From NCBI RefSeq assembly GCF_030373185.1, contig NZ_JAUCZH010000008.1, forward strand, positions 217,606 through 281,605: a stretch of DNA of 64,000 nucleotides, written 5' to 3'. This DNA is from Tabrizicola sp. (GTDB lineage Bacteria > Pseudomonadota > Alphaproteobacteria > Rhodobacterales > Rhodobacteraceae). Shown piece by piece: positions 1 through 64,000 of this stretch. The translations under genes and the position numbers were made by a program. Under the pieces are notes generated by a model. The model did not search any database and was not told the DNA's origin. It worked only from the letters and a program-made list of their open reading frames with translations. Positions within the stretch are counted from its first letter, which is position 1, and each line of letters starts with the position of its first letter.

Positions 1-20
1 GCCTCCAGCAGGCATGGCTG

Positions 21-650
21 GTGTCGCCGTCTGGCGGGGTCGTGCCGCGTGAGGATGTCGGCGCCTATCTGGTGCAGGAACGCTTCGTTCCCGGCCGAAC
101 TGTGACAATCACCACGACAGCCCCGCTGACCGATCTTCTGTCCGATGGCGAGACACTTCCCGAGACGCCCTACCTGGAAGTTCTCGCCGATATTCGCGCC
201 CCCAAGGCTGCCGACGGTCTGTGCAAGGTTCTTGTGGCGCGCGTGGCGCAGGATTGTGCGATCCTTTCGGCGCGGGTGGTGCCAGGCAGTGTCGATGCCC
301 TGCGTGGGACCGCAGCATTCCGGATTGAACTGGTCTACCGGCTCAGGCCTGAGGCGGCGGATCTGCCGGACCTTGCGGCCAATGTGCTGCAAACCGAATG
401 GTTGAGCCTTGATCTTGACCCGAGTGCGGCCGAAGCGCCCACCGCCGAGGCTGCGCTTGCCGCGATTGTCGATGCGGCAAGCGTAGCTTGTGGCGGAAAG
501 GCTGCGGCGCAAACCTGCCGGATCATGCGTCTTGCGCTGGAATGGCCTGCGGGCAGCGGACCCAATGCAAAGGCTTTGATCGGCTGGCTTGACCCCTTGC
601 CGGTCGGCATGTTCCCCGCGCCGCCGCTCGATCCCGCGCCCAAAGGCTGA
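21..650 (+). CDS. hypothetical protein (may extend 5' of window start)
   Basis: ORF 209 aa with GTG start near the window edge; no recognised family. Confidence 0.5.
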   Translation: MSPSGGVVPREDVGAYLVQERFVPGRTVTITTTAPLTDLLSDGETLPETPYLEVLADIRAPKAADGLCKVLVARVAQDCAILSARVVPGSVDALRGTAAFRIELVYRLRPEAADLPDLAANVLQTEWLSLDLDPSAAEAPTAEAALAAIVDAASVACGGKAAAQTCRIMRLALEWPAGSGPNAKALIGWLDPLPVGMFPAPPLDPAPKG

Positions 651-671
651 GCGCGGGACGTTCGGGCAGCG

Positions 672-1961
672 TCAGGCCGTCGCCTTTGCCAGTGCCTGAT
701 CCAGATCGGCGATGATATCCTCGACATTCTCGATCCCGATCGATAGCCGGACCACATCCGGCCCCGCCCCGGCCTTGACCTGAGCTTCTTCGGAAAGCTG
801 GCGGTGGGTGGTCGAGGCAGAATGGATGATCAGGGATCGGGTATCGCCAAGGTTCGCCACATGGCTGAACAGCTTCACATTGTCGATCAGCTTGACACAG
901 GCCTCATACCCGCCCTTGACGCTAAAGGTGAACAGCGCCCCCGGCCCCTTTGGCGTGATCTTCTGGGCAAGGTGATAGTAGGGCGAAGACTTCAGCCCAG
1001 GCCATGTCACCGCGCCGACCCGCGGATCTTGTTCCAGCCATTCGGCCACGATCTTGGCGTTCTCGACATGGCGTTGCATCCGAAGGGCCAGCGTCTCGAT
1101 CCCCATCAGGGTGTAATGCGCGCCTTGTGGGTTCATCGTCATGCCAAGGTCACGCAAGCCGATGGCGATGGAGTGGAAGGTGAAGGCCATGTTGCCAAGG
1201 GTCGGGTGGAAGACGAGGCCGTGGTAGGCCGGTTCCGGCTGGGAAAGCGAGGGGAACTTGTCCGACGCCGACCAGTTGAATTTGCCTGAATCGACCACGA
1301 TCCCGCCGGTCACAGTGCCGTTGCCGGTCAGGTATTTGGTGGCAGAATGGACGACGAGGGTGGCCCCATGCTCGATCGGGCGGCAGAGGTAGGGGCTGGC
1401 CGTGGTGTTGTCCACGATCAGCGGGATCCCGGCGTGGTCGGCGACCCGGGCGATGGCGTCAAGGTCGGAAAGCGCGCCGCCGGGGTTGCAGATCGTCTCG
1501 CAAAACAGGGCGCGGGTGTCATCGTCGATGGCGGCGGCGATGGCCTTCGGGTCATCGAAATCGACAAACTTTGCCGACCAGCCGAACTTGCGGATCGTGT
1601 TGGAGAACTGCTGGATCGTGCCGCCGTAAAGCCGGGTCGAGGCGACGACATTGCGCCCCGGGGCCATGATCGGGAACAGCGCCATGATCTGCGCGGCATG
1701 GCCCGACGAACAGCCGATCGCCCCCGCCCCGCCTTCCAGCGCGCAAACCCGGCTCGCCAGCGCCGAAACGGTGGGGTTGGTCAGGCGCGAATAGATGTAT
1801 CCCACCTCTTGCAGGTTGAAAAGCTTGGCCGCGTGATCCGCGTCACGAAAGACATAGGCCGTGGTCTGGTAGATCGGCACCTGCCGCGCACCCGTCGCGG
1901 GGTCGGGCGCGGTGGCGGCGTGGATGGCAAGGGTGTCAAAGCCCATGGGTCTGTCGGTCAT
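672..1961 (-). CDS. O-acetylhomoserine aminocarboxypropyltransferase / Cys-Met PLP-dependent enzyme
   Basis: MTDRPMGFDTLAIHAATAPDPATGARQVPIYQTTAY...; PLP lysine motif VVHSATKYLTGNG. Confidence 0.9.
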   Translation of the reverse strand: MTDRPMGFDTLAIHAATAPDPATGARQVPIYQTTAYVFRDADHAAKLFNLQEVGYIYSRLTNPTVSALASRVCALEGGAGAIGCSSGHAAQIMALFPIMAPGRNVVASTRLYGGTIQQFSNTIRKFGWSAKFVDFDDPKAIAAAIDDDTRALFCETICNPGGALSDLDAIARVADHAGIPLIVDNTTASPYLCRPIEHGATLVVHSATKYLTGNGTVTGGIVVDSGKFNWSASDKFPSLSQPEPAYHGLVFHPTLGNMAFTFHSIAIGLRDLGMTMNPQGAHYTLMGIETLALRMQRHVENAKIVAEWLEQDPRVGAVTWPGLKSSPYYHLAQKITPKGPGALFTFSVKGGYEACVKLIDNVKLFSHVANLGDTRSLIIHSASTTHRQLSEEAQVKAGAGPDVVRLSIGIENVEDIIADLDQALAKATA

Positions 1962-2190
1962 GATGTCCTCCCTGAACATGTTTGCGGCTGAGGGTAGGGG
2001 AGGATGTGGGGCATGGCAACGGGCAGCACCCCAAGATAGCACATTGGGGCGAAGATAAGGAAATCAATCGTTTGGAGCCACTTTTCGAAAGAACGTTCGT
2101 CTTTGGCGCGGGACGTTGGTGGTAAATCCGTTGCGGCCCGATCTTTGCCCATGCTTTGATCGGCGCACGCAACGCCGAGGAGCAGCGCCG

Positions 2191-2604
2191 ATGCCGACCC
2201 CCTTCCATCTGGCCTATCACGTCACCGACCTCAACGAAGCGCGGGCTTTCTACGGCGCCGTGCTTGGCTGCCCCGAGGGGCGTTCGACCGAGACCTGGGT
2301 CGATTTCGATTTCTTCGGCCACCAGATCAGCCTGCATCTGGGCGAGCCGTTCAAGACAACGAACACCGGCAAGGTGGGAGGCCACATGGTCCCGATGCCG
2401 CACCTGGGGCTGGTCCTTTTGCTTGAGGACTGGCGGAGGTTGGCGGACAGGTTGACGGCGGCGGGGGTGGACTTCGTCCTGCCGCCCTCGGTGCGGTTCA
2501 AGGGGGAGCCGGGCGAACAATGGACGATGTTCTTCCGCGACCCCTCCGGCAACCCGATCGAGGTCAAGGGGTTTCGGGACATGGAGGCGGTGTTTCGGGG
2601 GTGA
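2191..2604 (+). CDS. VOC/glyoxalase family protein
   Basis: MPTPFHLAYHVTDLNEARAFYGAVLGC...FFRDPSGNPIEVKGF. Confidence 0.85.
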   Translation: MPTPFHLAYHVTDLNEARAFYGAVLGCPEGRSTETWVDFDFFGHQISLHLGEPFKTTNTGKVGGHMVPMPHLGLVLLLEDWRRLADRLTAAGVDFVLPPSVRFKGEPGEQWTMFFRDPSGNPIEVKGFRDMEAVFRG

Positions 2605-2773
2605 AGGGCAAAGGCTTGAGGCCCGAGCGGGGAGTTGGCCCGGGTTCCAGCAGACTGCGCGCGCCCTTCACCTTGGGCGGATGCGGGACGGCAGGTTTGC
2701 CCTTGGGGCCGGGCCAACGGGGAAGGCAGCATGACCCATGCCTTTCATCGCAAGGCTGGGCGTCGTTGCAGGT

Positions 2774-3235
2774 CTAAGCCCTGTCGTCCTTCGGGCTGCC
2801 CATCACCACGAAGGTCGTGATCGACCGGACCTGCGGCAGGACGCCCAGCACCTCGGTGTGCCAGTGCTTGTAGGCGGCAAGATCGGCGGCCTCCACCCGC
2901 AGCAGGTATTCGACGGTGCCGGTGATGTTGTGACACTCCCGCACCTCTGGCGCGCGGGAAATGGCACGTTCAAACGCCTCTTGCGCGGTCTTGGTGTGGG
3001 TGCCAAGCCCGACCGTCACATAGGCGACAAAGCCCACGCCCATCCGCCCCGGATCAAGAACGGCGCGGTAGCCCCGGACCACGCCGCTGCGTTCCAGCGC
3101 CTGCACCCGGCGCAGGCAGGCCGAGGGCGAAAGCCCGACCCGGTCCGCAAGGGCAAGGTTGGACTGGCGACCATCACGGACAAGTTCGCGCAATATCCGG
3201 TGGTCAATATCATCGAGTGCGGTCATTTGTTGCAA
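2774..3235 (-). CDS. Lrp/AsnC family transcriptional regulator
   Basis: LDDIDHRILRELVRDGRQSNLALADRVGLSPSACLRRVQALE... Confidence 0.93.
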   Translation of the reverse strand: MQQMTALDDIDHRILRELVRDGRQSNLALADRVGLSPSACLRRVQALERSGVVRGYRAVLDPGRMGVGFVAYVTVGLGTHTKTAQEAFERAISRAPEVRECHNITGTVEYLLRVEAADLAAYKHWHTEVLGVLPQVRSITTFVVMGSPKDDRA

Positions 3236-3299
3236 GGATAAGTCACAGGGTCACAGCTTTGCAACCATTCACCGCCATAAGCGAAGCAGAGTTGCGCGC

Positions 3300-3899
3300 A
3301 TGAGTTATGAAATCCTTCTCGCCCTTCTGGGCTTTGCCTTTGTCACCTCGGTCACGCCGGGGCCGAACAACATGATGCTCTTGGCCTCGGGGGTGAACTT
3401 TGGCCTCAAGCGGACGGTGCCGCATATGCTGGGGATCAGCCTTGGCCATGCGCTGATGGTGTTCCTGCTTGGCCTTGGGGTGGCGGGGACAATTCGCGCG
3501 TTGCCGCATGCCGGGACGATTCTGAAGGTACTGTCAGTGGCTTACATGCTGTGGCTGGCGTGGAAGATCGCCCATGCCGCCCCGCCAGGGGAAGGCAAAG
3601 CCGGGGGCAAGCCCTTCACCTTCCTGCAAGCGGCGGCGTTTCAATGGGTAAACCCCAAGGCATGGGCGATGGCGCTGGGCGCGGTCGCGGCCTATGCACC
3701 CTCGGGGTCGGTGGGGGCCGTGGCGATGATCGCGGTGGTCTTTGCATCGGTCAACCTGCCATCCGTCACGCTTTGGGCGGCGGCGGGGCAGGGCATCCGG
3801 GGCTGGCTGGAAGGGCCGGGGCGGCTGCAAGCGTTCAACTGGACGATGGCGGTGCTGTTGGTGCTGTCACTGTGGCCCGTGGTAACGATGGAGCTTTGA
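3300..3899 (+). CDS. LysE/RhtB family amino-acid exporter
   Basis: MSYEILLALLGFAFVTSVTPGPNNMMLLASGVNFG; divergent from the Lrp regulator. Confidence 0.92.
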   Translation: MSYEILLALLGFAFVTSVTPGPNNMMLLASGVNFGLKRTVPHMLGISLGHALMVFLLGLGVAGTIRALPHAGTILKVLSVAYMLWLAWKIAHAAPPGEGKAGGKPFTFLQAAAFQWVNPKAWAMALGAVAAYAPSGSVGAVAMIAVVFASVNLPSVTLWAAAGQGIRGWLEGPGRLQAFNWTMAVLLVLSLWPVVTMEL

Positions 3900-3969
3900 C
3901 GGGCTGCGCTTTGGCGACGCGCGCGCCACCGGTTCAGCGGCCCGACAAGTCGACACGGTCGATGCCGGA

Positions 3970-4944
3970 TCAGCGCAGCCAGAAACCTTCGCGCTTCAGG
4001 GTGTTGCGGATCATCTGTTCCCGGTGGGGCAGGGCGGCCCGGTCAAACAGCGCCCGGGCCTTCCGGCCCTTGTTCTGGTAGACCAGCACCCGCACCGCTT
4101 CCCAGTCGCGCAGCGTCGGGCGAATGGTCTTGTCCTTGGCCACCGCTTCCAGAACCGCCACGGCGTGATCGCTTTCCTTTGCGTAAAGCAGCGGCAGCGC
4201 CCGGTAGTGGCAAGTGGCGCTGCCATCCAGCGGCGCAAGCTCTGGCCCCGGGCGTCCTCCGCCGAACGAATGGATCACCAAGGGCAGGGTGATCTGGTCA
4301 AGCCATGGGAACAGCTCCTGACAGATCAGTTCGGCGGGCGGGGTGTCGCGGATGGCGGTGGCCCAGGTCAGAAACCGGCTGCCAAAGGCGCGGGGGCTTT
4401 CATGAAAGAACCAGCCGGCGTTGAAGTAAAGAAAGCGCTGCCAGTAGTCGTCGGGTTGTGTCAGATCAAGGCTGGCTGCGAAATCCAGACCAAAGCGGTC
4501 ATGCAGCGCCTTCCATGTCTGGCTTGGGGTTGGCCCGTAAAGTTCAACCTTCGGCCAGGTATTTTCCCGCCGCATCGACGCTGAAGGCTTGGCAAAATCA
4601 AATGGCAGGGTCGAGACCGGGCCGGTGATCAACGTATCGGTGTCAAGGAACAGAAACGGCGCGTCGGGCAGGGCGGCAAGTGCCTCTATCTTGTTGCCAT
4701 GGGGGTAGCTGGTCCCGAAGACCCGGTTTTCAAACGGCAGGATCACCGCGCCAAGGTCCGTCAGCAGCGCCTTTGTCCGATCAGACATCCTGGGATCATC
4801 TTGCCACTTCGGGCCGGGCTGAGGTTCACCAATGTAAAGCGTGCCGGAAAACCCGGGGTCGGAATGGCGCAGCGAGGCGGCAAGCAGGATCGCCTCGTAT
4901 TCAAGGCGTCCGCCCTGACCGATGGCAAGGATGTTGAAGCTCAT
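3970..4944 (-). CDS. glycosyltransferase-like (nucleotide-diphospho-sugar fold) protein
   Basis: MSFNILAIGQGGRLEYEAILLAASLR...FLFLDTDTLITGP (DxD-like). Confidence 0.6.
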   Translation of the reverse strand: MSFNILAIGQGGRLEYEAILLAASLRHSDPGFSGTLYIGEPQPGPKWQDDPRMSDRTKALLTDLGAVILPFENRVFGTSYPHGNKIEALAALPDAPFLFLDTDTLITGPVSTLPFDFAKPSASMRRENTWPKVELYGPTPSQTWKALHDRFGLDFAASLDLTQPDDYWQRFLYFNAGWFFHESPRAFGSRFLTWATAIRDTPPAELICQELFPWLDQITLPLVIHSFGGGRPGPELAPLDGSATCHYRALPLLYAKESDHAVAVLEAVAKDKTIRPTLRDWEAVRVLVYQNKGRKARALFDRAALPHREQMIRNTLKREGFWLR

Positions 4945-5735
4945 GCGCGGGGGGTAAAGCGCAGCGACAGGCAGGACATGCCGCCGTCCAGCTTGGCACA
5001 TTCGGAATTGCCGATCTCGCGCAGGGCAAAGCCTGCGGCAAGGATCGCGTCGCGGGTTTTCGGAAAGCCTGCGGGCATCAGGACCACGTCGTTGAAGCGG
5101 ATGGTGTTGGCAGCGGCTTCTTCCCCTTCGGCCACAGGGATCACCCGGTAGCCGCCAAAACAGCCTGATGCGGACAGGCGGGTGGTCGAAAGAATCGTAT
5201 AGCTATCCAGCAGCGAACAATCGGTCTTGAAATGCAGCACCCCGGGTGGGGTGTGGACTTCGCGCACCGAATGGCCCCAGGGGGCGACAAGCCGGGTCAG
5301 TTCGGCAATCCCGGCGGCATTGGTGCGGGCCGAGCGGCCGACAAGGATTTCGCGTTCCGTGACCAGAATGTCGCCGCCTTCGATAAAGCTGTCAGCACCA
5401 CTGATTTCCACGACCTGCCCGTAAAGCGCCCGCAGGTGCGGGGCCATCTCGGCCGCCTCGCCCAGACGCGACGGCGCGCCGGGGCGCATGATGACCGCGC
5501 CCTCGGGCAGGCACAGGGCAGTATCTTCCACAAAGACCGAATCCGGAAAAGCCTCCAGCGCCGGGAGTTCGATCACCGTCGCCCCGGTTTCGCGCAAGGT
5601 GGCGATATAGGCGGCGTGATGATCCAGCATCAGCGACAGATCCGGCGTGCCGATATCCACCGCGCGCAAGCCCGCAGTGATCGATGCCGCCGGACGGCGG
5701 GTGATGGCATGGGAGAAATGGGTCGAAAAGGACAT
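4941..5735 (-). CDS. dimethylarginine dimethylaminohydrolase / amidinotransferase family
   Basis: FSHAITRRPA...ALEAFPDSVFVEDTAL...FIEGGDIL...LHFKTDCSLLD...ECAKLDGGMSCLSLRF. Confidence 0.88.
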   Translation of the reverse strand: MSFSTHFSHAITRRPAASITAGLRAVDIGTPDLSLMLDHHAAYIATLRETGATVIELPALEAFPDSVFVEDTALCLPEGAVIMRPGAPSRLGEAAEMAPHLRALYGQVVEISGADSFIEGGDILVTEREILVGRSARTNAAGIAELTRLVAPWGHSVREVHTPPGVLHFKTDCSLLDSYTILSTTRLSASGCFGGYRVIPVAEGEEAAANTIRFNDVVLMPAGFPKTRDAILAAGFALREIGNSECAKLDGGMSCLSLRFTPRA

Positions 5736-5884
5736 GTGCGGCCCCGCAATTTTGGCCACTGTGTCGCACCACACCAAAACTTGTGCAAGACCCGCGCGGG
5801 AGCGTTGGGTGGGGTCAGCAGCCCCATGCCGAATGCAAGGATTGTGTGTGGGCCTATGCCCCGGCGATGTCACCATGCAAAACA

Positions 5885-5968
5885 TGGTGGGCGACCCTGG
5901 AATCGAACCAGGCGTGGGTCGCCCCGGGGGAGTTACAGTCCCCTGCCGCACCTTGCAGCTCGTCGCCC
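5885..5968 (-). tRNA. tRNA-Tyr(GUA), CCA encoded
   Basis: Reverse complement GGGCGACGAGCTGCAAGGTGCGGCAGGGGACTGTAACTCCCCCGGGGCGACCCACGCCTGGTTCGATTCCAGGGTCGCCCACCA; 7-bp acceptor, GTA anticodon, long variable arm. Confidence 0.95.
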
Positions 5969-6088
5969 GCCGGGGGTGGGTCTACTCAAGGGGGCGGGGG
6001 GCGTCAAGGGTCATTGGGTGACGTTTTCGGCTTGCATCGCCGGGCGGTCCTGCCACAGAGTCCGGGCCGGAATTCTGGGGGTAGGCCA

Positions 6089-6877
6089 ATGAAGACGGGT
6101 GTGAAAAAGCCTGCCTGGGTGGTGGACAAGGAACGCGGCCACAAGCGGGAGGCGCGCGAGACGTTGTGGCTCTTCGGCCTCCATGCGGTGCGCGACGCGC
6201 TGGAGAACCCCAAGCGCGAAAAGCTGCGGCTGGTCCTGACGAAAAATGCGCTCGACAAGCTGGAGATGGCGGTTGCCGCCTCGGGGATGGAGCCGGAAAT
6301 CGTTGATCCGCGCCGGTTTGACGTGCCGATCGACGAAGGCTCGGTCCATCAGGGGGCAGCGCTGGAAGTACGCAGCCTTGACTGGGGACGGTTGGAAGAT
6401 GTCTGCATCTCGGGCGAGGGGCTGCCGCTGGTGGTGCTCTTGGACCGGGTGACCGACCCGCATAACGTGGGCGCGATCCTGCGGTCGGCCGAGGTGTTCG
6501 GCGCGCGGGCCGTGATTGCGCCCCGCCACCATTCGGCCCCCGAAACCGGCGCGCTGGCCAAGACGGCAAGCGGTGCCTTGGAGCGCCAGCCCTATCTGAA
6601 GGTCACAAACCTTGCCGAAGCGATGGAAGCCCTGAAAGACATGGGGTTCACGCTGATCGGTCTGGACGGTGAGGCCGAAGTCACGCTGGAGACGGCGGTG
6701 GCCGGTGCGGGCGGGCGGGCGATCGGGCTTGTGCTGGGGGCCGAAGGGCCGGGGTTGCGGGAAAAGACCCGCGAAACCTGTGACGTGCTGGCGCGTATCC
6801 CGTTTGCGGGCGGCTTTGGCAGCCTGAACGTGTCGAACGCGGCGGCGGTGTCGCTTTATGCGGCGACGCGCAAGTGA
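6089..6877 (+). CDS. rlmB: 23S rRNA (guanosine-2'-O)-methyltransferase, TrmH/RlmB family
   Basis: LVVLLDRVTDPHNVGAILRSAEVFGA...GLVLGAEGPGLR...PFAGGFGSLNVSNAAAVSLY. Confidence 0.93.
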   Translation: MKTGVKKPAWVVDKERGHKREARETLWLFGLHAVRDALENPKREKLRLVLTKNALDKLEMAVAASGMEPEIVDPRRFDVPIDEGSVHQGAALEVRSLDWGRLEDVCISGEGLPLVVLLDRVTDPHNVGAILRSAEVFGARAVIAPRHHSAPETGALAKTASGALERQPYLKVTNLAEAMEALKDMGFTLIGLDGEAEVTLETAVAGAGGRAIGLVLGAEGPGLREKTRETCDVLARIPFAGGFGSLNVSNAAAVSLYAATRK

Positions 6878-6986
6878 TCACGAATCCGCGAAAGGTCTTT
6901 TATGGGGCGCTGGCGTTCCTAAATGACACTGTGGAGGCACGGGCCGGAACCCCGTCCTTGACTTCACTGTCCCTCGTTCCGCACTT

Positions 6987-7022
6987 GGCGCCCCGGGTAT
7001 CCCCTGCGGGCGCCTTTTTCTT
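6987..7022 (+). terminator. intrinsic terminator
   Basis: GGCGCCC-CGGGTATCCCCTGC-GGGCGCC followed by TTTTTCTT. Confidence 0.75.
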
Positions 7023-7052
7023 GTGCGGGCGCATTTTTCTTTGGGTGATGCG

Positions 7053-7460
7053 ATGCCAACCGATGCTGAAATCCGCGAGATCCTGACTTCGGTGAAGACC
7101 ATCGCGCTTGTTGGCTGGTCACCCAAGGCTGACCGGCCAAGTCACCGGGTTGCCGCCTATCTGGCCGGGCGGGGCTATCGGGTCATTCCGGTCAACCCCG
7201 GTCAGGCCGGACAGATGGCGCTTGGCGAAGCGGTGCGCTCCACCCTGGCAGAGGTCGGGCCGGTCGACATGGTCGATATCTTCCGCCGCAGCGAAGAAGC
7301 CGGCGCTGTGGTCGACGCAGCGATAGCGGCGGGTGCCAAGGTGGTCTGGATGCAGTTGGGCGTCATCGACGAAGCCGCAGCCGCGCGCGCGCGGGCGGCG
7401 GGGCTGCAAGTGGTTATGGACCGTTGCCCGGCAATCGAGATTCCACGGCTGGGGCTTTGA
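7053..7460 (+). CDS. CoA-binding protein (YccU-like)
   Basis: EIREILTSVKTIALVGWSPKADRPSHRVAAYLAGRGYRVIPVNPG...DMVDIFRRSEE. Confidence 0.88.
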   Translation: MPTDAEIREILTSVKTIALVGWSPKADRPSHRVAAYLAGRGYRVIPVNPGQAGQMALGEAVRSTLAEVGPVDMVDIFRRSEEAGAVVDAAIAAGAKVVWMQLGVIDEAAAARARAAGLQVVMDRCPAIEIPRLGL

Positions 7461-7463
7461 GCG

Positions 7464-7509
7464 GCAAAGTCCTTCGAAGGACTTTGCAAATCTTTTCGAA
7501 AAGATTTGC
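7464..7509. repeat. two abutting 24-nt perfect palindromes (probable bidirectional terminator)
   Basis: GCAAAGTCCTTCGAAGGACTTTGC (7464-7487) and GCAAATCTTTTCGAAAAGATTTGC (7486-7509), between convergent genes. Confidence 0.9.
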
Positions 7510-7520
7510 GGCCAGCGCCG

Positions 7521-7826
7521 TCAGCGTTGCGCCTTTTCCGTCAACCCCGAGGTGCCATCGCGCCGGTCAAGCTCGGCCACAACCTCGGCCAGCGTGACAT
7601 CGCGAGAGGCAAGCATGACCAGCAGGTGATAAAGTACGTCCGCCGCCTCAGAGGTCAGCCTTGCGCGGTCACCCTTCACCGCCTCGATGATTGCCTCTAT
7701 CGCCTCTTCACCAAATTTTTCGGCGCATTTTTCCGGCCCCTTGGCCAACAGCTTCGCGGTCCACGAGGTTTCCGGGTCAGCACCCTTGCGGGCGGCGATG
7801 GTGGCGGCAAGTCTTTCCAGTGTCAT
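7521..7826 (-). CDS. hisE: phosphoribosyl-ATP pyrophosphatase
   Basis: MTLERLAATIAARKGADPETSWTAKLLAKGPEKCAEKFGEEAIEAIIEAV. Confidence 0.95.
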   Translation of the reverse strand: MTLERLAATIAARKGADPETSWTAKLLAKGPEKCAEKFGEEAIEAIIEAVKGDRARLTSEAADVLYHLLVMLASRDVTLAEVVAELDRRDGTSGLTEKAQR

Positions 7827-7833
7827 GACAGCC

Positions 7834-8595
7834 TCACGACAAGCGAACGGGGATGCCAGCTGCGGCCATGTGTGCCTTGGCCTGACCGATGGTATAGGTG
7901 CCGAAATGAAAGATCGAGGCAGCAAGGACGGCGCTGGCATGGCCTTCGGTGATGCCTTCGACCAGATGGTCAAGCGTGCCGACCCCGCCCGAGGCGATGA
8001 CGGGGATATCCACCGCATCGGCAATCGCGCGGGTCAGGGGGATGTTGAAGCCCTGTTTCGTGCCGTCCCGGTCCATGCTGGTCAGAAGTATCTCGCCCGC
8101 GCCCTTGGCGGCCACGCTTCGTGCGAAGTCGACCGCGTCGATCCCGGTGGCCCGCCGCCCGCCGTGGGTGAAGATTTCCCAGCGGCCCGGGGCAACCGTC
8201 TTGGCGTCGATGGCGACCACGATGCACTGACTGCCGAAACGGTCAGCCGCCTCGGCCACCACATCGGGGCGGGCCACGGCGGCAGAGTTGAAAGACACCT
8301 TGTCGGCCCCGGCCAGCAGAAGTTTGCGCACATCTTCTGGCGTGCGGACCCCGCCGCCAACTGTCAGCGGCATGAAGCATTGTTCTGCGGTGCGGGTGAC
8401 AAGATCAAACATGGTGGCGCGGTTGTCTTCGGTCGCCATGATGTCAAGAAAGCAAAGCTCGTCCGCCCCCGCGGCGTCATAGGCCTTTGCGGCCTCAACC
8501 GGGTCGCCCGCGTCGATCAGGCCGACGAAGTTCACGCCCTTGACCACGCGGCCATCGGCCACGTCTAGGCAGGGGATGATGCGGGTCTTCAGCAT
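7834..8595 (-). CDS. hisF: imidazole glycerol phosphate synthase cyclase subunit
   Basis: [40 protein letters not shown]. Confidence 0.97.
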
Positions 8596-8699
8596 GGTTC
8601 TACCCTAGCGCGCGGGTGGGATCGGCGAAAGGGGGGCCAGCCCCCAAAGCTGCGTGCCGCAGCTTTTCCCCCCTGGGATATTTGGAGAAGGGAAAGCGT

Positions 8700-9419
8700 T
8701 CAGGGTTTCAGTGCCTGCATGGCCGATGCAAGATCAATCGCCCCGTCATAAAGCGCGCGCCCCGAGATTGCCCCGGCGATCACGCCGGTGTCGCGCAGCG
8801 CAATCAGGTCTTCCATCCGGGAGACGCCCCCGCTTGCGATGACCGGGATGGACACCGCGCGAGCCAGTGCTTCGGTCGCCTCGATGTTCGGGCCTTGCAT
8901 CGCGCCGTCGCGGTCAATGTCGGTGTAGATGATGGCGGCAACACCTGCGTCTTCGAATGAGCGGGCAAGGTCTGTGGCCATGATGTCGGTTTCGGTGGCC
9001 CAGCCCTTGGTGGCGACGCGGCCCTTGCGGGCGTCGATGCCGACAGCGACCTTGCCCGGGAAGGTCTTGGCAGCCTCGCGCACCAGCGCCGGGTTTTCCA
9101 CCGCCACGGTGCCAAGGATCACCCGGGCAAGGCCCTTTTCCAGCCATGCGGCGATGGTGGCCATGTCGCGGATGCCGCCGCCAAGCTGGCACGGCACGGT
9201 GACGCGGGCCAGGATGGCGTCAACCGCCGCGCCATTCACCGGTTGGCCGGCAAAGGCGCCGTTGAGGTCCACCAGATGCAGCCATTCGCAGCCCGCCGCC
9301 TGAAACTTGGCCGCCTGCGCCGCCGGGTCATCACCGAAGACGGTGGCAGCCTCCATCTCGCCGCGCAGCAGGCGCACGCATTGGCCGTCTTTCAGGTCGA
9401 TCGCGGGATAAAGGATCAT
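8700..9419 (-). CDS. hisA: ProFAR isomerase
   Basis: [40 protein letters not shown]. Confidence 0.96.
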
Positions 9420-9711
9420 CGGCGGCCCCCTTGCTTTGGTTCGCCGGGTCTTTGGCATGGGGCGCGGCGAAAGAAAAGGTCCGCGACGCGACCCGAGGTC
9501 ACGCGGTATCGCTGGTCTGCGTGGCGCAAGGGATGGGCCACAATTTCCGGAGCAGGAGATCCATATGGACCTGTCTGATCGCCGCAGTCCTTGCTGCCCG
9601 CTCGAAAGCATCTGGCAGACTCGCGACTGCGGCACATGGAAGTGGGTGAAGCAGGGCTTGGCGGGCTGGATTGTTCGATAAGGTCAAATAGAGGGCCGCG
9701 CGATTGCGAAT

Positions 9712-10353
9712 TTACGGCTTCCATTGCAGGAAATTTGCAATCAGCCGCAGCCCGGCCGCCTGCGATTTTTCCGGGTGGAACTGGGTGCCTATGATGTTGT
9801 CGCGCCCGACGATGGCAGTGATCTCGCCGCCGTAGTCGCACCAGGCCAGACGCTGCGACGGGTCCGCGACGCGGAAATGGTAAGAGTGGACGAAATAGGC
9901 GTGATCGCCGGTCTTCAGCCCGGCAAGCACCGGGTGGGGGCGCTCGATCACCAGATCGTTCCAACCCATATGCGGCACCTTCATGCCGGGCGTGGCGGGG
10001 GTGATGCGTTCGACATCGCCCGCGATCCAGCCGAACCCTTCGGTCAGCCGGTATTCATGGCCACGGCTGGCAAGCATCTGCATGCCGACGCAGATGCCCA
10101 GAAAGGGGCGGCCCTTGCGCAGGACTGCATCCTCGATCGCCTCGAACAGCCCGCCATAGCTGCCAAGGGCGGCGCGGCAGGCCGGAAAGGCCCCGTCGCC
10201 GGGCAAGACGATGCGGTCAGCGCGGGCCACGTCTTCGGGGCGCGAGGTGACAAGAATATTGCCGCCCTCGCCCTCGGACGCCATGCGCTGAAAGGCCTTC
10301 TCGGCGGAATGGAGGTTGCCGCTGTCGTAATCGACCAGAACCGTCAGGCTCAC
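9712..10353 (-). CDS. hisH: imidazole glycerol phosphate synthase glutaminase subunit
   Basis: [24 protein letters not shown]...[12 protein letters not shown]...[10 protein letters not shown]. Confidence 0.96.
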
Positions 10354-10940
10354 AGCGCGCCCTTTGTCGTAGGCAGGGCGTCACCAAGGCGCGGGTCGGT
10401 TTCGACCGCTTCGCGCAGCGCGCGGGCGACGGATTTGAAGGCGGCCTCGGCGATGTGGTGGCTGTTCAGTCCGTGGATCAGATCGACATGCAGCGTGATG
10501 CCGCCATGCGTGGCCAGCGCCTGAAAGAATTCGCGCACGAGTTCAGTGTCGAAATTGCCGATCTTGGGCGCCGGGAAGGGCATGTTCCAGACCAGATAGG
10601 GCCGGGCCGAAAGATCCAGCGCGCAAGAGACCTGCGTGTCATCCATCGCCAGCCGGAAATGCCCGTAGCGACGGATGCCGCGCTTGTCACCCAGCGCTTT
10701 GGCGATGGCCTGACCAAGGGCGATCCCCACATCCTCGACCGTGTGGTGATCGTCGATGTGCAGGTCACCCTTCGCGCGGACGGTCATGTCGATCAGGCTG
10801 TGGCGGGCCAGCTGGTCAAGCATGTGGTCAAAGAAGCCGACGCCGGTCTTGCAGTCATGCGTGCCGGTGCCGTCGAGGGTAACGGCGACCGAAATTTCGG
10901 TCTCGGCGGTCTTGCGGCTTACCTCGGCACGGCGCATCAC
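10350..10940 (-). CDS. hisB: imidazoleglycerol-phosphate dehydratase
   Basis: [40 protein letters not shown]; 4-nt overlap with hisH. Confidence 0.97.
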
Positions 10941-10998
10941 GGCTTCTCCCTTGCGATTGCGGCCTTATAGGGCGCGGGGGGCGTCATGGGAAGGCGGA

Positions 10999-12243
10999 TC
11001 AGGGCAATTGCAACCGGCGCGCGGCCAGCCAACTGGCCATGGCCATGGCCCCGGCGGTGGCAAGGCACAGCGGCAGGCCGCCGAACTGGTAGCTGAGGCC
11101 AGACAGAAGCGTGCCGATCAGCCGCCCGGCGGCATTGGCCATGTAGTAAAATCCGACATCGCGGGTGATCCGTTCCGCCGATCCGAAGGCAAGGATCAGG
11201 TAGGAATGGACCGAGGAGTTGACAGCGAAAACAAAGCCGAAGAGCAAAAGCCCGACGACAAGCGTCAGGCTGAGCGCCAGCGAGGGCGCTCCGGCCCAAA
11301 GGGCGGCGGCGGCCAGCAGAAAGGGGATCGGCACGAGAAACCCCGCCCAGCGGATTGCCTTGGCGGCGATGGCGGCCTCGGGCTGACCCTTGCCGCCAAG
11401 CAGGCGCGGGGCCATGGCCTGCACCGCGCCATAGGCGATGATCCACAGCGCCAGAAAGCCGCCGATCAGAAAGAATGCCTCACGCCGGCCTTCGGGAGTG
11501 CCGTCGGACAAGACCATCTGGAAATAGATCGGCACGCCAACCACAAACCAGACATCCCGCGCGCCGAAAAGGAACATCCGGGCCAGCGACAAGCGGTTGA
11601 CGCGCGGGTCTTTCGACCGCCAGCCGCCCCAGGCCTCGTCCGGTTTCATCCGGTCCGGCAGGCCTGCGGGCAGAAACAGGATCACCGCCAGCAAGATCAG
11701 AGCCAGCACCGCCGCCATTCCCCAGACTGCCGTCTGAAACCCGACCAGTGCCAGAAGGGCCGCGCCAAGAAAGAAGCCAAGCCCCTTGACCGCGTTCTTG
11801 GATCCGGTCAGCAGGGCCACCCAGCGGAAAAGGCCACCGCTTTCGGTCGGGGCCAGCAGCTTGACGGCGGATTTCGACGACATCTTGGCCAGATCCTTGG
11901 CCACACCTGACACGCCCTGCACCGCCATCACGAAGGCGACGGATGCCGCCACGCCCCAGCCCGGATCAAGCTGCGCGAGGGCCACAAGGGCCGCGACCTG
12001 AAGCCCAAGCCCGGCGTAAAGGGTGGCTGCAAGGCCAAAGCGCGCGGCCAGCCAGCCTGCCGCAAGGTTGGTCACGATCCCCGCCACCTCATAAAGAAGG
12101 AACAGCCATGCAAGTTGCAGCGGGCTGAAGCCAAGGCTGTTGAAGTGCAAGAGCACCAGCATCCGAAGCGCGCCATCCGTGGCCATGAAGGACCAGTAGG
12201 CCGCCGTCACCGCCGCATAGGCGCGCAAGGGGCTGGCGGTCAT
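10999..12243 (-). CDS. arsJ: MFS transporter, ArsJ-type organoarsenical (1-arseno-3-phosphoglycerate) efflux permease
   Basis: RMLVLLHFNSLGFSPLQLAWLFLLYEVAGIVTN...KDLAKMSSKSAVKLL...FRWVALLTGSKNAVKGLGFFLG...FLFGARDVWFVVGVPIYF; adjacent GAPDH and ArsR/ArsC. Confidence 0.88.
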   Translation of the reverse strand: MTASPLRAYAAVTAAYWSFMATDGALRMLVLLHFNSLGFSPLQLAWLFLLYEVAGIVTNLAAGWLAARFGLAATLYAGLGLQVAALVALAQLDPGWGVAASVAFVMAVQGVSGVAKDLAKMSSKSAVKLLAPTESGGLFRWVALLTGSKNAVKGLGFFLGAALLALVGFQTAVWGMAAVLALILLAVILFLPAGLPDRMKPDEAWGGWRSKDPRVNRLSLARMFLFGARDVWFVVGVPIYFQMVLSDGTPEGRREAFFLIGGFLALWIIAYGAVQAMAPRLLGGKGQPEAAIAAKAIRWAGFLVPIPFLLAAAALWAGAPSLALSLTLVVGLLLFGFVFAVNSSVHSYLILAFGSAERITRDVGFYYMANAAGRLIGTLLSGLSYQFGGLPLCLATAGAMAMASWLAARRLQLP

Positions 12244-12316
12244 GTCCGGGGCCACCCCCGGGAGGGTACACCCCTCCCGAACCCACCCGGGATATCTGGA
12301 AACAGAAAATACGGCA

Positions 12317-13324
12317 TCAGAACGCGCCAGCCACCATTCGGGCGATGTCGGCCAGACGGCAGGCGTAGCCCCATTCGTTGTCATACCAGGCGTAGACCTT
12401 CACCTGTGTGCCGTTGATGACCATGGTCGATTGCGCGTCGATGATGGCGGACCTTGGATCGTTGGTGAAATCCGATGACACAAGGGCGCGGGTCTCATGG
12501 CCGAGGATGCCTTTGAGTGGCCCTGCGGCAGCGGTCTGGAACAGGTGGTTCACCTCATCGACGGTGGTCGGGCGGTCGACCTCGAACACGCAGTCGGTAA
12601 GCGAGGCGTTCAGGAGCGGCACCCGAACGGCGTGGCCATTCAGGCGGCCTTTGAGTTCCGGGTAGATCAGGGTGATTGCCGTTGCACTGCCGGTGGTGGT
12701 GGGGATCAGGTTCAACAGGGCCGAACGCGCGCGGCGCATGTCCTTGGCAGGGCGATCAACGATGGTCTGGGTGTTGGTCACGTCATGGATTGTTGTGATC
12801 GAGCCGTGGCGGATGCCGATCCCTTCATGGATTACCTTTACCACCGGGGCGAGGCAGTTTGTCGTGCAGCTTGCCGCCGTGACAAGGGATTGCGAGCCGT
12901 CAAAGAGGTGATGGTTGACCCCGTAGACCAGATTGAGCGCGCCGCCGTCCTTGACCGGGGCGCTGACGACAACCTTTTGCACCCCGGCGGCATAGTAAGG
13001 GGCGACTTTGGCGGCGGTCTTGAAAACCCCGGTGCAGTCGATCACCAGATCGACGGCAAGCTCTGCCAGAGGCAGAGCCTCGATCGTCTTTTCATGGGTC
13101 AGGCGGATCGGCTGGCCGTTCAGCACCAGCGCGCCCGGTTGATGGCCGACCGGGGTTTGCCAGCGACCATGGACCGAATCAAACTCCATCAGCAGCGCGT
13201 GCTGTTCGGCGTCACCTGCGGGATCGTTCAGCAAGACGATCTCGCCCCCGGTGCCGCTGTCCACAAGGTTGCGAAGGACGAGTTTGCCGATCCGGCCCAA
13301 TCCGTTCAAGGCGATGCGTGGCAT
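12317..13324 (-). CDS. glyceraldehyde-3-phosphate dehydrogenase, arsenic-operon type
   Basis: [18 protein letters not shown]...[20 protein letters not shown]...[15 protein letters not shown]. Confidence 0.93.
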
Positions 13325-13327
13325 GAG

Positions 13328-14173
13328 TCAGGTGTTCCCGTCGGTCAGGGCATCGGTGCCGATGGCATCGACGTGGGCTTGCAGGGACAGCCGCGACAGA
13401 TTGTCGAACGGCAGTTCGACGAAGGCTGCGATCCGGCGACGGAGGGCGGCATAGGTCTGGGCAAAGACCAGCGCGCGTTCGGCCTCGGTGCCGGTGGCCT
13501 TGACCGGGTCGGGCAGGCCCCAATGGCCGGTGATCGGCTGGCCCGGCCAGGGAGGGCATTCTTCGGCGGCGGCGGTGTCGCAGACGGTGAAGACGAAATC
13601 CATCGTGATGGCACCCGGGGTCTGGAACTCTGCCACATGTTTCGACCGCAGGGTCGAGACGTCATGGCCGTTGCGCTGCAAAACCTCGATGGCCATGGGA
13701 TTGAGGGTGCTGCCGGGGCGTGTGCCTGCGGAAAACGCCTGAAACTTGCCCTGCCCAAGGTCACGCAGCAGCGCTTCGGCAAAGATTGATCGGGCCGAAT
13801 TGCCCGAGCAGATGAAAAGCACGTCAAATGCGGTGTCATGCATGGTAAACTCCTGTTGCGGGCGGAGAAGGGGAGGCAGAAGGTCGGGCCGCGCCCGGCC
13901 AAGATCGATTGCGAGGTAGCCGATCAGCGTTTCGGTCGCTTCCAGATCTGCCGCGTAGAACAGCGACCGCCCGTCACGGCGCATTTGCACCAGCCCTGCG
14001 GCGGCAAGTTCTGACAGATGATGCGACAGCGTGTTCTGCTTCAGCCCGAGCGCGGCGGCGATTTCGGTTGGCCGCACACCTTGTGGGGCAAAGCGCATCA
14101 AGAGCCGGAACACCGCAAGCCTGCCGGGGTGTCCCAGAGTGGCGAAGGATTGGGTTGCTTGGGCCAGTTCCAT
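13328..14173 (-). CDS. ArsR-family HTH fused to low-molecular-weight phosphatase-type arsenate reductase
   Basis: N-term FATLGHPGRLAVFRLLMRFAPQGVRPTEIAAALGLKQNTLSHHLSELAAAGLV; C-term FDVLFICSGNSARSIFAEALL...GHDVSTLRSKHVAEF, one uninterrupted ORF. Confidence 0.9.
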   Translation of the reverse strand: MELAQATQSFATLGHPGRLAVFRLLMRFAPQGVRPTEIAAALGLKQNTLSHHLSELAAAGLVQMRRDGRSLFYAADLEATETLIGYLAIDLGRARPDLLPPLLRPQQEFTMHDTAFDVLFICSGNSARSIFAEALLRDLGQGKFQAFSAGTRPGSTLNPMAIEVLQRNGHDVSTLRSKHVAEFQTPGAITMDFVFTVCDTAAAEECPPWPGQPITGHWGLPDPVKATGTEAERALVFAQTYAALRRRIAAFVELPFDNLSRLSLQAHVDAIGTDALTDGNT

Positions 14174-14174
14174 A

Positions 14175-14210
14175 TTTCCAGAAATCAGGAAACAACTGGA
14201 TCTGTCCAGT
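14175..14210 (-). promoter_or_regulatory. candidate ArsR operator region
   Basis: TTTCCAGAAATCAGGAAA (14175-14192) and ACTGGA-TCTG-TCCAGT (14195-14210) just 5' of the ArsR start. Confidence 0.45.
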
Positions 14211-14276
14211 GAACTTTTCATGACAGGCGGCCATGATGACCGATGCCACAGAGCCACGGCGCGCCCGGAAACGACG

Positions 14277-14300
14277 AAGGCCACCCCGAAGGGTGGCCTT
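14277..14300 (-). terminator. hairpin with UUCG tetraloop downstream of tRNA-Gly
   Basis: Minus strand AAGGCCACCC-TTCG-GGGTGGCCTT. Confidence 0.65.
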
Positions 14301-14315
14301 TGCGTTTGTCCCAAC

Positions 14316-14390
14316 TGGAGCGGGCGAGGCGATTCGAACGCCCGACCCTAACCTTGGCAAGGTTATGCTCTACCCCTGAGCTACGCCCGC
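14316..14390 (-). tRNA. tRNA-Gly(GCC), CCA encoded
   Basis: Reverse complement GCGGGCGTAGCTCAGGGGTAGAGCATAACCTTGCCAAGGTTAGGGTCGGGCGTTCGAATCGCCTCGCCCGCTCCA. Confidence 0.96.
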
Positions 14391-14532
14391 ACCGGTTGGA
14401 CGAGGGGTGATTTATTGCGCCGGGCGTTGGGCTGCAAGAGGTAAAGTGCAGAGGGAGCGATTTTTCCTGCGCGTGGCGGTTCCGGCTCGGTGCGAAAGCC
14501 CGGGCGGGCCATGCGGCCCGACCGATCTTGCG

Positions 14533-17500
14533 TCATTCAAGTTCGACCAGCAGATCCTTGGCGTCGATCTGCGCTCCGGGCTGGACGTGGATAGCCTTCA
14601 CCACGGCCTCGCGGTCAGCATGAAGGCCGGTTTCCATCTTCATCGCCTCGATGGTCAGCAGAAGATCACCTGCCCGCACCTTCTGGCCCGGGGTCACGGC
14701 CAGCGAGGCGATGGACCCTGGCATCGGCGCGCCGACATGAGCGGGGTTGCCCTCTTGCGCCTTGGGCCGGGCCGCCGTCTTGGCTTTCACCGCACGGTTC
14801 GGCACGCGGATGACGCGGGGCTGGCCGTTCAGTTCGAAGAAGACCTTGACCTCACCTTCGTCGGTTGTCTCGCCCACGGCTTGCAGGCGGATTTCAAGCG
14901 TCTTGCCCGGGTCGATTTCAGCGGTGATCTCGTCTCCGGGGTTCATGCCGTAGAAGAAGGTCAGCGTGGGCAGCACCCGGACCGGGCCATAAAGCCGGTG
15001 GCGGGCGCGGTAATCCATGAAGACCTTGGGATACATCAGGTAGCCGTTCAGGTCTTCGTCATCCACCGTCTCGCCTTCGGCTTCTTCGGCCCCAAGGCGC
15101 AGCTCTTCGGCCAGTTTCGTGCGGGTGGCTTCAAGATCGACTGGCGGCATCGAGGCGCCGGGGCGGCCGGTCAGCGGGGCTTCGCCCTTGAGAACCTTCT
15201 TGAGGATGCCCGAAGGCCAGCCGCCCGGCGGTTGACCAAGGTTGCCTTTCAGCATGTCGGCCACGGATTCAGGAAAGGCAACCTCAATGCCGGGGTCTTC
15301 CACCTGCGCCCGGGTCAGGCCCTGCGCCACCATCATCAGCGCCATGTCGCCCACGACCTTCGAGGATGGCGTGACCTTCACGATATCGCCGAACATCTGG
15401 TTGGCGTCGGAATAGGCCTGCGCCACTTCGTGCCAGCGGTCCTCCAGCCCCAGACTGCGGGCCTGGGCCTTGAGGTTGGTGAACTGGCCACCCGGCATTT
15501 CGTGCAGGTAGACTTCGGACGCGGGGGCCGGGATTCCGGATTCAAAGGCCGCATACTGACCGCGCACCTGTTCCCAATAGTTGGAAATCTGCCGGATCGC
15601 GCCGATATCCAGCCCGGTGTCGCGTTCGGTATTTTTCAAGGCCTCGACGATCGACCCCAGGCAGGGCTGCGAGGTGCCGCCTGAAAACGCGTCCATCGCG
15701 GCATCGACGGCATCCACTCCGGCATCGCAGGCGGCGAGGATGGTGGCGGCCCCGGCACCCGAGGTGTCGTGGGTGTGGAAGTGGATCGGCAGGCCGACCT
15801 CTTGTTTCAGCGCCTTGATCAGCATCCGCGCGGCGGCGGGTTTCAGAAGGCCGGCCATGTCCTTCAAGCCCAGCACATGCGCGCCGGCGGCTTTCAGTTC
15901 CTTGGCCATGGCGACGTAGTATTTCAGGTCATACTTCGGGCGGGCAGGGTCCAGAAGGTCGCCGGTATAGCAGATCGAGCCTTCGCAGACCTTTCCGGCT
16001 TCAACCACCGCGTCCATGGCGACGCGCATGTTCTCGACCCAGTTCAGGCTGTCGAAAACGCGGAACACATCGACGCCGCTGTCGGCTGCCTGCCGGACGA
16101 AGGCCTGCACAACATTGTCGGGATAGTTGGTGTAGCCGACGCCGTTCGACGCCCGCAAAAGCATCTGCGTCATCAGGTTCGGCATGGCAGCGCGCAGGTC
16201 GCGCAGGCGCTGCCATGGACATTCCTGCAAGAAGCGATAGGCCACGTCGAACGTCGCGCCCCCCCAGCATTCCACGCTGAACAGCTGCGGCAGGTTCGCC
16301 GCATAGGTCGGCGCCACGCGGATCATGTCGATCGACCGCATCCGGGTGGCCAGCAAGGACTGGTGCCCGTCGCGCATCGTGGTGTCGGTCAGCAGCACCT
16401 TCGTCTGCGCCTTCATCCAGTCGGCCACCGCCTGCGGTCCCTTCTGTTCCAGAAGGTTGCGCGTTCCCATCGCCGGTTCGGCCTTCAACGCCGGGGGCTT
16501 CGGCGCCTTGGCCTCGGCCGCCGGCTTCGGGCGGCCAGCGGTTTCGGGATGCCCGTTCACCGTGATATCGGCGATATAGGTCAGGATCTTGGTAGCCCGG
16601 TCCTTGCGGCGCTTGAAGTTGAACAGCTCGGGCGTCGTATCGATGAACTTGGTCGTATAGGTGTCGTTCAGGAACGTCGGGTGCTTCAAAAGGTTGATCA
16701 CGAACTCTATGTTCGTCGCCACCCCCCGGATCCGGAACTCGCGCAGCGCCCGGTCCATGCGGTGGATCGCCTTTTCCGGCGTCTGGGCATGGGCGGTGAC
16801 CTTGACCAGAAGCGAGTCGTAGTACCGCGTGATCACCCCGCCCGCATAGGCCGTCCCGCCATCAAGGCGGATGCCATTGCCGGTGGCTGAACGGTAGGCG
16901 GTCAGGCGGCCATAGTCGGGGATGAAGTTGTTCAGCGGGTCTTCGGTCGTGACCCGGCATTGCAGCGCATGGCCGATCAGCGGCACGGCTTCCTGACTGG
17001 GAAGCCCCGTCGCTTCGGACAGGCTCTTGCCTTCTTCGATCAGGATCTGGGCCTGCACGATATCAACCCCGGTCACCTCTTCGGTCACCGTGTGTTCGAC
17101 CTGTACCCGAGGGTTCACTTCGATGAAGTAGAACTGCTGGGTGTCCATATCCATCAGGAATTCGACGGTTCCGGCACATTCATAGGCCACATGGCTGCAA
17201 ATGCGCTTGGCCATCTCGCAGACTTCGGCCCGCTGTTCGGGGGTCAGATAAGGCGCTGGCGCGCGTTCCACGACCTTCTGGTTCCGCCGCTGCACCGTGC
17301 AATCGCGTTCCCACAGGTGCCAGCAGTCGCCCTGCTTGTCGCCAAGGATCTGCACTTCCACATGGCGGGCGCGCAGGATCATCTTTTCCAGATAGCCCTC
17401 GCCATTGCCAAAGGCCGCTTCCGCCTCACGCCGACCTTCGCGGACCTTGGCCTCCAGTTCATCCTCGGACAGGATGGGGCGCATGCCCCGCCCGCCGCCA

Positions 17501-17994
17501 CCCCAGCTTGCCTTCAGCATCAGGGGATAGCCCACTTCGGCGGCCTGCTTCTTGATCAGCGCCATGTCTTCGCCCAGCACCTCGGTCGCGGGGATGACGG
17601 GGACACCGGCTTCCACAGCCACGCGGCGGGCCGATGCCTTGTCACCAAGCGCGCGCATCGTCTCGGCGCGGGGGCCGATGAAGGTGATCCCGGCCTGATC
17701 GCAGGCATCGACGAAATCGGGGTTTTCCGACAAAAGCCCATATCCGGGATGGATCGCATCCGCCCCGGCCATCTTGGCCACACGGATGATTTCGGGGATG
17801 GAAAGATAGGCGCCGACCGGCGACAGCCCTTCGCCGATCCGGTAAGCCTCATCAGCCTTGAAGCGGTGGAGGCCCAGCTTGTCTTCCTCGGCATAGACAG
17901 CGACTGTCTTCTTGCCCATCTCGTTCGCGGCGCGCATGACGCGAATGGCGATCTCGCCCCGGTTGGCGATGAGGATCTTCTTGAACTCGGGCAT
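14533..17994 (-). CDS. pyc: pyruvate carboxylase
   Basis: MPEFKKILIANRGEIAIRVMRAANEMGKKTVAVYAEEDKLGLHR...C-terminal biotinyl motif IEAMKMETGL. Confidence 0.97.
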   Translation of the reverse strand: MPEFKKILIANRGEIAIRVMRAANEMGKKTVAVYAEEDKLGLHRFKADEAYRIGEGLSPVGAYLSIPEIIRVAKMAGADAIHPGYGLLSENPDFVDACDQAGITFIGPRAETMRALGDKASARRVAVEAGVPVIPATEVLGEDMALIKKQAAEVGYPLMLKASWGGGGRGMRPILSEDELEAKVREGRREAEAAFGNGEGYLEKMILRARHVEVQILGDKQGDCWHLWERDCTVQRRNQKVVERAPAPYLTPEQRAEVCEMAKRICSHVAYECAGTVEFLMDMDTQQFYFIEVNPRVQVEHTVTEEVTGVDIVQAQILIEEGKSLSEATGLPSQEAVPLIGHALQCRVTTEDPLNNFIPDYGRLTAYRSATGNGIRLDGGTAYAGGVITRYYDSLLVKVTAHAQTPEKAIHRMDRALREFRIRGVATNIEFVINLLKHPTFLNDTYTTKFIDTTPELFNFKRRKDRATKILTYIADITVNGHPETAGRPKPAAEAKAPKPPALKAEPAMGTRNLLEQKGPQAVADWMKAQTKVLLTDTTMRDGHQSLLATRMRSIDMIRVAPTYAANLPQLFSVECWGGATFDVAYRFLQECPWQRLRDLRAAMPNLMTQMLLRASNGVGYTNYPDNVVQAFVRQAADSGVDVFRVFDSLNWVENMRVAMDAVVEAGKVCEGSICYTGDLLDPARPKYDLKYYVAMAKELKAAGAHVLGLKDMAGLLKPAAARMLIKALKQEVGLPIHFHTHDTSGAGAATILAACDAGVDAVDAAMDAFSGGTSQPCLGSIVEALKNTERDTGLDIGAIRQISNYWEQVRGQYAAFESGIPAPASEVYLHEMPGGQFTNLKAQARSLGLEDRWHEVAQAYSDANQMFGDIVKVTPSSKVVGDMALMMVAQGLTRAQVEDPGIEVAFPESVADMLKGNLGQPPGGWPSGILKKVLKGEAPLTGRPGASMPPVDLEATRTKLAEELRLGAEEAEGETVDDEDLNGYLMYPKVFMDYRARHRLYGPVRVLPTLTFFYGMNPGDEITAEIDPGKTLEIRLQAVGETTDEGEVKVFFELNGQPRVIRVPNRAVKAKTAARPKAQEGNPAHVGAPMPGSIASLAVTPGQKVRAGDLLLTIEAMKMETGLHADREAVVKAIHVQPGAQIDAKDLLVELE

Positions 17995-18192
17995 TTGCGG
18001 CACTCCCAGCGGCAGAACCCGGACACCTTAGGGGCGCTGCGGTGCAGCGCAAGGGGGATTGCCGCCGTATACTCACAGAAATGCGACAGAGTGACCCCTG
18101 TGGCAATTGGCACAAACGGGCGCGTGTGATGGCCCGAACAATCTGTGAACGCGGGCCTTTCCCCGCGCGATGTTCCATATATACTGAGCGTC

Positions 18193-20574
18193 ATGAATGG
18201 TTGGGATGAAGATGAGGCTTTTGCGGCTGCGGCTGCGGCTGCGCCCCCTGTGCCGCTGTCGCAGCGCGCATTGGCCGGGCGGGCTGCGCCCTATCTGGAC
18301 GATCTGAACCCCGCACAACGGGCCGCGGTCGAGGCGCTGGATGGCCCGGTCCTGATGCTGGCCGGGGCAGGAACGGGCAAGACCAAGGCGCTGACCGCCC
18401 GGATCGTGCATCTGCTGCGCCAGCGGCAGGTGCGCCCGAACGAGATTCTGGCGGTGACCTTCACCAACAAGGCCGCGCGCGAAATGAAACTGCGCGTTGG
18501 CCGGATGCTGGGGGAAGTCGCCGAGGGCATGCCGTGGATGGGAACCTTCCACTCGCTTTCGGTCAAGATCCTGCGCCGTCATGCGGAACTTGTGGGCTTG
18601 AAGCCCAACTTCACCATTCTGGACACAGACGACCAGCTGCGCCTGCTGAAACAACTGATCGCCGCCGCGAATATCGACGAAAAACGCTGGCCTGCGCGGC
18701 TTCTGGCCAGCCTGATCGACGGCTGGAAGAACCGCGCCCTGACGCCCGAGAGGGTGCCATCGTCAGACGCCGGGGCTTATAACAACCGCGGGACGGAGCT
18801 GTATGAGGCCTATCAGGAGCGTCTGAAAACCCTGAACGCCACCGACTTCGGTGATTTGCTGCTGCATTGCGTGACGATCTTTCAAAAGCACGAAGACGTG
18901 CTTCAGCAATACCAGCGCTGGTTCCGCTATATTCTGGTGGATGAATATCAGGACACCAATGTCTGCCAATATCTCTGGCTGCGGCTTCTGGCACAGGCGC
19001 ACAAGAACATCTGCTGCGTGGGCGACGATGACCAGTCGATCTACGGCTGGCGCGGGGCCGAAGTGGGCAACATCCTGCGGTTCGAAAAGGATTTCCCCGG
19101 CGCGACGGTGATCCGGCTGGAACAGAACTACCGGTCCACCGCGCATATCCTTGCCGCCGCGTCAGGCATCATCGAAGCCAACAAGGGCCGTCTGGGCAAG
19201 ACGCTGTGGACAGCGGGTGAACCGGGCGAAAAGGTTCGTCTGATCGGCCATTGGGACGGCGAGGAAGAGGCGCGCTGGATCGGCGAAGAGATCGAGGCGG
19301 TGCAGCGTGGCACCCGTGGCCGCGATCCGGTGGACCTGAACCGTCAGGCGATCCTCGTCCGTGCCAGCCACCAGATGCGGGCGTTCGAGGACCGCTTTCT
19401 GACCATCGGCCTGCCTTACCGCGTCATCGGCGGCCCGCGTTTCTATGAACGGCAGGAAATCCGCGATGCGATGGCCTATTTCCGGCTGGCGGTCAGCCCC
19501 GAGGATGATCTGGCCTTTGAACGCGTGGTGAACCTGCCCAAGCGTGGCCTTGGCGACACGGCGCAGGCCAAGATCAACCAGCTTGCGCGCGGGGCGGGAG
19601 TGTCGCTTCTGGACGGCGCGCGTGAGGCGGTGGCCAAGGCTGTGATCACCGGCAAGGGCGGCGCGCAGTTGCAGGCCTTTGTCGAAGGCGTCGACCGCTG
19701 GCATACCGCCACCCTGCACCCTGAATATGACCATATCCGGCTTGCCGAGACGATCCTTGAGGAATCCGGCTATACCGAGATGTGGCAGAACGACAAGACG
19801 CCCGAAGCGCCCGGACGGCTGGACAACCTCAAGGAACTCGTCAAGGCGCTGGAGCAGTTCGAGAACCTGCAAGGCTTTCTTGAACATGTCAGCCTGATCA
19901 TGGACAACGAAACCGAAGGGGCGGAAGAAAAGGTCACGATCATGACCCTTCACGCCGCCAAGGGCCTGGAATTTCCGGTGGTCTTTCTGCCCGGCTGGGA
20001 AGACGGGTTGTTCCCCAGCCAGCGCAGCATGGACGAAAGCGGGTTGAAGGGGCTGGAGGAGGAACGCCGTCTTGCCTATGTCGGCATCACCCGGGCGGAA
20101 GAACTTTGCACGATCAGCTTCGCCTCCAACCGCCGGGTCTATGGCCAGTGGCAAAGCCAGTTGCCCAGCCGTTTCATCGACGAATTGCCCGCCGACCATG
20201 TCGAGGTGCTGACGGCCCCCGGCCTTTACGGTGGCGGCTATGGTGCCGCAGCTCAGGTCGGCTTTGGCTCGCATCTGGAAGAACGGGTGTCCAAGGCCGA
20301 TGTCTACAATTCCCCCGGCTGGCGGCGGATGCAGGAAAGTCAGGCCAACCGCCCGATGTCCCAACCGCGTGAAGCGCGGCATATGGTGATCGATGCCGAG
20401 GCGATCTCGCCCTATGTCCTTGGCGACCGGGTGTTCCACCAGAAGTTCGGCTATGGCGAGATCATGGGGATCGAAGGCGACAAGCTGGATATCGAATTTG
20501 ACCATGCAGGGACGAAAAAGGTCGTCGCGCGCTGGGTGATTCCGGCCGATCAGGTGGACGACGTGCCGTTCTAG
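18193..20574 (+). CDS. UvrD/PcrA-type ATP-dependent DNA helicase
   Basis: LNPAQRAAVEALDGPVLMLAGAGTGKTKALTARI...VDEYQDTN...GDDDQSIYGWRGA...TLHAAKGLEFPVVF. Confidence 0.95.
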   Translation: MNGWDEDEAFAAAAAAAPPVPLSQRALAGRAAPYLDDLNPAQRAAVEALDGPVLMLAGAGTGKTKALTARIVHLLRQRQVRPNEILAVTFTNKAAREMKLRVGRMLGEVAEGMPWMGTFHSLSVKILRRHAELVGLKPNFTILDTDDQLRLLKQLIAAANIDEKRWPARLLASLIDGWKNRALTPERVPSSDAGAYNNRGTELYEAYQERLKTLNATDFGDLLLHCVTIFQKHEDVLQQYQRWFRYILVDEYQDTNVCQYLWLRLLAQAHKNICCVGDDDQSIYGWRGAEVGNILRFEKDFPGATVIRLEQNYRSTAHILAAASGIIEANKGRLGKTLWTAGEPGEKVRLIGHWDGEEEARWIGEEIEAVQRGTRGRDPVDLNRQAILVRASHQMRAFEDRFLTIGLPYRVIGGPRFYERQEIRDAMAYFRLAVSPEDDLAFERVVNLPKRGLGDTAQAKINQLARGAGVSLLDGAREAVAKAVITGKGGAQLQAFVEGVDRWHTATLHPEYDHIRLAETILEESGYTEMWQNDKTPEAPGRLDNLKELVKALEQFENLQGFLEHVSLIMDNETEGAEEKVTIMTLHAAKGLEFPVVFLPGWEDGLFPSQRSMDESGLKGLEEERRLAYVGITRAEELCTISFASNRRVYGQWQSQLPSRFIDELPADHVEVLTAPGLYGGGYGAAAQVGFGSHLEERVSKADVYNSPGWRRMQESQANRPMSQPREARHMVIDAEAISPYVLGDRVFHQKFGYGEIMGIEGDKLDIEFDHAGTKKVVARWVIPADQVDDVPF

Positions 20575-20625
20575 GTGCAGATCCCCGTCGCATGGATTAG
20601 GCACTCCTTTCGACAGGGCCTGTGG

Positions 20626-21765
20626 CTACCGCCGAAACCGTTCCAATCTGAAGACCGCCAGCCCCGCCACCAGCCCCCAGAAAGCAGCCCCGATCCCGAA
20701 GGCGGCAACGCCGGACGCGGTGACCGCCAGTGTCAGCGTCGCGGCAAAGCGTTGATCCGGGGCCGCAAAGGCCCCGGCCAAGGCCCCGGTCAAGGGTGAC
20801 AGCAACGCCAGTGCCACCAGAGCCACGACCACCGGGCCGGGCAGGGCGGCCAGCAGCGCCAGCACCGTCGGGCTGAGAAGGCCAAGCACAACCCAAGCCC
20901 CCGCATAAGCCAGCCCCACCACCCAGCGCCGGTCCTTGTCGGGGTGGACATCCGGGCCAAGGCAGATCGCGGCCGTGATCGCCGCCATGCTGACGGTATG
21001 GGCGCCGAAAAAGGCGGTCACGCCGGAAATCAGGCCGGTGACTGTCAGGGCCGGGACCACCGGCGGTTCATACCCCGCCGCGCGCAGGGTGGCAAAGCCG
21101 GGCAGGTTCTGCGAGGCCATGGTGACCAGATAAAGCGGCACCCCAAGCCCAAGGATCACCGACAGCCGGAACTCCGGCAGGACCGGCACCAGCACAGGCG
21201 CGCTCAGACCAAGGCCGGACAGGTCCGCCCCGCCGATCAGGGCCAGGACGATCCCGGCGCCAAAGGACGCAAGCACCGCCAGCGCCGGGCTGACCAGCCG
21301 GACGACCAGAAAGACGGCCACCATCGGCAGCACGATGCCAGGCAAAGCCTCGGCCGCACCGGCACCTTTCAGGCAAAACGGCAGCAAGACCCCTGCCAGC
21401 ATCCCGGCCGCGATCCCATCGGGAATCCGTGCCACCAGCGCGCCGAGGGGCCGGATCAGCCCGGTCGCAGCGATCAGCGCACCCGCCAGGATGAAGGCAC
21501 CCACGCCCTCTGCCAAGGAAATCCCCGACGTCGCCGCAATCAGCGCCGCTCCGGGTGTGGACCAAGCCAGCACCACCGGCACCTTGGATTGCCATGACAG
21601 TACAGCGGACCCCACCGCCTTGCCCAGCGATACCGCCAGAAGCCAGCTTGCCGCTTGTGCCGATGTGGCCCCAAGCGCCAGCGCCGCCGCAAGAACAATC
21701 GCGACCGATGCCGCGTAGCCCACCAGCGCCGCCACGACGGCCGCCGAAATCACCGAAAGCCGCAT
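20626..21765 (-). CDS. benzoate/H+ symporter BenE family transporter
   Basis: MRLSVISAAVVAALVGYAASVAIVLAAALALGATSAQAASW...GANHTVSMAAITAAICLGPD-like GAHTVSMAAITAAICLGPD. Confidence 0.85.
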   Translation of the reverse strand: MRLSVISAAVVAALVGYAASVAIVLAAALALGATSAQAASWLLAVSLGKAVGSAVLSWQSKVPVVLAWSTPGAALIAATSGISLAEGVGAFILAGALIAATGLIRPLGALVARIPDGIAAGMLAGVLLPFCLKGAGAAEALPGIVLPMVAVFLVVRLVSPALAVLASFGAGIVLALIGGADLSGLGLSAPVLVPVLPEFRLSVILGLGVPLYLVTMASQNLPGFATLRAAGYEPPVVPALTVTGLISGVTAFFGAHTVSMAAITAAICLGPDVHPDKDRRWVVGLAYAGAWVVLGLLSPTVLALLAALPGPVVVALVALALLSPLTGALAGAFAAPDQRFAATLTLAVTASGVAAFGIGAAFWGLVAGLAVFRLERFRR

Positions 21766-21847
21766 GTCGTCCCCGCCGCAGTTCGCCGGACTATCCGGCG
21801 CGAACGAGCGATGTGCAAGGAGGGGCAATGTGGACGGGAAAGGAGGG

Positions 21848-21883
21848 GCGGCGACCCCAAGGGAGGAGGAGAGGGGCCGCCGC
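21848..21883 (-). ncRNA. CcsR-like hairpin 8
   Basis: GCGGCGGCCCC-TCTCCTCCTCCCTT-GGGGTCGCCGC, 11 bp with one G.U. Confidence 0.8.
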
Positions 21884-21890
21884 AATTTCA

Positions 21891-21918
21891 GGTGTCCAAG
21901 GGAGGAGGAGAGAACACC
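21891..21918 (-). ncRNA. CcsR-like hairpin 7 (short stem)
   Basis: GGTGT...CTCCTCCTCCC...ACACC, 5 bp. Confidence 0.6.
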
Positions 21919-21971
21919 CGAAGCCGAAGGCGCGCATCCAGCCCGACAGGACGGGCGCGCCGGAATGAGGG

Positions 21972-22006
21972 GCGGCGGCTCCAGGGAGGAGGAGAGGAGC
22001 CGCCGC
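21972..22006 (-). ncRNA. CcsR-like hairpin 6
   Basis: GCGGCGGCTCC-TCTCCTCCTCCCT-GGAGCCGCCGC, perfect 11 bp. Confidence 0.8.
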
Positions 22007-22013
22007 GGTATCA

Positions 22014-22040
22014 GACACCCAGGGAGGAGGAGAGGGCGCC
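22014..22040 (-). ncRNA. CcsR-like hairpin 5
   Basis: GGCGCCC-TCTCCTCCTCCCT-GGGTGTC, 7 bp with two G.U. Confidence 0.75.
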
Positions 22041-22074
22041 CAATGCTGTTGGGCCAATCGGCCCGAAGAAGTGG

Positions 22075-22109
22075 GCGGCGGCGCCCGGGAGGAGGATAGG
22101 CACCGCCGC
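22075..22109 (-). ncRNA. CcsR-like hairpin 4
   Basis: GCGGCGGTGCC-TATCCTCCTCCCG-GGCGCCGCCGC, 11 bp with one U.G. Confidence 0.8.
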
Positions 22110-22119
22110 AGTCTCAGAC

Positions 22120-22143
22120 GACCCAAGGGAGGAGGAGTGGGTC
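22120..22143 (-). ncRNA. CcsR-like hairpin 3
   Basis: GACCCA-CTCCTCCTCCCT-TGGGTC, perfect 6 bp stem. Confidence 0.75.
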
Positions 22144-22181
22144 ACCCGATGAGATGGAGCGCTTGGCCCCGTTGAAAAGAT

Positions 22182-22215
22182 GCGGCGATATCAGGGAGGA
22201 GGTTGATATCGCCGC
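22182..22215 (-). ncRNA. CcsR-like hairpin 2
   Basis: GCGGCGATATCA-ACCTCCTCCC-TGATATCGCCGC, perfect 12 bp stem. Confidence 0.85.
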
Positions 22216-22224
22216 TGATCGCAA

Positions 22225-22250
22225 AGGCCCCCGGGAGGAGGTGGAGGCCT
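22225..22250 (-). ncRNA. CcsR-like hairpin 1 (promoter-proximal)
   Basis: AGGCCTCC-A CCTCCTCCC-GGGGGCCT, 8 bp with one U.G. Confidence 0.75.
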
Positions 22251-22259
22251 CACGAAAAC

Positions 22260-22475
22260 TCACTTGCCGTAGGCGGCCTCATGCGCGATCCCGGTGATCG
22301 AAGCGCGGGCAATCCCCAGATCCGCCAGTTCGCGGTCGGTCAGGGCATTTAACTCGCTGACAGTCTGGCTGTAGACGCGACGCTGCTGGACCGCGGTCAC
22401 GACGACATCCTTCAGGAACGCGACGCGGTCCATGAAGCCCTTGCGGGCAATGCGATTGGTGTTCACGTAAGCCAT
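22260..22475 (-). CDS. DUF1127 small protein, CcaF1-like (71 aa)
   Basis: MAYVNTNRIARKGFMDRVAFLKDVVVTAVQQRRVYSQTVSELNALTDRELADLGIARASITGIAHEAAYGK. Confidence 0.9.
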   Translation of the reverse strand: MAYVNTNRIARKGFMDRVAFLKDVVVTAVQQRRVYSQTVSELNALTDRELADLGIARASITGIAHEAAYGK

Positions 22476-22736
22476 GTCTCTCAAGCCTCTCAAAGTCGCC
22501 AGCACCGTTCTTCCGTGCTGTTAGGGGTAACATGGGCCACTTGCTGCAACTGCACAATACCGGCGTGTTGCAATGCCGCCATGCAGCATTCGCATGGCTG
22601 CGTTCACAAGTTTGTCATGATTTCTCAGCGCCTTCGCCGGAATTTTGAGCATTTGGTCAACAGCCCTTGCCACAACCCTTGCCTCTGTGCGCAAAGATCA
22701 CGACCTTAGTAGAAATCTTGTGCGGTGGAGGAAACG

Positions 22737-23810
22737 ATGACGGTCGAACGCGAAGCGGTGATGCAGGTTCTGGCAGAGGTTGCGCACCCCGGCGGGGGGG
22801 ATCTTGTCAGCCGTGACCTGATTCGCGCTCTGGTCATTGACGGGGGTGCGGTCCGTTTCGTGATCGAAGCCGCCACCCCTGATGAGGCCCGCGCGCTTGG
22901 CGCAGCACAGGCCGAGGCCGAGGCGAAGCTGAAGGCGCTGGCCGGGGTCACGTCCGTGCAGGCGGTCATGACGGCGCATGGGCCGGCGGCCAAACCCGCG
23001 CCGCCCAGCCTGAAGATCGGCCAGCACCCCACGCCGCAGCAGGGCGGGCCGCAGCGGATTTCCGGCATTGACCGGATCATCGCGATTGCCAGTGGCAAGG
23101 GCGGGGTGGGAAAATCCACCGTCGCTTCCAACCTTGCGGTGGCGCTGGCGCGGCAGGGCCGCCGGGTCGGGCTTCTGGACGCTGATATATACGGGCCAAG
23201 TCAGCCAAAGATGATGGGCGTCTCCAAGCGCCCTGCCTCGCCCGATGGCAAGATCATCGAGCCGTTGGTGGCGCATGGTGTGACCATGATGTCGATCGGG
23301 CTGATGCTGAAGGAAGATGAGGCGGTGGTCTGGCGCGGCCCGATGATCATGGGGGCCTTGCAGCAGTTGCTGGGGCAGGTGGCCTGGGGCAATCTTGATA
23401 TCCTGATCATCGACCTGCCACCCGGCACAGGTGATATCCAGCTGACCTTGTGTCAGCGCACGCACCTGACCGGGGCCTTGGTCGTCTCCACCCCGCAGGA
23501 CGTGGCGCTTCTGGATGCACGCAAGGCGCTGGACATGTTTTCCAAGCTCAAGACCCCAGTTCTGGGCCTGATCGAGAACATGTCCACCTTCTGCTGCCCG
23601 AACTGCGGCCATGTCACCCCGATCTTCGGGCATGGCGGTGTGGCGCTGGAGGCGGCGAAGCTTGACCTGCCCTTCCTTGGCGAATTGCCGCTTGCCCTTG
23701 ATGTCCGCGTGGCTGGCGACAGCGGCACTCCGATTGCCGCCACCGACAGCCCGCTTGCCGCACCCTATATGGCGCTGGCGCAACGGCTGATCGCGGGCGG
23801 GATGGCCTGA
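22737..23810 (+). CDS. mrp: Mrp/NBP35 family iron-sulfur carrier P-loop ATPase
   Basis: [44 protein letters not shown]...[15 protein letters not shown]. Confidence 0.95.
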
Positions 23811-24122
23811 TCAGGCAGATCTGGCGGGATTCCGAATCATTTTCCATGGGAAACCATGGGAGAATGGGCCATTACGGCGCATTGGCTCTGGTTTTTCATG
23901 GGAAACTTGGTGAGGAACGCCTGTTCACGGCCTTGAATCCAACCAATGCGGAAGATTTTTCAACGCTGGCCAGCGTCAACGCATGGGCTGGGGGTTGAGA
24001 GCTTAGGCACAACATCTTGTGATCAGCTGGGCCGACTGGCCCACAAATTGCAGGTCGGGCTTGGCCGTGGCTTCTGCGGCCACATGTTCTGCTGGCTTTG
24101 CTTCACTCTCTCAGGTTTGATC

Positions 24123-24156
24123 CCCAAAGATTTCCATTGATTCCCATATCCTCCCA
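24123..24156 (-). promoter_or_regulatory. MraZ-box-like direct repeats, exact 10-bp period
   Basis: Minus strand TGGGAGGATA TGGGAATCAA TGGAAATCTT TGGG. Confidence 0.7.
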
Positions 24157-24179
24157 TGGCATCCCTTTCCTCACGGCGA

Positions 24180-24390
24180 TGCGATGGACAGTGATAGGCA
24201 GGGGCGGCTTCAAGACCCCGAACACCAGGCAAACGGCAGCTTCATACAGGCAGCTCCATTTCATCGTCGAAAAGAGATCCGGCGCGCGAGCGAGCAGACA
24301 TCTCCCCCAGGTGGCGCGCGTAGCTGGACACCCAGCGATGGGACAGCGGCGGATCGGGTAGTGGCAGCAACCCGGTCCGCCTTTTCTATT
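24180..24390 (+). ncRNA. UpsM-like terminated leader RNA upstream of mraZ (5' end estimated)
   Basis: Strong intrinsic terminator (24349-24390) 44 bp before mraZ, downstream of the MraZ box; same arrangement as R. sphaeroides UpsM. Confidence 0.6.
24349..24390 (+). terminator. intrinsic terminator/attenuator before mraZ
   Basis: GCGGATCGGGT-AGTGGCAGCA-ACCCGGTCCGC (11 bp, one U.G) then CTTTTCTATTT. Confidence 0.85.
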
Positions 24391-24433
24391 TCATCGCACG
24401 GGAAAACGCAGGTTTTGAAAAGGCCGAAAGGCG

Positions 24434-24943
24434 ATGGCAGAGGCGTTCAGAGGTGAGTTCTACCAGAAGGTAGATTCCAAGGGCCGGGTGTCGATCCCCG
24501 CCGCCTTCCGCCGCATCCTTGAAGCTGATGACCCCCCAAGCACCGATTTCCCCCGCGCCCGGGTCTACATGATCTACGGCGGGGCCAACCGGAATTTCGT
24601 GGAATGCTACACCAAGGCGGGCGCCGATGCGCTGGCCGAGGAAATCAGCCTGATGGACGAAGGTTCGGATGAACGCGAACAGGTTGAATTCGACCTTCTG
24701 GCCTGTTCGGTCATGGTCGAGGTCGAACCCGACGGCCGTATCGTGCTGCCGCCCCGGGTGCGCGAAAAGGTCGGGCTGGCGGGGGCCGATTTTTCGGGCG
24801 ACGAGGCGGCGTTTCAGGGCCGCAACAACCGGTTCCGCATCTATCGCCGCGACACCTATGATGCCGCCGTGGCGCAGCGCCCGAATGCAGGCGTCGATGC
24901 GCTGGCCCTTCTGGGTCGTGCTAAGAAGGAGCGCGGAATGTGA
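24434..24943 (+). CDS. mraZ: transcriptional regulator MraZ
   Basis: [26 protein letters not shown]; precedes rsmH. Confidence 0.96.
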
Positions 24944-25974
24944 TGTCATCCCGCGACGCGCTGCCCCGTGAAGATCGCGCCCGTGACGATCTGCCCGCGC
25001 GAGACCCTCATATTCCGGTTCTCTTGCAACCGTTGCTTGCAGCCGTGGCCCCCGTGCGGGGTCTTTGGCTTGACGGGACACTGGGGGCCGGCGGCTATAC
25101 GCGCGGGCTGCTGGAGGCCGGGGCGGATTGCGTGATCGGCATCGACCGTGATCCCCTCGCCTTGCAGATGGCCGCAAGCTGGGCTGCGCCCCATGGCGAC
25201 CGGGTGCGTCTGGTCGAAGGCACGTTTTCGGCGCTGGATACCCTTGCGGGCGAGCCCCTTGACGGGGTGGTTCTGGATCTGGGCGTGTCCTCGATGCAGC
25301 TTGATCAGGCCGAGCGCGGGTTTTCCTTCATGAAGGACGGCCCCCTCGACATGCGGATGAGTCAGTCTGGCACCAGCGGCGCCGATCTGGTGAACACGGC
25401 CGAAGAAACCACCCTTGCCGATATCCTCTATCACTACGGCGAAGAACGCGCCTCGCGGCGGATTGCCCGCGCCATCGTCGCCGCCCGCACGCTGGAGCCG
25501 ATCACCACCACCGCCCGGCTGGCCGAGATCGTGGCGAAATGCCTGCCGCGTCCAAAGCCGGGGCAAAGCCACCCGGCAACCCGCAGCTTTCAGGCGATCC
25601 GCATTGCGGTGAACACCGAATTCACCGAACTCGCCGAAGGCCTCGCTGCCGCCGAACGCGCGTTGAAACCCGGCGGCCTTCTGGCCGTGGTGACCTTCCA
25701 CAGCCTTGAAGACCGCATCGTCAAGCGCTTCCTCCAGCTTGCCTCGGGCCAGGAGGCGAATGCCAACCGCTATGCCCCGGCGAAGACCGACACCAACGCC
25801 CGGTTCGATCTGGTGACCCGCCGTGCCGTCGGCCCCGATGACGCGGAACTGGCAGCCAACCCCCGTTCCCGGTCCGCCAAGCTGCGGGTCGCGCGCCGCA
25901 CCGCCGCGCCCGCCATGTCGCTTGATCCCGCCGATATCGGCGTGCCGCAAATCGTGAAGAAAGGACGCCGCTGA
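24943..25974 (+). CDS. rsmH: 16S rRNA (cytosine-1402-N4)-methyltransferase
   Basis: [38 protein letters not shown]...[14 protein letters not shown]. Confidence 0.97.
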
Positions 25975-25975
25975 C

Positions 25976-26332
25976 ATGCGCCCCGTGCTTTACGTCCTGA
26001 CCTTTCTGGCCGTCATCGCGCTTGGCTTCTGGGCCTACCGCGAGAACTATGCCACTCAGTCCGCGCTGAAAGAGGTGCAGACCCTGCAACGCCAGATCGT
26101 CGGCCTGCGCGAGGGTCTTGCGCTGCAACGTGCCGAATGGGCCTATCTGAACCGCCCCGACCGGCTGCGTGACCTTGCCACCGCCAACTTTGACCGTCTG
26201 GGCCTGCTGCCGATGGAACCCGGCCAGTTCGGAACCCCGGCTCAGATTGCATATCCTCGCAGCACCTTTCCTGAAATCGACCTGCCGGTCGACATTCAGG
26301 GCGCTTTGGATCTGACCGAGGAGGGCCTTTAG
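25976..26332 (+). CDS. ftsL: cell division protein FtsL
   Basis: Small single-TM protein between rsmH and ftsI; WAYLNRPDRLRDLATANFDRLGLLP. Confidence 0.85.
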   Translation: MRPVLYVLTFLAVIALGFWAYRENYATQSALKEVQTLQRQIVGLREGLALQRAEWAYLNRPDRLRDLATANFDRLGLLPMEPGQFGTPAQIAYPRSTFPEIDLPVDIQGALDLTEEGL

Positions 26333-28123
26333 ATGCGCACACCGCTTCGCCCGCTGGCACGGATCCTTCAGGCCCGGGAAGACGGCCTGAACCCCGACTC
26401 GATCGAAAAGGAAAACCTTCGCCTGCGGCATGAGGCGATGCGCGAGCGCGCCCGGGGCCGTGCCGAGTTCCGCCTTCTGATCCTGTGCGCCAGCTTTGTG
26501 CTGGCCTTCGGTGCGATTGGAACCCGCATGGGCCTGATGGCCGCCTCCGTGCCGATGGAACCACGGGCCAGCGCGCCGGGTGCCGAGATCATCGCCCAGC
26601 GCGCCGATATCACCGATCGCAATGGCCGCATCCTTGCAACCAACATGACCACCCACGCGCTTTATGCCCACCCGAAGGTCATGGTTGACCCGAAGGGCGT
26701 TGCGGTGAAGCTGGCCGGGATTTTCCCCGAACTTGACGCCGAAGCACTTGCGCGCCGCTTTACCGATGGCCGCAGTTTTGTCTGGATTCGCAAGGTCTTG
26801 TCCCCCGAACAGATGCAGCTTGTGCATGAGATCGGCGACCCGGGCCTTTTGTTCGGGCCGCGAGAAATGCGGCTATACCCCAATGGCAATCTTGCCGCGC
26901 ATGTTCTCGGTGGCACCTCATTCGGGGCCGAGGGCGTGCATTCCGCCGAAGTCATCGGCACCGCGGGGATCGAGAAGGCGCTGGATGCCCGCCTGCGCGA
27001 CCCCGCCCAGGGCGGCAAGCCCCTTGCCCTGTCCATCGACCTGTCAATTCAGGCCACTGTCGAGGAAGTGCTTTTCGCCGGGATGTCGATGCTGAACGCC
27101 AAGGGCGCGGCAGCCATTCTGATGGACGTGCGGACGGGTGAGATTGTCGCGCTGACCTCGCTTCCGACCTTTGATCCGAACAACCGGCCGAACCCCCTGG
27201 TCGACAGGAATGCCGAACCGGGTGACAGCCCGTTGTTCAACCGTGCCGTGCAGGGCGTCTATGAACTTGGCTCTACCTTCAAGATCTTCGCGGTGGCGCA
27301 GGCGATGGAACTTGGGCTGGTAAACCCCGAAACCATGGTCGATGCCAATGCGCCAATGACCTGGGGCAAGCACCGGATCAAGGAGTTCGAGGGCAAGAAC
27401 TACGGCCCTCTTCTTTCCGTCTCTGACGTTATCGCCAAATCCTCCAACGTCGGCACGGCGCATATGGCGCTGATGATCGGCCCCTTGCGCCAGCAGGCCT
27501 TCCTGAAATCGCTTGGCTTCTTCGAGGCAACCCCGCTTGAACTGATCGAGGCCCCTGGCGCGCGACCGCTGATCCCCAAGCGCTGGCCCGAGATCGTGAC
27601 CATCACCACCTCCTATGGTCATGGCATGTCGGCCAGCCCGATGCACCTGGCGGCGGCCTATGCGGCAATTGCCAATGGTGGGGTCATGATCAAGCCCACG
27701 CTTCTGAAACGCGAAGGCCCGACCACCGGGGTGCGGGTGATGAGCGAGAAGACCGCGCTCGAATCGGTCAGGATGCTGCGCCGGGTCGTCACCGAAGGCA
27801 CCGCCTCGCTTGGCGAAGTTCCCGGATACGAGGTTGCCGGCAAGACCGGCACCGCCGACAAGCCAAAGAAGACCGGCGGCTACTACAACGACAAGGTGAT
27901 CAACACCTTTGCCTCGGTCTTTCCCGCGTCCAACCCGCAATATGTGTTGATCGTGACGTTGGACGAGCCGATGGACACCACCCTGTCGGAACCCCGGCGC
28001 ACGGCAGGCTGGACCGCTGTTCCCGTCGCCGCCGAGATCATTCGCCGTGTGGCGCCCCTGATGGGGATCAGACCCAAACTTGAACCCCCCGCACCCGATG
28101 CGCTAACAGCCGCCAGCAACTAG
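26333..28123 (+). CDS. ftsI: peptidoglycan D,D-transpeptidase FtsI (PBP3)
   Basis: AVQGVYELGSTFKIFAVAQAMELG...SSNVGTAHMAL...VAGKTGTADKPKK. Confidence 0.95.
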   Translation: MRTPLRPLARILQAREDGLNPDSIEKENLRLRHEAMRERARGRAEFRLLILCASFVLAFGAIGTRMGLMAASVPMEPRASAPGAEIIAQRADITDRNGRILATNMTTHALYAHPKVMVDPKGVAVKLAGIFPELDAEALARRFTDGRSFVWIRKVLSPEQMQLVHEIGDPGLLFGPREMRLYPNGNLAAHVLGGTSFGAEGVHSAEVIGTAGIEKALDARLRDPAQGGKPLALSIDLSIQATVEEVLFAGMSMLNAKGAAAILMDVRTGEIVALTSLPTFDPNNRPNPLVDRNAEPGDSPLFNRAVQGVYELGSTFKIFAVAQAMELGLVNPETMVDANAPMTWGKHRIKEFEGKNYGPLLSVSDVIAKSSNVGTAHMALMIGPLRQQAFLKSLGFFEATPLELIEAPGARPLIPKRWPEIVTITTSYGHGMSASPMHLAAAYAAIANGGVMIKPTLLKREGPTTGVRVMSEKTALESVRMLRRVVTEGTASLGEVPGYEVAGKTGTADKPKKTGGYYNDKVINTFASVFPASNPQYVLIVTLDEPMDTTLSEPRRTAGWTAVPVAAEIIRRVAPLMGIRPKLEPPAPDALTAASN

Positions 28124-28136
28124 ACGGGGGGCATTC

Positions 28137-29615
28137 ATGACCGAGCGTGTGACACGGCTTTCGGACCTCGGGTTGACGGCCCGGGCCGGGCGGGACACCG
28201 CATTGTCAGGCCTGACCGCTGACAGCAGGGCTGTGCGCCCCGGCATGCTTTTTGCGGCGCTTCCCGGCACCGCCACCCATGGGGCCATGTTCATTCCGGC
28301 GGCAATCGACCTTGGTGCCGCCGCGATCCTGACCGATGCGACCGGGGCAAGACTTGCCGCTGATGTCCTTGCCGACAGCGAGACCGCCCTTGTGGTTGCT
28401 GAAGACCCGCGTGCGGCGCTTGCCTGTGCGGCGGCACTATGGTTCGGCGCGCAGCCTGAAACCATGGTCGCTGTGACAGGAACCAACGGCAAGACCAGCG
28501 TGGCAACCTTTACCCGGCAGATCTGGGCAGCGCTTGGCCATGAGGCGATCAATATCGGCACGACCGGGATCGAGGGCGCCTGGACGGCCCCGTCCAGCCA
28601 CACCACGCCGGATGCGATCACGCTGCAAAAACTGCTGGCGGCAGCAGCGGCAGATGGCGTGACCCATGCGGCAATGGAAGCCTCATCGCACGGGATCGAC
28701 CAGCGCCGGATGGATGGCGTCCGCCTGAAGGCCGCGGGCTTTACCAACCTCACGCAGGACCATCTGGATTATCACGGCACGATGGCCGCCTATTTCGACG
28801 CCAAGGCCCGGCTTTTCACGCGGCTTCTGCCTGATGATGGCGTGGCCGTGGTCAATCTGAACGGTGCGATGGGGTCTCAGATGGCCGCCACCGCCACCGC
28901 CCGTGGTTTGCGTTGCCTGACCGTCGGCCATGGCGAGGCAGACCTGCACATCGCAGGCCAGCGCTTTGATGCGCGCGGACAAGACCTGCGGCTGGTCTGG
29001 CAGGGGCAACCCGTTCAAGTACGCCTTGGGCTGATCGGCGGCTTTCAGGCCGAAAATGTCGCGGTGGCGGCAGGTCTTGCCATCGCCTCGGGGTCCGACC
29101 CCGCCGCCGTCTTCGCCGCCCTGCCGCAGCTTTCGGGGGTGCGCGGGCGGATGCAGCTTGCTGCCACAAGGAAGAACGGCGCCTCGGTCTATGTCGACTA
29201 CGCCCATACACCTGACGCCATCGAGACCGCGCTTCGGGCGCTGCGTCCGCATGTCATGGGCCGGATCATCATCGTCTTCGGTGCCGGAGGCGACCGTGAC
29301 CGCACCAAGCGCCCCTTGATGGGTGCGGCGGCGAAAGCCCATGCCGATGTCCTTTACGTCACCGATGACAACCCTCGTAGCGAAGACCCCGGCCTGATCC
29401 GCGCCGCGATCCTTGCCGCCTGCCCCGAAGCGCATGAGGTGGGCGACCGCGCCGAAGCCATCCTGCGCGGCGTCGATGCCCTTCTGCCCGGCGATGCCTT
29501 GCTGATTGCGGGCAAGGGCCATGAATCCGGCCAGATCATCGGCACCGACATCTACCCTTTTGACGATGTCGAACAGGCCAGCGTTGCCGTCGCCGCCCTT
29601 GACGGGGTGATCTGA
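28137..29615 (+). CDS. murE: UDP-MurNAc-tripeptide synthetase MurE
   Basis: VAVTGTNGKTSVATFTRQIWAALG...YVDYAHTPDAIETALRAL...TDDNPRSEDP. Confidence 0.96.
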   Translation: MTERVTRLSDLGLTARAGRDTALSGLTADSRAVRPGMLFAALPGTATHGAMFIPAAIDLGAAAILTDATGARLAADVLADSETALVVAEDPRAALACAAALWFGAQPETMVAVTGTNGKTSVATFTRQIWAALGHEAINIGTTGIEGAWTAPSSHTTPDAITLQKLLAAAAADGVTHAAMEASSHGIDQRRMDGVRLKAAGFTNLTQDHLDYHGTMAAYFDAKARLFTRLLPDDGVAVVNLNGAMGSQMAATATARGLRCLTVGHGEADLHIAGQRFDARGQDLRLVWQGQPVQVRLGLIGGFQAENVAVAAGLAIASGSDPAAVFAALPQLSGVRGRMQLAATRKNGASVYVDYAHTPDAIETALRALRPHVMGRIIIVFGAGGDRDRTKRPLMGAAAKAHADVLYVTDDNPRSEDPGLIRAAILAACPEAHEVGDRAEAILRGVDALLPGDALLIAGKGHESGQIIGTDIYPFDDVEQASVAVAALDGVI

Positions 29616-29727
29616 TGCCCTGCCTTCCTCATTCATCTGTCCCCAAAATATCCTCGGGGGGAGGGGCCGCCCTGCGGCCCCGTGGGGGGCAGACAGCCCC
29701 CCGCGACCCCGGCCACGGAGACCTCTC

Positions 29728-31176
29728 ATGACCCTTTGGACAGCCGCCGACGCCGCGACCGCCACCCAAGGACGCAGCACCGCCGACTGGCAGGCCCACG
29801 GTGTGTCGATCGACACCCGGACCTTGCAGCCCGGTGATCTTTTCGTGGCCCTGAAGGACGCGCGTGACGGCCATGATTTCGTGGCTCAGGCCTTGGCGAA
29901 AGGCGCTGCCGCAGCGCTTGTCTCTCGAATCCCCGAAGGCGTGCCGGACAGCGCGCCGCTTCTGGTCGTGCCGGATGTTCTTCAGGCGCTGGAGGCCTTG
30001 GGTGCCGCCGCCCGCGCCCGCACGGCGGCCCGCGTTGTCGGTGTGACCGGGTCGGTCGGCAAGACATCGACCAAGGAAATGCTGCGCGCCATCCTGTCCG
30101 GCCAGGGCAAGACCCATGCCGCCGAGGCCAGCTACAACAACCACTGGGGCGTTCCCCTGACCCTTGCCCGCATGCCCGCCGACGCCCGTTTCGCCGTGAT
30201 CGAGATCGGCATGAACCACCCCGGAGAAATCGCGCCGCTTGCAAGGCTTGCGCACCTTGACGTGGCCATGATCACCACCGTCGCCCCGGCCCATCTGGAA
30301 GCTTTCGACAACATCGAAGGTATCGCCCATGAAAAGGCCTCGATCTTCGACGGATTGAAGGCTGGCGGAATCGCGATCTTCAACGCCGATCTGCCCACCA
30401 CCCCCATCCTGCGGGCAAAGGCGATTGCCGTGGGCGCGAAGGCGGTCAGCTTCGGCATGGACGAGACAGCCGACTGGCGACTTCTGGAGGCGCGATTGAC
30501 CGATGAGACCACCGTCGTGCGGGCAATCTGCGCTGCCCGAGCGACGGAGCCGGTCCTTTTCAAGGTGTCTACCCCCGGACGCCACTTTGCCTTGAATGCC
30601 CTTGGAGCCTTGGCGGTGGCCGGGGCGTTGGGCGCAGATCCGATGATCGCCGCGCATGATCTTGGCCGCTGGGCGCCGCCCGCCGGTCGCGGCCAGCGCG
30701 AAAGGATCACGCTCGACATTGTCGATGAGACATTCTTTGACCTGATCGACGACGCATTCAACGCCAACCCCGCCTCAATGGCGGCGGCGCTGGATGTCCT
30801 GATTGCCGCCAGACCGACGGACGGAATCGGTCGCGTTGGTGGGGGCCGCCGCATCGCCATTCTGGGCGACATGCTGGAGCTTGGCCCCGATGAGGCCGCG
30901 CTGCATGTGGCCATCGCGCAGCATCCCGGCCTTGGGGCCCTCCATGTGATCCATTGTGTCGGCCCAAGGATGCGGGCGCTTTATCAGGCGCTTCCGCGCC
31001 GCCTGCGTGGCGAGTGGGTCGAGGCGGCCAGCGATCTTGCGCCCCGCGCCCGCACCCTGATCGATGCAGGCGACATTCTTCTCGTCAAGGGCTCCAAAGG
31101 GTCGAAAGTCAGCCTGGTCGTTGACGCGCTTCGGAAAATGGGGCAGGCCACGGCGCCGAAGGAAGGGACCGTTTAA
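29728..31176 (+). CDS. murF: UDP-MurNAc-tripeptide-D-Ala-D-Ala ligase MurF
   Basis: VVGVTGSVGKTSTKEMLRAILSGQG...ASYNNHWGVPLTLARMP...ILGDMLELG. Confidence 0.95.
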   Translation: MTLWTAADAATATQGRSTADWQAHGVSIDTRTLQPGDLFVALKDARDGHDFVAQALAKGAAAALVSRIPEGVPDSAPLLVVPDVLQALEALGAAARARTAARVVGVTGSVGKTSTKEMLRAILSGQGKTHAAEASYNNHWGVPLTLARMPADARFAVIEIGMNHPGEIAPLARLAHLDVAMITTVAPAHLEAFDNIEGIAHEKASIFDGLKAGGIAIFNADLPTTPILRAKAIAVGAKAVSFGMDETADWRLLEARLTDETTVVRAICAARATEPVLFKVSTPGRHFALNALGALAVAGALGADPMIAAHDLGRWAPPAGRGQRERITLDIVDETFFDLIDDAFNANPASMAAALDVLIAARPTDGIGRVGGGRRIAILGDMLELGPDEAALHVAIAQHPGLGALHVIHCVGPRMRALYQALPRRLRGEWVEAASDLAPRARTLIDAGDILLVKGSKGSKVSLVVDALRKMGQATAPKEGTV

Positions 31177-32259
31177 ATGTTTTTCTGGCTCACCGAGTTT
31201 TCTGATGGCGGCGACGTCTTCAACCTCTTTCGCTACATCACCTTCCGGGCTGGCGGTGCCTTCACCACCGCGCTGATCTTCGGGTTCCTGTTCGGTCGGC
31301 CCCTGATCGACCTTCTGCGCCGCAAGCAGGGCAAGGGGCAGCCGATCCGCGATGACGGTCCGCAGTCGCATCTTGCCAAGGCCGGCACGCCCACGATGGG
31401 TGGCCTGCTGATCCTGTCATCGCTGATGGTGTCGACCCTTCTTTGGGCGCGGCTCGACAATCACTATGTCTGGATCGTGGTGCTGGTGACACTGGCTTTC
31501 GGGCTGATCGGCTTTGCCGATGACTATGCCAAGGTCACCAAGCAGAACACCAAGGGAGTTTCTTCACGCCTGCGGATTGGGCTGGGTCTTCTGATCGCTG
31601 CTCTCGCGGCTTATGCCGCCTCGATGTTCCACCCGGCAGACCTGACAAACCAGCTGGCCTTTCCCTTCTTCAAGAACGCGCTGCTGGACCTTGGGCTGTT
31701 CTTCGTGCCGTTCGGCATGATTGTGATAGTCGGTGCCGCCAATGCGGTGAACCTGACCGACGGGCTTGACGGGCTTGCCATCATGCCGGTCATGATTGCA
31801 GCCGGAACGCTTGGCGTGATCGCCTATGTGGTCGGCAACTCCAACTTCACCGAGTATCTGGAAGTCCACTTTGTCCCCGGCACGGGTGAGCTTTTGATCT
31901 TCGCCTCGGCTCTGTTCGGCGCCGGGCTTGGGTTTCTTTGGTACAACGCCCCCCCCGCGGCCGTTTTCATGGGCGACACCGGTTCGCTTGCGCTTGGTGG
32001 CGCGCTTGGGGCCATCGCCGTCTGCACCAAGCACGAGATCGTGCTGGCCATCGTGGGCGGGCTGTTCGTGGTCGAGGCGTTAAGCGTGATCATCCAGGTG
32101 CTTTACTACAAGCGCACCAAGAAGCGCATCTTCCTGATGGCCCCGATCCACCACCACTTCGAAAAGAAAGGTTGGGCCGAACCGCAGATCGTGATCCGCT
32201 TCTGGATCATCTCGCTGATTCTCGCGATGATCGGGCTGGCCACGCTGAAGGTGCGCTGA
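31177..32259 (+). CDS. mraY: phospho-MurNAc-pentapeptide translocase MraY
   Basis: [17 protein letters not shown]...[20 protein letters not shown]...[13 protein letters not shown]...[15 protein letters not shown]. Confidence 0.98.
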
Positions 32260-32332
32260 CCGTCACTGGCGCCTTTCCCTTTCCTTCATCCTCGCCTATC
32301 CCTGATCCGGCAGGTCAAAGGGGGGGGCAGTC

Positions 32333-33733
32333 ATGATCCCGGTGAAGGGCTACAAGGGTCAGAAGGTTGCGGTCCTTGGCCTTGGTCGATCTGGTCTTGC
32401 CGCTGCCGCAGCGCTTGTGGCGGGGGGCGCTGAACCGCTTTTGTGGGATGACAGCCCCGAGGCCCGCGCGAAGGCCGAGGCCGAAGGTTTCGCGACAAGT
32501 GATCTGGCCCGCAACGGGGCGTTTGACGGCGTGGCGGCACTGATCACCTCTCCGGGCATCCCCCATCTTTATCCCGCTCCGCATCCGATCATCGCCCGGG
32601 CGATGGCGGCTGGAATTCCTGTGGACAACGATATCGGCCTGTTCTTCCAAAGTGCCGCCTCGACCGAATGGGCCGAGATGGAGACCCCGCCGAAAGTGGT
32701 TGCCGTGACCGGATCGAATGGAAAATCCACGACCACGGCCTTGATCCACCATATCCTGCAAGTCGCCGGGCGGCCGACGCAGATGGCGGGCAACATCGGC
32801 ACGGGGGTTCTTGCGATCGACCCGCCGCAGGATGGCGAAGTGGTGGTTCTGGAGCTGTCCAGCTACCAGACCGAACTGGCCCGCGCGCTGACCCCTGACG
32901 TCGCGGTCTTCACCAACCTTTCGCCGGACCACCTGGACCGTCACGGTGGCATGGGTGGCTACTTTGCCGCCAAGGCGCGGCTTTTCACCCAAGGCGGCCC
33001 TGATAGGGCCGTGATTGGCGTCGACGAGGCCGAGGGTTGGTTTCTGGCCGGCCAACTGGCACAGGGTCCGGGCGATGACCGGGTGATCCGCATCTCATCC
33101 GGCCAGAAGCTTGACAGCTTCGGCTGGAGCGTCTTTGTCCGCAAGGGCTTCCTGGCCGAGTGGCGGCGGGGCAAGCAGGTAGCCTCGATCGACCTGCGCG
33201 AGGTCAAGGGCCTGCCGGGCGCGCATAATCACCAGAACGCCTGTGCGGCCTATGCTGCCTGCCGCAGCCTTGGGCTGGCACCAAGGCTGATCGAGGGCGC
33301 GCTGCAAAGCTTTGCGGGGTTGCCTCACCGCAGCCAGTTGGTTGGTGAACGGGGCGGGGTGCGCTTTGTCAACGATTCCAAGGCCACCAATGTCGACAGT
33401 GCTGCAAAGGCGCTGCAAGCCTTCCCGAAGATCCGCTGGATCGCCGGGGGCATGGGCAAGGATGGCGGCATCGCCGGACTGAAACCCTTTCTGCCTGCCG
33501 TTGCGAAAGCCTATCTGATCGGCCATTCCGCCCGGGACTTCGCGCTGCAACTGGGCGACACCCCGCATGAAATCTGCGAGACGATGGACCGCGCCGTCGC
33601 CAGCGCGGCCGCAGAGGCCGAAGCGGGGGATGTGGTCCTGCTGGCCCCGGCCGCAGCCAGTTTTGACCAGTACCCAGACTTCGAAAAGCGCGGCGAGGAT
33701 TTCACCCGGCTGGTGCAGGCCTTGCCCGGTTGA
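32333..33733 (+). CDS. murD: UDP-MurNAc-L-Ala-D-Glu ligase MurD
   Basis: [22 protein letters not shown]...[18 protein letters not shown]...[17 protein letters not shown]. Confidence 0.96.
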
Positions 33734-34010
33734 CTGGGGCGCGTGTCCAACCGGATTGAGCGCTTGCGCGCACGGCTTTCCTCTCGCCTCTGCGCGCTTG
33801 CGCGCAACCGGCTCGGACGATGGGGGCATTCTGCCCCCGAACCCCCTGAGAGTATTTTTGAAAAGAGCAAGTAGATTGCGCTTTTTGCCAATACTTCGGG
33901 GAGCTCGAGGGGCTGGCCTCTCGTCAGCCTTGCAACCGCGCTCCTTCGCGCGGCTGCAAGGGCATTGGCTTGCGCCTTCCGGCGCGCATCTTGATGCCAG
34001 CTCCGCTGCG

Positions 34011-35066
34011 TCAGACGGGCAGGAGGCGTCCGCCCTCGGCCGCTGAAGCCTCGGCCCGATCCAAAAGGCGCTGAAGCGCGGCGCCACGGGCAAAGTCGGG
34101 CTCGGGTCTGGCTTCGCCCCTGATGGCGGCGATGAAGCGCTGGTAGATCGTGGGGACAGGGGGGCAATCAATGTCCTCCCAGGTTCCCGACTGGATATTG
34201 TCGCCAAGACAGGCGCGCAGGCGGCTTTGCGCTTTCTCGAACGTCACCTCCAGCCCGCCGGTCTGGCCGTAAAGCCGCAGGCGCAGGTCATTCAGGTGGC
34301 CGGTGGCAAACCGTGTGGCGGCGACGGTTCCCAGCGCGCCGTTTGACAGGCGCAGCTGCATCGTGGCGCTGTCATTTGCGTCAAGGGTGTAGTCGCCGAT
34401 CTTGCCACCGGGGGCCTTGTCGAAGGTTTGCAGCAGGCAAGAGACTTCTGCCGCGTCCATGCCGGCAACGAAGGTGGCGAAGTCGAGGATGTGGATGCCC
34501 ACATCGCCCAGAACACCCTTTGAGCCATGCGCGGTCGACAGCCGCCAGAGCCATTGTGCCTCACGGTCCCAATGACCCCATGCGGGCTGGGTCAGCCAGC
34601 TTTGCAGGTAGGACGCTTCGAAATGCCGGATGGTGCCAATGGCGCCCTCACGGACCATCCGGGCGGCCTGCTGCAAGGCTGGCACGTTGCGGTAGCTGAG
34701 GTTGACCATGTTCACCACGCCCGCTTGCGCGGCGGCACCGGCCATTTCCTCGGCATGAGCGGCGTTGGTGGCCAAGGGCTTTTCGCACAGCACATGCTTG
34801 CCAGCGGCAAGGAAGGGCAGGGTGGTGGCGTAATGTGCCGCATCCGGGGTGACGTTGGTCACAGCGTCGAATTCCCCCCAGTTCAGGGCGTCTTGCACGG
34901 ATGCGAAACCGTGCGGGATGTTGTGAGCGCCCTGAAAGGCGGCCAGACCGTCTGGCCTTGTGTCGATGCCCGCGACAAGGCTGACACCGGGAATGGCGGC
35001 AAAGCCTTCGGCATGGTTCTTCGCCATGCCGCCGGTGCCGAGGATGAGAAGGCGGACGGGTTGCAT
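34011..35066 (-). CDS. thuB: Gfo/Idh/MocA family oxidoreductase, ThuB-like
   Basis: VRLLILGTGGMAKNHAEGFAAIPGV...CEKPLATNAAHAEEM; adjacent to ThuA and ABC genes. Confidence 0.8.
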   Translation of the reverse strand: MQPVRLLILGTGGMAKNHAEGFAAIPGVSLVAGIDTRPDGLAAFQGAHNIPHGFASVQDALNWGEFDAVTNVTPDAAHYATTLPFLAAGKHVLCEKPLATNAAHAEEMAGAAAQAGVVNMVNLSYRNVPALQQAARMVREGAIGTIRHFEASYLQSWLTQPAWGHWDREAQWLWRLSTAHGSKGVLGDVGIHILDFATFVAGMDAAEVSCLLQTFDKAPGGKIGDYTLDANDSATMQLRLSNGALGTVAATRFATGHLNDLRLRLYGQTGGLEVTFEKAQSRLRACLGDNIQSGTWEDIDCPPVPTIYQRFIAAIRGEARPEPDFARGAALQRLLDRAEASAAEGGRLLPV

Positions 35067-35851
35067 CAGCGGAATCCTTCTTCGCCGTCGTGATGAAGGC
35101 GGGGACCGCGTTCCTTGATCTTCTCAAGCGCCGTGGCCACCGGGGTGTTCGGGGCGTCATTCGGATTGGCGATGCGGTCTTCGGGGTTATGCGCCCAGCG
35201 AACCGCATTGGTGATGACCTTCTGCACCATCGGCTGGTGATAGGTCGGGTAGGTTTCATGCCCCGGGCGGAAATAGAAGATACTGCCCGCGCCGCGCTTG
35301 TAGGTCAGGCCCGAGCGAAACACCTCACCCCCGGCAAACCAGCTGACGAAGACGGTTTCCAAGGGCTCCGGCACGCCGAAGGGCTCGCCATACATCTCTT
35401 CATGCTCGATCTCGAAGTGGTCGGGGATGCCGCGCGCGATGGGGTGCTGGCGTGAGGTGACCCAAAGCCGTTCGCGTTCGCCCGCCTCGCGCCATGTCAG
35501 GTTGCAGGGCGCGCCCATCAGCCGCTTGAACGGTTTGGCGAAATGGGCGGAGTGCAGGAAAATGATCCCCATGCCGCCCCAGACGGCATTGCAGACACGC
35601 TCCACCACCTCATCGGCGACATCGCCATGGGCGGCGTGGCCCCACCAGATAAGGACATCGGTTGCCGCCAGTTTGGCAGGGGTCAGGCCGTGTTCGGGGT
35701 CTTGCAGGGTGACAGTGCTGGCCTTGATTCCGGATTCATGGTTCAGAAACCCGGCGATCGTGCCATGCATGGTCGCAGGATAGACCTGAGCCACGATCTT
35801 GTTCTTCTGTTCGTGGACGTTTTCGCCCCAAACGGTGACGCGGATGGTCAT
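35066..35851 (-). CDS. thuA: ThuA-like trehalose utilization protein
   Basis: [31 protein letters not shown]...[16 protein letters not shown]...[12 protein letters not shown]. Confidence 0.9.
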
Positions 35852-35895
35852 GGGTAGTCTCCTTCTTGCGCGCGGTTTTTGGCGCGGGTCTGGTA

Positions 35896-36897
35896 TCAGC
35901 GGATCGGGTGGCCATCTCCATCGAAGCGATGCAACTGGTCAGGCAGTGGCGCAAGCGAAACCTGCGAGCCTACGGGAATGTTCGCCTTGCCGGGGCGGCG
36001 GACGATGACGGGTTCATCGCTGCCGATTTCGACGAAAAGGTAGTGGTCGGACCCAAGGTCTTCGACATGCAGCACCTCGCCCCGCAAAGGGCCGGAGTCG
36101 TGAAGTTCCATTTGTTCGGACCGGATGCCAAGTGTGGTGCAACCATGGGTGGCGGCGAAATCGCCGGTCAGGAAGTTCATCTTCGGACTGCCGATGAAAC
36201 CGGCCACGAACAGCGAGTTCGGGCGTTCGTAGAGTTCCGCTGGGCTGCCGGCCTGTTCCAGCTTGCCATCGCGCAAGACAGCGATGCGGTCGGCAAGGGT
36301 CATCGCCTCGACCTGATCATGGGTAACGTAGATCATTGTCACCTCTTTCATCGCATGGTGCAGCTTGGCGATTTCCGGCCGGGTCTGCACCCGGAGCGCC
36401 GCGTCAAGGTTCGACAGCGGCTCGTCGAACAGGAACACGCGCGGGTCTCGGACAATCGCGCGGCCGATGGCGACGCGCTGGCGCTGCCCGCCGGAAAGCT
36501 GCTTGGGGAGACGGTCAAGCAGGTGGTCGATCTGCAGGAGCTTCGCCGCCGCCACGACCCGCTTTTTCACCTCTTCCGGGCCAGTCTTGTCCAGCTTCAT
36601 CCCGAAGGCCATGTTGTCGTGGACCTTCATATGCGGATAAAGCGCATAGCTTTGGAACACCATTGCGATGCCGCGTTTCGACGGGATCAGGCTGTTCACC
36701 GTTTCGCCGTCAAAGGTCATGTCGCCGGTGGTGATTTCCTCCAACCCCGAAACCAGCCGCAGAAGCGTGGACTTGCCGCAGCCTGATGGCCCGACGAAGA
36801 CCATGAACTCACCCTTCTCGATGGTGAGGTCGATGCCCTTGATCACCTGCACGGCGCCGTAGGACTTGGTGACGTTCTTCAACTCGATCTTTGCCAT
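35896..36897 (-). CDS. thuK: sugar ABC transporter ATP-binding protein (UgpC/MalK type), ThuK-like
   Basis: [47 protein letters not shown]...[15 protein letters not shown]. Confidence 0.92.
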
Positions 36898-36901
36898 GAT
36901 G

Positions 36902-37504
<603 letters not shown>

Positions 37505-37600
37505 GATACCCTCCCCGAACGGGCCTTCTTCGGCCCTTTGCGAACGGACGGGCGGCTTTCGGGGCCGCCCGCCACAGGGGGCAGTCCAGTCCGGGAGGAC

Positions 37601-38627
37601 TTACCAGCCCGACCCCTTGATGTCGGAAAGTTCCAGTTCCAGCAGTTCAAGGTTTTCAGCGACCGAGCCATTGCCAGACAGGGTGCTGTGGACGGCCGAC
37701 CAGAACTTGGCCGAAACCTCGTTGTACTTGCCCAGCGTCGGGGCCGAGGGGCGCGGAACGGCGTTCAGGAACACATCCTTCCACTGCGGGATGATCGGCT
37801 GGGCGGCGGCGATTTCGGCATCATCGTAAAGCGCCATGATCGTCGGCAGGTTGGATTCGTTGATCGCGCGCTTCTTCCTCCTGATGGGCCAGAGCGCCGC
37901 CCGGGCTGATCGTGCCGACCCAGCCTTTGACGGCTTCAAGCGCTGCCACGGCGTTCGGGTTGTTGATGCTGATTGTGCCGTATGCTTCAACAATCTGCCC
38001 GCCTCCGAAGGATTTAACCCATTCCAGCGCATTGCAGGTCAGGCCTTCATGGGCGTTGCCCTGCCAGACAAAGCCCCACATGTCGGTATTGCCGGCGGCG
38101 CGTTCGCCGTCCTGAATTTCCTGCGCGGTTGCGGTCAGTTCGTCCCAGGTCTTCGGCGGTTCCTTGCCGTATTTCTCCAGAAGATCGGTGCGATAATACA
38201 GCGCTGGCGCGTCAGTGAAGATCGGCAGCGCGACCAGCTTGCCATTCACCGTCTGGCTCTCGATGATCGAGGGGAAATGGGTGGGCGCAAGGTCAGCAGC
38301 CACTTCGGTCAGATCGACGAAATGGTTGGCCAGTTGCGGCGCCCAGATCACGTCAGTCTGGTAAAGGTCGATGTCCGACGCGCTGGCCGCCAGCCAGAGG
38401 CGGTATTGCCCGAACTGATCGGTGGTCGAGGCAGGCATTGGCACGATGGTGACAGTGTGGCCGGTGGCTTCCTCCCACGGCTTGACCAGCGCCTTGAAGT
38501 CTTCGACCGCGTTGCCGACGGCACCCGAGACGTAGAACAGCTCGTCCGCCATGACCGGTGCGCCAAAGGCGGCAAGCATGGCTGTGGTTGCGGCCGAGCG
38601 CAGGGCGCGGCCATTCATGATTGTCAT
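37601..38627 (-). pseudogene. sugar ABC substrate-binding protein (ThuE-like) with internal deletion and frame change
   Basis: N-term in ORF 37821..38627; C-term (NESNLPTIMALYDDAEIAAAQPIIPQWKDVFLNAVPRPSAPTLGKYNEVS) in another frame in ORF 37601..38032; break near 37875. Confidence 0.8.
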
Positions 38628-38712
38628 CTGTATTCCTCGCTTTGGGCGCGACTGGGGCGCCTTTCCCGTTCAAAACGCCGGACTGTGGGCCTGCGCATGC
38701 AGGAAAAGTCGA

Positions 38713-38728
38713 TCCGAAAGGTTTCGGA
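38713..38728. promoter_or_regulatory. LacI-family operator candidate upstream of thuE
   Basis: TCCGAAA-GG-TTTCGGA perfect palindrome. Confidence 0.7.
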
Positions 38729-38741
38729 TGAATTGCGCTCC

Positions 38742-38751
38742 AAAGCGCTTT
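38742..38751. promoter_or_regulatory. second LacI-type operator candidate
   Basis: AAAGCGCTTT palindrome with central CG, 14 nt from the first site. Confidence 0.45.
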
Positions 38752-38783
38752 CAGTCAACGATTCGCTTTTGGGGAACGCGCCG

Positions 38784-39815
38784 TCAGCGGCTCTGGATGT
38801 TGGCGGCAGAGTTTCGCTCGATAAAACTGTAGTTGCCGATGCGTTGCAGGCCAGCCAGCGGCTTGCCTTCGATCGCCCCGGTCAGACAGTCGGCCAAAGG
38901 TTCCCAACTGTCGCGCAGCGGGGCCTTTGTGACAGTCAGCGCGGGAAAGAAGGCCGAGGCGCGCAAGGTGGGCAGATGGTCGTCATGGGCTACGACCGAC
39001 ACATCGCCGGGAACGGAAAGGCCAAGCGCCTCCAGAGCCTGATAGACACCACGCGCCAGCCTCACATTCCCGCAGACGATGCCGGTTGGCCGTGGCCCGC
39101 CATCGGAAAACAGCCGGACCGTGGCGGTCAGCCCGGTGGCTTCGTCCATGTCGCCGTTCAGGTGCAGGCGCCGGTCCGGCGCAATCCCCGCCTGAGACAG
39201 CGCATGCAGGTAGCCGCGTTCGCGCACCGTCACATAACTGCGCCCGGAAATCCCGTTCAGAAAGGCAATGCGACGGTGACCGCGCGCGGCAAGAAAAGAC
39301 GTAAGTTCGCCTGCAAGTCTTTTATTTTCAATATCAAAATAGGGATAGTCTGGTGCCTCTGTCGTTCTGCCATGGACCACGAAGGCAAGCCCGGCCTTGC
39401 GCAGGAAATCCACGCGCGGATCATGGTCGAGTGGATCGATCAGCACAAAGCCATCCAGCATCGCCTTGCCGATCAGCTTTTGATAGACGGGCAATACCGG
39501 CTCGTTCTCGGCCATGATGTGTAAGACGAAATGCATGCCGCGGCCCGAAAACTGGGCCGATAGCCCCGCGACGACTTCCAGAAAGATTCCATCCTGCCCG
39601 ATGCTGCGATGCTGCGGAACCACAAGTCCCACCATCCCCGACCGCCCCGAGACCAGCTTTCGGGCCGAGACATTGGGATGGTAGTTCATTGCCCGCGCCG
39701 CGTCCTTGACACGCAGCCGGGTTTCCTCATTCACGTCGGAATGGTCGTTCAAGGCCCGGCTGACCTGAGTGATCGACAGATCAAGCGCGCGGGCAATGTC
39801 TTTCAGGGTAGCCAT
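38784..39815 (-). CDS. LacI family transcriptional regulator
   Basis: MATLKDIARALDLSITQVSRALNDHSDVNEETRLRVKDAARAMNYHPNVSARKLVSGRSGMVGLVVP. Confidence 0.95.
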   Translation of the reverse strand: MATLKDIARALDLSITQVSRALNDHSDVNEETRLRVKDAARAMNYHPNVSARKLVSGRSGMVGLVVPQHRSIGQDGIFLEVVAGLSAQFSGRGMHFVLHIMAENEPVLPVYQKLIGKAMLDGFVLIDPLDHDPRVDFLRKAGLAFVVHGRTTEAPDYPYFDIENKRLAGELTSFLAARGHRRIAFLNGISGRSYVTVRERGYLHALSQAGIAPDRRLHLNGDMDEATGLTATVRLFSDGGPRPTGIVCGNVRLARGVYQALEALGLSVPGDVSVVAHDDHLPTLRASAFFPALTVTKAPLRDSWEPLADCLTGAIEGKPLAGLQRIGNYSFIERNSAANIQSR

Positions 39816-39840
39816 CGGGCTGGTTTCCTCCAACATCATT

Positions 39841-39856
39841 TCCGAAACATTTCGGA
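39841..39856. promoter_or_regulatory. LacI-family operator candidate upstream of the lacI-type gene
   Basis: TCCGAAA-CA-TTTCGGA, same arms as 38713-38728. Confidence 0.7.
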
Positions 39857-40371
39857 TGGAGAATCAACTGCAAAATGCAAGACGCCTACCTGCCATTTCC
39901 CGCACATTCTTCGCAAGGACGTCCCAATGCGGGACAGGGGGAGGCCCTGCTGGTCTGGTGCAAAGGAAATCAGGCAAGTGCCGGTGGTGCGCGCCTGCAC
40001 CCTGCATGCGGAATGGGTGCAGAGTGGTCTTGGGGACCGGTCCTGTGGGTCGGCTCTGCTTTGGGTTGCGTCGGGCGAAAGCGGCAGGCCGTCGGCGCTG
40101 TCCCTGACCGGAAGAAAAGCGCCGGAGTGCAGGGAAAAACAGCACATGACGAAGGTTTGTCGGCCTTGATCCGATTGCGAGCATTGCTTCGTTGACAGGC
40201 CCACGGGAATGCAGGGTAAGGTTCGTGCGCAGGCGCCGTCTTGCCCGGCTGACATGCCCCTGTTGCGGGTCTTGTCCATGCTGACGCGGGGAAGGCGCCT
40301 ATTGCGTGACTGAACCACAATAACCGGGGACAGCCCGTGCCTCTGATCGTTAGAAACCAGGGAGACCATTC

Positions 40372-41499
40372 GTGAAAAACACCACTTCAGCCTTCAGCCG
40401 TCGCCGGTTCCTGCAAGGCTCTGCCGCAGGCGCAGGCATCCTTGCCGCGCCGGCACTTATCTCGTCCAAGGCGCTTGCCTCGTCGGGGGAAATCAACTTT
40501 GTCGGCTGGGCGGGCTATCCCGCGCTGCCAGAGAAAGTTTTCCCGGCCTTTGAAGCCGCGACCGGCATCAAGGTCAACTTCAAGGAACTGCCCGATCAGG
40601 ACACCATGTTTGGTGAAGCCAAGGTCGCGCTGGAAGCTGGCGGCATTGACATCATCGAACCGACCATCGACCGCGTCGGCGCATGGGATTCCAACGGCCT
40701 TCTTGGTGCGTTCGATGAATCCAAGCTCGCGATGGACAACTACCTCCCCGGGCTGGCCGATGGCGCTGCCGGTGAGCGGTCGCGTCCGGGCGGGATGTTG
40801 AAATACGTTCCGTCGAACTGGGGAACCGAAGCGCTGGTCGTCAACGTCGCCGATGCCAAGCTGTCGACCCCGCCGTCGCTCGGCGATCTTTTCAGCCCCG
40901 AAAATCAGGTCACCCTGCGCCCTCATTCGGCACTGGCAGCGATGGGTCGCTGGCTGGATGCGACCGGTCAGCTGCCGCGTCCGTGGATGGACGGCTACAC
41001 CGACATGGGCGCCATGGTCGAACTGTGGGACATCGCGCTGGCCAAGGCCATCGAGATGAAGGGCAATGTCGTGCAGTGGTGGTCGGGCGAGAACGAGGCC
41101 AACGCCGGCTTCATCGCCAACGGTGCCACCATCGGCCTGTGCTGGGATTCGACCGGCTACAACCTGCGCAATGACGGCTATGCCTATGTGGCGCCGGTTG
41201 AAGGTGCAATTGCGTGGCATCAGGGCTTCGTGCTGATGAAGAACGCAGCAAACGTCGAGCAGGCGCACGAGTTCGTGAAGTTCGTCTCGACCCCGGAAGG
41301 TGCCGCGGGCTGGGCCACGGCCTTCTCGTCCAACCCGGTCGGCAAGGGCGCGGCAGATCTTCTGGATCCGGAAGTGTCGAAATACTACAACGGCACCTTC
41401 AATGACGAAGCGCTGTCGAAGCTGTGGTGGTGGCCCGACCAGTCGGCCGAGTTCCTCGCCAAGCGCGCCGAGTATGCCGACAAGTACAAGGCTGCCTGA
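40372..41499 (+). CDS. ABC transporter substrate-binding protein, PotD-like, Tat signal
   Basis: MKNTTSAFSRRRFLQGSAAGAGILAAPALISSKALASSGEINFVGWAGYPALPEKVFPAFEAATGIKVNFKEL. Confidence 0.88.
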   Translation: MKNTTSAFSRRRFLQGSAAGAGILAAPALISSKALASSGEINFVGWAGYPALPEKVFPAFEAATGIKVNFKELPDQDTMFGEAKVALEAGGIDIIEPTIDRVGAWDSNGLLGAFDESKLAMDNYLPGLADGAAGERSRPGGMLKYVPSNWGTEALVVNVADAKLSTPPSLGDLFSPENQVTLRPHSALAAMGRWLDATGQLPRPWMDGYTDMGAMVELWDIALAKAIEMKGNVVQWWSGENEANAGFIANGATIGLCWDSTGYNLRNDGYAYVAPVEGAIAWHQGFVLMKNAANVEQAHEFVKFVSTPEGAAGWATAFSSNPVGKGAADLLDPEVSKYYNGTFNDEALSKLWWWPDQSAEFLAKRAEYADKYKAA

Positions 41500-41675
41500 A
41501 ACTTGTGCAAATGACTGGACGCCGGGCCTGAAAGGGCTCGGCGTGCCTTTTTCATGCTCTGCAGTGTCGATCTGGACTGAACCGCAGGCTGCAACTGGCG
41601 ATACCCATTGCACGGGCAGGGCTGCCTGCTAGCCTGCAATAAAAAGACGGCACACCATCAGGGGGACCACGCGGC

Positions 41676-42758
41676 ATGAGCGCCGGAATTGACCTAGAAA
41701 ACGTCTGCTGCGATTTCGGCACCTTCCGGGCGGTCGACAATGCCAATGTCTCGATCAAACCGGGGGAGTTCTTTTCCTTTCTTGGCCCCTCTGGCTGCGG
41801 CAAGACGACGATCCTGCGCATGGTGTCGGGGTTCATCGAGCCGACACAGGGCGTGATCCGCATTGGCGGCACCGATGTGAAAGGCACCCGCCCGAACCAG
41901 CGTCCCACAGCGCTGATCTTCCAGAACCTGGCGCTGTTTCCGCTGATGCCGATCTGGGAAAACATCTCTTTCGGGCTGGAAGTGCGGGGCGTCGACAAGG
42001 CCACCCGCCGCAAGAAGGCCGAGGATCTCTTGACGCTGGTCGACCTGCCGGGTGCTGCCGACAAGATGGTAAGCCAGCTTTCAGGGGGCCAGAAGCAGCG
42101 CGTGGCGATTGCCCGGGCGCTTGCGGTCGAACCGCAGGTCATGCTGCTGGACGAACCGCTGTCCGCGCTTGACCTGAAGCTGCGCCAGCACATGCGGGCC
42201 GAACTTCGTGCCATCCAGAAGCGGACGGGCGTGACCTTCATCTACATCACCCATGATCAGGGTGAGGCCTTGGCGATGTCGGACCGCGTTGGCGTCATGA
42301 GCCAGGGCCGCATCCAGCAGATCGCCGACCCGCGTGAGATCTACAACAACCCGGTGAACGGCTTTGTCGCCAGCTTTGTGGGCGAAAACAACATCTTCGA
42401 GGGGGAGGTGGAAACGTCCGCCTCAGACATGGCCCGCTTTTCCACAGCCCATGGCACCTTTCGCGCCCGGCTGGGTGACCTTGGCGAAAACAAGCGGGCG
42501 AAGCTTTATGTCCGGCCGGAACACACGCTGTTGTCGGCCACCGCGACGGCGGAAAACGCGATTCCGATCACCGTTGGCGACGTGTCGTTCGAGGGCAACT
42601 TCATCGCCGTCCATGCCGTCAGCGAAACCGGGGCGCATCTGACCTCGGAAATTCGCAACGATGGCTCGGCCACGGTGCCGGAAAAAGGGGCCAAGCTGTT
42701 CATGACCTTTGATGCAGCCCGCGCCTCGATCCTGCCCGACGCGAATGTGAGGGGCTGA
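41676..42758 (+). CDS. ABC transporter ATP-binding protein, PotA-like
   Basis: FFSFLGPSGCGKTTILRMVSGF...LSGGQKQRVAIARALAVEPQVMLLDEPLSALD. Confidence 0.93.
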   Translation: MSAGIDLENVCCDFGTFRAVDNANVSIKPGEFFSFLGPSGCGKTTILRMVSGFIEPTQGVIRIGGTDVKGTRPNQRPTALIFQNLALFPLMPIWENISFGLEVRGVDKATRRKKAEDLLTLVDLPGAADKMVSQLSGGQKQRVAIARALAVEPQVMLLDEPLSALDLKLRQHMRAELRAIQKRTGVTFIYITHDQGEALAMSDRVGVMSQGRIQQIADPREIYNNPVNGFVASFVGENNIFEGEVETSASDMARFSTAHGTFRARLGDLGENKRAKLYVRPEHTLLSATATAENAIPITVGDVSFEGNFIAVHAVSETGAHLTSEIRNDGSATVPEKGAKLFMTFDAARASILPDANVRG

Positions 42759-42762
42759 CGTC

Positions 42763-43689
42763 ATGCAGGACATGCTGCGCCGCTACGGCCTTGGCCTGAC
42801 GCTGACGATCTGCCTTCTGGTCGCGTTCTGGCTGGTGGTGCTGGTGATCGTGCCGAACATCACTTTGTTTGAGCAAAGTTTCCGCCCCTATCTGCCAGTG
42901 GTCGAGGTGGGCGGCCCGCGCGACACTTACAGCTTCAACAACTACCTCAAGGTCTTTGACGGCCTTGTGCAGAAAAGCCTGTTCGGGATCAGCTTCATGA
43001 TCCCGGTGCATGTCTACACCTTCGGGCTGACGATCTTCTATTCCATGCTGGTGACGGTTATCTGCTTCGCCATGGCATATCCCCTGGCCTATTACATGGC
43101 CAAGATCGTCAACCCCCGCTCGCTGCCGACGCTGATCCTGCTGTTGTTCATCCCACTTTGGGTGTCCGAGGTGCTGCGGGCCTTTGCGTGGTGGATCATC
43201 CTTGCCTTCCGAGGCCCGCTCAATGCCCTTCTGCTGTGGATCGGCGCGATTGAAGACCCGATCCGCTGGACGAACATGGGCTATACCGGTGTCGTGGTCG
43301 GCCTGATCTACACCTATGTCCTGTTCATGCTGTTTCCGGTCTACAACGCGATCCAGTCGCTGGACACCAACCAGATCGAGGCCGCTGAAGACCTTGGCGC
43401 GCCGTGGTGGAAGATTCACTGGCGGATCGTGCTGCCCCATTCCAAGCCCGGCATCGCCTCGGGCTCGGTCATCGTGTTCATGCTGTCGGCGGGGTCACTT
43501 CTGGTGCCGTCGATCCTTGGCTCCACCACCTCGCAATGGTTTACCCAGACCATTGACCAGTGGTTCAAGGATGCGCTCGACTGGAACACGGCCAGCGCCT
43601 ACGCCTTCCTTCTGCTTCTTCTTTGCACCGTCTTCGTGACCATCGCGATGTGGGTGTTCAAGGTAAAGCTTTCCGACATCGCGAAATAG
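42763..43689 (+). CDS. ABC transporter permease, PotB-like
   Basis: Hydrophobic; EAAEDLGAPWWKIHWRIVLPHSKPGIASG EAA loop. Confidence 0.9.
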   Translation: MQDMLRRYGLGLTLTICLLVAFWLVVLVIVPNITLFEQSFRPYLPVVEVGGPRDTYSFNNYLKVFDGLVQKSLFGISFMIPVHVYTFGLTIFYSMLVTVICFAMAYPLAYYMAKIVNPRSLPTLILLLFIPLWVSEVLRAFAWWIILAFRGPLNALLLWIGAIEDPIRWTNMGYTGVVVGLIYTYVLFMLFPVYNAIQSLDTNQIEAAEDLGAPWWKIHWRIVLPHSKPGIASGSVIVFMLSAGSLLVPSILGSTTSQWFTQTIDQWFKDALDWNTASAYAFLLLLLCTVFVTIAMWVFKVKLSDIAK

Positions 43690-43701
43690 GAGAGGGAGGT
43701 C

Positions 43702-44574
43702 ATGCACAAATTCCGCCAGAACCTCGCGCATCTCTACATGCTGCTGTTTGTCTTCTACCTGCTGGCGCCGCTGGTGGTGATGTCGGGGGCTGCGTTCAAC
43801 GATTCCAAACTGCCGTCGATCGTGCCGTGGAAGGGCTGGACCACCATGTGGTTCAGCGAGATGATCTCGGATCAGCGGATGATGCTGGCTTTTGGCAACA
43901 CGCTTTGGGTTGCGGTGGCCGTTGCGGTCATTTCCATCATCGTTGGCACGGCCAGCGCCATCCTGATCAACTCGGTTTCAGGCCGGGCCAGAACGGTGCT
44001 TTACGGGATGATGATCTCGACCATCCTGATCCCCGGTATCGTCATCGGCATCTCGACCATGATCATGTGGACCAAACTTGGCGGGGCGCTGTTCGGGCCG
44101 GGTGGCAAGCCGTGGCCGTTCATTCCCGGCCTGCATCTCAGCGTGCTGGGGCAGGTCAGCTATATCGCCGCGATGGTGATGCTTCTGGTGCTGGCGCGGC
44201 TGCAAAGCTTTGACTCCGGGTTGGAGGAAGCGGCACTGGACCTTGGCGCAAGCCACGCGCAGGTGATGCGGCGCATCCTGTTGCCGCATCTTTACCCCGC
44301 CATCGGGGCGGGGGGGGCAGTGGCCTTCTTCCAGTCGATCGAGAACTTCAACGTGACCCAGTTCACCAGAGGGGGGGCGGATACATTGACAGTCTATGTC
44401 TTCTCCAAGGTCCGTGCAGGAATCACCCCCACGATCAACGCGCTGGCTTTCCTGCTGATCGTGGTGACCCTGTTGCTTGCGGTCCTTTACGAAGTGAACC
44501 GCCGCCGTCGCGCAAGGATTGAAGCTGCACGAGAGGCCGAGGCCCGCCGCGCCGAAGAGGCGCTTCTGATCTAG
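43702..44574 (+). CDS. ABC transporter permease, PotC-like
   Basis: Hydrophobic; EEAALDLGASHAQVMRRILLPHLYPAIGAG EAA loop. Confidence 0.9.
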   Translation: MHKFRQNLAHLYMLLFVFYLLAPLVVMSGAAFNDSKLPSIVPWKGWTTMWFSEMISDQRMMLAFGNTLWVAVAVAVISIIVGTASAILINSVSGRARTVLYGMMISTILIPGIVIGISTMIMWTKLGGALFGPGGKPWPFIPGLHLSVLGQVSYIAAMVMLLVLARLQSFDSGLEEAALDLGASHAQVMRRILLPHLYPAIGAGGAVAFFQSIENFNVTQFTRGGADTLTVYVFSKVRAGITPTINALAFLLIVVTLLLAVLYEVNRRRRARIEAAREAEARRAEEALLI

Positions 44575-44628
44575 GAAGGTTGCGTCACATCGTCCCGCGG
44601 CCCTGACACAGGGGCCGTGGGACGGGTG

Positions 44629-45450
44629 TCAAAGCCCAGCCAGAACCGCCTCGCACAAGGGCGATGCCGGGTCTTCCAGCGCGTCGATCACATCAAAATG
44701 GTGCTTGCCGGGGTCTGGCGTCCACGGGCAGTCCCATTCTTCGGCCAGAACCCGCGCCTGCCACAGGAAGGCGGGGCGTTCCCCGGCCCCCACCCAGACA
44801 TGCGCCGCCACTTCGGGCCGCAAGGCAAGCCGTGCCGGGCTTTCGCGGGCAGCCTCATCCGCGTCAATCCCAAGGACATCATTCATCGCCGTTGCCTGAA
44901 GCGGCCCCAGTTCCGTGAGTGGCGAGATTGGCACCACGCGGTCCAGTCGCCCCGTTTGATCGGCGCAAGCCATCCGCGCGGCCAGATGGCCGCCAGCGGA
45001 ATGTCCGGTCACCACAAGTGGCCCGGAAAACTGTCCCCTCGCCCAGTCGCAGACCCGGGCAATCTCGGCCGTGATTGCGGCGATGCGGGCGTCTGGCGCA
45101 AGCGTGTAGGATGGCATCACCACCCGGAACCCGCGCGCCAGCGGCCCGGCAGCCAGATGCGACCAGAGGCTGCGATCAAAGGCCTTCCAGTAGCCGCCAT
45201 GCACAAAGATCACAGTGCCGCGCGGATCGGTTTCGGGGGCGAACAGGTCCAGCCTCTGCCGTTCCTCGCTGCCATAGGCGATGTGGCCCTGAAGCCGATG
45301 CCCAAGTGCGGTGCGGAAAGCCGCAGCCTTGGCCGCCCAGTGGGCAGGATAGTCGGCCCCGCCGGGAATGAAGTCACCGTTGGCATAGTCGCGGTCGGGA
45401 TCGGGCCAGCGATAGGGTGGGGTGGTCACATCACCGCCCCGATCTGCCAC
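44629..45450 (-). CDS. alpha/beta hydrolase (kynurenine formamidase-like)
   Basis: GTVIFVHGGYWKAFDRSLWSHLAAGPLARGFRVVMPSY...VVTGHSAGGHLAARMA. Confidence 0.82.
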   Translation of the reverse strand: MADRGGDVTTPPYRWPDPDRDYANGDFIPGGADYPAHWAAKAAAFRTALGHRLQGHIAYGSEERQRLDLFAPETDPRGTVIFVHGGYWKAFDRSLWSHLAAGPLARGFRVVMPSYTLAPDARIAAITAEIARVCDWARGQFSGPLVVTGHSAGGHLAARMACADQTGRLDRVVPISPLTELGPLQATAMNDVLGIDADEAARESPARLALRPEVAAHVWVGAGERPAFLWQARVLAEEWDCPWTPDPGKHHFDVIDALEDPASPLCEAVLAGL

Positions 45451-46937
45451 GGCACGAACTCGGCCCCGCCAAAGCCAAGCTCTTCGGACAGGGTCTGTTC
45501 GCCGCTGGCCACGGCGATGATCTTGGCAAGGATCTCTTCGCCCTTGGCCGCGATGCTGGTGCCGTCAAGGATATCGCCGCAGTTGATGTCCATGTCTTCT
45601 TTCATCCGGCCATACATCTCGGAATTGGTGGCCAGCTTGATGCAGGGGCTGGGCTTGTAGCCCGAGACCGACCCGCGCCCGGTGGTGAAGACGATCAGAG
45701 TTGCTCCGGACGCGATCTGCCCAGTGACCGAACAGGGGTCATAGCCGGGGCTGTCCATATATGTGAAACCGGGCGAGGTGATGGGTTCGGCGAACTTGTA
45801 GACACCCGAAAGCGGTGCGGTCCCGCCCTTGGCTACGGCACCAAGGCTTTTCTCAAGGATCGTGGTCAGCCCGCCGCGCTTGTTGCCGGGGCTGGGGTTG
45901 TTGTCCATCTCGCCGCCGTTCCTTGCGGTGTAGTCCTCCCACCAGCGGATGCGTTCCAAAAGCCGCTCGCCCACTTCGGGGCTGACTGCGCGGCGGGTCA
46001 GCAAGTGTTCGGCCCCGTAGATTTCCGGCGTTTCCGACAGGATCGTGGTGCCGCCCATCCGGACCAGCAGGTCAGACGCATGGCCAAGTGCCGGGTTGGC
46101 GGTGATCCCCGAATAGCCGTCAGAGCCGCCGCATTGCAGCCCGACCATCAGTTTCGACACCGGGGCCGGTGCGCGCACCGCTTGCCCCGCAACCTTGGCC
46201 ATCTCGCGCAGCACTTTCAGCGCGCGGTCAATCGTCGCCCGCGTCCCGCCTTCGCCCTGAATGGTCATGTAGCGGAAATTGCCATCCGGGCGCAGGCGGC
46301 CCTGGCCCACAAGGTCCGGCACCTGCATCACTTCGCAGCCAAGCCCGACCAGCAGGATGCCGCCGAAATTGGGGTTCCGCGCGTAGCCTTTCAGCGTCCG
46401 CATCAAGGTCTCGTAGCCCTCATTCACCCCCGACATGCCGCAGCCGGTGGAATGGACGATCGGCACCACCCCATCAAGCCCGGGGACACCAAGGATCTCG
46501 GGGTCTTTCTCGGCCGCCTCGGCGATAAAGCGGGCGACGGAGCCGGAACAGTTCACCGATGTCAGGATGCCCAGATAGTTCCGGGTTCCCACCGATCCAT
46601 CCGCGCGGTGAAACCCCATGAAGCTGCGCGGCTCCAGCGGGGGCAGGGGGCGACATTCCGCGCCGATGGCATAATCGCTGGAATGTGGCCCCATCCCAAG
46701 GTTGTGGCTGTGGATATGCGCGCCTGCCGGAACATCCTCGGTCGCCTGCCCGATGATCTGGCCATAGCGGATCACCTGTTCACCCTTGGCAATCGGGCGG
46801 ACGGCGATCTTGTGGCCGCGCGGCACCGGACCGGGCAAGGGGACGTCAATTTCCGTTACGGCGCTGCCTGCGGCCAGATCCTGCAAAGCAATGACCAGAT
46901 TGTCGGCCGGATGCAGCCGGATCACCCCTTCAGCCAT
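45426..46937 (-). CDS. UxaA family sugar-acid dehydratase (altronate dehydratase-like)
   Basis: VIRLHPADNLVIALQDLAAGSAVTEI...GAHIHSHNL...FMGFHRADGSVGTRNYLGILTSVNCSGSVA...GGSDGYSGITANPALG. Confidence 0.9.
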   Translation of the reverse strand: MAEGVIRLHPADNLVIALQDLAAGSAVTEIDVPLPGPVPRGHKIAVRPIAKGEQVIRYGQIIGQATEDVPAGAHIHSHNLGMGPHSSDYAIGAECRPLPPLEPRSFMGFHRADGSVGTRNYLGILTSVNCSGSVARFIAEAAEKDPEILGVPGLDGVVPIVHSTGCGMSGVNEGYETLMRTLKGYARNPNFGGILLVGLGCEVMQVPDLVGQGRLRPDGNFRYMTIQGEGGTRATIDRALKVLREMAKVAGQAVRAPAPVSKLMVGLQCGGSDGYSGITANPALGHASDLLVRMGGTTILSETPEIYGAEHLLTRRAVSPEVGERLLERIRWWEDYTARNGGEMDNNPSPGNKRGGLTTILEKSLGAVAKGGTAPLSGVYKFAEPITSPGFTYMDSPGYDPCSVTGQIASGATLIVFTTGRGSVSGYKPSPCIKLATNSEMYGRMKEDMDINCGDILDGTSIAAKGEEILAKIIAVASGEQTLSEELGFGGAEFVPWQIGAVM

Positions 46938-46972
46938 GTCAGCCCCTTCCTTGACAGCGCGGCACAGTCGCC

Positions 46973-46990
46973 TAACATGTTAGCATGTTA
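46973..46990. promoter_or_regulatory. GntR-regulon operator A
   Basis: TAACATGTTAGCATGTTA between uxaA-like and gntR. Confidence 0.7.
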
Positions 46991-47716
46991 CAACCAGCCG
47001 CCCTCAGCAAACAAGACCCCAGCGCTACCCGACGGTTGCGGCCCTTGGCTGACTATTCCGGGTCGCTGGGTCAGCGCGTCTATCAGACCCTGCGCGAGTC
47101 GATCCTGTCGCTGGCCTACCGTCCCGGAGAAATCCTTCGCAAGCCCGATATCTGTGAGGCGCTTGGCGTCAGCCGCAGCCCGGTTGCCGATGCTGTTGCC
47201 CGGCTTCAGGCCGAGGGGTTGGTGGATGTGGTGCCGCAGGCGGGAACCTTCGTTGCCCGCTTCTCGATGCAGGAAATCCGCGAAGGTGCCTTTCTGCGCG
47301 AGGCGATCGAGGTCGCTGCTATCGAGCGGGTTGCCGCTATCATAACGGATGACCAGTTGCAGCTGCTTCGCCGCAATCTGACCGTGCAGGCAGCCCTGGT
47401 GGCCGATGCCGATATTCCGGGCTTTTATGCGATGGACGCGGCGATGCACGAACTTCTGCTGTCGCTTACCGGCTTTCCCCGGTTGGCGCAGGTGTCTGAA
47501 ACCGCCTGGCTTCATGTCAACCGCGCGCGCCAGTTGATCCTGCCGGTGCCGGGCCGGATTCAGGCGACTCTGGCTGAACATCAAGCCATTCTGGCTGCGC
47601 TTGAAACACGGGATCCCGTCGCCGCACGGACGGCGGTCCAATCGCATCTGCGCCAGCTTGTCACCTACCTTGAACCGTTGGAACGTGACCGCCCCGACCT
47701 TTTCAATCCCACCTGA
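46985..47716 (+). CDS. GntR family transcriptional regulator (FadR/FCD type)
   Basis: GQRVYQTLRESILSLAYRPGEILRKPDICEALGVSRSPVADAVARLQAEGLVDVVPQAGTFVARF. Confidence 0.93.
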   Translation: MLQPAALSKQDPSATRRLRPLADYSGSLGQRVYQTLRESILSLAYRPGEILRKPDICEALGVSRSPVADAVARLQAEGLVDVVPQAGTFVARFSMQEIREGAFLREAIEVAAIERVAAIITDDQLQLLRRNLTVQAALVADADIPGFYAMDAAMHELLLSLTGFPRLAQVSETAWLHVNRARQLILPVPGRIQATLAEHQAILAALETRDPVAARTAVQSHLRQLVTYLEPLERDRPDLFNPT

Positions 47717-47722
47717 GGTGTC

Positions 47723-48718
47723 ATGACCCCGCCGGCCCCCCCCCGCCCCAATCGTCTGCGCCCAAATCGCCTTCGTTATGCTGCGCGGCTGAATGCCTTC
47801 AAGGTCAAGGGCGGGACTGTGGCCGACATGATCGCAGGCGCGGGCCGTGTCGGGGGGGTTACCGCCGCAGACCTGAATTATCCGGATCACTTCGCGGCGC
47901 ACGACACCGCTGCCCTGTCAAATCTGCTGGCGGATCAGGGGATGGTGCTGAATGGTCTTGCCCTGCGCTATTACACCGAAGACGGCTTCAAGCTTGGGGC
48001 CTTTACCCACCCCGACGCCACCATCCGGCGCGCCGCGATTGACCTTACGAAGCGCGGCATTGACGCCTGCGCCGCGATGGGCGGCACGCAGATGACGCTC
48101 TGGATGGGGCAGGACGGTTTTGACTACAGTTTTCAGGCCGACTACGGGCGGATGTGGGATGACACCATCGCCGCACTGGCCGAAGTTGCCGACCACAACC
48201 CGACCATCGACATCGCCGTCGAATACAAACCGAACGAGCCGCGCGCCCATTCCCTGATGCCTGACATGGCGACCACCCTTTTGGCACTGGATGAGGTGGC
48301 ACGCCCGAATACCGGCGTCACACTTGACTTTGCCCATATGCTTTACGCTGGCGAGATGCCCGCCAAGGCCGCCATGCTGGCCGCCCGCAAAAGCCGGATC
48401 CTTGGCCTTCACCTGAATGACGGCTACGGCAAGCGTGACGATGGCTTGATCGCGGGCAGCGTGCATCCGGTGCAGACGGTGGAGCTTCTGGTCGCCATGC
48501 TGCGTGCCGGCTACGCGGGGGTGATCTACTTCGACACCTTCCCCGATCATTCGGGCATCGACCCGGTGGCCGAATCGCGGGCGAACATCCGGTTGACCGA
48601 CCGGCTGCTGGATGTGGCGCATCAATTGGCCGACGATCCGGCCCTTGCGGCAGCCCAAAGCCGTCAGGATGCCGCCGCCGCGACCACGCTTGTCATGGCG
48701 GCCCTCATCGGGGCGTAA
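47723..48718 (+). CDS. TIM-barrel sugar isomerase/epimerase family protein
   Basis: LRYAARLNAFKVKG...IDIAVEYKPNEPRAHSLMPDMATTLLALDEVARPNTGVTLDFAHMLYAGE...IYFDTFPDH. Confidence 0.82.
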   Translation: MTPPAPPRPNRLRPNRLRYAARLNAFKVKGGTVADMIAGAGRVGGVTAADLNYPDHFAAHDTAALSNLLADQGMVLNGLALRYYTEDGFKLGAFTHPDATIRRAAIDLTKRGIDACAAMGGTQMTLWMGQDGFDYSFQADYGRMWDDTIAALAEVADHNPTIDIAVEYKPNEPRAHSLMPDMATTLLALDEVARPNTGVTLDFAHMLYAGEMPAKAAMLAARKSRILGLHLNDGYGKRDDGLIAGSVHPVQTVELLVAMLRAGYAGVIYFDTFPDHSGIDPVAESRANIRLTDRLLDVAHQLADDPALAAAQSRQDAAAATTLVMAALIGA

Positions 48719-48870
48719 GGCATTGCAACGGGATTTGCGCGCTGGCCCTTGCCAGATGCATACCATCGCCTACCATCCTGCACGCACGCAGCCTTACTGA
48801 CGCTTACCCATGTCCCGTTCCAACCCAATCCTTCCGACAGCGCCCGTCCTTCCATGCCCGAGCAGTCAAG

Positions 48871-49770
48871 ATGCCGTCTGATCCAGTCCTCATCTGTGCC
48901 GGGTCGCTGCATCACGATGTGATCGTCGGCGCCCCCGCACTTCCCCGCGTTGATCAGACCCTGACCGGCAGTTCCGTCCGCTATGCCTTTGGTGGCAAGG
49001 GCGGCAATCAGGCCGCCGCCGCCGCCCGCGCCGGAGCCGAGGTTCACATGGCTGGTGCTGTCGGTTCAGACGATCTTGCCATGACGCTGCGCGCGGCGCT
49101 CGACGCGGCCGGGGTCCGTCGGTCCGGTGTGCAGACCCATCCCGGACCCTCTGGCATGTCGGTGGCGATCTCGCTGCCGGACGGATCTTACGGCGCGGTC
49201 ATCGTTTCGGGGGCCAACCTGTTGTTGCGTCCCGAAGCGGTCCAGTTTCCCAGGGATTGTGCGCTGATGCTTTTGCAGTCCGAGATTTCCGAGGTCGCAA
49301 ACCTGACATTTGCCCGCCGCGCCCGGGAGGCCGGCATGGCGATCGTGCTGAACGCGGCACCCGCGCGCCCGGTCGCACCGGAACTGCTGGCCCTGACCGA
49401 CCTTCTGGTCGTCAACCGGGGCGAAGCGGCGGATATTCTGGGTCGCCCGGAACAGGGCATCGACGCCACCCGCGCCGCCGAGGATCTGGCGGCGGTGGGT
49501 CCGGCTGCCGTCATCGTCACGCTTGGGGCTGAGGGTCTGGTCATTTCCCATCAGGGGCGGCTTACGATCCAACCCGCCCAGCGGGTAAAGGTCGTGTCCA
49601 GCCATGGCGCCGGGGATGCTTTCATCGGGGCGCTTGCCGCGGAATGGGCGCGCGGTGCCAGCCTTGATGCCGCTGCGGCCTTCGGTCAGACCGCAGCCGC
49701 GCTTCTGGTCAGCATGACCCCGGGCGAACGGCAAGCCATCACCGAAGCCGCCATCCGGGCGCGTATGTAA
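48871..49770 (+). CDS. PfkB family sugar kinase (ribokinase-like), copy 1
   Basis: SVRYAFGGKGGNQAAAAARAGAEVHMAGAVGSDDLA...HGAGDAFIGALAAEWARG. Confidence 0.9.
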   Translation: MPSDPVLICAGSLHHDVIVGAPALPRVDQTLTGSSVRYAFGGKGGNQAAAAARAGAEVHMAGAVGSDDLAMTLRAALDAAGVRRSGVQTHPGPSGMSVAISLPDGSYGAVIVSGANLLLRPEAVQFPRDCALMLLQSEISEVANLTFARRAREAGMAIVLNAAPARPVAPELLALTDLLVVNRGEAADILGRPEQGIDATRAAEDLAAVGPAAVIVTLGAEGLVISHQGRLTIQPAQRVKVVSSHGAGDAFIGALAAEWARGASLDAAAAFGQTAAALLVSMTPGERQAITEAAIRARM

Positions 49771-49909
49771 GCCCCCCAGGTCTTTCCCTGATCCAAATAT
49801 CCCCGCCGGAGGCAGCGGAGCCAAGCGGCCACACGGCCGCGCCAGCGACCTGAAAGGCTTGCGGCCGGAAAGGCCGCTCTGCATGGCAACAGTTGGGAAG
49901 GGCGCTTGC

Positions 49910-50926
49910 CTAGGCGATCAGACCCTCGGCCTCCAGTTCCTGCCACAGCGCTTCGGGAACCTTGGCCCCTGCCGCTCGGATATTGCTGTCCATCTCGGCC
50001 AGCCCCTGCCCGCCGGGGATCACGCTGACCACCGCCGGATGGCGCAGCGGGAACTGGAACGCCGCATCCACCAACCGGATGCCATGGCCTTCGCAGATGC
50101 CTTGCAGCCGCGTGGTGCGGGCAAGGATGTCTTCGGGGGCCGGGGCATAGTTGTAATGCGCCCCCGGTCGTGGCCCGGTGGCAAGGATACCCGAGTTGTA
50201 TGGCCCCCCGATCACCACGCCCACGCCCTGTGCCGCCGCCCGGTCCATGAAACCCGCAGCACCCTGTTCCAGCAGCGTATAGCGCCCGGCCAGAAGGAAG
50301 ATGTCGAACTCGCCGTGGTTCAGCAGCCAGTCGCAAGGCTCCCATTCGTTCACACCCGCGCCAAAGCCCGCGATCACGCCCTCGTCGCGCAGCCGGGTCA
50401 GCGCCCGGTAGCCACCTGCCATGAATTCGGCCAGCCGCGCGGCCCTTGCCGATTCTGACCCATGGGTAAAGATATCAAGATCATGGACATAAAGGATATC
50501 CACCCGGTCCAGCCCCAGTCGTTCCAGACTGGCCTCAAAGCTGCGCAAGACCCCGTCGTGGCTATAGTCGAACCGCTCCTTGCGCGATGGCACGTCGATC
50601 CATTTGCCCGCCCCGTCCCCATTGCCGGGCGGCACGGCTGACAGCAGCCGCCCGACCTTGGTAGAGATCACATATTGATCCCGTGGCTTGCCGCGCAGGA
50701 AATGGTTGATCCGCGTCTCTGACAGGCCCAGCCCGTAAAGCGGTGCGGTGTCGAAATAGCGCACACCTGCGGTCCATGCCGCATCGAGCACCGCTTGCGC
50801 CTCGGCTTCGCTGATCGCCTTGAAAAGGTTGCCCAAGGGTGCCGCGCCAAAGCCCAGTTCGGTGAAGGACAATCCTGCCGCCCCTTGCCGGTTCCCGCGC
50901 CCGTTCCACTGTCGTCTTGCCTGCAT
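49910..50926 (-). CDS. aldo/keto reductase (aldose/L-fucose dehydrogenase-like)
   Basis: LSFTELGFGAAPLGNLFKAISEAEAQAVLDAAWTAGVRYFDTAPLYGLGLSETRINHFL...VDILYVHDLD. Confidence 0.88.
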   Translation of the reverse strand: MQARRQWNGRGNRQGAAGLSFTELGFGAAPLGNLFKAISEAEAQAVLDAAWTAGVRYFDTAPLYGLGLSETRINHFLRGKPRDQYVISTKVGRLLSAVPPGNGDGAGKWIDVPSRKERFDYSHDGVLRSFEASLERLGLDRVDILYVHDLDIFTHGSESARAARLAEFMAGGYRALTRLRDEGVIAGFGAGVNEWEPCDWLLNHGEFDIFLLAGRYTLLEQGAAGFMDRAAAQGVGVVIGGPYNSGILATGPRPGAHYNYAPAPEDILARTTRLQGICEGHGIRLVDAAFQFPLRHPAVVSVIPGGQGLAEMDSNIRAAGAKVPEALWQELEAEGLIA

Positions 50927-50944
50927 GCCTGCCTCCGCCATTGC

Positions 50945-50962
50945 TGACATGCTAGTATGTTG
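50945..50962. promoter_or_regulatory. GntR-regulon operator B
   Basis: TGACATGCTAGTATGTTG between divergent aldo/keto reductase and btpA-like genes. Confidence 0.7.
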
Positions 50963-51017
50963 CACCCTTCCAGACCACCCGCTTTCACGCTAGCCTTGCG
51001 GCAAGGGGGAGTGAATC

Positions 51018-51830
51018 ATGACACGTTTCGAACAGGTCTTCGGGCAGAAAAAACCCGTCATCGCGATGGTGCATCTTGGCGCGATGCCCGGCACGCCGCT
51101 GCATGATGCGGCAGGCGGGGTCGAGGCGATCTTGCAAGGGGCCGCTGCCGATCTTGCCGCCCTTCAGGCCGCCGGGGTTGATGCGGTAATGTTCGGCAAC
51201 GAAAATGACCGCCCGTATGAGCTGAAGGTTGACGCCGCATCCACCGCGACGATGGCCTATGTCATCGGCCGTTTGCGCGACCGGATCACCGTGCCGTTCG
51301 GGGTCAATGTGCTGTGGGATCCGATGGCCAGCATGGCGCTTGCCGCCGCCACCGGGGCGGCCTTCCTGCGCGAGATCTTCACCGGCACATACGCCAGCGA
51401 CATGGGCCTTTGGGCGCCTGATGCAGGTGCCGCCCGCCGCTATGGCTCGCGGATCGGCGCGGGCAATGTGGCCACGCTTTACAACGTCTCCGCTGAATTC
51501 GCAGGCTCGCTTGACCCCCGGCCTTTGCCGGACCGGGCGCGGTCGGCCGTGTTTTCCTCGATCCCCGATGCGGTGCTGGTGTCGGGCGCAATCACCGGCG
51601 AGGCGGCGCGGATGGAAGATCTGGAGGCGGTCAAGCGCGTGTTGCCGACGACTCCCGTCCTTGCCAACACCGGGGTCAAGCACGCCACTGTGGCCGATGT
51701 GCTGAGCATCGCGGATGGCTGTATCGTCGGATCGGCACTGAAGGTCGGGGGCGACACATGGGCCGCTGTGGACCCCGACCGCGCCAAGGATTTCATGGAC
51801 CGTGTCCGCGCAGCGCGGGGCGGCAAATGA
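51018..51830 (+). CDS. BtpA/SgcQ family protein
   Basis: KPVIAMVHLGAMPGTPLHDAAGGVEAILQGAAADLAALQAAGVDAVMFGNENDRPY...VLVSGAITGE...VGSALKVGG. Confidence 0.9.
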   Translation: MTRFEQVFGQKKPVIAMVHLGAMPGTPLHDAAGGVEAILQGAAADLAALQAAGVDAVMFGNENDRPYELKVDAASTATMAYVIGRLRDRITVPFGVNVLWDPMASMALAAATGAAFLREIFTGTYASDMGLWAPDAGAARRYGSRIGAGNVATLYNVSAEFAGSLDPRPLPDRARSAVFSSIPDAVLVSGAITGEAARMEDLEAVKRVLPTTPVLANTGVKHATVADVLSIADGCIVGSALKVGGDTWAAVDPDRAKDFMDRVRAARGGK

Positions 51831-52909
51831 TCCGCGATCTTGTGACGGAACTGATGCTGATCCCCGGCTTGTCGGGCCATGAACAGCGTGTCGCTCGCGC
51901 CATTGCCGCGCATCTTGACGGGCTGGGTCTGCTGCACGGGTCTGACCGGCTTGGCAACCTGATGACCACGATCCCGGGCGACCCGGACCTGCCCTCGGTC
52001 ATGGTCTTCACCCATATGGATCAGCTTGGATTCATCGTCCGCAAGGTGGAAGCCAATGGCCTGATCCGGCTTGAACGGCTTGGCGGGGTGCCGGAACGCG
52101 CGCTGCCGGCGCAGGCGGTCGTCCTTTGCACGGACAAGGGCGATATTCCCGGCCTCATCGCCAACAAGTCGCACCACGCGACCGGGCCGGATGAGAAATA
52201 CAAGGTTCTGCCCTATTCTGAACTTTACGTCGATGCGGGTTTTGCCAGCGCTGATGAGGCGCTTGCCGCCGGGGTGCGGATCGGCACGCCCGTCACCTAT
52301 CTGCCGCGCGTTCTGCCCTTGCATGGCAGCCGGATTGCCGGAACCTCGGTTGACGACCGGGCAGGCTGTGCTGTTCTTTTGGCGCTTGCTGCGGCGCGCA
52401 AGGGCAAACCGGGGCCGACGCTGCACCTCGTCTGGTCGGTGCAAGAGGAATACAACCTGCGCGGCGTTCTGCCTGCGGCGACCGCGCTGCAACCCGATAT
52501 CGCCTTGCAGATCGACCTTCTTCTGGCCTGCGACACGCCCGACATGACCGCGCGGGGCGATGTGACACTGGGCGGCGGCCCCGGGATCAGCCTCTATTCC
52601 TTCCACGGGCGTGGCACGCTGAACGGGGTGATCCCGCATCCGGCATTGGTCAAACTGGCTGAAGCGGCGGCAGAGGCGGGCGGTTTGCCCTTGCAACGGT
52701 CGGCCCATACCGGGGCGCTGACCGATCTGTCCTACATTCAGTTCATGGGGCCGGAAGGGGTGGCTTGCCTCGATGTCGGGTTCCCCATGCGCTATTCGCA
52801 TTCGGCGCTGGAGGTGGTGGATACCGCCGATCTGGACGGGTTGGCCCGGCTTCTGGACCTGATGCTTGACGCCATCACCCCGCAACTGACGCTGGCGCGA
52901 ACCCCATGA
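51827..52909 (+). CDS. M42 family metallopeptidase (FrvX-like)
   Basis: MIRDLVTELMLIPGLSGHEQRVARAIAAHL...MVFTHMDQLGFIVRKVEANGLIRLERLGG...VDDRAGCAVLLALA...VWSVQEEYNLRG. Confidence 0.9.
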   Translation: MIRDLVTELMLIPGLSGHEQRVARAIAAHLDGLGLLHGSDRLGNLMTTIPGDPDLPSVMVFTHMDQLGFIVRKVEANGLIRLERLGGVPERALPAQAVVLCTDKGDIPGLIANKSHHATGPDEKYKVLPYSELYVDAGFASADEALAAGVRIGTPVTYLPRVLPLHGSRIAGTSVDDRAGCAVLLALAAARKGKPGPTLHLVWSVQEEYNLRGVLPAATALQPDIALQIDLLLACDTPDMTARGDVTLGGGPGISLYSFHGRGTLNGVIPHPALVKLAEAAAEAGGLPLQRSAHTGALTDLSYIQFMGPEGVACLDVGFPMRYSHSALEVVDTADLDGLARLLDLMLDAITPQLTLARTP

Positions 52910-54390
52910 CCCATACCCTTGGCATCGACATCGGCACCTTTGAAACCAAGGGCGTTCTGGTCGCCGCTGACGGATCAATCACCGCCACGGCCACGCGGCC
53001 CCACAAGATGATCGTGCCACGCCCCGGCTGGGCCGAACACCGCGCGGACGAAGACTGGTGGGGCGATTTCGTCCATGTGACACGGGCGCTTCTGGCGCAA
53101 TCGGGGATTGATCCCAAAGCCATCCGCGCGGTGGCCGTCAGTGCCATCGGGCCATGCATGCTGCCGGTGGACGCCGCTGGTGAGCCCCTGATGAATGGCG
53201 TGCTTTACGGTGTCGATACCCGCGCCAGCGCCCAGATCGCGGCGCTGAATGCCGCGATTGGCGAAGATGTGATCCTTGCGACCTGCGGCAATGCGCTGAC
53301 CTCGCAATCCGTGGGGCCAAAGATCCTGTGGCTGAAGGAAACCCACCCCGACCTCTTTGCGCGCACCGCAAAGGTGCTGACCTCGACCAGCTATCTGACC
53401 TGGAAGCTGACCGGCGAACATGTGATCGACCACTATACGGCGGCCAATTTCTCTCCGCTTTATGATGTCAACACGCTGGGTTGGACGGAATCGCTTGCCG
53501 ATATCCTGCCGCTGGACCGGTTGCCCCGGCTGATGTGGTCCACCGATATCGCGGGCCAGATCACCGCCGCTGCGGCAGCCGAGACCGGGCTTGCGCAAGG
53601 CACGCCCGTCACCTGCGGCACCATCGACGCGGCGGCCGAGGCGGTCAGTGTGGGTGTCCAGAGCCCCGGCGAGATGATGCTGATGTATGGCTCGACCATC
53701 TTCATCATTCAGGTGACCGCAGCCCCGGTGCGCGACGCGCGGCTTTGGTATGCGCCATGGCTTTTCCCGGGTCTGCATGCCTCGATGGCCGGGCTTGCGA
53801 CCTCGGGGACGCTGACCCACTGGTTCCGTGACCAACTGGCGCGGGACAGCGATTTTGCCACCCTTGCGGCTGAGGCGGCGGCCAGCCCGAAAGGGGCCAA
53901 GGGTCTGATCTGCTTGCCCTATTTTTCGGGTGAGCGGACGCCGATCCATGACCCCATGGCCAAGGGTGCCTTCTTCGGGATGGACCTGACCCATACCCGC
54001 GCCGACCTTTTCCGCGCCGCACTGGAGGGGGTGGCCATGGGCACGGCACATGTCTTCGACACCTACCGCGAGGTGGGTGCGGCCCCGGAAAAGGTGCTGG
54101 CGGTGGGCGGCGGGACGCAGAACGCGGTCTGGTTGCAGGCGACATCCGATATTGCCGCAACCCCGCAACTGGTCTGCGAAAAGACCATGGGGGCAAGCTA
54201 TGGCGACGCCTTCCTTGCCGCCGTCGCCATTGGCGCGGTCATGCCGGATGAGATCACGCGCTGGAACCCTGTCGCCCGCACGGTCACCCCCAAGGCGGTT
54301 CCGGCCTACGACCGGCAATACCCGCTGTGGAAGGCGCTTTACACCCAGACCCGGGATATCGCCCACGCGCTTGGAAACGGGGGTGGGTGA
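52906..54390 (+). CDS. FGGY family carbohydrate kinase (xylulokinase-like)
   Basis: MTHTLGIDIGTFETKGVLVAADGSITATATRPHKMIVPRPGWAEHRADEDWW...AVGGGTQNAVWLQATSDI. Confidence 0.93.
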   Translation: MTHTLGIDIGTFETKGVLVAADGSITATATRPHKMIVPRPGWAEHRADEDWWGDFVHVTRALLAQSGIDPKAIRAVAVSAIGPCMLPVDAAGEPLMNGVLYGVDTRASAQIAALNAAIGEDVILATCGNALTSQSVGPKILWLKETHPDLFARTAKVLTSTSYLTWKLTGEHVIDHYTAANFSPLYDVNTLGWTESLADILPLDRLPRLMWSTDIAGQITAAAAAETGLAQGTPVTCGTIDAAAEAVSVGVQSPGEMMLMYGSTIFIIQVTAAPVRDARLWYAPWLFPGLHASMAGLATSGTLTHWFRDQLARDSDFATLAAEAAASPKGAKGLICLPYFSGERTPIHDPMAKGAFFGMDLTHTRADLFRAALEGVAMGTAHVFDTYREVGAAPEKVLAVGGGTQNAVWLQATSDIAATPQLVCEKTMGASYGDAFLAAVAIGAVMPDEITRWNPVARTVTPKAVPAYDRQYPLWKALYTQTRDIAHALGNGGG

Positions 54391-55124
54391 TGCAGTTTGA
54401 CCGGATGCGCCCGCACCAGATTGACGAGGCGATTGCCACGAATGTCCCGGTTGTGCTGCCAATCGGGGTGATGGAATACCACGGGCAACACCTGCCCGCC
54501 GGGGTGGATCTGTTGATCGTGACCGAGACGCTCAAGCGTCTGGGTGACAGGATCATCACCCTGCCACCCTTTGCCTATGGCGCGGCCAGCCATGCGGTTT
54601 CGGGGCCGGGGGCAGGGACGCTGCATCTGGACCCCGCCACCTACCTGCCCATGGCCGAGGCGCTGTTTTCGGCGCTTCTGACCACAGGTTTTCGCAACCT
54701 GCACGGTGTCATCCACCACCAGACCGAGAATTTCGTCCAAGGCATGCCGACGGACCTGAGCTTCCGCCTTGCCGCCCGCAACGCGATCTTTCGCCATCTG
54801 GAAACCGCGCGCGGCCCCGGCTGGTGGGGCGACCGGGCAATGCAGGATTACTACGGCCAGCACGAAGCAGGGGCCGACCCGTTCAACTGGATCCGCATTC
54901 ATCCGCTGTTTCCCAAAGGCGCCGATTTCCCATTTGATCATGCCGGCGTCGGAGAGACGGCGCTGATGCTGGCCCTTGCCCCCGAAACAGTGGACATGTC
55001 GCGCGCGCTGGAGGGCGGGCATTGGTATACCGAAACTGCCCCTCAGGCGACGGCTGATCTGGGTGAGAAGGGTGTCAGGATTGCGCTTGCAAATATAACC
55101 AAGGCACTGGGGCTTGCCGGCTAA
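54390..55124 (+). CDS. creatininase family protein
   Basis: MRPHQIDEAIATNVPVVLPIGVMEYHGQHLPAGVDLLIVTETLKRLGDRIITLPPFAYGAASHAVSG. Confidence 0.88.
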   Translation: MQFDRMRPHQIDEAIATNVPVVLPIGVMEYHGQHLPAGVDLLIVTETLKRLGDRIITLPPFAYGAASHAVSGPGAGTLHLDPATYLPMAEALFSALLTTGFRNLHGVIHHQTENFVQGMPTDLSFRLAARNAIFRHLETARGPGWWGDRAMQDYYGQHEAGADPFNWIRIHPLFPKGADFPFDHAGVGETALMLALAPETVDMSRALEGGHWYTETAPQATADLGEKGVRIALANITKALGLAG

Positions 55125-55576
55125 AGAGGTGGCAGGTCGATTACCCCCTTTTTGAGGATAAAGCAGCCATATGGACCGCTATCAGCAGTTCGGATGATGC
55201 AAAAAGCCTGCTTTGCGGCCTTGTAGAAGGCGAAGCGCTCCAAGCTTTGCATCGTTACCGGGCGGCCCTCTGCGCTGTCTGCGACAGCTTGCATTCGGGC
55301 AAATATCGGCCGTTCGGCCGCTGGCTCTCCCACCACCTGCATCCGGGTTACAGGTGCCTCGACAAAGGTATCCAGCGGCATGAGCGAAAGGATCGCACGC
55401 GCCGCCGTGGGAATGTCGCAACCGGGCATGTCGATCAGGCGGCCGTAGGTGGTTTCAGCCGCAATGGTGGCGGCAGGGTGGTTCACGTCGCAGATCACCA
55501 GATCATCGCCATGCCCCATCAGCATCAGGACATGAACGATTTCAGCCGACAGGCGTTGGTCGATGCCCTTCAACAT
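55121..55576 (-). CDS. RbsD/FucU family sugar mutarotase, copy 1
   Basis: MLKGIDQRLSAEIVHVLMLMGHGDDLVICDVNHPAATIAAET...GPYGCFILKKGVI. Confidence 0.92.
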   Translation of the reverse strand: MLKGIDQRLSAEIVHVLMLMGHGDDLVICDVNHPAATIAAETTYGRLIDMPGCDIPTAARAILSLMPLDTFVEAPVTRMQVVGEPAAERPIFARMQAVADSAEGRPVTMQSLERFAFYKAAKQAFCIIRTADSGPYGCFILKKGVIDLPPL

Positions 55577-55595
55577 GGCAGCGGTCCGGGGCCGG

Positions 55596-56516
55596 TCACT
55601 TCACCGCCCCGGCGGCCATGCCCTTGATGATGAACCGTTCCAGCACGACGCCGATCACGATCAGCGGCAGGATCGCCGCCGTCGACAGCGCGGCCATCGA
55701 CCACCAACTGATCCCCTGACTGCCGGTCTGGCTGGCAACCATCACCGGCAGGGTGTTGGCGTGGGTCGAGGTCAGAAGGGCCGCGAAGAAATACTCGTTC
55801 CAGGTCAGGACCAGCGACAGGATGAAGGCCGCGACCATGCCGGGCAGGGCAATCGGCAGGATGATGGTGAAGAACGCCCCCCAGACGCCGAGGCCATCGA
55901 CCATTGCGGCTTCTTCCAGTTCCGTGGGTATCCCGGCGAACTGGTCGCGCATGATCCAGATGACGATGGGCAGCACGGTCAGCGTGTAGAGCAGGATCAG
56001 CCCGATCCGCGTGTCCAAAAGAGCCATTTCCTTGTAAAGCACGAGGAAGGGCAGGGCGAGGACAACGGGCGGCAGGATCAACTGGCTGAGGAAGAAGAAC
56101 GATATGTCGTCATTCTTCATGAAGCCGAACCTGAAGCTGAACCGTGACAACCCGTAAGCCGCCAGCGACCCAAGGATCACCGCCAGCGTCGAGGCCGACA
56201 GCGCCACGATGGTGGAGTTCAGGAAGCGCTTCATGAACTCGTCCCGGACGGTGGAGTCGTTGCCGATGGTGTCGGGCGACAGGCCCAGAGACCGCCAGCC
56301 CAGCCATGCCGGATCATAGTCGACCCAGGGAATCAGGTTCCCCTTCATCACATTCGGGGCCATCTTGAAACTGGTGGTGATGGTCCAGTAGATCGGAAAC
56401 AGGCAGATGATCGCCCAGAAGATCAGCACGCCATAGACCACCAGCCGGTTCGCAAACCATTTTGCGCGGAAGCTGCGGTCCGCCTCGGAATCCTTGAAGA
56501 TGGCGGTTTGCGTCAT
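55596..56516 (-). CDS. sugar ABC transporter permease (MalG type)
   Basis: FPIYWTITTSFKMAPNVMKG...ELEEAAMVDGLGVWGAFFTIILPIALPGMVAAFILSLVLTWNEYFFAALLT. Confidence 0.93.
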   Translation of the reverse strand: MTQTAIFKDSEADRSFRAKWFANRLVVYGVLIFWAIICLFPIYWTITTSFKMAPNVMKGNLIPWVDYDPAWLGWRSLGLSPDTIGNDSTVRDEFMKRFLNSTIVALSASTLAVILGSLAAYGLSRFSFRFGFMKNDDISFFFLSQLILPPVVLALPFLVLYKEMALLDTRIGLILLYTLTVLPIVIWIMRDQFAGIPTELEEAAMVDGLGVWGAFFTIILPIALPGMVAAFILSLVLTWNEYFFAALLTSTHANTLPVMVASQTGSQGISWWSMAALSTAAILPLIVIGVVLERFIIKGMAAGAVK

Positions 56517-57616
56517 GTGCGCGGTCCTGCCCAGCGGGCTGCAAGTTTCATCAGGATCGTCATCACGATGACGATGATCACCAGATAGACCATGGCCAGC
56601 ATGGTGCCGTAGCCCACGTTCGACCGGTCGCGGTATTCGCGGAAGATGAAGCTGGTCACGGTGTCGGTCGCCCCCCCGGGGCCGCCCGCAGTGACATTGA
56701 TCACGATGTCGGCCAGCTTCAGCTTGAAGATGATCCGGATCAGGATCGCGGTGATCGACACCGGAAGCATCAGGGGAAAGGTCACCTCCCAAAAGCTTTT
56801 CCAGCCGGTCGCGCCATCAACGCGCGACGCCTCGGTCAGTTCTTTCGGGATGGCCTGAAGTCCGGCCAGCAGCATGATCATCATGAAGGGAATGAAGGTC
56901 CATGCGTCCATCAGCATGATGGTGATCTTGGCAACTTCGGGCGAGCCGAAGAAGGACGGATTGTCCCAGCCAACCCAGCGGGCAAACCTTGCAAGCGGGC
57001 CAAAGCGTGCTTCCAGCATGGATTTCCCGATCATCCAGCTGACGGCAACGGGAGACAGCATGAGCGGCAACAGGAAAGCCACGCGAAAGAACTTGCGCGC
57101 CCGGATCTGCCCGGCCAACAGCAGCGCCAACCCGAAGGCGATGGCATATTCGACAATGATGGCAGCTGTATACCAGACCATGTTGCCCATCGCGTTCCAG
57201 TAGAACGGGTCGGTCCACATCTGGCGCAGGTTATCCAGCCCGTTGAAGGCGCGGCCTGTCGGGCTGGACAGGTTCCAGCTGGAAAAGGCAATGACCAGTC
57301 CGAACAACAGCGGAAACACGGTCAGCGAGATGACGAACAGGGCGGCAGGCAGTACGAACAACGTGCGCTTGCCCTGTTCGCCCCGGATGATGACCTGCGC
57401 CCAGCACAGGCAGGTGGCCCAAAGGCAATAGGCGTATAGCGTTGGCCGCCATGTCTGAAAGCCAAGGTTCCACCAGCCCGAAGTCTGGCCCAGTTGCGCC
57501 AGGGCCACCCCGGCCAGCACTGCGGCAGAGCCCCAGATCAGGCCGCGGCCCATGCGCCTGCGGCTGTCGGTGATGGTGTCGCTGGTGACGACGTGAAGGT
57601 GATCGGTCGTTGACAT
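56513..57616 (-). CDS. sugar ABC transporter permease (MalF type)
   Basis: GEQGKRTLFVLPAALFVISLTVFPLLFGLVIAFSSWNL...ELTEASRVDGATGWKSFWEVTFPLMLPV. Confidence 0.92.
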   Translation of the reverse strand: MSTTDHLHVVTSDTITDSRRRMGRGLIWGSAAVLAGVALAQLGQTSGWWNLGFQTWRPTLYAYCLWATCLCWAQVIIRGEQGKRTLFVLPAALFVISLTVFPLLFGLVIAFSSWNLSSPTGRAFNGLDNLRQMWTDPFYWNAMGNMVWYTAAIIVEYAIAFGLALLLAGQIRARKFFRVAFLLPLMLSPVAVSWMIGKSMLEARFGPLARFARWVGWDNPSFFGSPEVAKITIMLMDAWTFIPFMMIMLLAGLQAIPKELTEASRVDGATGWKSFWEVTFPLMLPVSITAILIRIIFKLKLADIVINVTAGGPGGATDTVTSFIFREYRDRSNVGYGTMLAMVYLVIIVIVMTILMKLAARWAGPRT

Positions 57617-57628
57617 GCTAGCATATTA
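57611..57628. promoter_or_regulatory. GntR-regulon operator C
   Basis: TGACATGCTAGCATATTA overlapping the annotated permease start. Confidence 0.65.
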
Positions 57629-57791
57629 GCCGGGGGTGCGCGCCGGGCAAGCGGCAATCCACCGCAAGGACGGTTCCGACGGGCATAAACTCTCGTTCAT
57701 GGGGCCGGATTCAACCACAGTTCATTGGCGTGATCCCTCGGTTTATGGACGCAACCGGCAGTTGCCCTATTCTCGATCCATCCGCTGCAAC

Positions 57792-58286
57792 ATGAACGAG
57801 GATCCCACCATGAAGAAAATCGTTACCCTTCTGACTGCCCTTGGCGTGACCGTGACCGGACTGACCGGGACGGCAGCCGATGCCGGCGCCCCGGCAGTCA
57901 AGCTGTTTGGCAGTTCCGCCCGGGCCGAAGCTGGCAAGCCGATGGATTTCCGCGCCAAAAGCTTTCAACTCACTTCTCCCGAGCTTGAATCGATGCTGGT
58001 GCAAGTCGATGACAAGCAGAAGTGGAAACGCGTGAAGCGTGATGGGAAATGGGTCTGGATCATGGTCAGGAATGGCGGGTCGGACAGCAATTCGAACTCG
58101 AACAGCAATTCGAGCAGCAACAGCAACAGCAACAGCAATTCGAACTCGAACAGTAACTCCAACTCGAACAGCAACTCGAATTCCAGCTCGAACTCGAACA
58201 GCAACAGCAATTCCAACAGCAACTCGAACTCGAGCAGCAACAGCAACAGCAATTCGAACAGCAACTCGGACTCTGACGACGATTGA
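57792..58286 (+). CDS. secreted protein with long Ser-Asn repeat tail
   Basis: MNEDPTMKKIVTLLTALGVTVTGLTGTAADAG signal peptide; ...RDGKWVWIMVRNGG then SDSNSNSN...SNSDSDDD to the C-terminus. Confidence 0.75.
   Translation: MNEDPTMKKIVTLLTALGVTVTGLTGTAADAGAPAVKLFGSSARAEAGKPMDFRAKSFQLTSPELESMLVQVDDKQKWKRVKRDGKWVWIMVRNGGSDSNSNSNSNSSSNSNSNSNSNSNSNSNSNSNSNSSSNSNSNSNSNSNSNSSSNSNSNSNSNSDSDDD
58080..58275 (+). repeat. low-complexity AGC/TCG-AAC codon repeat encoding (Ser-Asn)n
   Basis: Repeats of AGCAAC, TCGAAC, AGCAATTCG visible in sequence. Confidence 0.9.
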
Positions 58287-58384
58287 TCGCCTTGGCCTGT
58301 GGCCTAACTGGACGTCGCGCATAGCGCCAAAGGATGGGGCCACCCCGGCGACGGGGTGGCCCCTTCAGTCCTGGTTGTCCCCGA

Positions 58385-59113
58385 TTACTTGCGCTGGGCG
58401 CGGGCGTCTGTGCGATACCAGCCCGCCCCGGCGCGGGTGTTGCGGTTGACCTTGTCGCGCGCCTCGGCATCGGCGGGGGTTTCGGCCCCGATCTCGGCGG
58501 GAAGCTCGGTGCTGTCGCGGCGGAAGGGGATGACCTGTATCAGGGGTGAGCCCTTTTCGATGACATGCAGCCCGTCCGGCCCGGTGGCAAAGAACGGGAA
58601 ATGTACCGGCGCGGTGTAGGTGTCGGTGTCGACCACGCCGGCGATGACCTCGAACAGCCCGTTCGGACGGTTGAGCGGGCTGACAAACAGGCACGACCAG
58701 CCGGGCGGCGTGACGATGGTCCAGAAGTTGTGGAACTTGCAGGGCGGCCTGTCGCCCCACGGGCTGCCGTTCACCTGATGCGCGCCGTGGCCCGAGGCCA
58801 TGGTCCGGTCAAAATCCCAGCCGGTTTCTACATGACGACCGTTGTCCGAAATCGTCATCCGGACCTCGGCGGCGAAGGGGATGATCCAGCCGGTTGTCAT
58901 CGCGTCAAGAAACGGCATGCAGCGTTTGATGGTAAGGCCTGTGTCGGTGACCGAGACCTTTTCAGGGTCCACGGCAGGAAGTCTGCGGAACCAGGCAGGC
59001 AGATACTCCTTTGCGGGGACAGGCGGGGCGATCACGCCTTCGTCGCGCGGTTCGCACAGAAAGCGGATCTTGGCGGGTGGGCTGGACTTGCGGCCGAACA
59101 TGCGGGGTCTCAC
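58385..59113 (-). CDS. conserved hypothetical protein (possibly DUF6065-like)
   Basis: KIRFLCEPRDEGVIAPPVPAKEYLPAWFRRLP...TIKRCMPFLDAMTTGWIIPFAAEVRMTISDNG; family assignment tentative. Confidence 0.6.
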   Translation of the reverse strand: MRPRMFGRKSSPPAKIRFLCEPRDEGVIAPPVPAKEYLPAWFRRLPAVDPEKVSVTDTGLTIKRCMPFLDAMTTGWIIPFAAEVRMTISDNGRHVETGWDFDRTMASGHGAHQVNGSPWGDRPPCKFHNFWTIVTPPGWSCLFVSPLNRPNGLFEVIAGVVDTDTYTAPVHFPFFATGPDGLHVIEKGSPLIQVIPFRRDSTELPAEIGAETPADAEARDKVNRNTRAGAGWYRTDARAQRK

Positions 59114-59273
59114 TTTTCGGGGTTTGATGTGGCAAGCCTAGTCTCTTGCTCACACAAGGCAATAAACCGGCGGTAGACAAGGCCCCATTCCTGCATGACA
59201 AAAAGCGCGCCAGTTTCCCGGCGCGCCCTCATTGTATTGCGGTGGGGCAGATCACCCCAGCCCGCGGGTCTGG

Positions 59274-60905
59274 TCACATCCCCAGCGAGGCCTTGTAAAG
59301 CGCGATCTGGCTTTCGCGGCCGATCTGGTCGGTGATCTTTTCCCAAGCTGCGGCAATGGCGTCTGCCGTTTCCTGTGCCGAGGCATACTGACCAGCAAAG
59401 CCCTTGGACAGCTCGTCCTCGGCCACCGAATAGTATTGGAAGATGCCCGGGATCCGCGGCTCGATTGCGGCGTTCGGGTGGTTGTAGCTGTCGGCGTTGG
59501 ACCCGAGGTAATCCTCGACATAGTCGCGGTCATAGCCCGCCGCTTCCCATTCTTCATAGTTGAAGTGCGAGTTGCGGTAAGGCTGGAAGCCAGACGGATA
59601 AGCCGCTGTCCAAAGCGACAGATCCTTGCCGCCCAGATGCGCTGCGGCCGACCATGCAGCCTTGCGCTTCTTTTCGTCGCCCGAGACGTTCGAGGTGACA
59701 TAGACGCCCCAGCCGATATAGGCCATGAGCGGGGCTTCGTTCGCGGTTTCTTCCCAGGCGCCGGCGGCCGAGTTGTAGCGGCGGTCCGAGCCGGGGTTGA
59801 TCCCGAAGCCCACCACATCGCCTACGACCGAGGTGTCGGAAGTGCGTGCCGAGGAACCAACGTCGCCCCACCACATCAGCATCGAACCGGTTCCGGCAAG
59901 GAACTGGCTGAAGGCGGTGGTGCCGGGGTCGGCGTTGATCTGGTCGGCCGGGTAGGCACCGGCTTCGATCAAGTCCATCACGTCCTGGATCGCCTGCACC
60001 CAGCCCGGATTGTTGACGCGCGGCTTCATCGTGTCCGGATCAAACAGCCATGCCGGATCATCCGGATGCTTGACGTAGGCGGTCGCGCGGTTGGCGATGA
60101 AATACATGCCGAACCCGCCCCAGCCCTTCAGCGGGTCAAGATAGCCATGCGCGGGCAGGCCGGTCAGCGGGTCGGTCTGGCCGATCAGCGCCTTCGAGAC
60201 CTCGTTGACTTGCTGCCAGGTCTTCGGCACCTCTGGTCCGCCAATCGCACCCTCGCCGAAATAGTCCTTGCGATAGGCGAAGGTGTGGCAGTCGCCGTCG
60301 ATGGTGATCCGGTAGGATTTGCCATCCCAGGTGCCGACCGGGGGCTGAAGGTAGCCCACAAGGTCATCGGCTTCGATCTGGGTCTTCACCCAGTCGGGCA
60401 TTTCGTCCAACAGGCCGCGACCGGCGGTGTCGCCTTCAAACGGAGCGCCCATTTCAAGGATGTCGAAGTCCACCGTGCCGGTGGCAATCGACTGCTGAAG
60501 CCGGGCGTTGTAATCGGCCTGTGCAAGGTCGATCCAGTTGATCTTGGCGCCGGTATAGGCCTCCCACGGCTTGAGGAAGCCACGGAACAGGAAGTTGTGC
60601 AGGTTCTGGTTGTTCAGGCCAAGGAAGGTCAGTTCCACGCCGGCAAATTCACCCTCGGCGACGGAAGCCTTGGTCGCGCCAAGGCACAGCTCGCCCACCT
60701 TCTGCCAGTCGGCGTCGGTCGGGCTGCCCATGCCCACGCCCGGAATCTTCAGGATCTCGGCACGAACATTGCCATGCGCCTCGGCAAGTGCCGGCTTCAT
60801 CGACATCGGCAGTGCGGCGATGGCTGACAAGGCTGTGGCGCCCTGCAACATGCGGCGCCGGCTCATCGTGGCCTGCACCATTGCGTTGTATACTTCGACT
60901 TTCAC
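59274..60905 (-). CDS. extracellular sugar-binding protein (ABC family 1), Tat-type signal
   Basis: MVQATMSRRRMLQGATALSAIAALPMSMKPALAEA...; overall SBP composition; neighbouring ABC genes. Confidence 0.87.
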   Translation of the reverse strand: MKVEVYNAMVQATMSRRRMLQGATALSAIAALPMSMKPALAEAHGNVRAEILKIPGVGMGSPTDADWQKVGELCLGATKASVAEGEFAGVELTFLGLNNQNLHNFLFRGFLKPWEAYTGAKINWIDLAQADYNARLQQSIATGTVDFDILEMGAPFEGDTAGRGLLDEMPDWVKTQIEADDLVGYLQPPVGTWDGKSYRITIDGDCHTFAYRKDYFGEGAIGGPEVPKTWQQVNEVSKALIGQTDPLTGLPAHGYLDPLKGWGGFGMYFIANRATAYVKHPDDPAWLFDPDTMKPRVNNPGWVQAIQDVMDLIEAGAYPADQINADPGTTAFSQFLAGTGSMLMWWGDVGSSARTSDTSVVGDVVGFGINPGSDRRYNSAAGAWEETANEAPLMAYIGWGVYVTSNVSGDEKKRKAAWSAAAHLGGKDLSLWTAAYPSGFQPYRNSHFNYEEWEAAGYDRDYVEDYLGSNADSYNHPNAAIEPRIPGIFQYYSVAEDELSKGFAGQYASAQETADAIAAAWEKITDQIGRESQIALYKASLGM

Positions 60906-61114
60906 GTTCAGTCCTCCCTGTCGGATGACCCTGATGGCTTGGCGCGTCAGCGCGCTTGCCGGGCCTTTGCTGTTGCATCAAGTGCTGGTCTGCGGCGCGG
61001 GTAACGCGCGCTGGTTTTTGGTGACGGCGGGCCGGATCGCGGGGCCTCCCCTCCCCTTGCGACAGCCTTCCCCGACAGCCAGCTTGGCAAGGGGAGGGGG
61101 GCCTGTCAAGATTC

Positions 61115-61132
61115 TAACATGTTAGTATGATC
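61115..61132. promoter_or_regulatory. GntR-regulon operator D
   Basis: TAACATGTTAGTATGATC between divergent SBP and ABC ATPase. Confidence 0.65.
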
Positions 61133-61197
61133 AGCCGGTGGACAGCCCAGCCCGCGGCGGCTAGCCTTGGCGGCGCACTGGGAATGAGGAAGGGCCA

Positions 61198-62253
61198 ATG
61201 GCCGAAGTCACGATCCGCGATCTGAAGAAGTTCTACGGGGGGGTGCAGGTCGTTCATGGCCTTGACCTTGATATCGCGGATGGCGAATTCGTGGTGCTGG
61301 TCGGCCCGTCGGGCTGCGGCAAGTCCACGCTCTTGCGGATGATTGCCGGGCTGGAGGAAGTGTCCAGCGGGGATGTCCGCATCGGCGAGCGGCGGGTGAA
61401 CAACCTGCCCCCATCCGAGCGCGACATCGCGATGGTGTTCCAGAACTACGCGCTTTATCCCCACAAGACGGTGGGCGCGAACATGGGCTTTGCGCTGAAG
61501 ATGCGGGGGATGGACAAGGCCGCGATAGCCGAAAAGGTCACGCGCGCGGCCGAAATCCTTGGTCTTACACCATATCTGGACCGCTACCCTCGCGCCCTTT
61601 CCGGAGGCCAGCGCCAGCGTGTTGCCATGGGTCGCGCTATCGTGCGCGATCCGCAGGTGTTCCTGTTCGACGAACCCCTGTCCAACCTTGATGCCAAGCT
61701 GCGGGTCCAGATGCGGACCGAGATTCGCGAGTTGCACCTGCGGTTGAAGACCACGACGGTCTATGTGACGCATGACCAGATCGAGGCGATGACCATGGCC
61801 GACAAGATTGTCGTCATGCAGGGTGGCCGGATCGAACAGGTCGGCGCGCCGCTGGATCTTTATGACCGCCCCGCGAACACCTTTGTTGCGGGCTTCATCG
61901 GCAGCCCGTCGATGAACCTTGCGCCGGGCGTTGTTCGGGGGGGCGTTGTCGAGCTTGACGGCGGCGCACGCCTGCCATTGCCAGCAGGTCTGGAGGTGGC
62001 CGAGGGCCGTGAGGTGACCTATGGCGTGCGCCCCGAACATCTGACGATCGGGGCCGAGGGGATCTCCGGCACGGTGGCGGTAGTGGAACCGACCGGGTCT
62101 GAAACCCATGTCGTGCTGCGCGCGGCTGGCCGCGAGGTGGTGGCCATGTTCCGCGACCGCGTGCCATTCCGGCCGGGCGATGCGCTGACCTTTGCGCCCG
62201 AAGCGGACAAGGTGCATCTTTTCGACAGATCCACGGGCGTGCGCTTGGGGTGA
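61198..62253 (+). CDS. sugar ABC transporter ATP-binding protein (UgpC/MalK type)
   Basis: [55 protein letters not shown]...[20 protein letters not shown]. Confidence 0.94.
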   Translation: MAEVTIRDLKKFYGGVQVVHGLDLDIADGEFVVLVGPSGCGKSTLLRMIAGLEEVSSGDVRIGERRVNNLPPSERDIAMVFQNYALYPHKTVGANMGFALKMRGMDKAAIAEKVTRAAEILGLTPYLDRYPRALSGGQRQRVAMGRAIVRDPQVFLFDEPLSNLDAKLRVQMRTEIRELHLRLKTTTVYVTHDQIEAMTMADKIVVMQGGRIEQVGAPLDLYDRPANTFVAGFIGSPSMNLAPGVVRGGVVELDGGARLPLPAGLEVAEGREVTYGVRPEHLTIGAEGISGTVAVVEPTGSETHVVLRAAGREVVAMFRDRVPFRPGDALTFAPEADKVHLFDRSTGVRLG

Positions 62254-62337
62254 GCGCCCGAGGTGACCGGCGGCGTGGGGCCAGTCCTCTCACCCCGGGA
62301 TACTTGTGAACAGAATTTGGCCGGGGAGGGCTTTGTT

Positions 62338-62790
62338 GTGCTGAAGGGGATCGACAACCGGTTGAATGCCGAGGTGCTGGCATGCCTGCGCGCGATGGGG
62401 CATGGCGATGTGCTGATTCTGGCGGATACGAACTTTCCATCTGATTCTGTGGCGCGGGCGACGGTGACCGGGCAATTGCTGCGGATGGAGAACCTGACTT
62501 CGGCCGAAGCGATGCGGGCGATCCTGTCGGTGCTGCCCTTGGACACGTTCGTTGATGATTTCGCTGGCCGGATGGAGGTGGTGGGCGCGCCTGACGATCT
62601 CCCCGCCGTCCAGAGAGAAGTGCAGGCCGAGATTGACCGGGCCGAAGGCCGTCCGCGACCGATGGTTTCCATCGAACGCTTTGCCTTTTATGACATGGCG
62701 CGGGCGGCCTATGCGGTGATCCAGACTGGTGAGCGGCGGTTCTACGGCTGCTTCATGTTGCGCAAGGGCGTGATCCCGCCGGACGCCTGA
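62338..62790 (+). CDS. RbsD/FucU family sugar mutarotase, copy 2 (GTG start likely)
   Basis: VLKGIDNRLNAEVLACLRAMGHGDVLILADTNFPSDS...RRFYGCFMLRKGVI; parallels copy 1. Confidence 0.9.
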   Translation: MLKGIDNRLNAEVLACLRAMGHGDVLILADTNFPSDSVARATVTGQLLRMENLTSAEAMRAILSVLPLDTFVDDFAGRMEVVGAPDDLPAVQREVQAEIDRAEGRPRPMVSIERFAFYDMARAAYAVIQTGERRFYGCFMLRKGVIPPDA

Positions 62791-62805
62791 GAAGGGAAGC
62801 AGAAA

Positions 62806-63726
62806 ATGAAGCCGATCGTGATCCTTGGGATTTTCGTGGCCGACACCGCCTATCGGGCTGACCGGCAGCCAAAGATGGGGGAAACCATCCTTGGCACCTC
62901 ATTCGTGCTGGGGCCGGGAGGGAAGGGGTCGAACCAGTCGGTTGCAGCGGCGATGGCGGGTGGGGAGGTGCATTTCATCACCCGGCTTGGGCGCGATGCC
63001 TTTGCCGATATCGCCCGGGCAACATGGGCGCGCGCCGGGGTGGTGCCAGAGGTCACTGAAGACGCCGAAAGCTACACCGGGGCGGCCTATATCTTCATCG
63101 AGAACGCCACCGGCAATAACGCGATCATCGTGGCTCCGGGTGCTGCGGGGCGGGTCTCTGTCGCCGATGTCGAGGCCAGACGCGCCTTGATCGAGGGGGC
63201 GGCGGTCTTCGTCACCCAGCTGGAACAGCCGATCCCGGCGGCGCGCCATGCGCTTGAAATCGCGCGGGCGGCGGGGGTGTTGACGATCCTGAACCCGGCC
63301 CCGGCAGCACCGCTGGACGATGCGATGCTGGCGCTGTGCGACTATGTCACCCCTAATGAATCGGAAGCCGAGGCGCTGACCGGCCTGCCGGTAACGACTG
63401 TCGCCGAAGCCGAGGCAGCGGCGGATGCGCTTCTGGCCAAGGGAGTTGGCGCGGTGGTGATCACCCTTGGTGACAAGGGCGCGCTTTACCGGGACCGCAC
63501 AGGCTCGGTCCATGTGCCGGTGATCAGCGCGGGACCGGTGGTCGAAACCACTGGCGCAGGCGATGCGTTCAACGGCGGCTTCGCGGTCGCGCTAAGCGAG
63601 GGGCAGGACGTGGCGGAAGCGGTGCGCTTTGGCTGCGCCACTGCCGGAATTTCGGTGACCCGCCCCGGGACCGCGCCAGCCATGCCAAGCCGGTCGGAAA
63701 TCGAGGCCTTGCTGGCAAGGCCCTGA
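62806..63726 (+). CDS. rbsK: ribokinase (PfkB family), copy 2
   Basis: VLGPGGKGSNQSVAAAMAGGEVHFITRLGRDAFADIA...VVETTGAGDAFNGGFAVALSEG. Confidence 0.94.
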   Translation: MKPIVILGIFVADTAYRADRQPKMGETILGTSFVLGPGGKGSNQSVAAAMAGGEVHFITRLGRDAFADIARATWARAGVVPEVTEDAESYTGAAYIFIENATGNNAIIVAPGAAGRVSVADVEARRALIEGAAVFVTQLEQPIPAARHALEIARAAGVLTILNPAPAAPLDDAMLALCDYVTPNESEAEALTGLPVTTVAEAEAAADALLAKGVGAVVITLGDKGALYRDRTGSVHVPVISAGPVVETTGAGDAFNGGFAVALSEGQDVAEAVRFGCATAGISVTRPGTAPAMPSRSEIEALLARP

Positions 63727-63734
63727 GCTGGCCA

Positions 63735-63752
63735 CTGTCATTACCCTGTTAC
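63735..63752 (+). promoter_or_regulatory. Pho-box-like direct repeat
   Basis: CTGTCAT-TACC-CTGTTAC, 11-bp period, upstream of pstB. Confidence 0.6.
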
Positions 63753-63849
63753 AAAAACGACGCATAGAGTTCACCATGCAAGCCTAATGGCTGCATGGGG
63801 CGGCCTGAGCAGGTTCAGGTGGCCTGCCTGCAAACACGGAGCGAGGGCG

Positions 63850-64000
63850 ATGGACGACGTGCGGACCACTGGACAGGCCACCGCGACCGCTGCCACGAAG
63901 ATCGAGGCGCGGGGGGTTCAGGTTTATTACGGGACGAACCACGCGCTTCGGGATGTGGATGTCACGATTCTCGACAAGGCAGTCACCGCCTTCATCGGGC
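63850..64000 (+). CDS. pstB: phosphate ABC transporter ATP-binding protein PstB (truncated by window end)
   Basis: [36 protein letters not shown]. Confidence 0.85.

Follow-up and report, generated by a model that had tools for sequence, protein, structure and literature searches.

The minus-strand locus described here very probably corresponds, as its orthologue, to the ccaF1-CcsR1-4 operon of Rhodobacter sphaeroides; it would be stress-induced, with small RNAs (sRNAs) that are predicted to block ribosome-binding sites of the GGGAGGAG type. Within the 64,000-nucleotide stretch of Tabrizicola sp. DNA that was analysed (the window), a short DUF1127 gene lies directly 5' of a hairpin array on the same strand. 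The array is the usual CcsR1-4 set, and thus belongs, as an ordinary and unexpanded case, to a stress-response RNA family that is already known. With it, one more clear ccaF1-CcsR1-4 operon is added to those outside R. sphaeroides, in this case from the genus to which Rhodobacter calidifons belongs; the copy-number doubling claimed in the initial annotation proves to be spurious.

The first gene encodes a DUF1127 protein that shares 62% identity with a 71-aa protein of Cereibacter johrii. Its start is backed by 71-aa homologues in R. calidifons, Tabrizicola and Pseudotabrizicola, which, together with the Pfam match (Table 1), bear out the reading frame as initially annotated. The stop codon is followed after 18 nt by the first loop motif in the window, R. 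calidifons and C. johrii alike. The motif CCTCCTCCC occurs exactly eight times on the minus strand, from 22241 to 21861, compared to a mean of 0.91 expected by chance in the whole window; a count of eight was not reached in any of 100 shuffles. All nine nucleotides of the motif are unpaired in each of the eight predicted hairpin loops, hereafter CCUCCUCCC loops, in agreement with the earlier statement that every loop carries it. The loop-to-loop distances of 39, 67, 40, 65, 38, 84 and 39 nt divide the array into four pairs, with 38-40 nt inside a pair and 65-84 nt from pair to pair, and each pair forms a two-hairpin module with a fold z-score of -4.1 to -6.3. Counted with standard pairs, one mismatch tolerated and an upper limit of 13 bp, stem length is 11-12 bp for all eight hairpins; in the minimum-energy fold, the first hairpin of unit 1 contains a single bulge. 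The variation in stem length from 5 to 12 bp noted in the initial annotation is absent, and with it falls the functional diversification that had been read from it.

Table 1. Features of the ccaF1-CcsR locus in the window
Feature	Position	Strand	Evidence
Conserved upstream block, ~80 nt	22517..22597	-	MAFFT of upstream regions, ten genomes
Candidate promoter TTGTGC-N17-CATGTT (-35/-10-like)	22557-22552 / 22534-22529	-	Set by ATTGTGCA..TGCAGCA and CCATGTTACCCCTAACA
ccaF1 homologue, 71-aa DUF1127 protein	22260..22475	-	Pfam PF06568, E 4.9e-11
CcsR unit 1, CCUCCUCCC in both loops	22177..22259	-	RF02791 1-83, 64.6 bits, E 2.2e-15; z -5.15
CcsR unit 2	22070..22155	-	RF02791 1-83, 50.3 bits, E 3.8e-11; fold z -4.12
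CcsR unit 3	21967..22049	-	RF02791 1-83, 46.9 bits, E 3.7e-10; fold z -4.36
CcsR unit 4	21843..21924	-	RF02791 1-83, 46.4 bits, E 5.1e-10; fold z -6.27
CCTCCTCCC starts (+ coordinates)	21861, 21900, 21984, 22022, 22087, 22127, 22194, 22233	-	

A relaxed Rfam search with the 83-position, two-hairpin CcsR1 model (RF02791, 'Conserved CCUCCUCCC motif stress-induced RNA 1') revealed four end-to-end matches in the locus, with E-values of 2.2e-15 to 5.1e-10, and these are the only matches in the whole genome. The array therefore consists of four two-hairpin units, not eight copies, and the full-length match of every unit, behind a homologous DUF1127 gene, confirms the identity as CcaF1 plus CcsR (cuckoo) RNAs that had been proposed. 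At the Rfam gathering threshold no match was found at the locus, because all four units score under the required 65.3 bits; unit 1 misses it by 0.7 bits. The covariance-model scan suggested as a check in the initial annotation thus places the four units far above chance, though below the gathering score. Among 61 sampled related genomes, 57 have a significant RF02791 match and two pass the gathering threshold. The family is probably under-annotated, with a cut-off so strict that it shuts out nearly all homologues and leaves almost all relatives unannotated.

Comparison of the copy number depends on what is counted in R. sphaeroides. The sRNA RSs0680a of that species is now named CcsR1. Consistent with this equivalence, both are co-transcribed with RSP_6037 (PMC3320616, PMC8625941). 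As RSs0680a has two stem-loops with an anti-Shine-Dalgarno (anti-SD) motif in each (Reinkensmeier et al. 2011, PMC3927594), four CcsR RNAs amount to eight hairpins. The nearest named genome in the comparison set, C. johrii, served as a stand-in for R. sphaeroides; its reaction-centre L subunit PufL is 100% identical to the R. sphaeroides query sequence. Its locus (L151) has eight loops spaced by 39, 66, 37, 76, 39, 74 and 39 nt, which correspond to four units. The near identity of C. johrii units 3 and 4 points to a recent duplication within that array, or to gene conversion there. The alleged expansion arose because the hairpins here had been set against two-hairpin sRNAs in R. sphaeroides: four units stand against four. 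The eight hairpins of the initial annotation, each with its unpaired motif, are indeed present, but do not represent eight sRNAs. Its view that every hairpin is processed into an sRNA of its own, giving twice the R. sphaeroides number, could draw on the individual stability of all eight, and is nevertheless very unlikely, given the pairing of loops by short linkers inside units and long linkers outside, the exact span of the two-hairpin model over each pair, the eight loops of C. johrii and the two stem-loops of the R. sphaeroides sRNA.

In relatives, at least one motif pair was found in 219 of 298 genomes of a family-wide sample, and the number of loops per operon ranges from 2 to 26. A hand count over the first 102 rows of this survey gave at least 33 genomes that exceed the four motif pairs of the window. 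R. calidifons (L152), from the window's own genus, has ten loops, or five units. By far the largest CcsR array in the sample, that of G166 (L018, C1 ~334949-336120), follows a DUF1127 ORF and consists of 26 tandem CCTCCTCCC loops; a multi-hairpin pattern recurs along it with a pitch of ~42-51 nt, and 23 of the 26 loops are fully unpaired in the fold. The count in related genomes that the initial annotation had proposed therefore shows that four units are not a high number. In addition, the stretches examined of L174 (G050), L167 (G108) and L163 (G275) contain 17, 16 and 14 loops, respectively, at an even pitch of mostly 40-52 nt and without the two-hairpin, long-linker rhythm of CcsR1-4.

Selection on stem pairing was assessed by swapping hairpin arms across a set of 73 two-hairpin units; these came from 21 loci, the window included, of which one gave no units. 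The own arms of hairpin 1 form 9.4 bp, compared to 6.1 (sd 0.2) bp for arms swapped across units, and those of hairpin 2 form 11.5 bp, compared to 7.6 (sd 0.26) bp. No permutation came near the observed pairing; as units from the same locus are related, the permutation serves as a yardstick and not as a probability. Since own arms pair far better than swapped ones, the stem sequences have changed while pairing was kept and the loop stayed invariant. G+C-rich tandem stems, and relatives with larger arrays of varying copy number, would also be expected of a series of Rho-independent terminators, or of a DNA repeat in decay that has no regulatory role. Such an origin is hardly credible, in view of the invariant 9-nt loop, the stems that diverge yet still pair, and the CcsR1 matches across the sampled genomes; moreover, no U-tracts were found 3' of the array stems. 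A simple scan for a stem plus U-tract likewise found no canonical intrinsic terminator directly 3' of unit 4.

A loop far more conserved than its stems would suit a protein-binding site as well, and in the closest relatives 18 nt lie between the stop codon of ccaF1 and the array. Both points are compatible with an array whose main role is that of a 3' UTR element of ccaF1, in RNA stability, in autoregulation or as a binding platform for CcaF1, rather than that of a source of trans-acting sRNAs. We regard this as unlikely, because in R. sphaeroides the CcsR RNAs are processed, accumulate as sRNAs in their own right and have effects in trans (PMC8307010, PMC8625941), the related NfeR1 silences ntrB by base pairing via the same loop (PMC10746234), and the motif is exactly anti-SD. 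The complementarity of the loop to GGAGG-type ribosome-binding sites, stated in the initial annotation, is correct.

The strongly conserved block upstream of the ccaF1 homologue comprises a CCATGC-N7-GCATGG inverted repeat, ATTGTGCA..TGCAGCA and CCATGTTACCCCTAACA, the latter two of which set the candidate promoter (Table 1). No sigma-70-type consensus site was found in the upstream region. In R. sphaeroides the operon has an RpoHI/RpoHII promoter (PMC3320616, PMC10253847), and by analogy the upstream block appears compatible with a promoter of this type. The box ATTGTGCA-N3-GCAGCA has its only exact genomic match at this locus. It was also considered as the mark of a wider regulon, an idea that was dropped because sites with fewer than two mismatches occur genome-wide only here. 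The conservation of the block across ten genomes, inverted repeat included, extends beyond what a promoter alone would need, and the block is possibly the binding site of a second regulator.

Putative targets were searched across the genome with the pattern GGGAGGAG-N4-11-ATG. At SD distance from an ATG, 14 GGGAGGAG sites were found, compared to two for a reversed-pattern control. The genes behind them include pdhA (E1_dh, E 4e-110), acs (AMP-binding and ACAS_N) and an aldehyde dehydrogenase gene, in addition to those for an FCSD flavoprotein, a BPD permease, DctQ, SBP_bac_5, TctC, NMT1 and DctP; a second DctQ gene has a TTG start preceded by GGGAGGAGG. The start sites of pdhA and acs (L176, L186) each carry GGGAGGAG, the 8-nt complement of the CcsR loop. 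Transport components account for 6 of 12 genes behind GGGAGGAG compared to 1 of ~15 behind an ordinary AAGGAGG SD (Fisher p 0.024), an excess that is no more than suggestive, given the small numbers and a classification done partly by eye. By our own count, GGGAGG precedes pdhA in 10 of 15 array-bearing genomes and in 3 of 10 others (Fisher p 0.11), and C. johrii pdhA is preceded by GGGAGG only. The target search with the loop complement, proposed in the initial annotation, thus yielded pdhA, acs and uptake genes, but conservation of the pdhA site is uneven, and targeting of pdhA therefore stays a prediction.

The effects reported for CcsR1-4 in R. sphaeroides concern the pyruvate dehydrogenase complex and flhR, and maturation of these RNAs involves RNase E and CcaF1 (PMC8307010, PMC8625941, PMC10253847). 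NfeR1 silences ABC-transporter mRNAs as well as ntrB through the same loops (PMC10746234; transporter targets also PMC7143759). The predicted targets show a notable match both to the pyruvate dehydrogenase effect reported for CcsR (PMC8307010) and to the NfeR1 transporter targets.

For the transcription, processing, targeting and physiology of the locus, we infer the following scheme. Transcription would be driven, as in R. sphaeroides, by a stress sigma factor (RpoHI/RpoHII) and would yield a single transcript composed of the ccaF1 mRNA, encoding a 71-aa DUF1127 RNA-binding protein, and a 3' UTR of four ~83-nt two-hairpin units. By analogy with the same species, RNase E would cleave the linkers and thereby set four sRNAs free, a maturation that CcaF1 would modulate. 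The two CCUCCUCCC loops of each sRNA may then pair with GGGAGGAG-type ribosome-binding sites and block 30S binding, which would lower the translation and mRNA stability of the targets. Given that the start sites with the best match are those of pdhA, acs, an aldehyde dehydrogenase gene and several genes for substrate uptake, the operon would probably lower both carbon uptake and pyruvate/acetyl-CoA flux when oxidative or heat stress occurs. More speculatively, and with considerable doubt, the CcsR array may represent a tunable 'dose' of anti-SD loops directed at a single class of SDs that are unusually long (GGGAGGAG). If so, these long SDs would mark uptake and pyruvate/acetyl-CoA genes, and the number of loops per operon would set the strength with which carbon intake is throttled under stress. 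The by-products of the analysis, namely the target list headed by pdhA and acs, the upstream block and the copy-number survey, are perhaps more useful than the locus itself.

Among known systems, the ar14/NfeR1 RNAs of Rhizobiales (Rfam RF02344) share hypervariable stems and the same anti-SD loop, but have three hairpins per RNA and their own sigma-70 promoter (PMC10746234, PMC7143759), ar14 being a stand-alone gene. Membership in ar14 was rejected, as the window units have two hairpins each, stand in an array behind ccaF1 and score 43-50 bits with the ar14 model, below its gathering threshold. RFMSmelA075 and RFMSmelA099 of Sinorhizobium meliloti also have CCUCCUCCC anti-SD loops, variable stems and a proposed role in blocking ribosome-binding sites, but differ in having three and four hairpins per transcript, respectively, in belonging to Rhizobiales and in occurring in several copies per genome (PMC3927594). 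The cuckoo RNA family and its CIN1 locus (Reinkensmeier & Giegerich 2015), as described in PMC10253847, have the same order of a DUF1127 gene followed by CcsR-like sRNAs, and that description offers no feature that distinguishes the window locus from them. Compared to the R. sphaeroides ccaF1-CcsR1-4 operon, for which a terminator is reported at the 3' end (PMC10253847), the window locus differs in its stem sequences, in having no unit at the Rfam gathering score and in having no clear intrinsic terminator. Nevertheless, as judged via the Rfam model and C. johrii, the two share a leading 71-aa DUF1127 gene, four two-hairpin units, the loop motif and the spacing.
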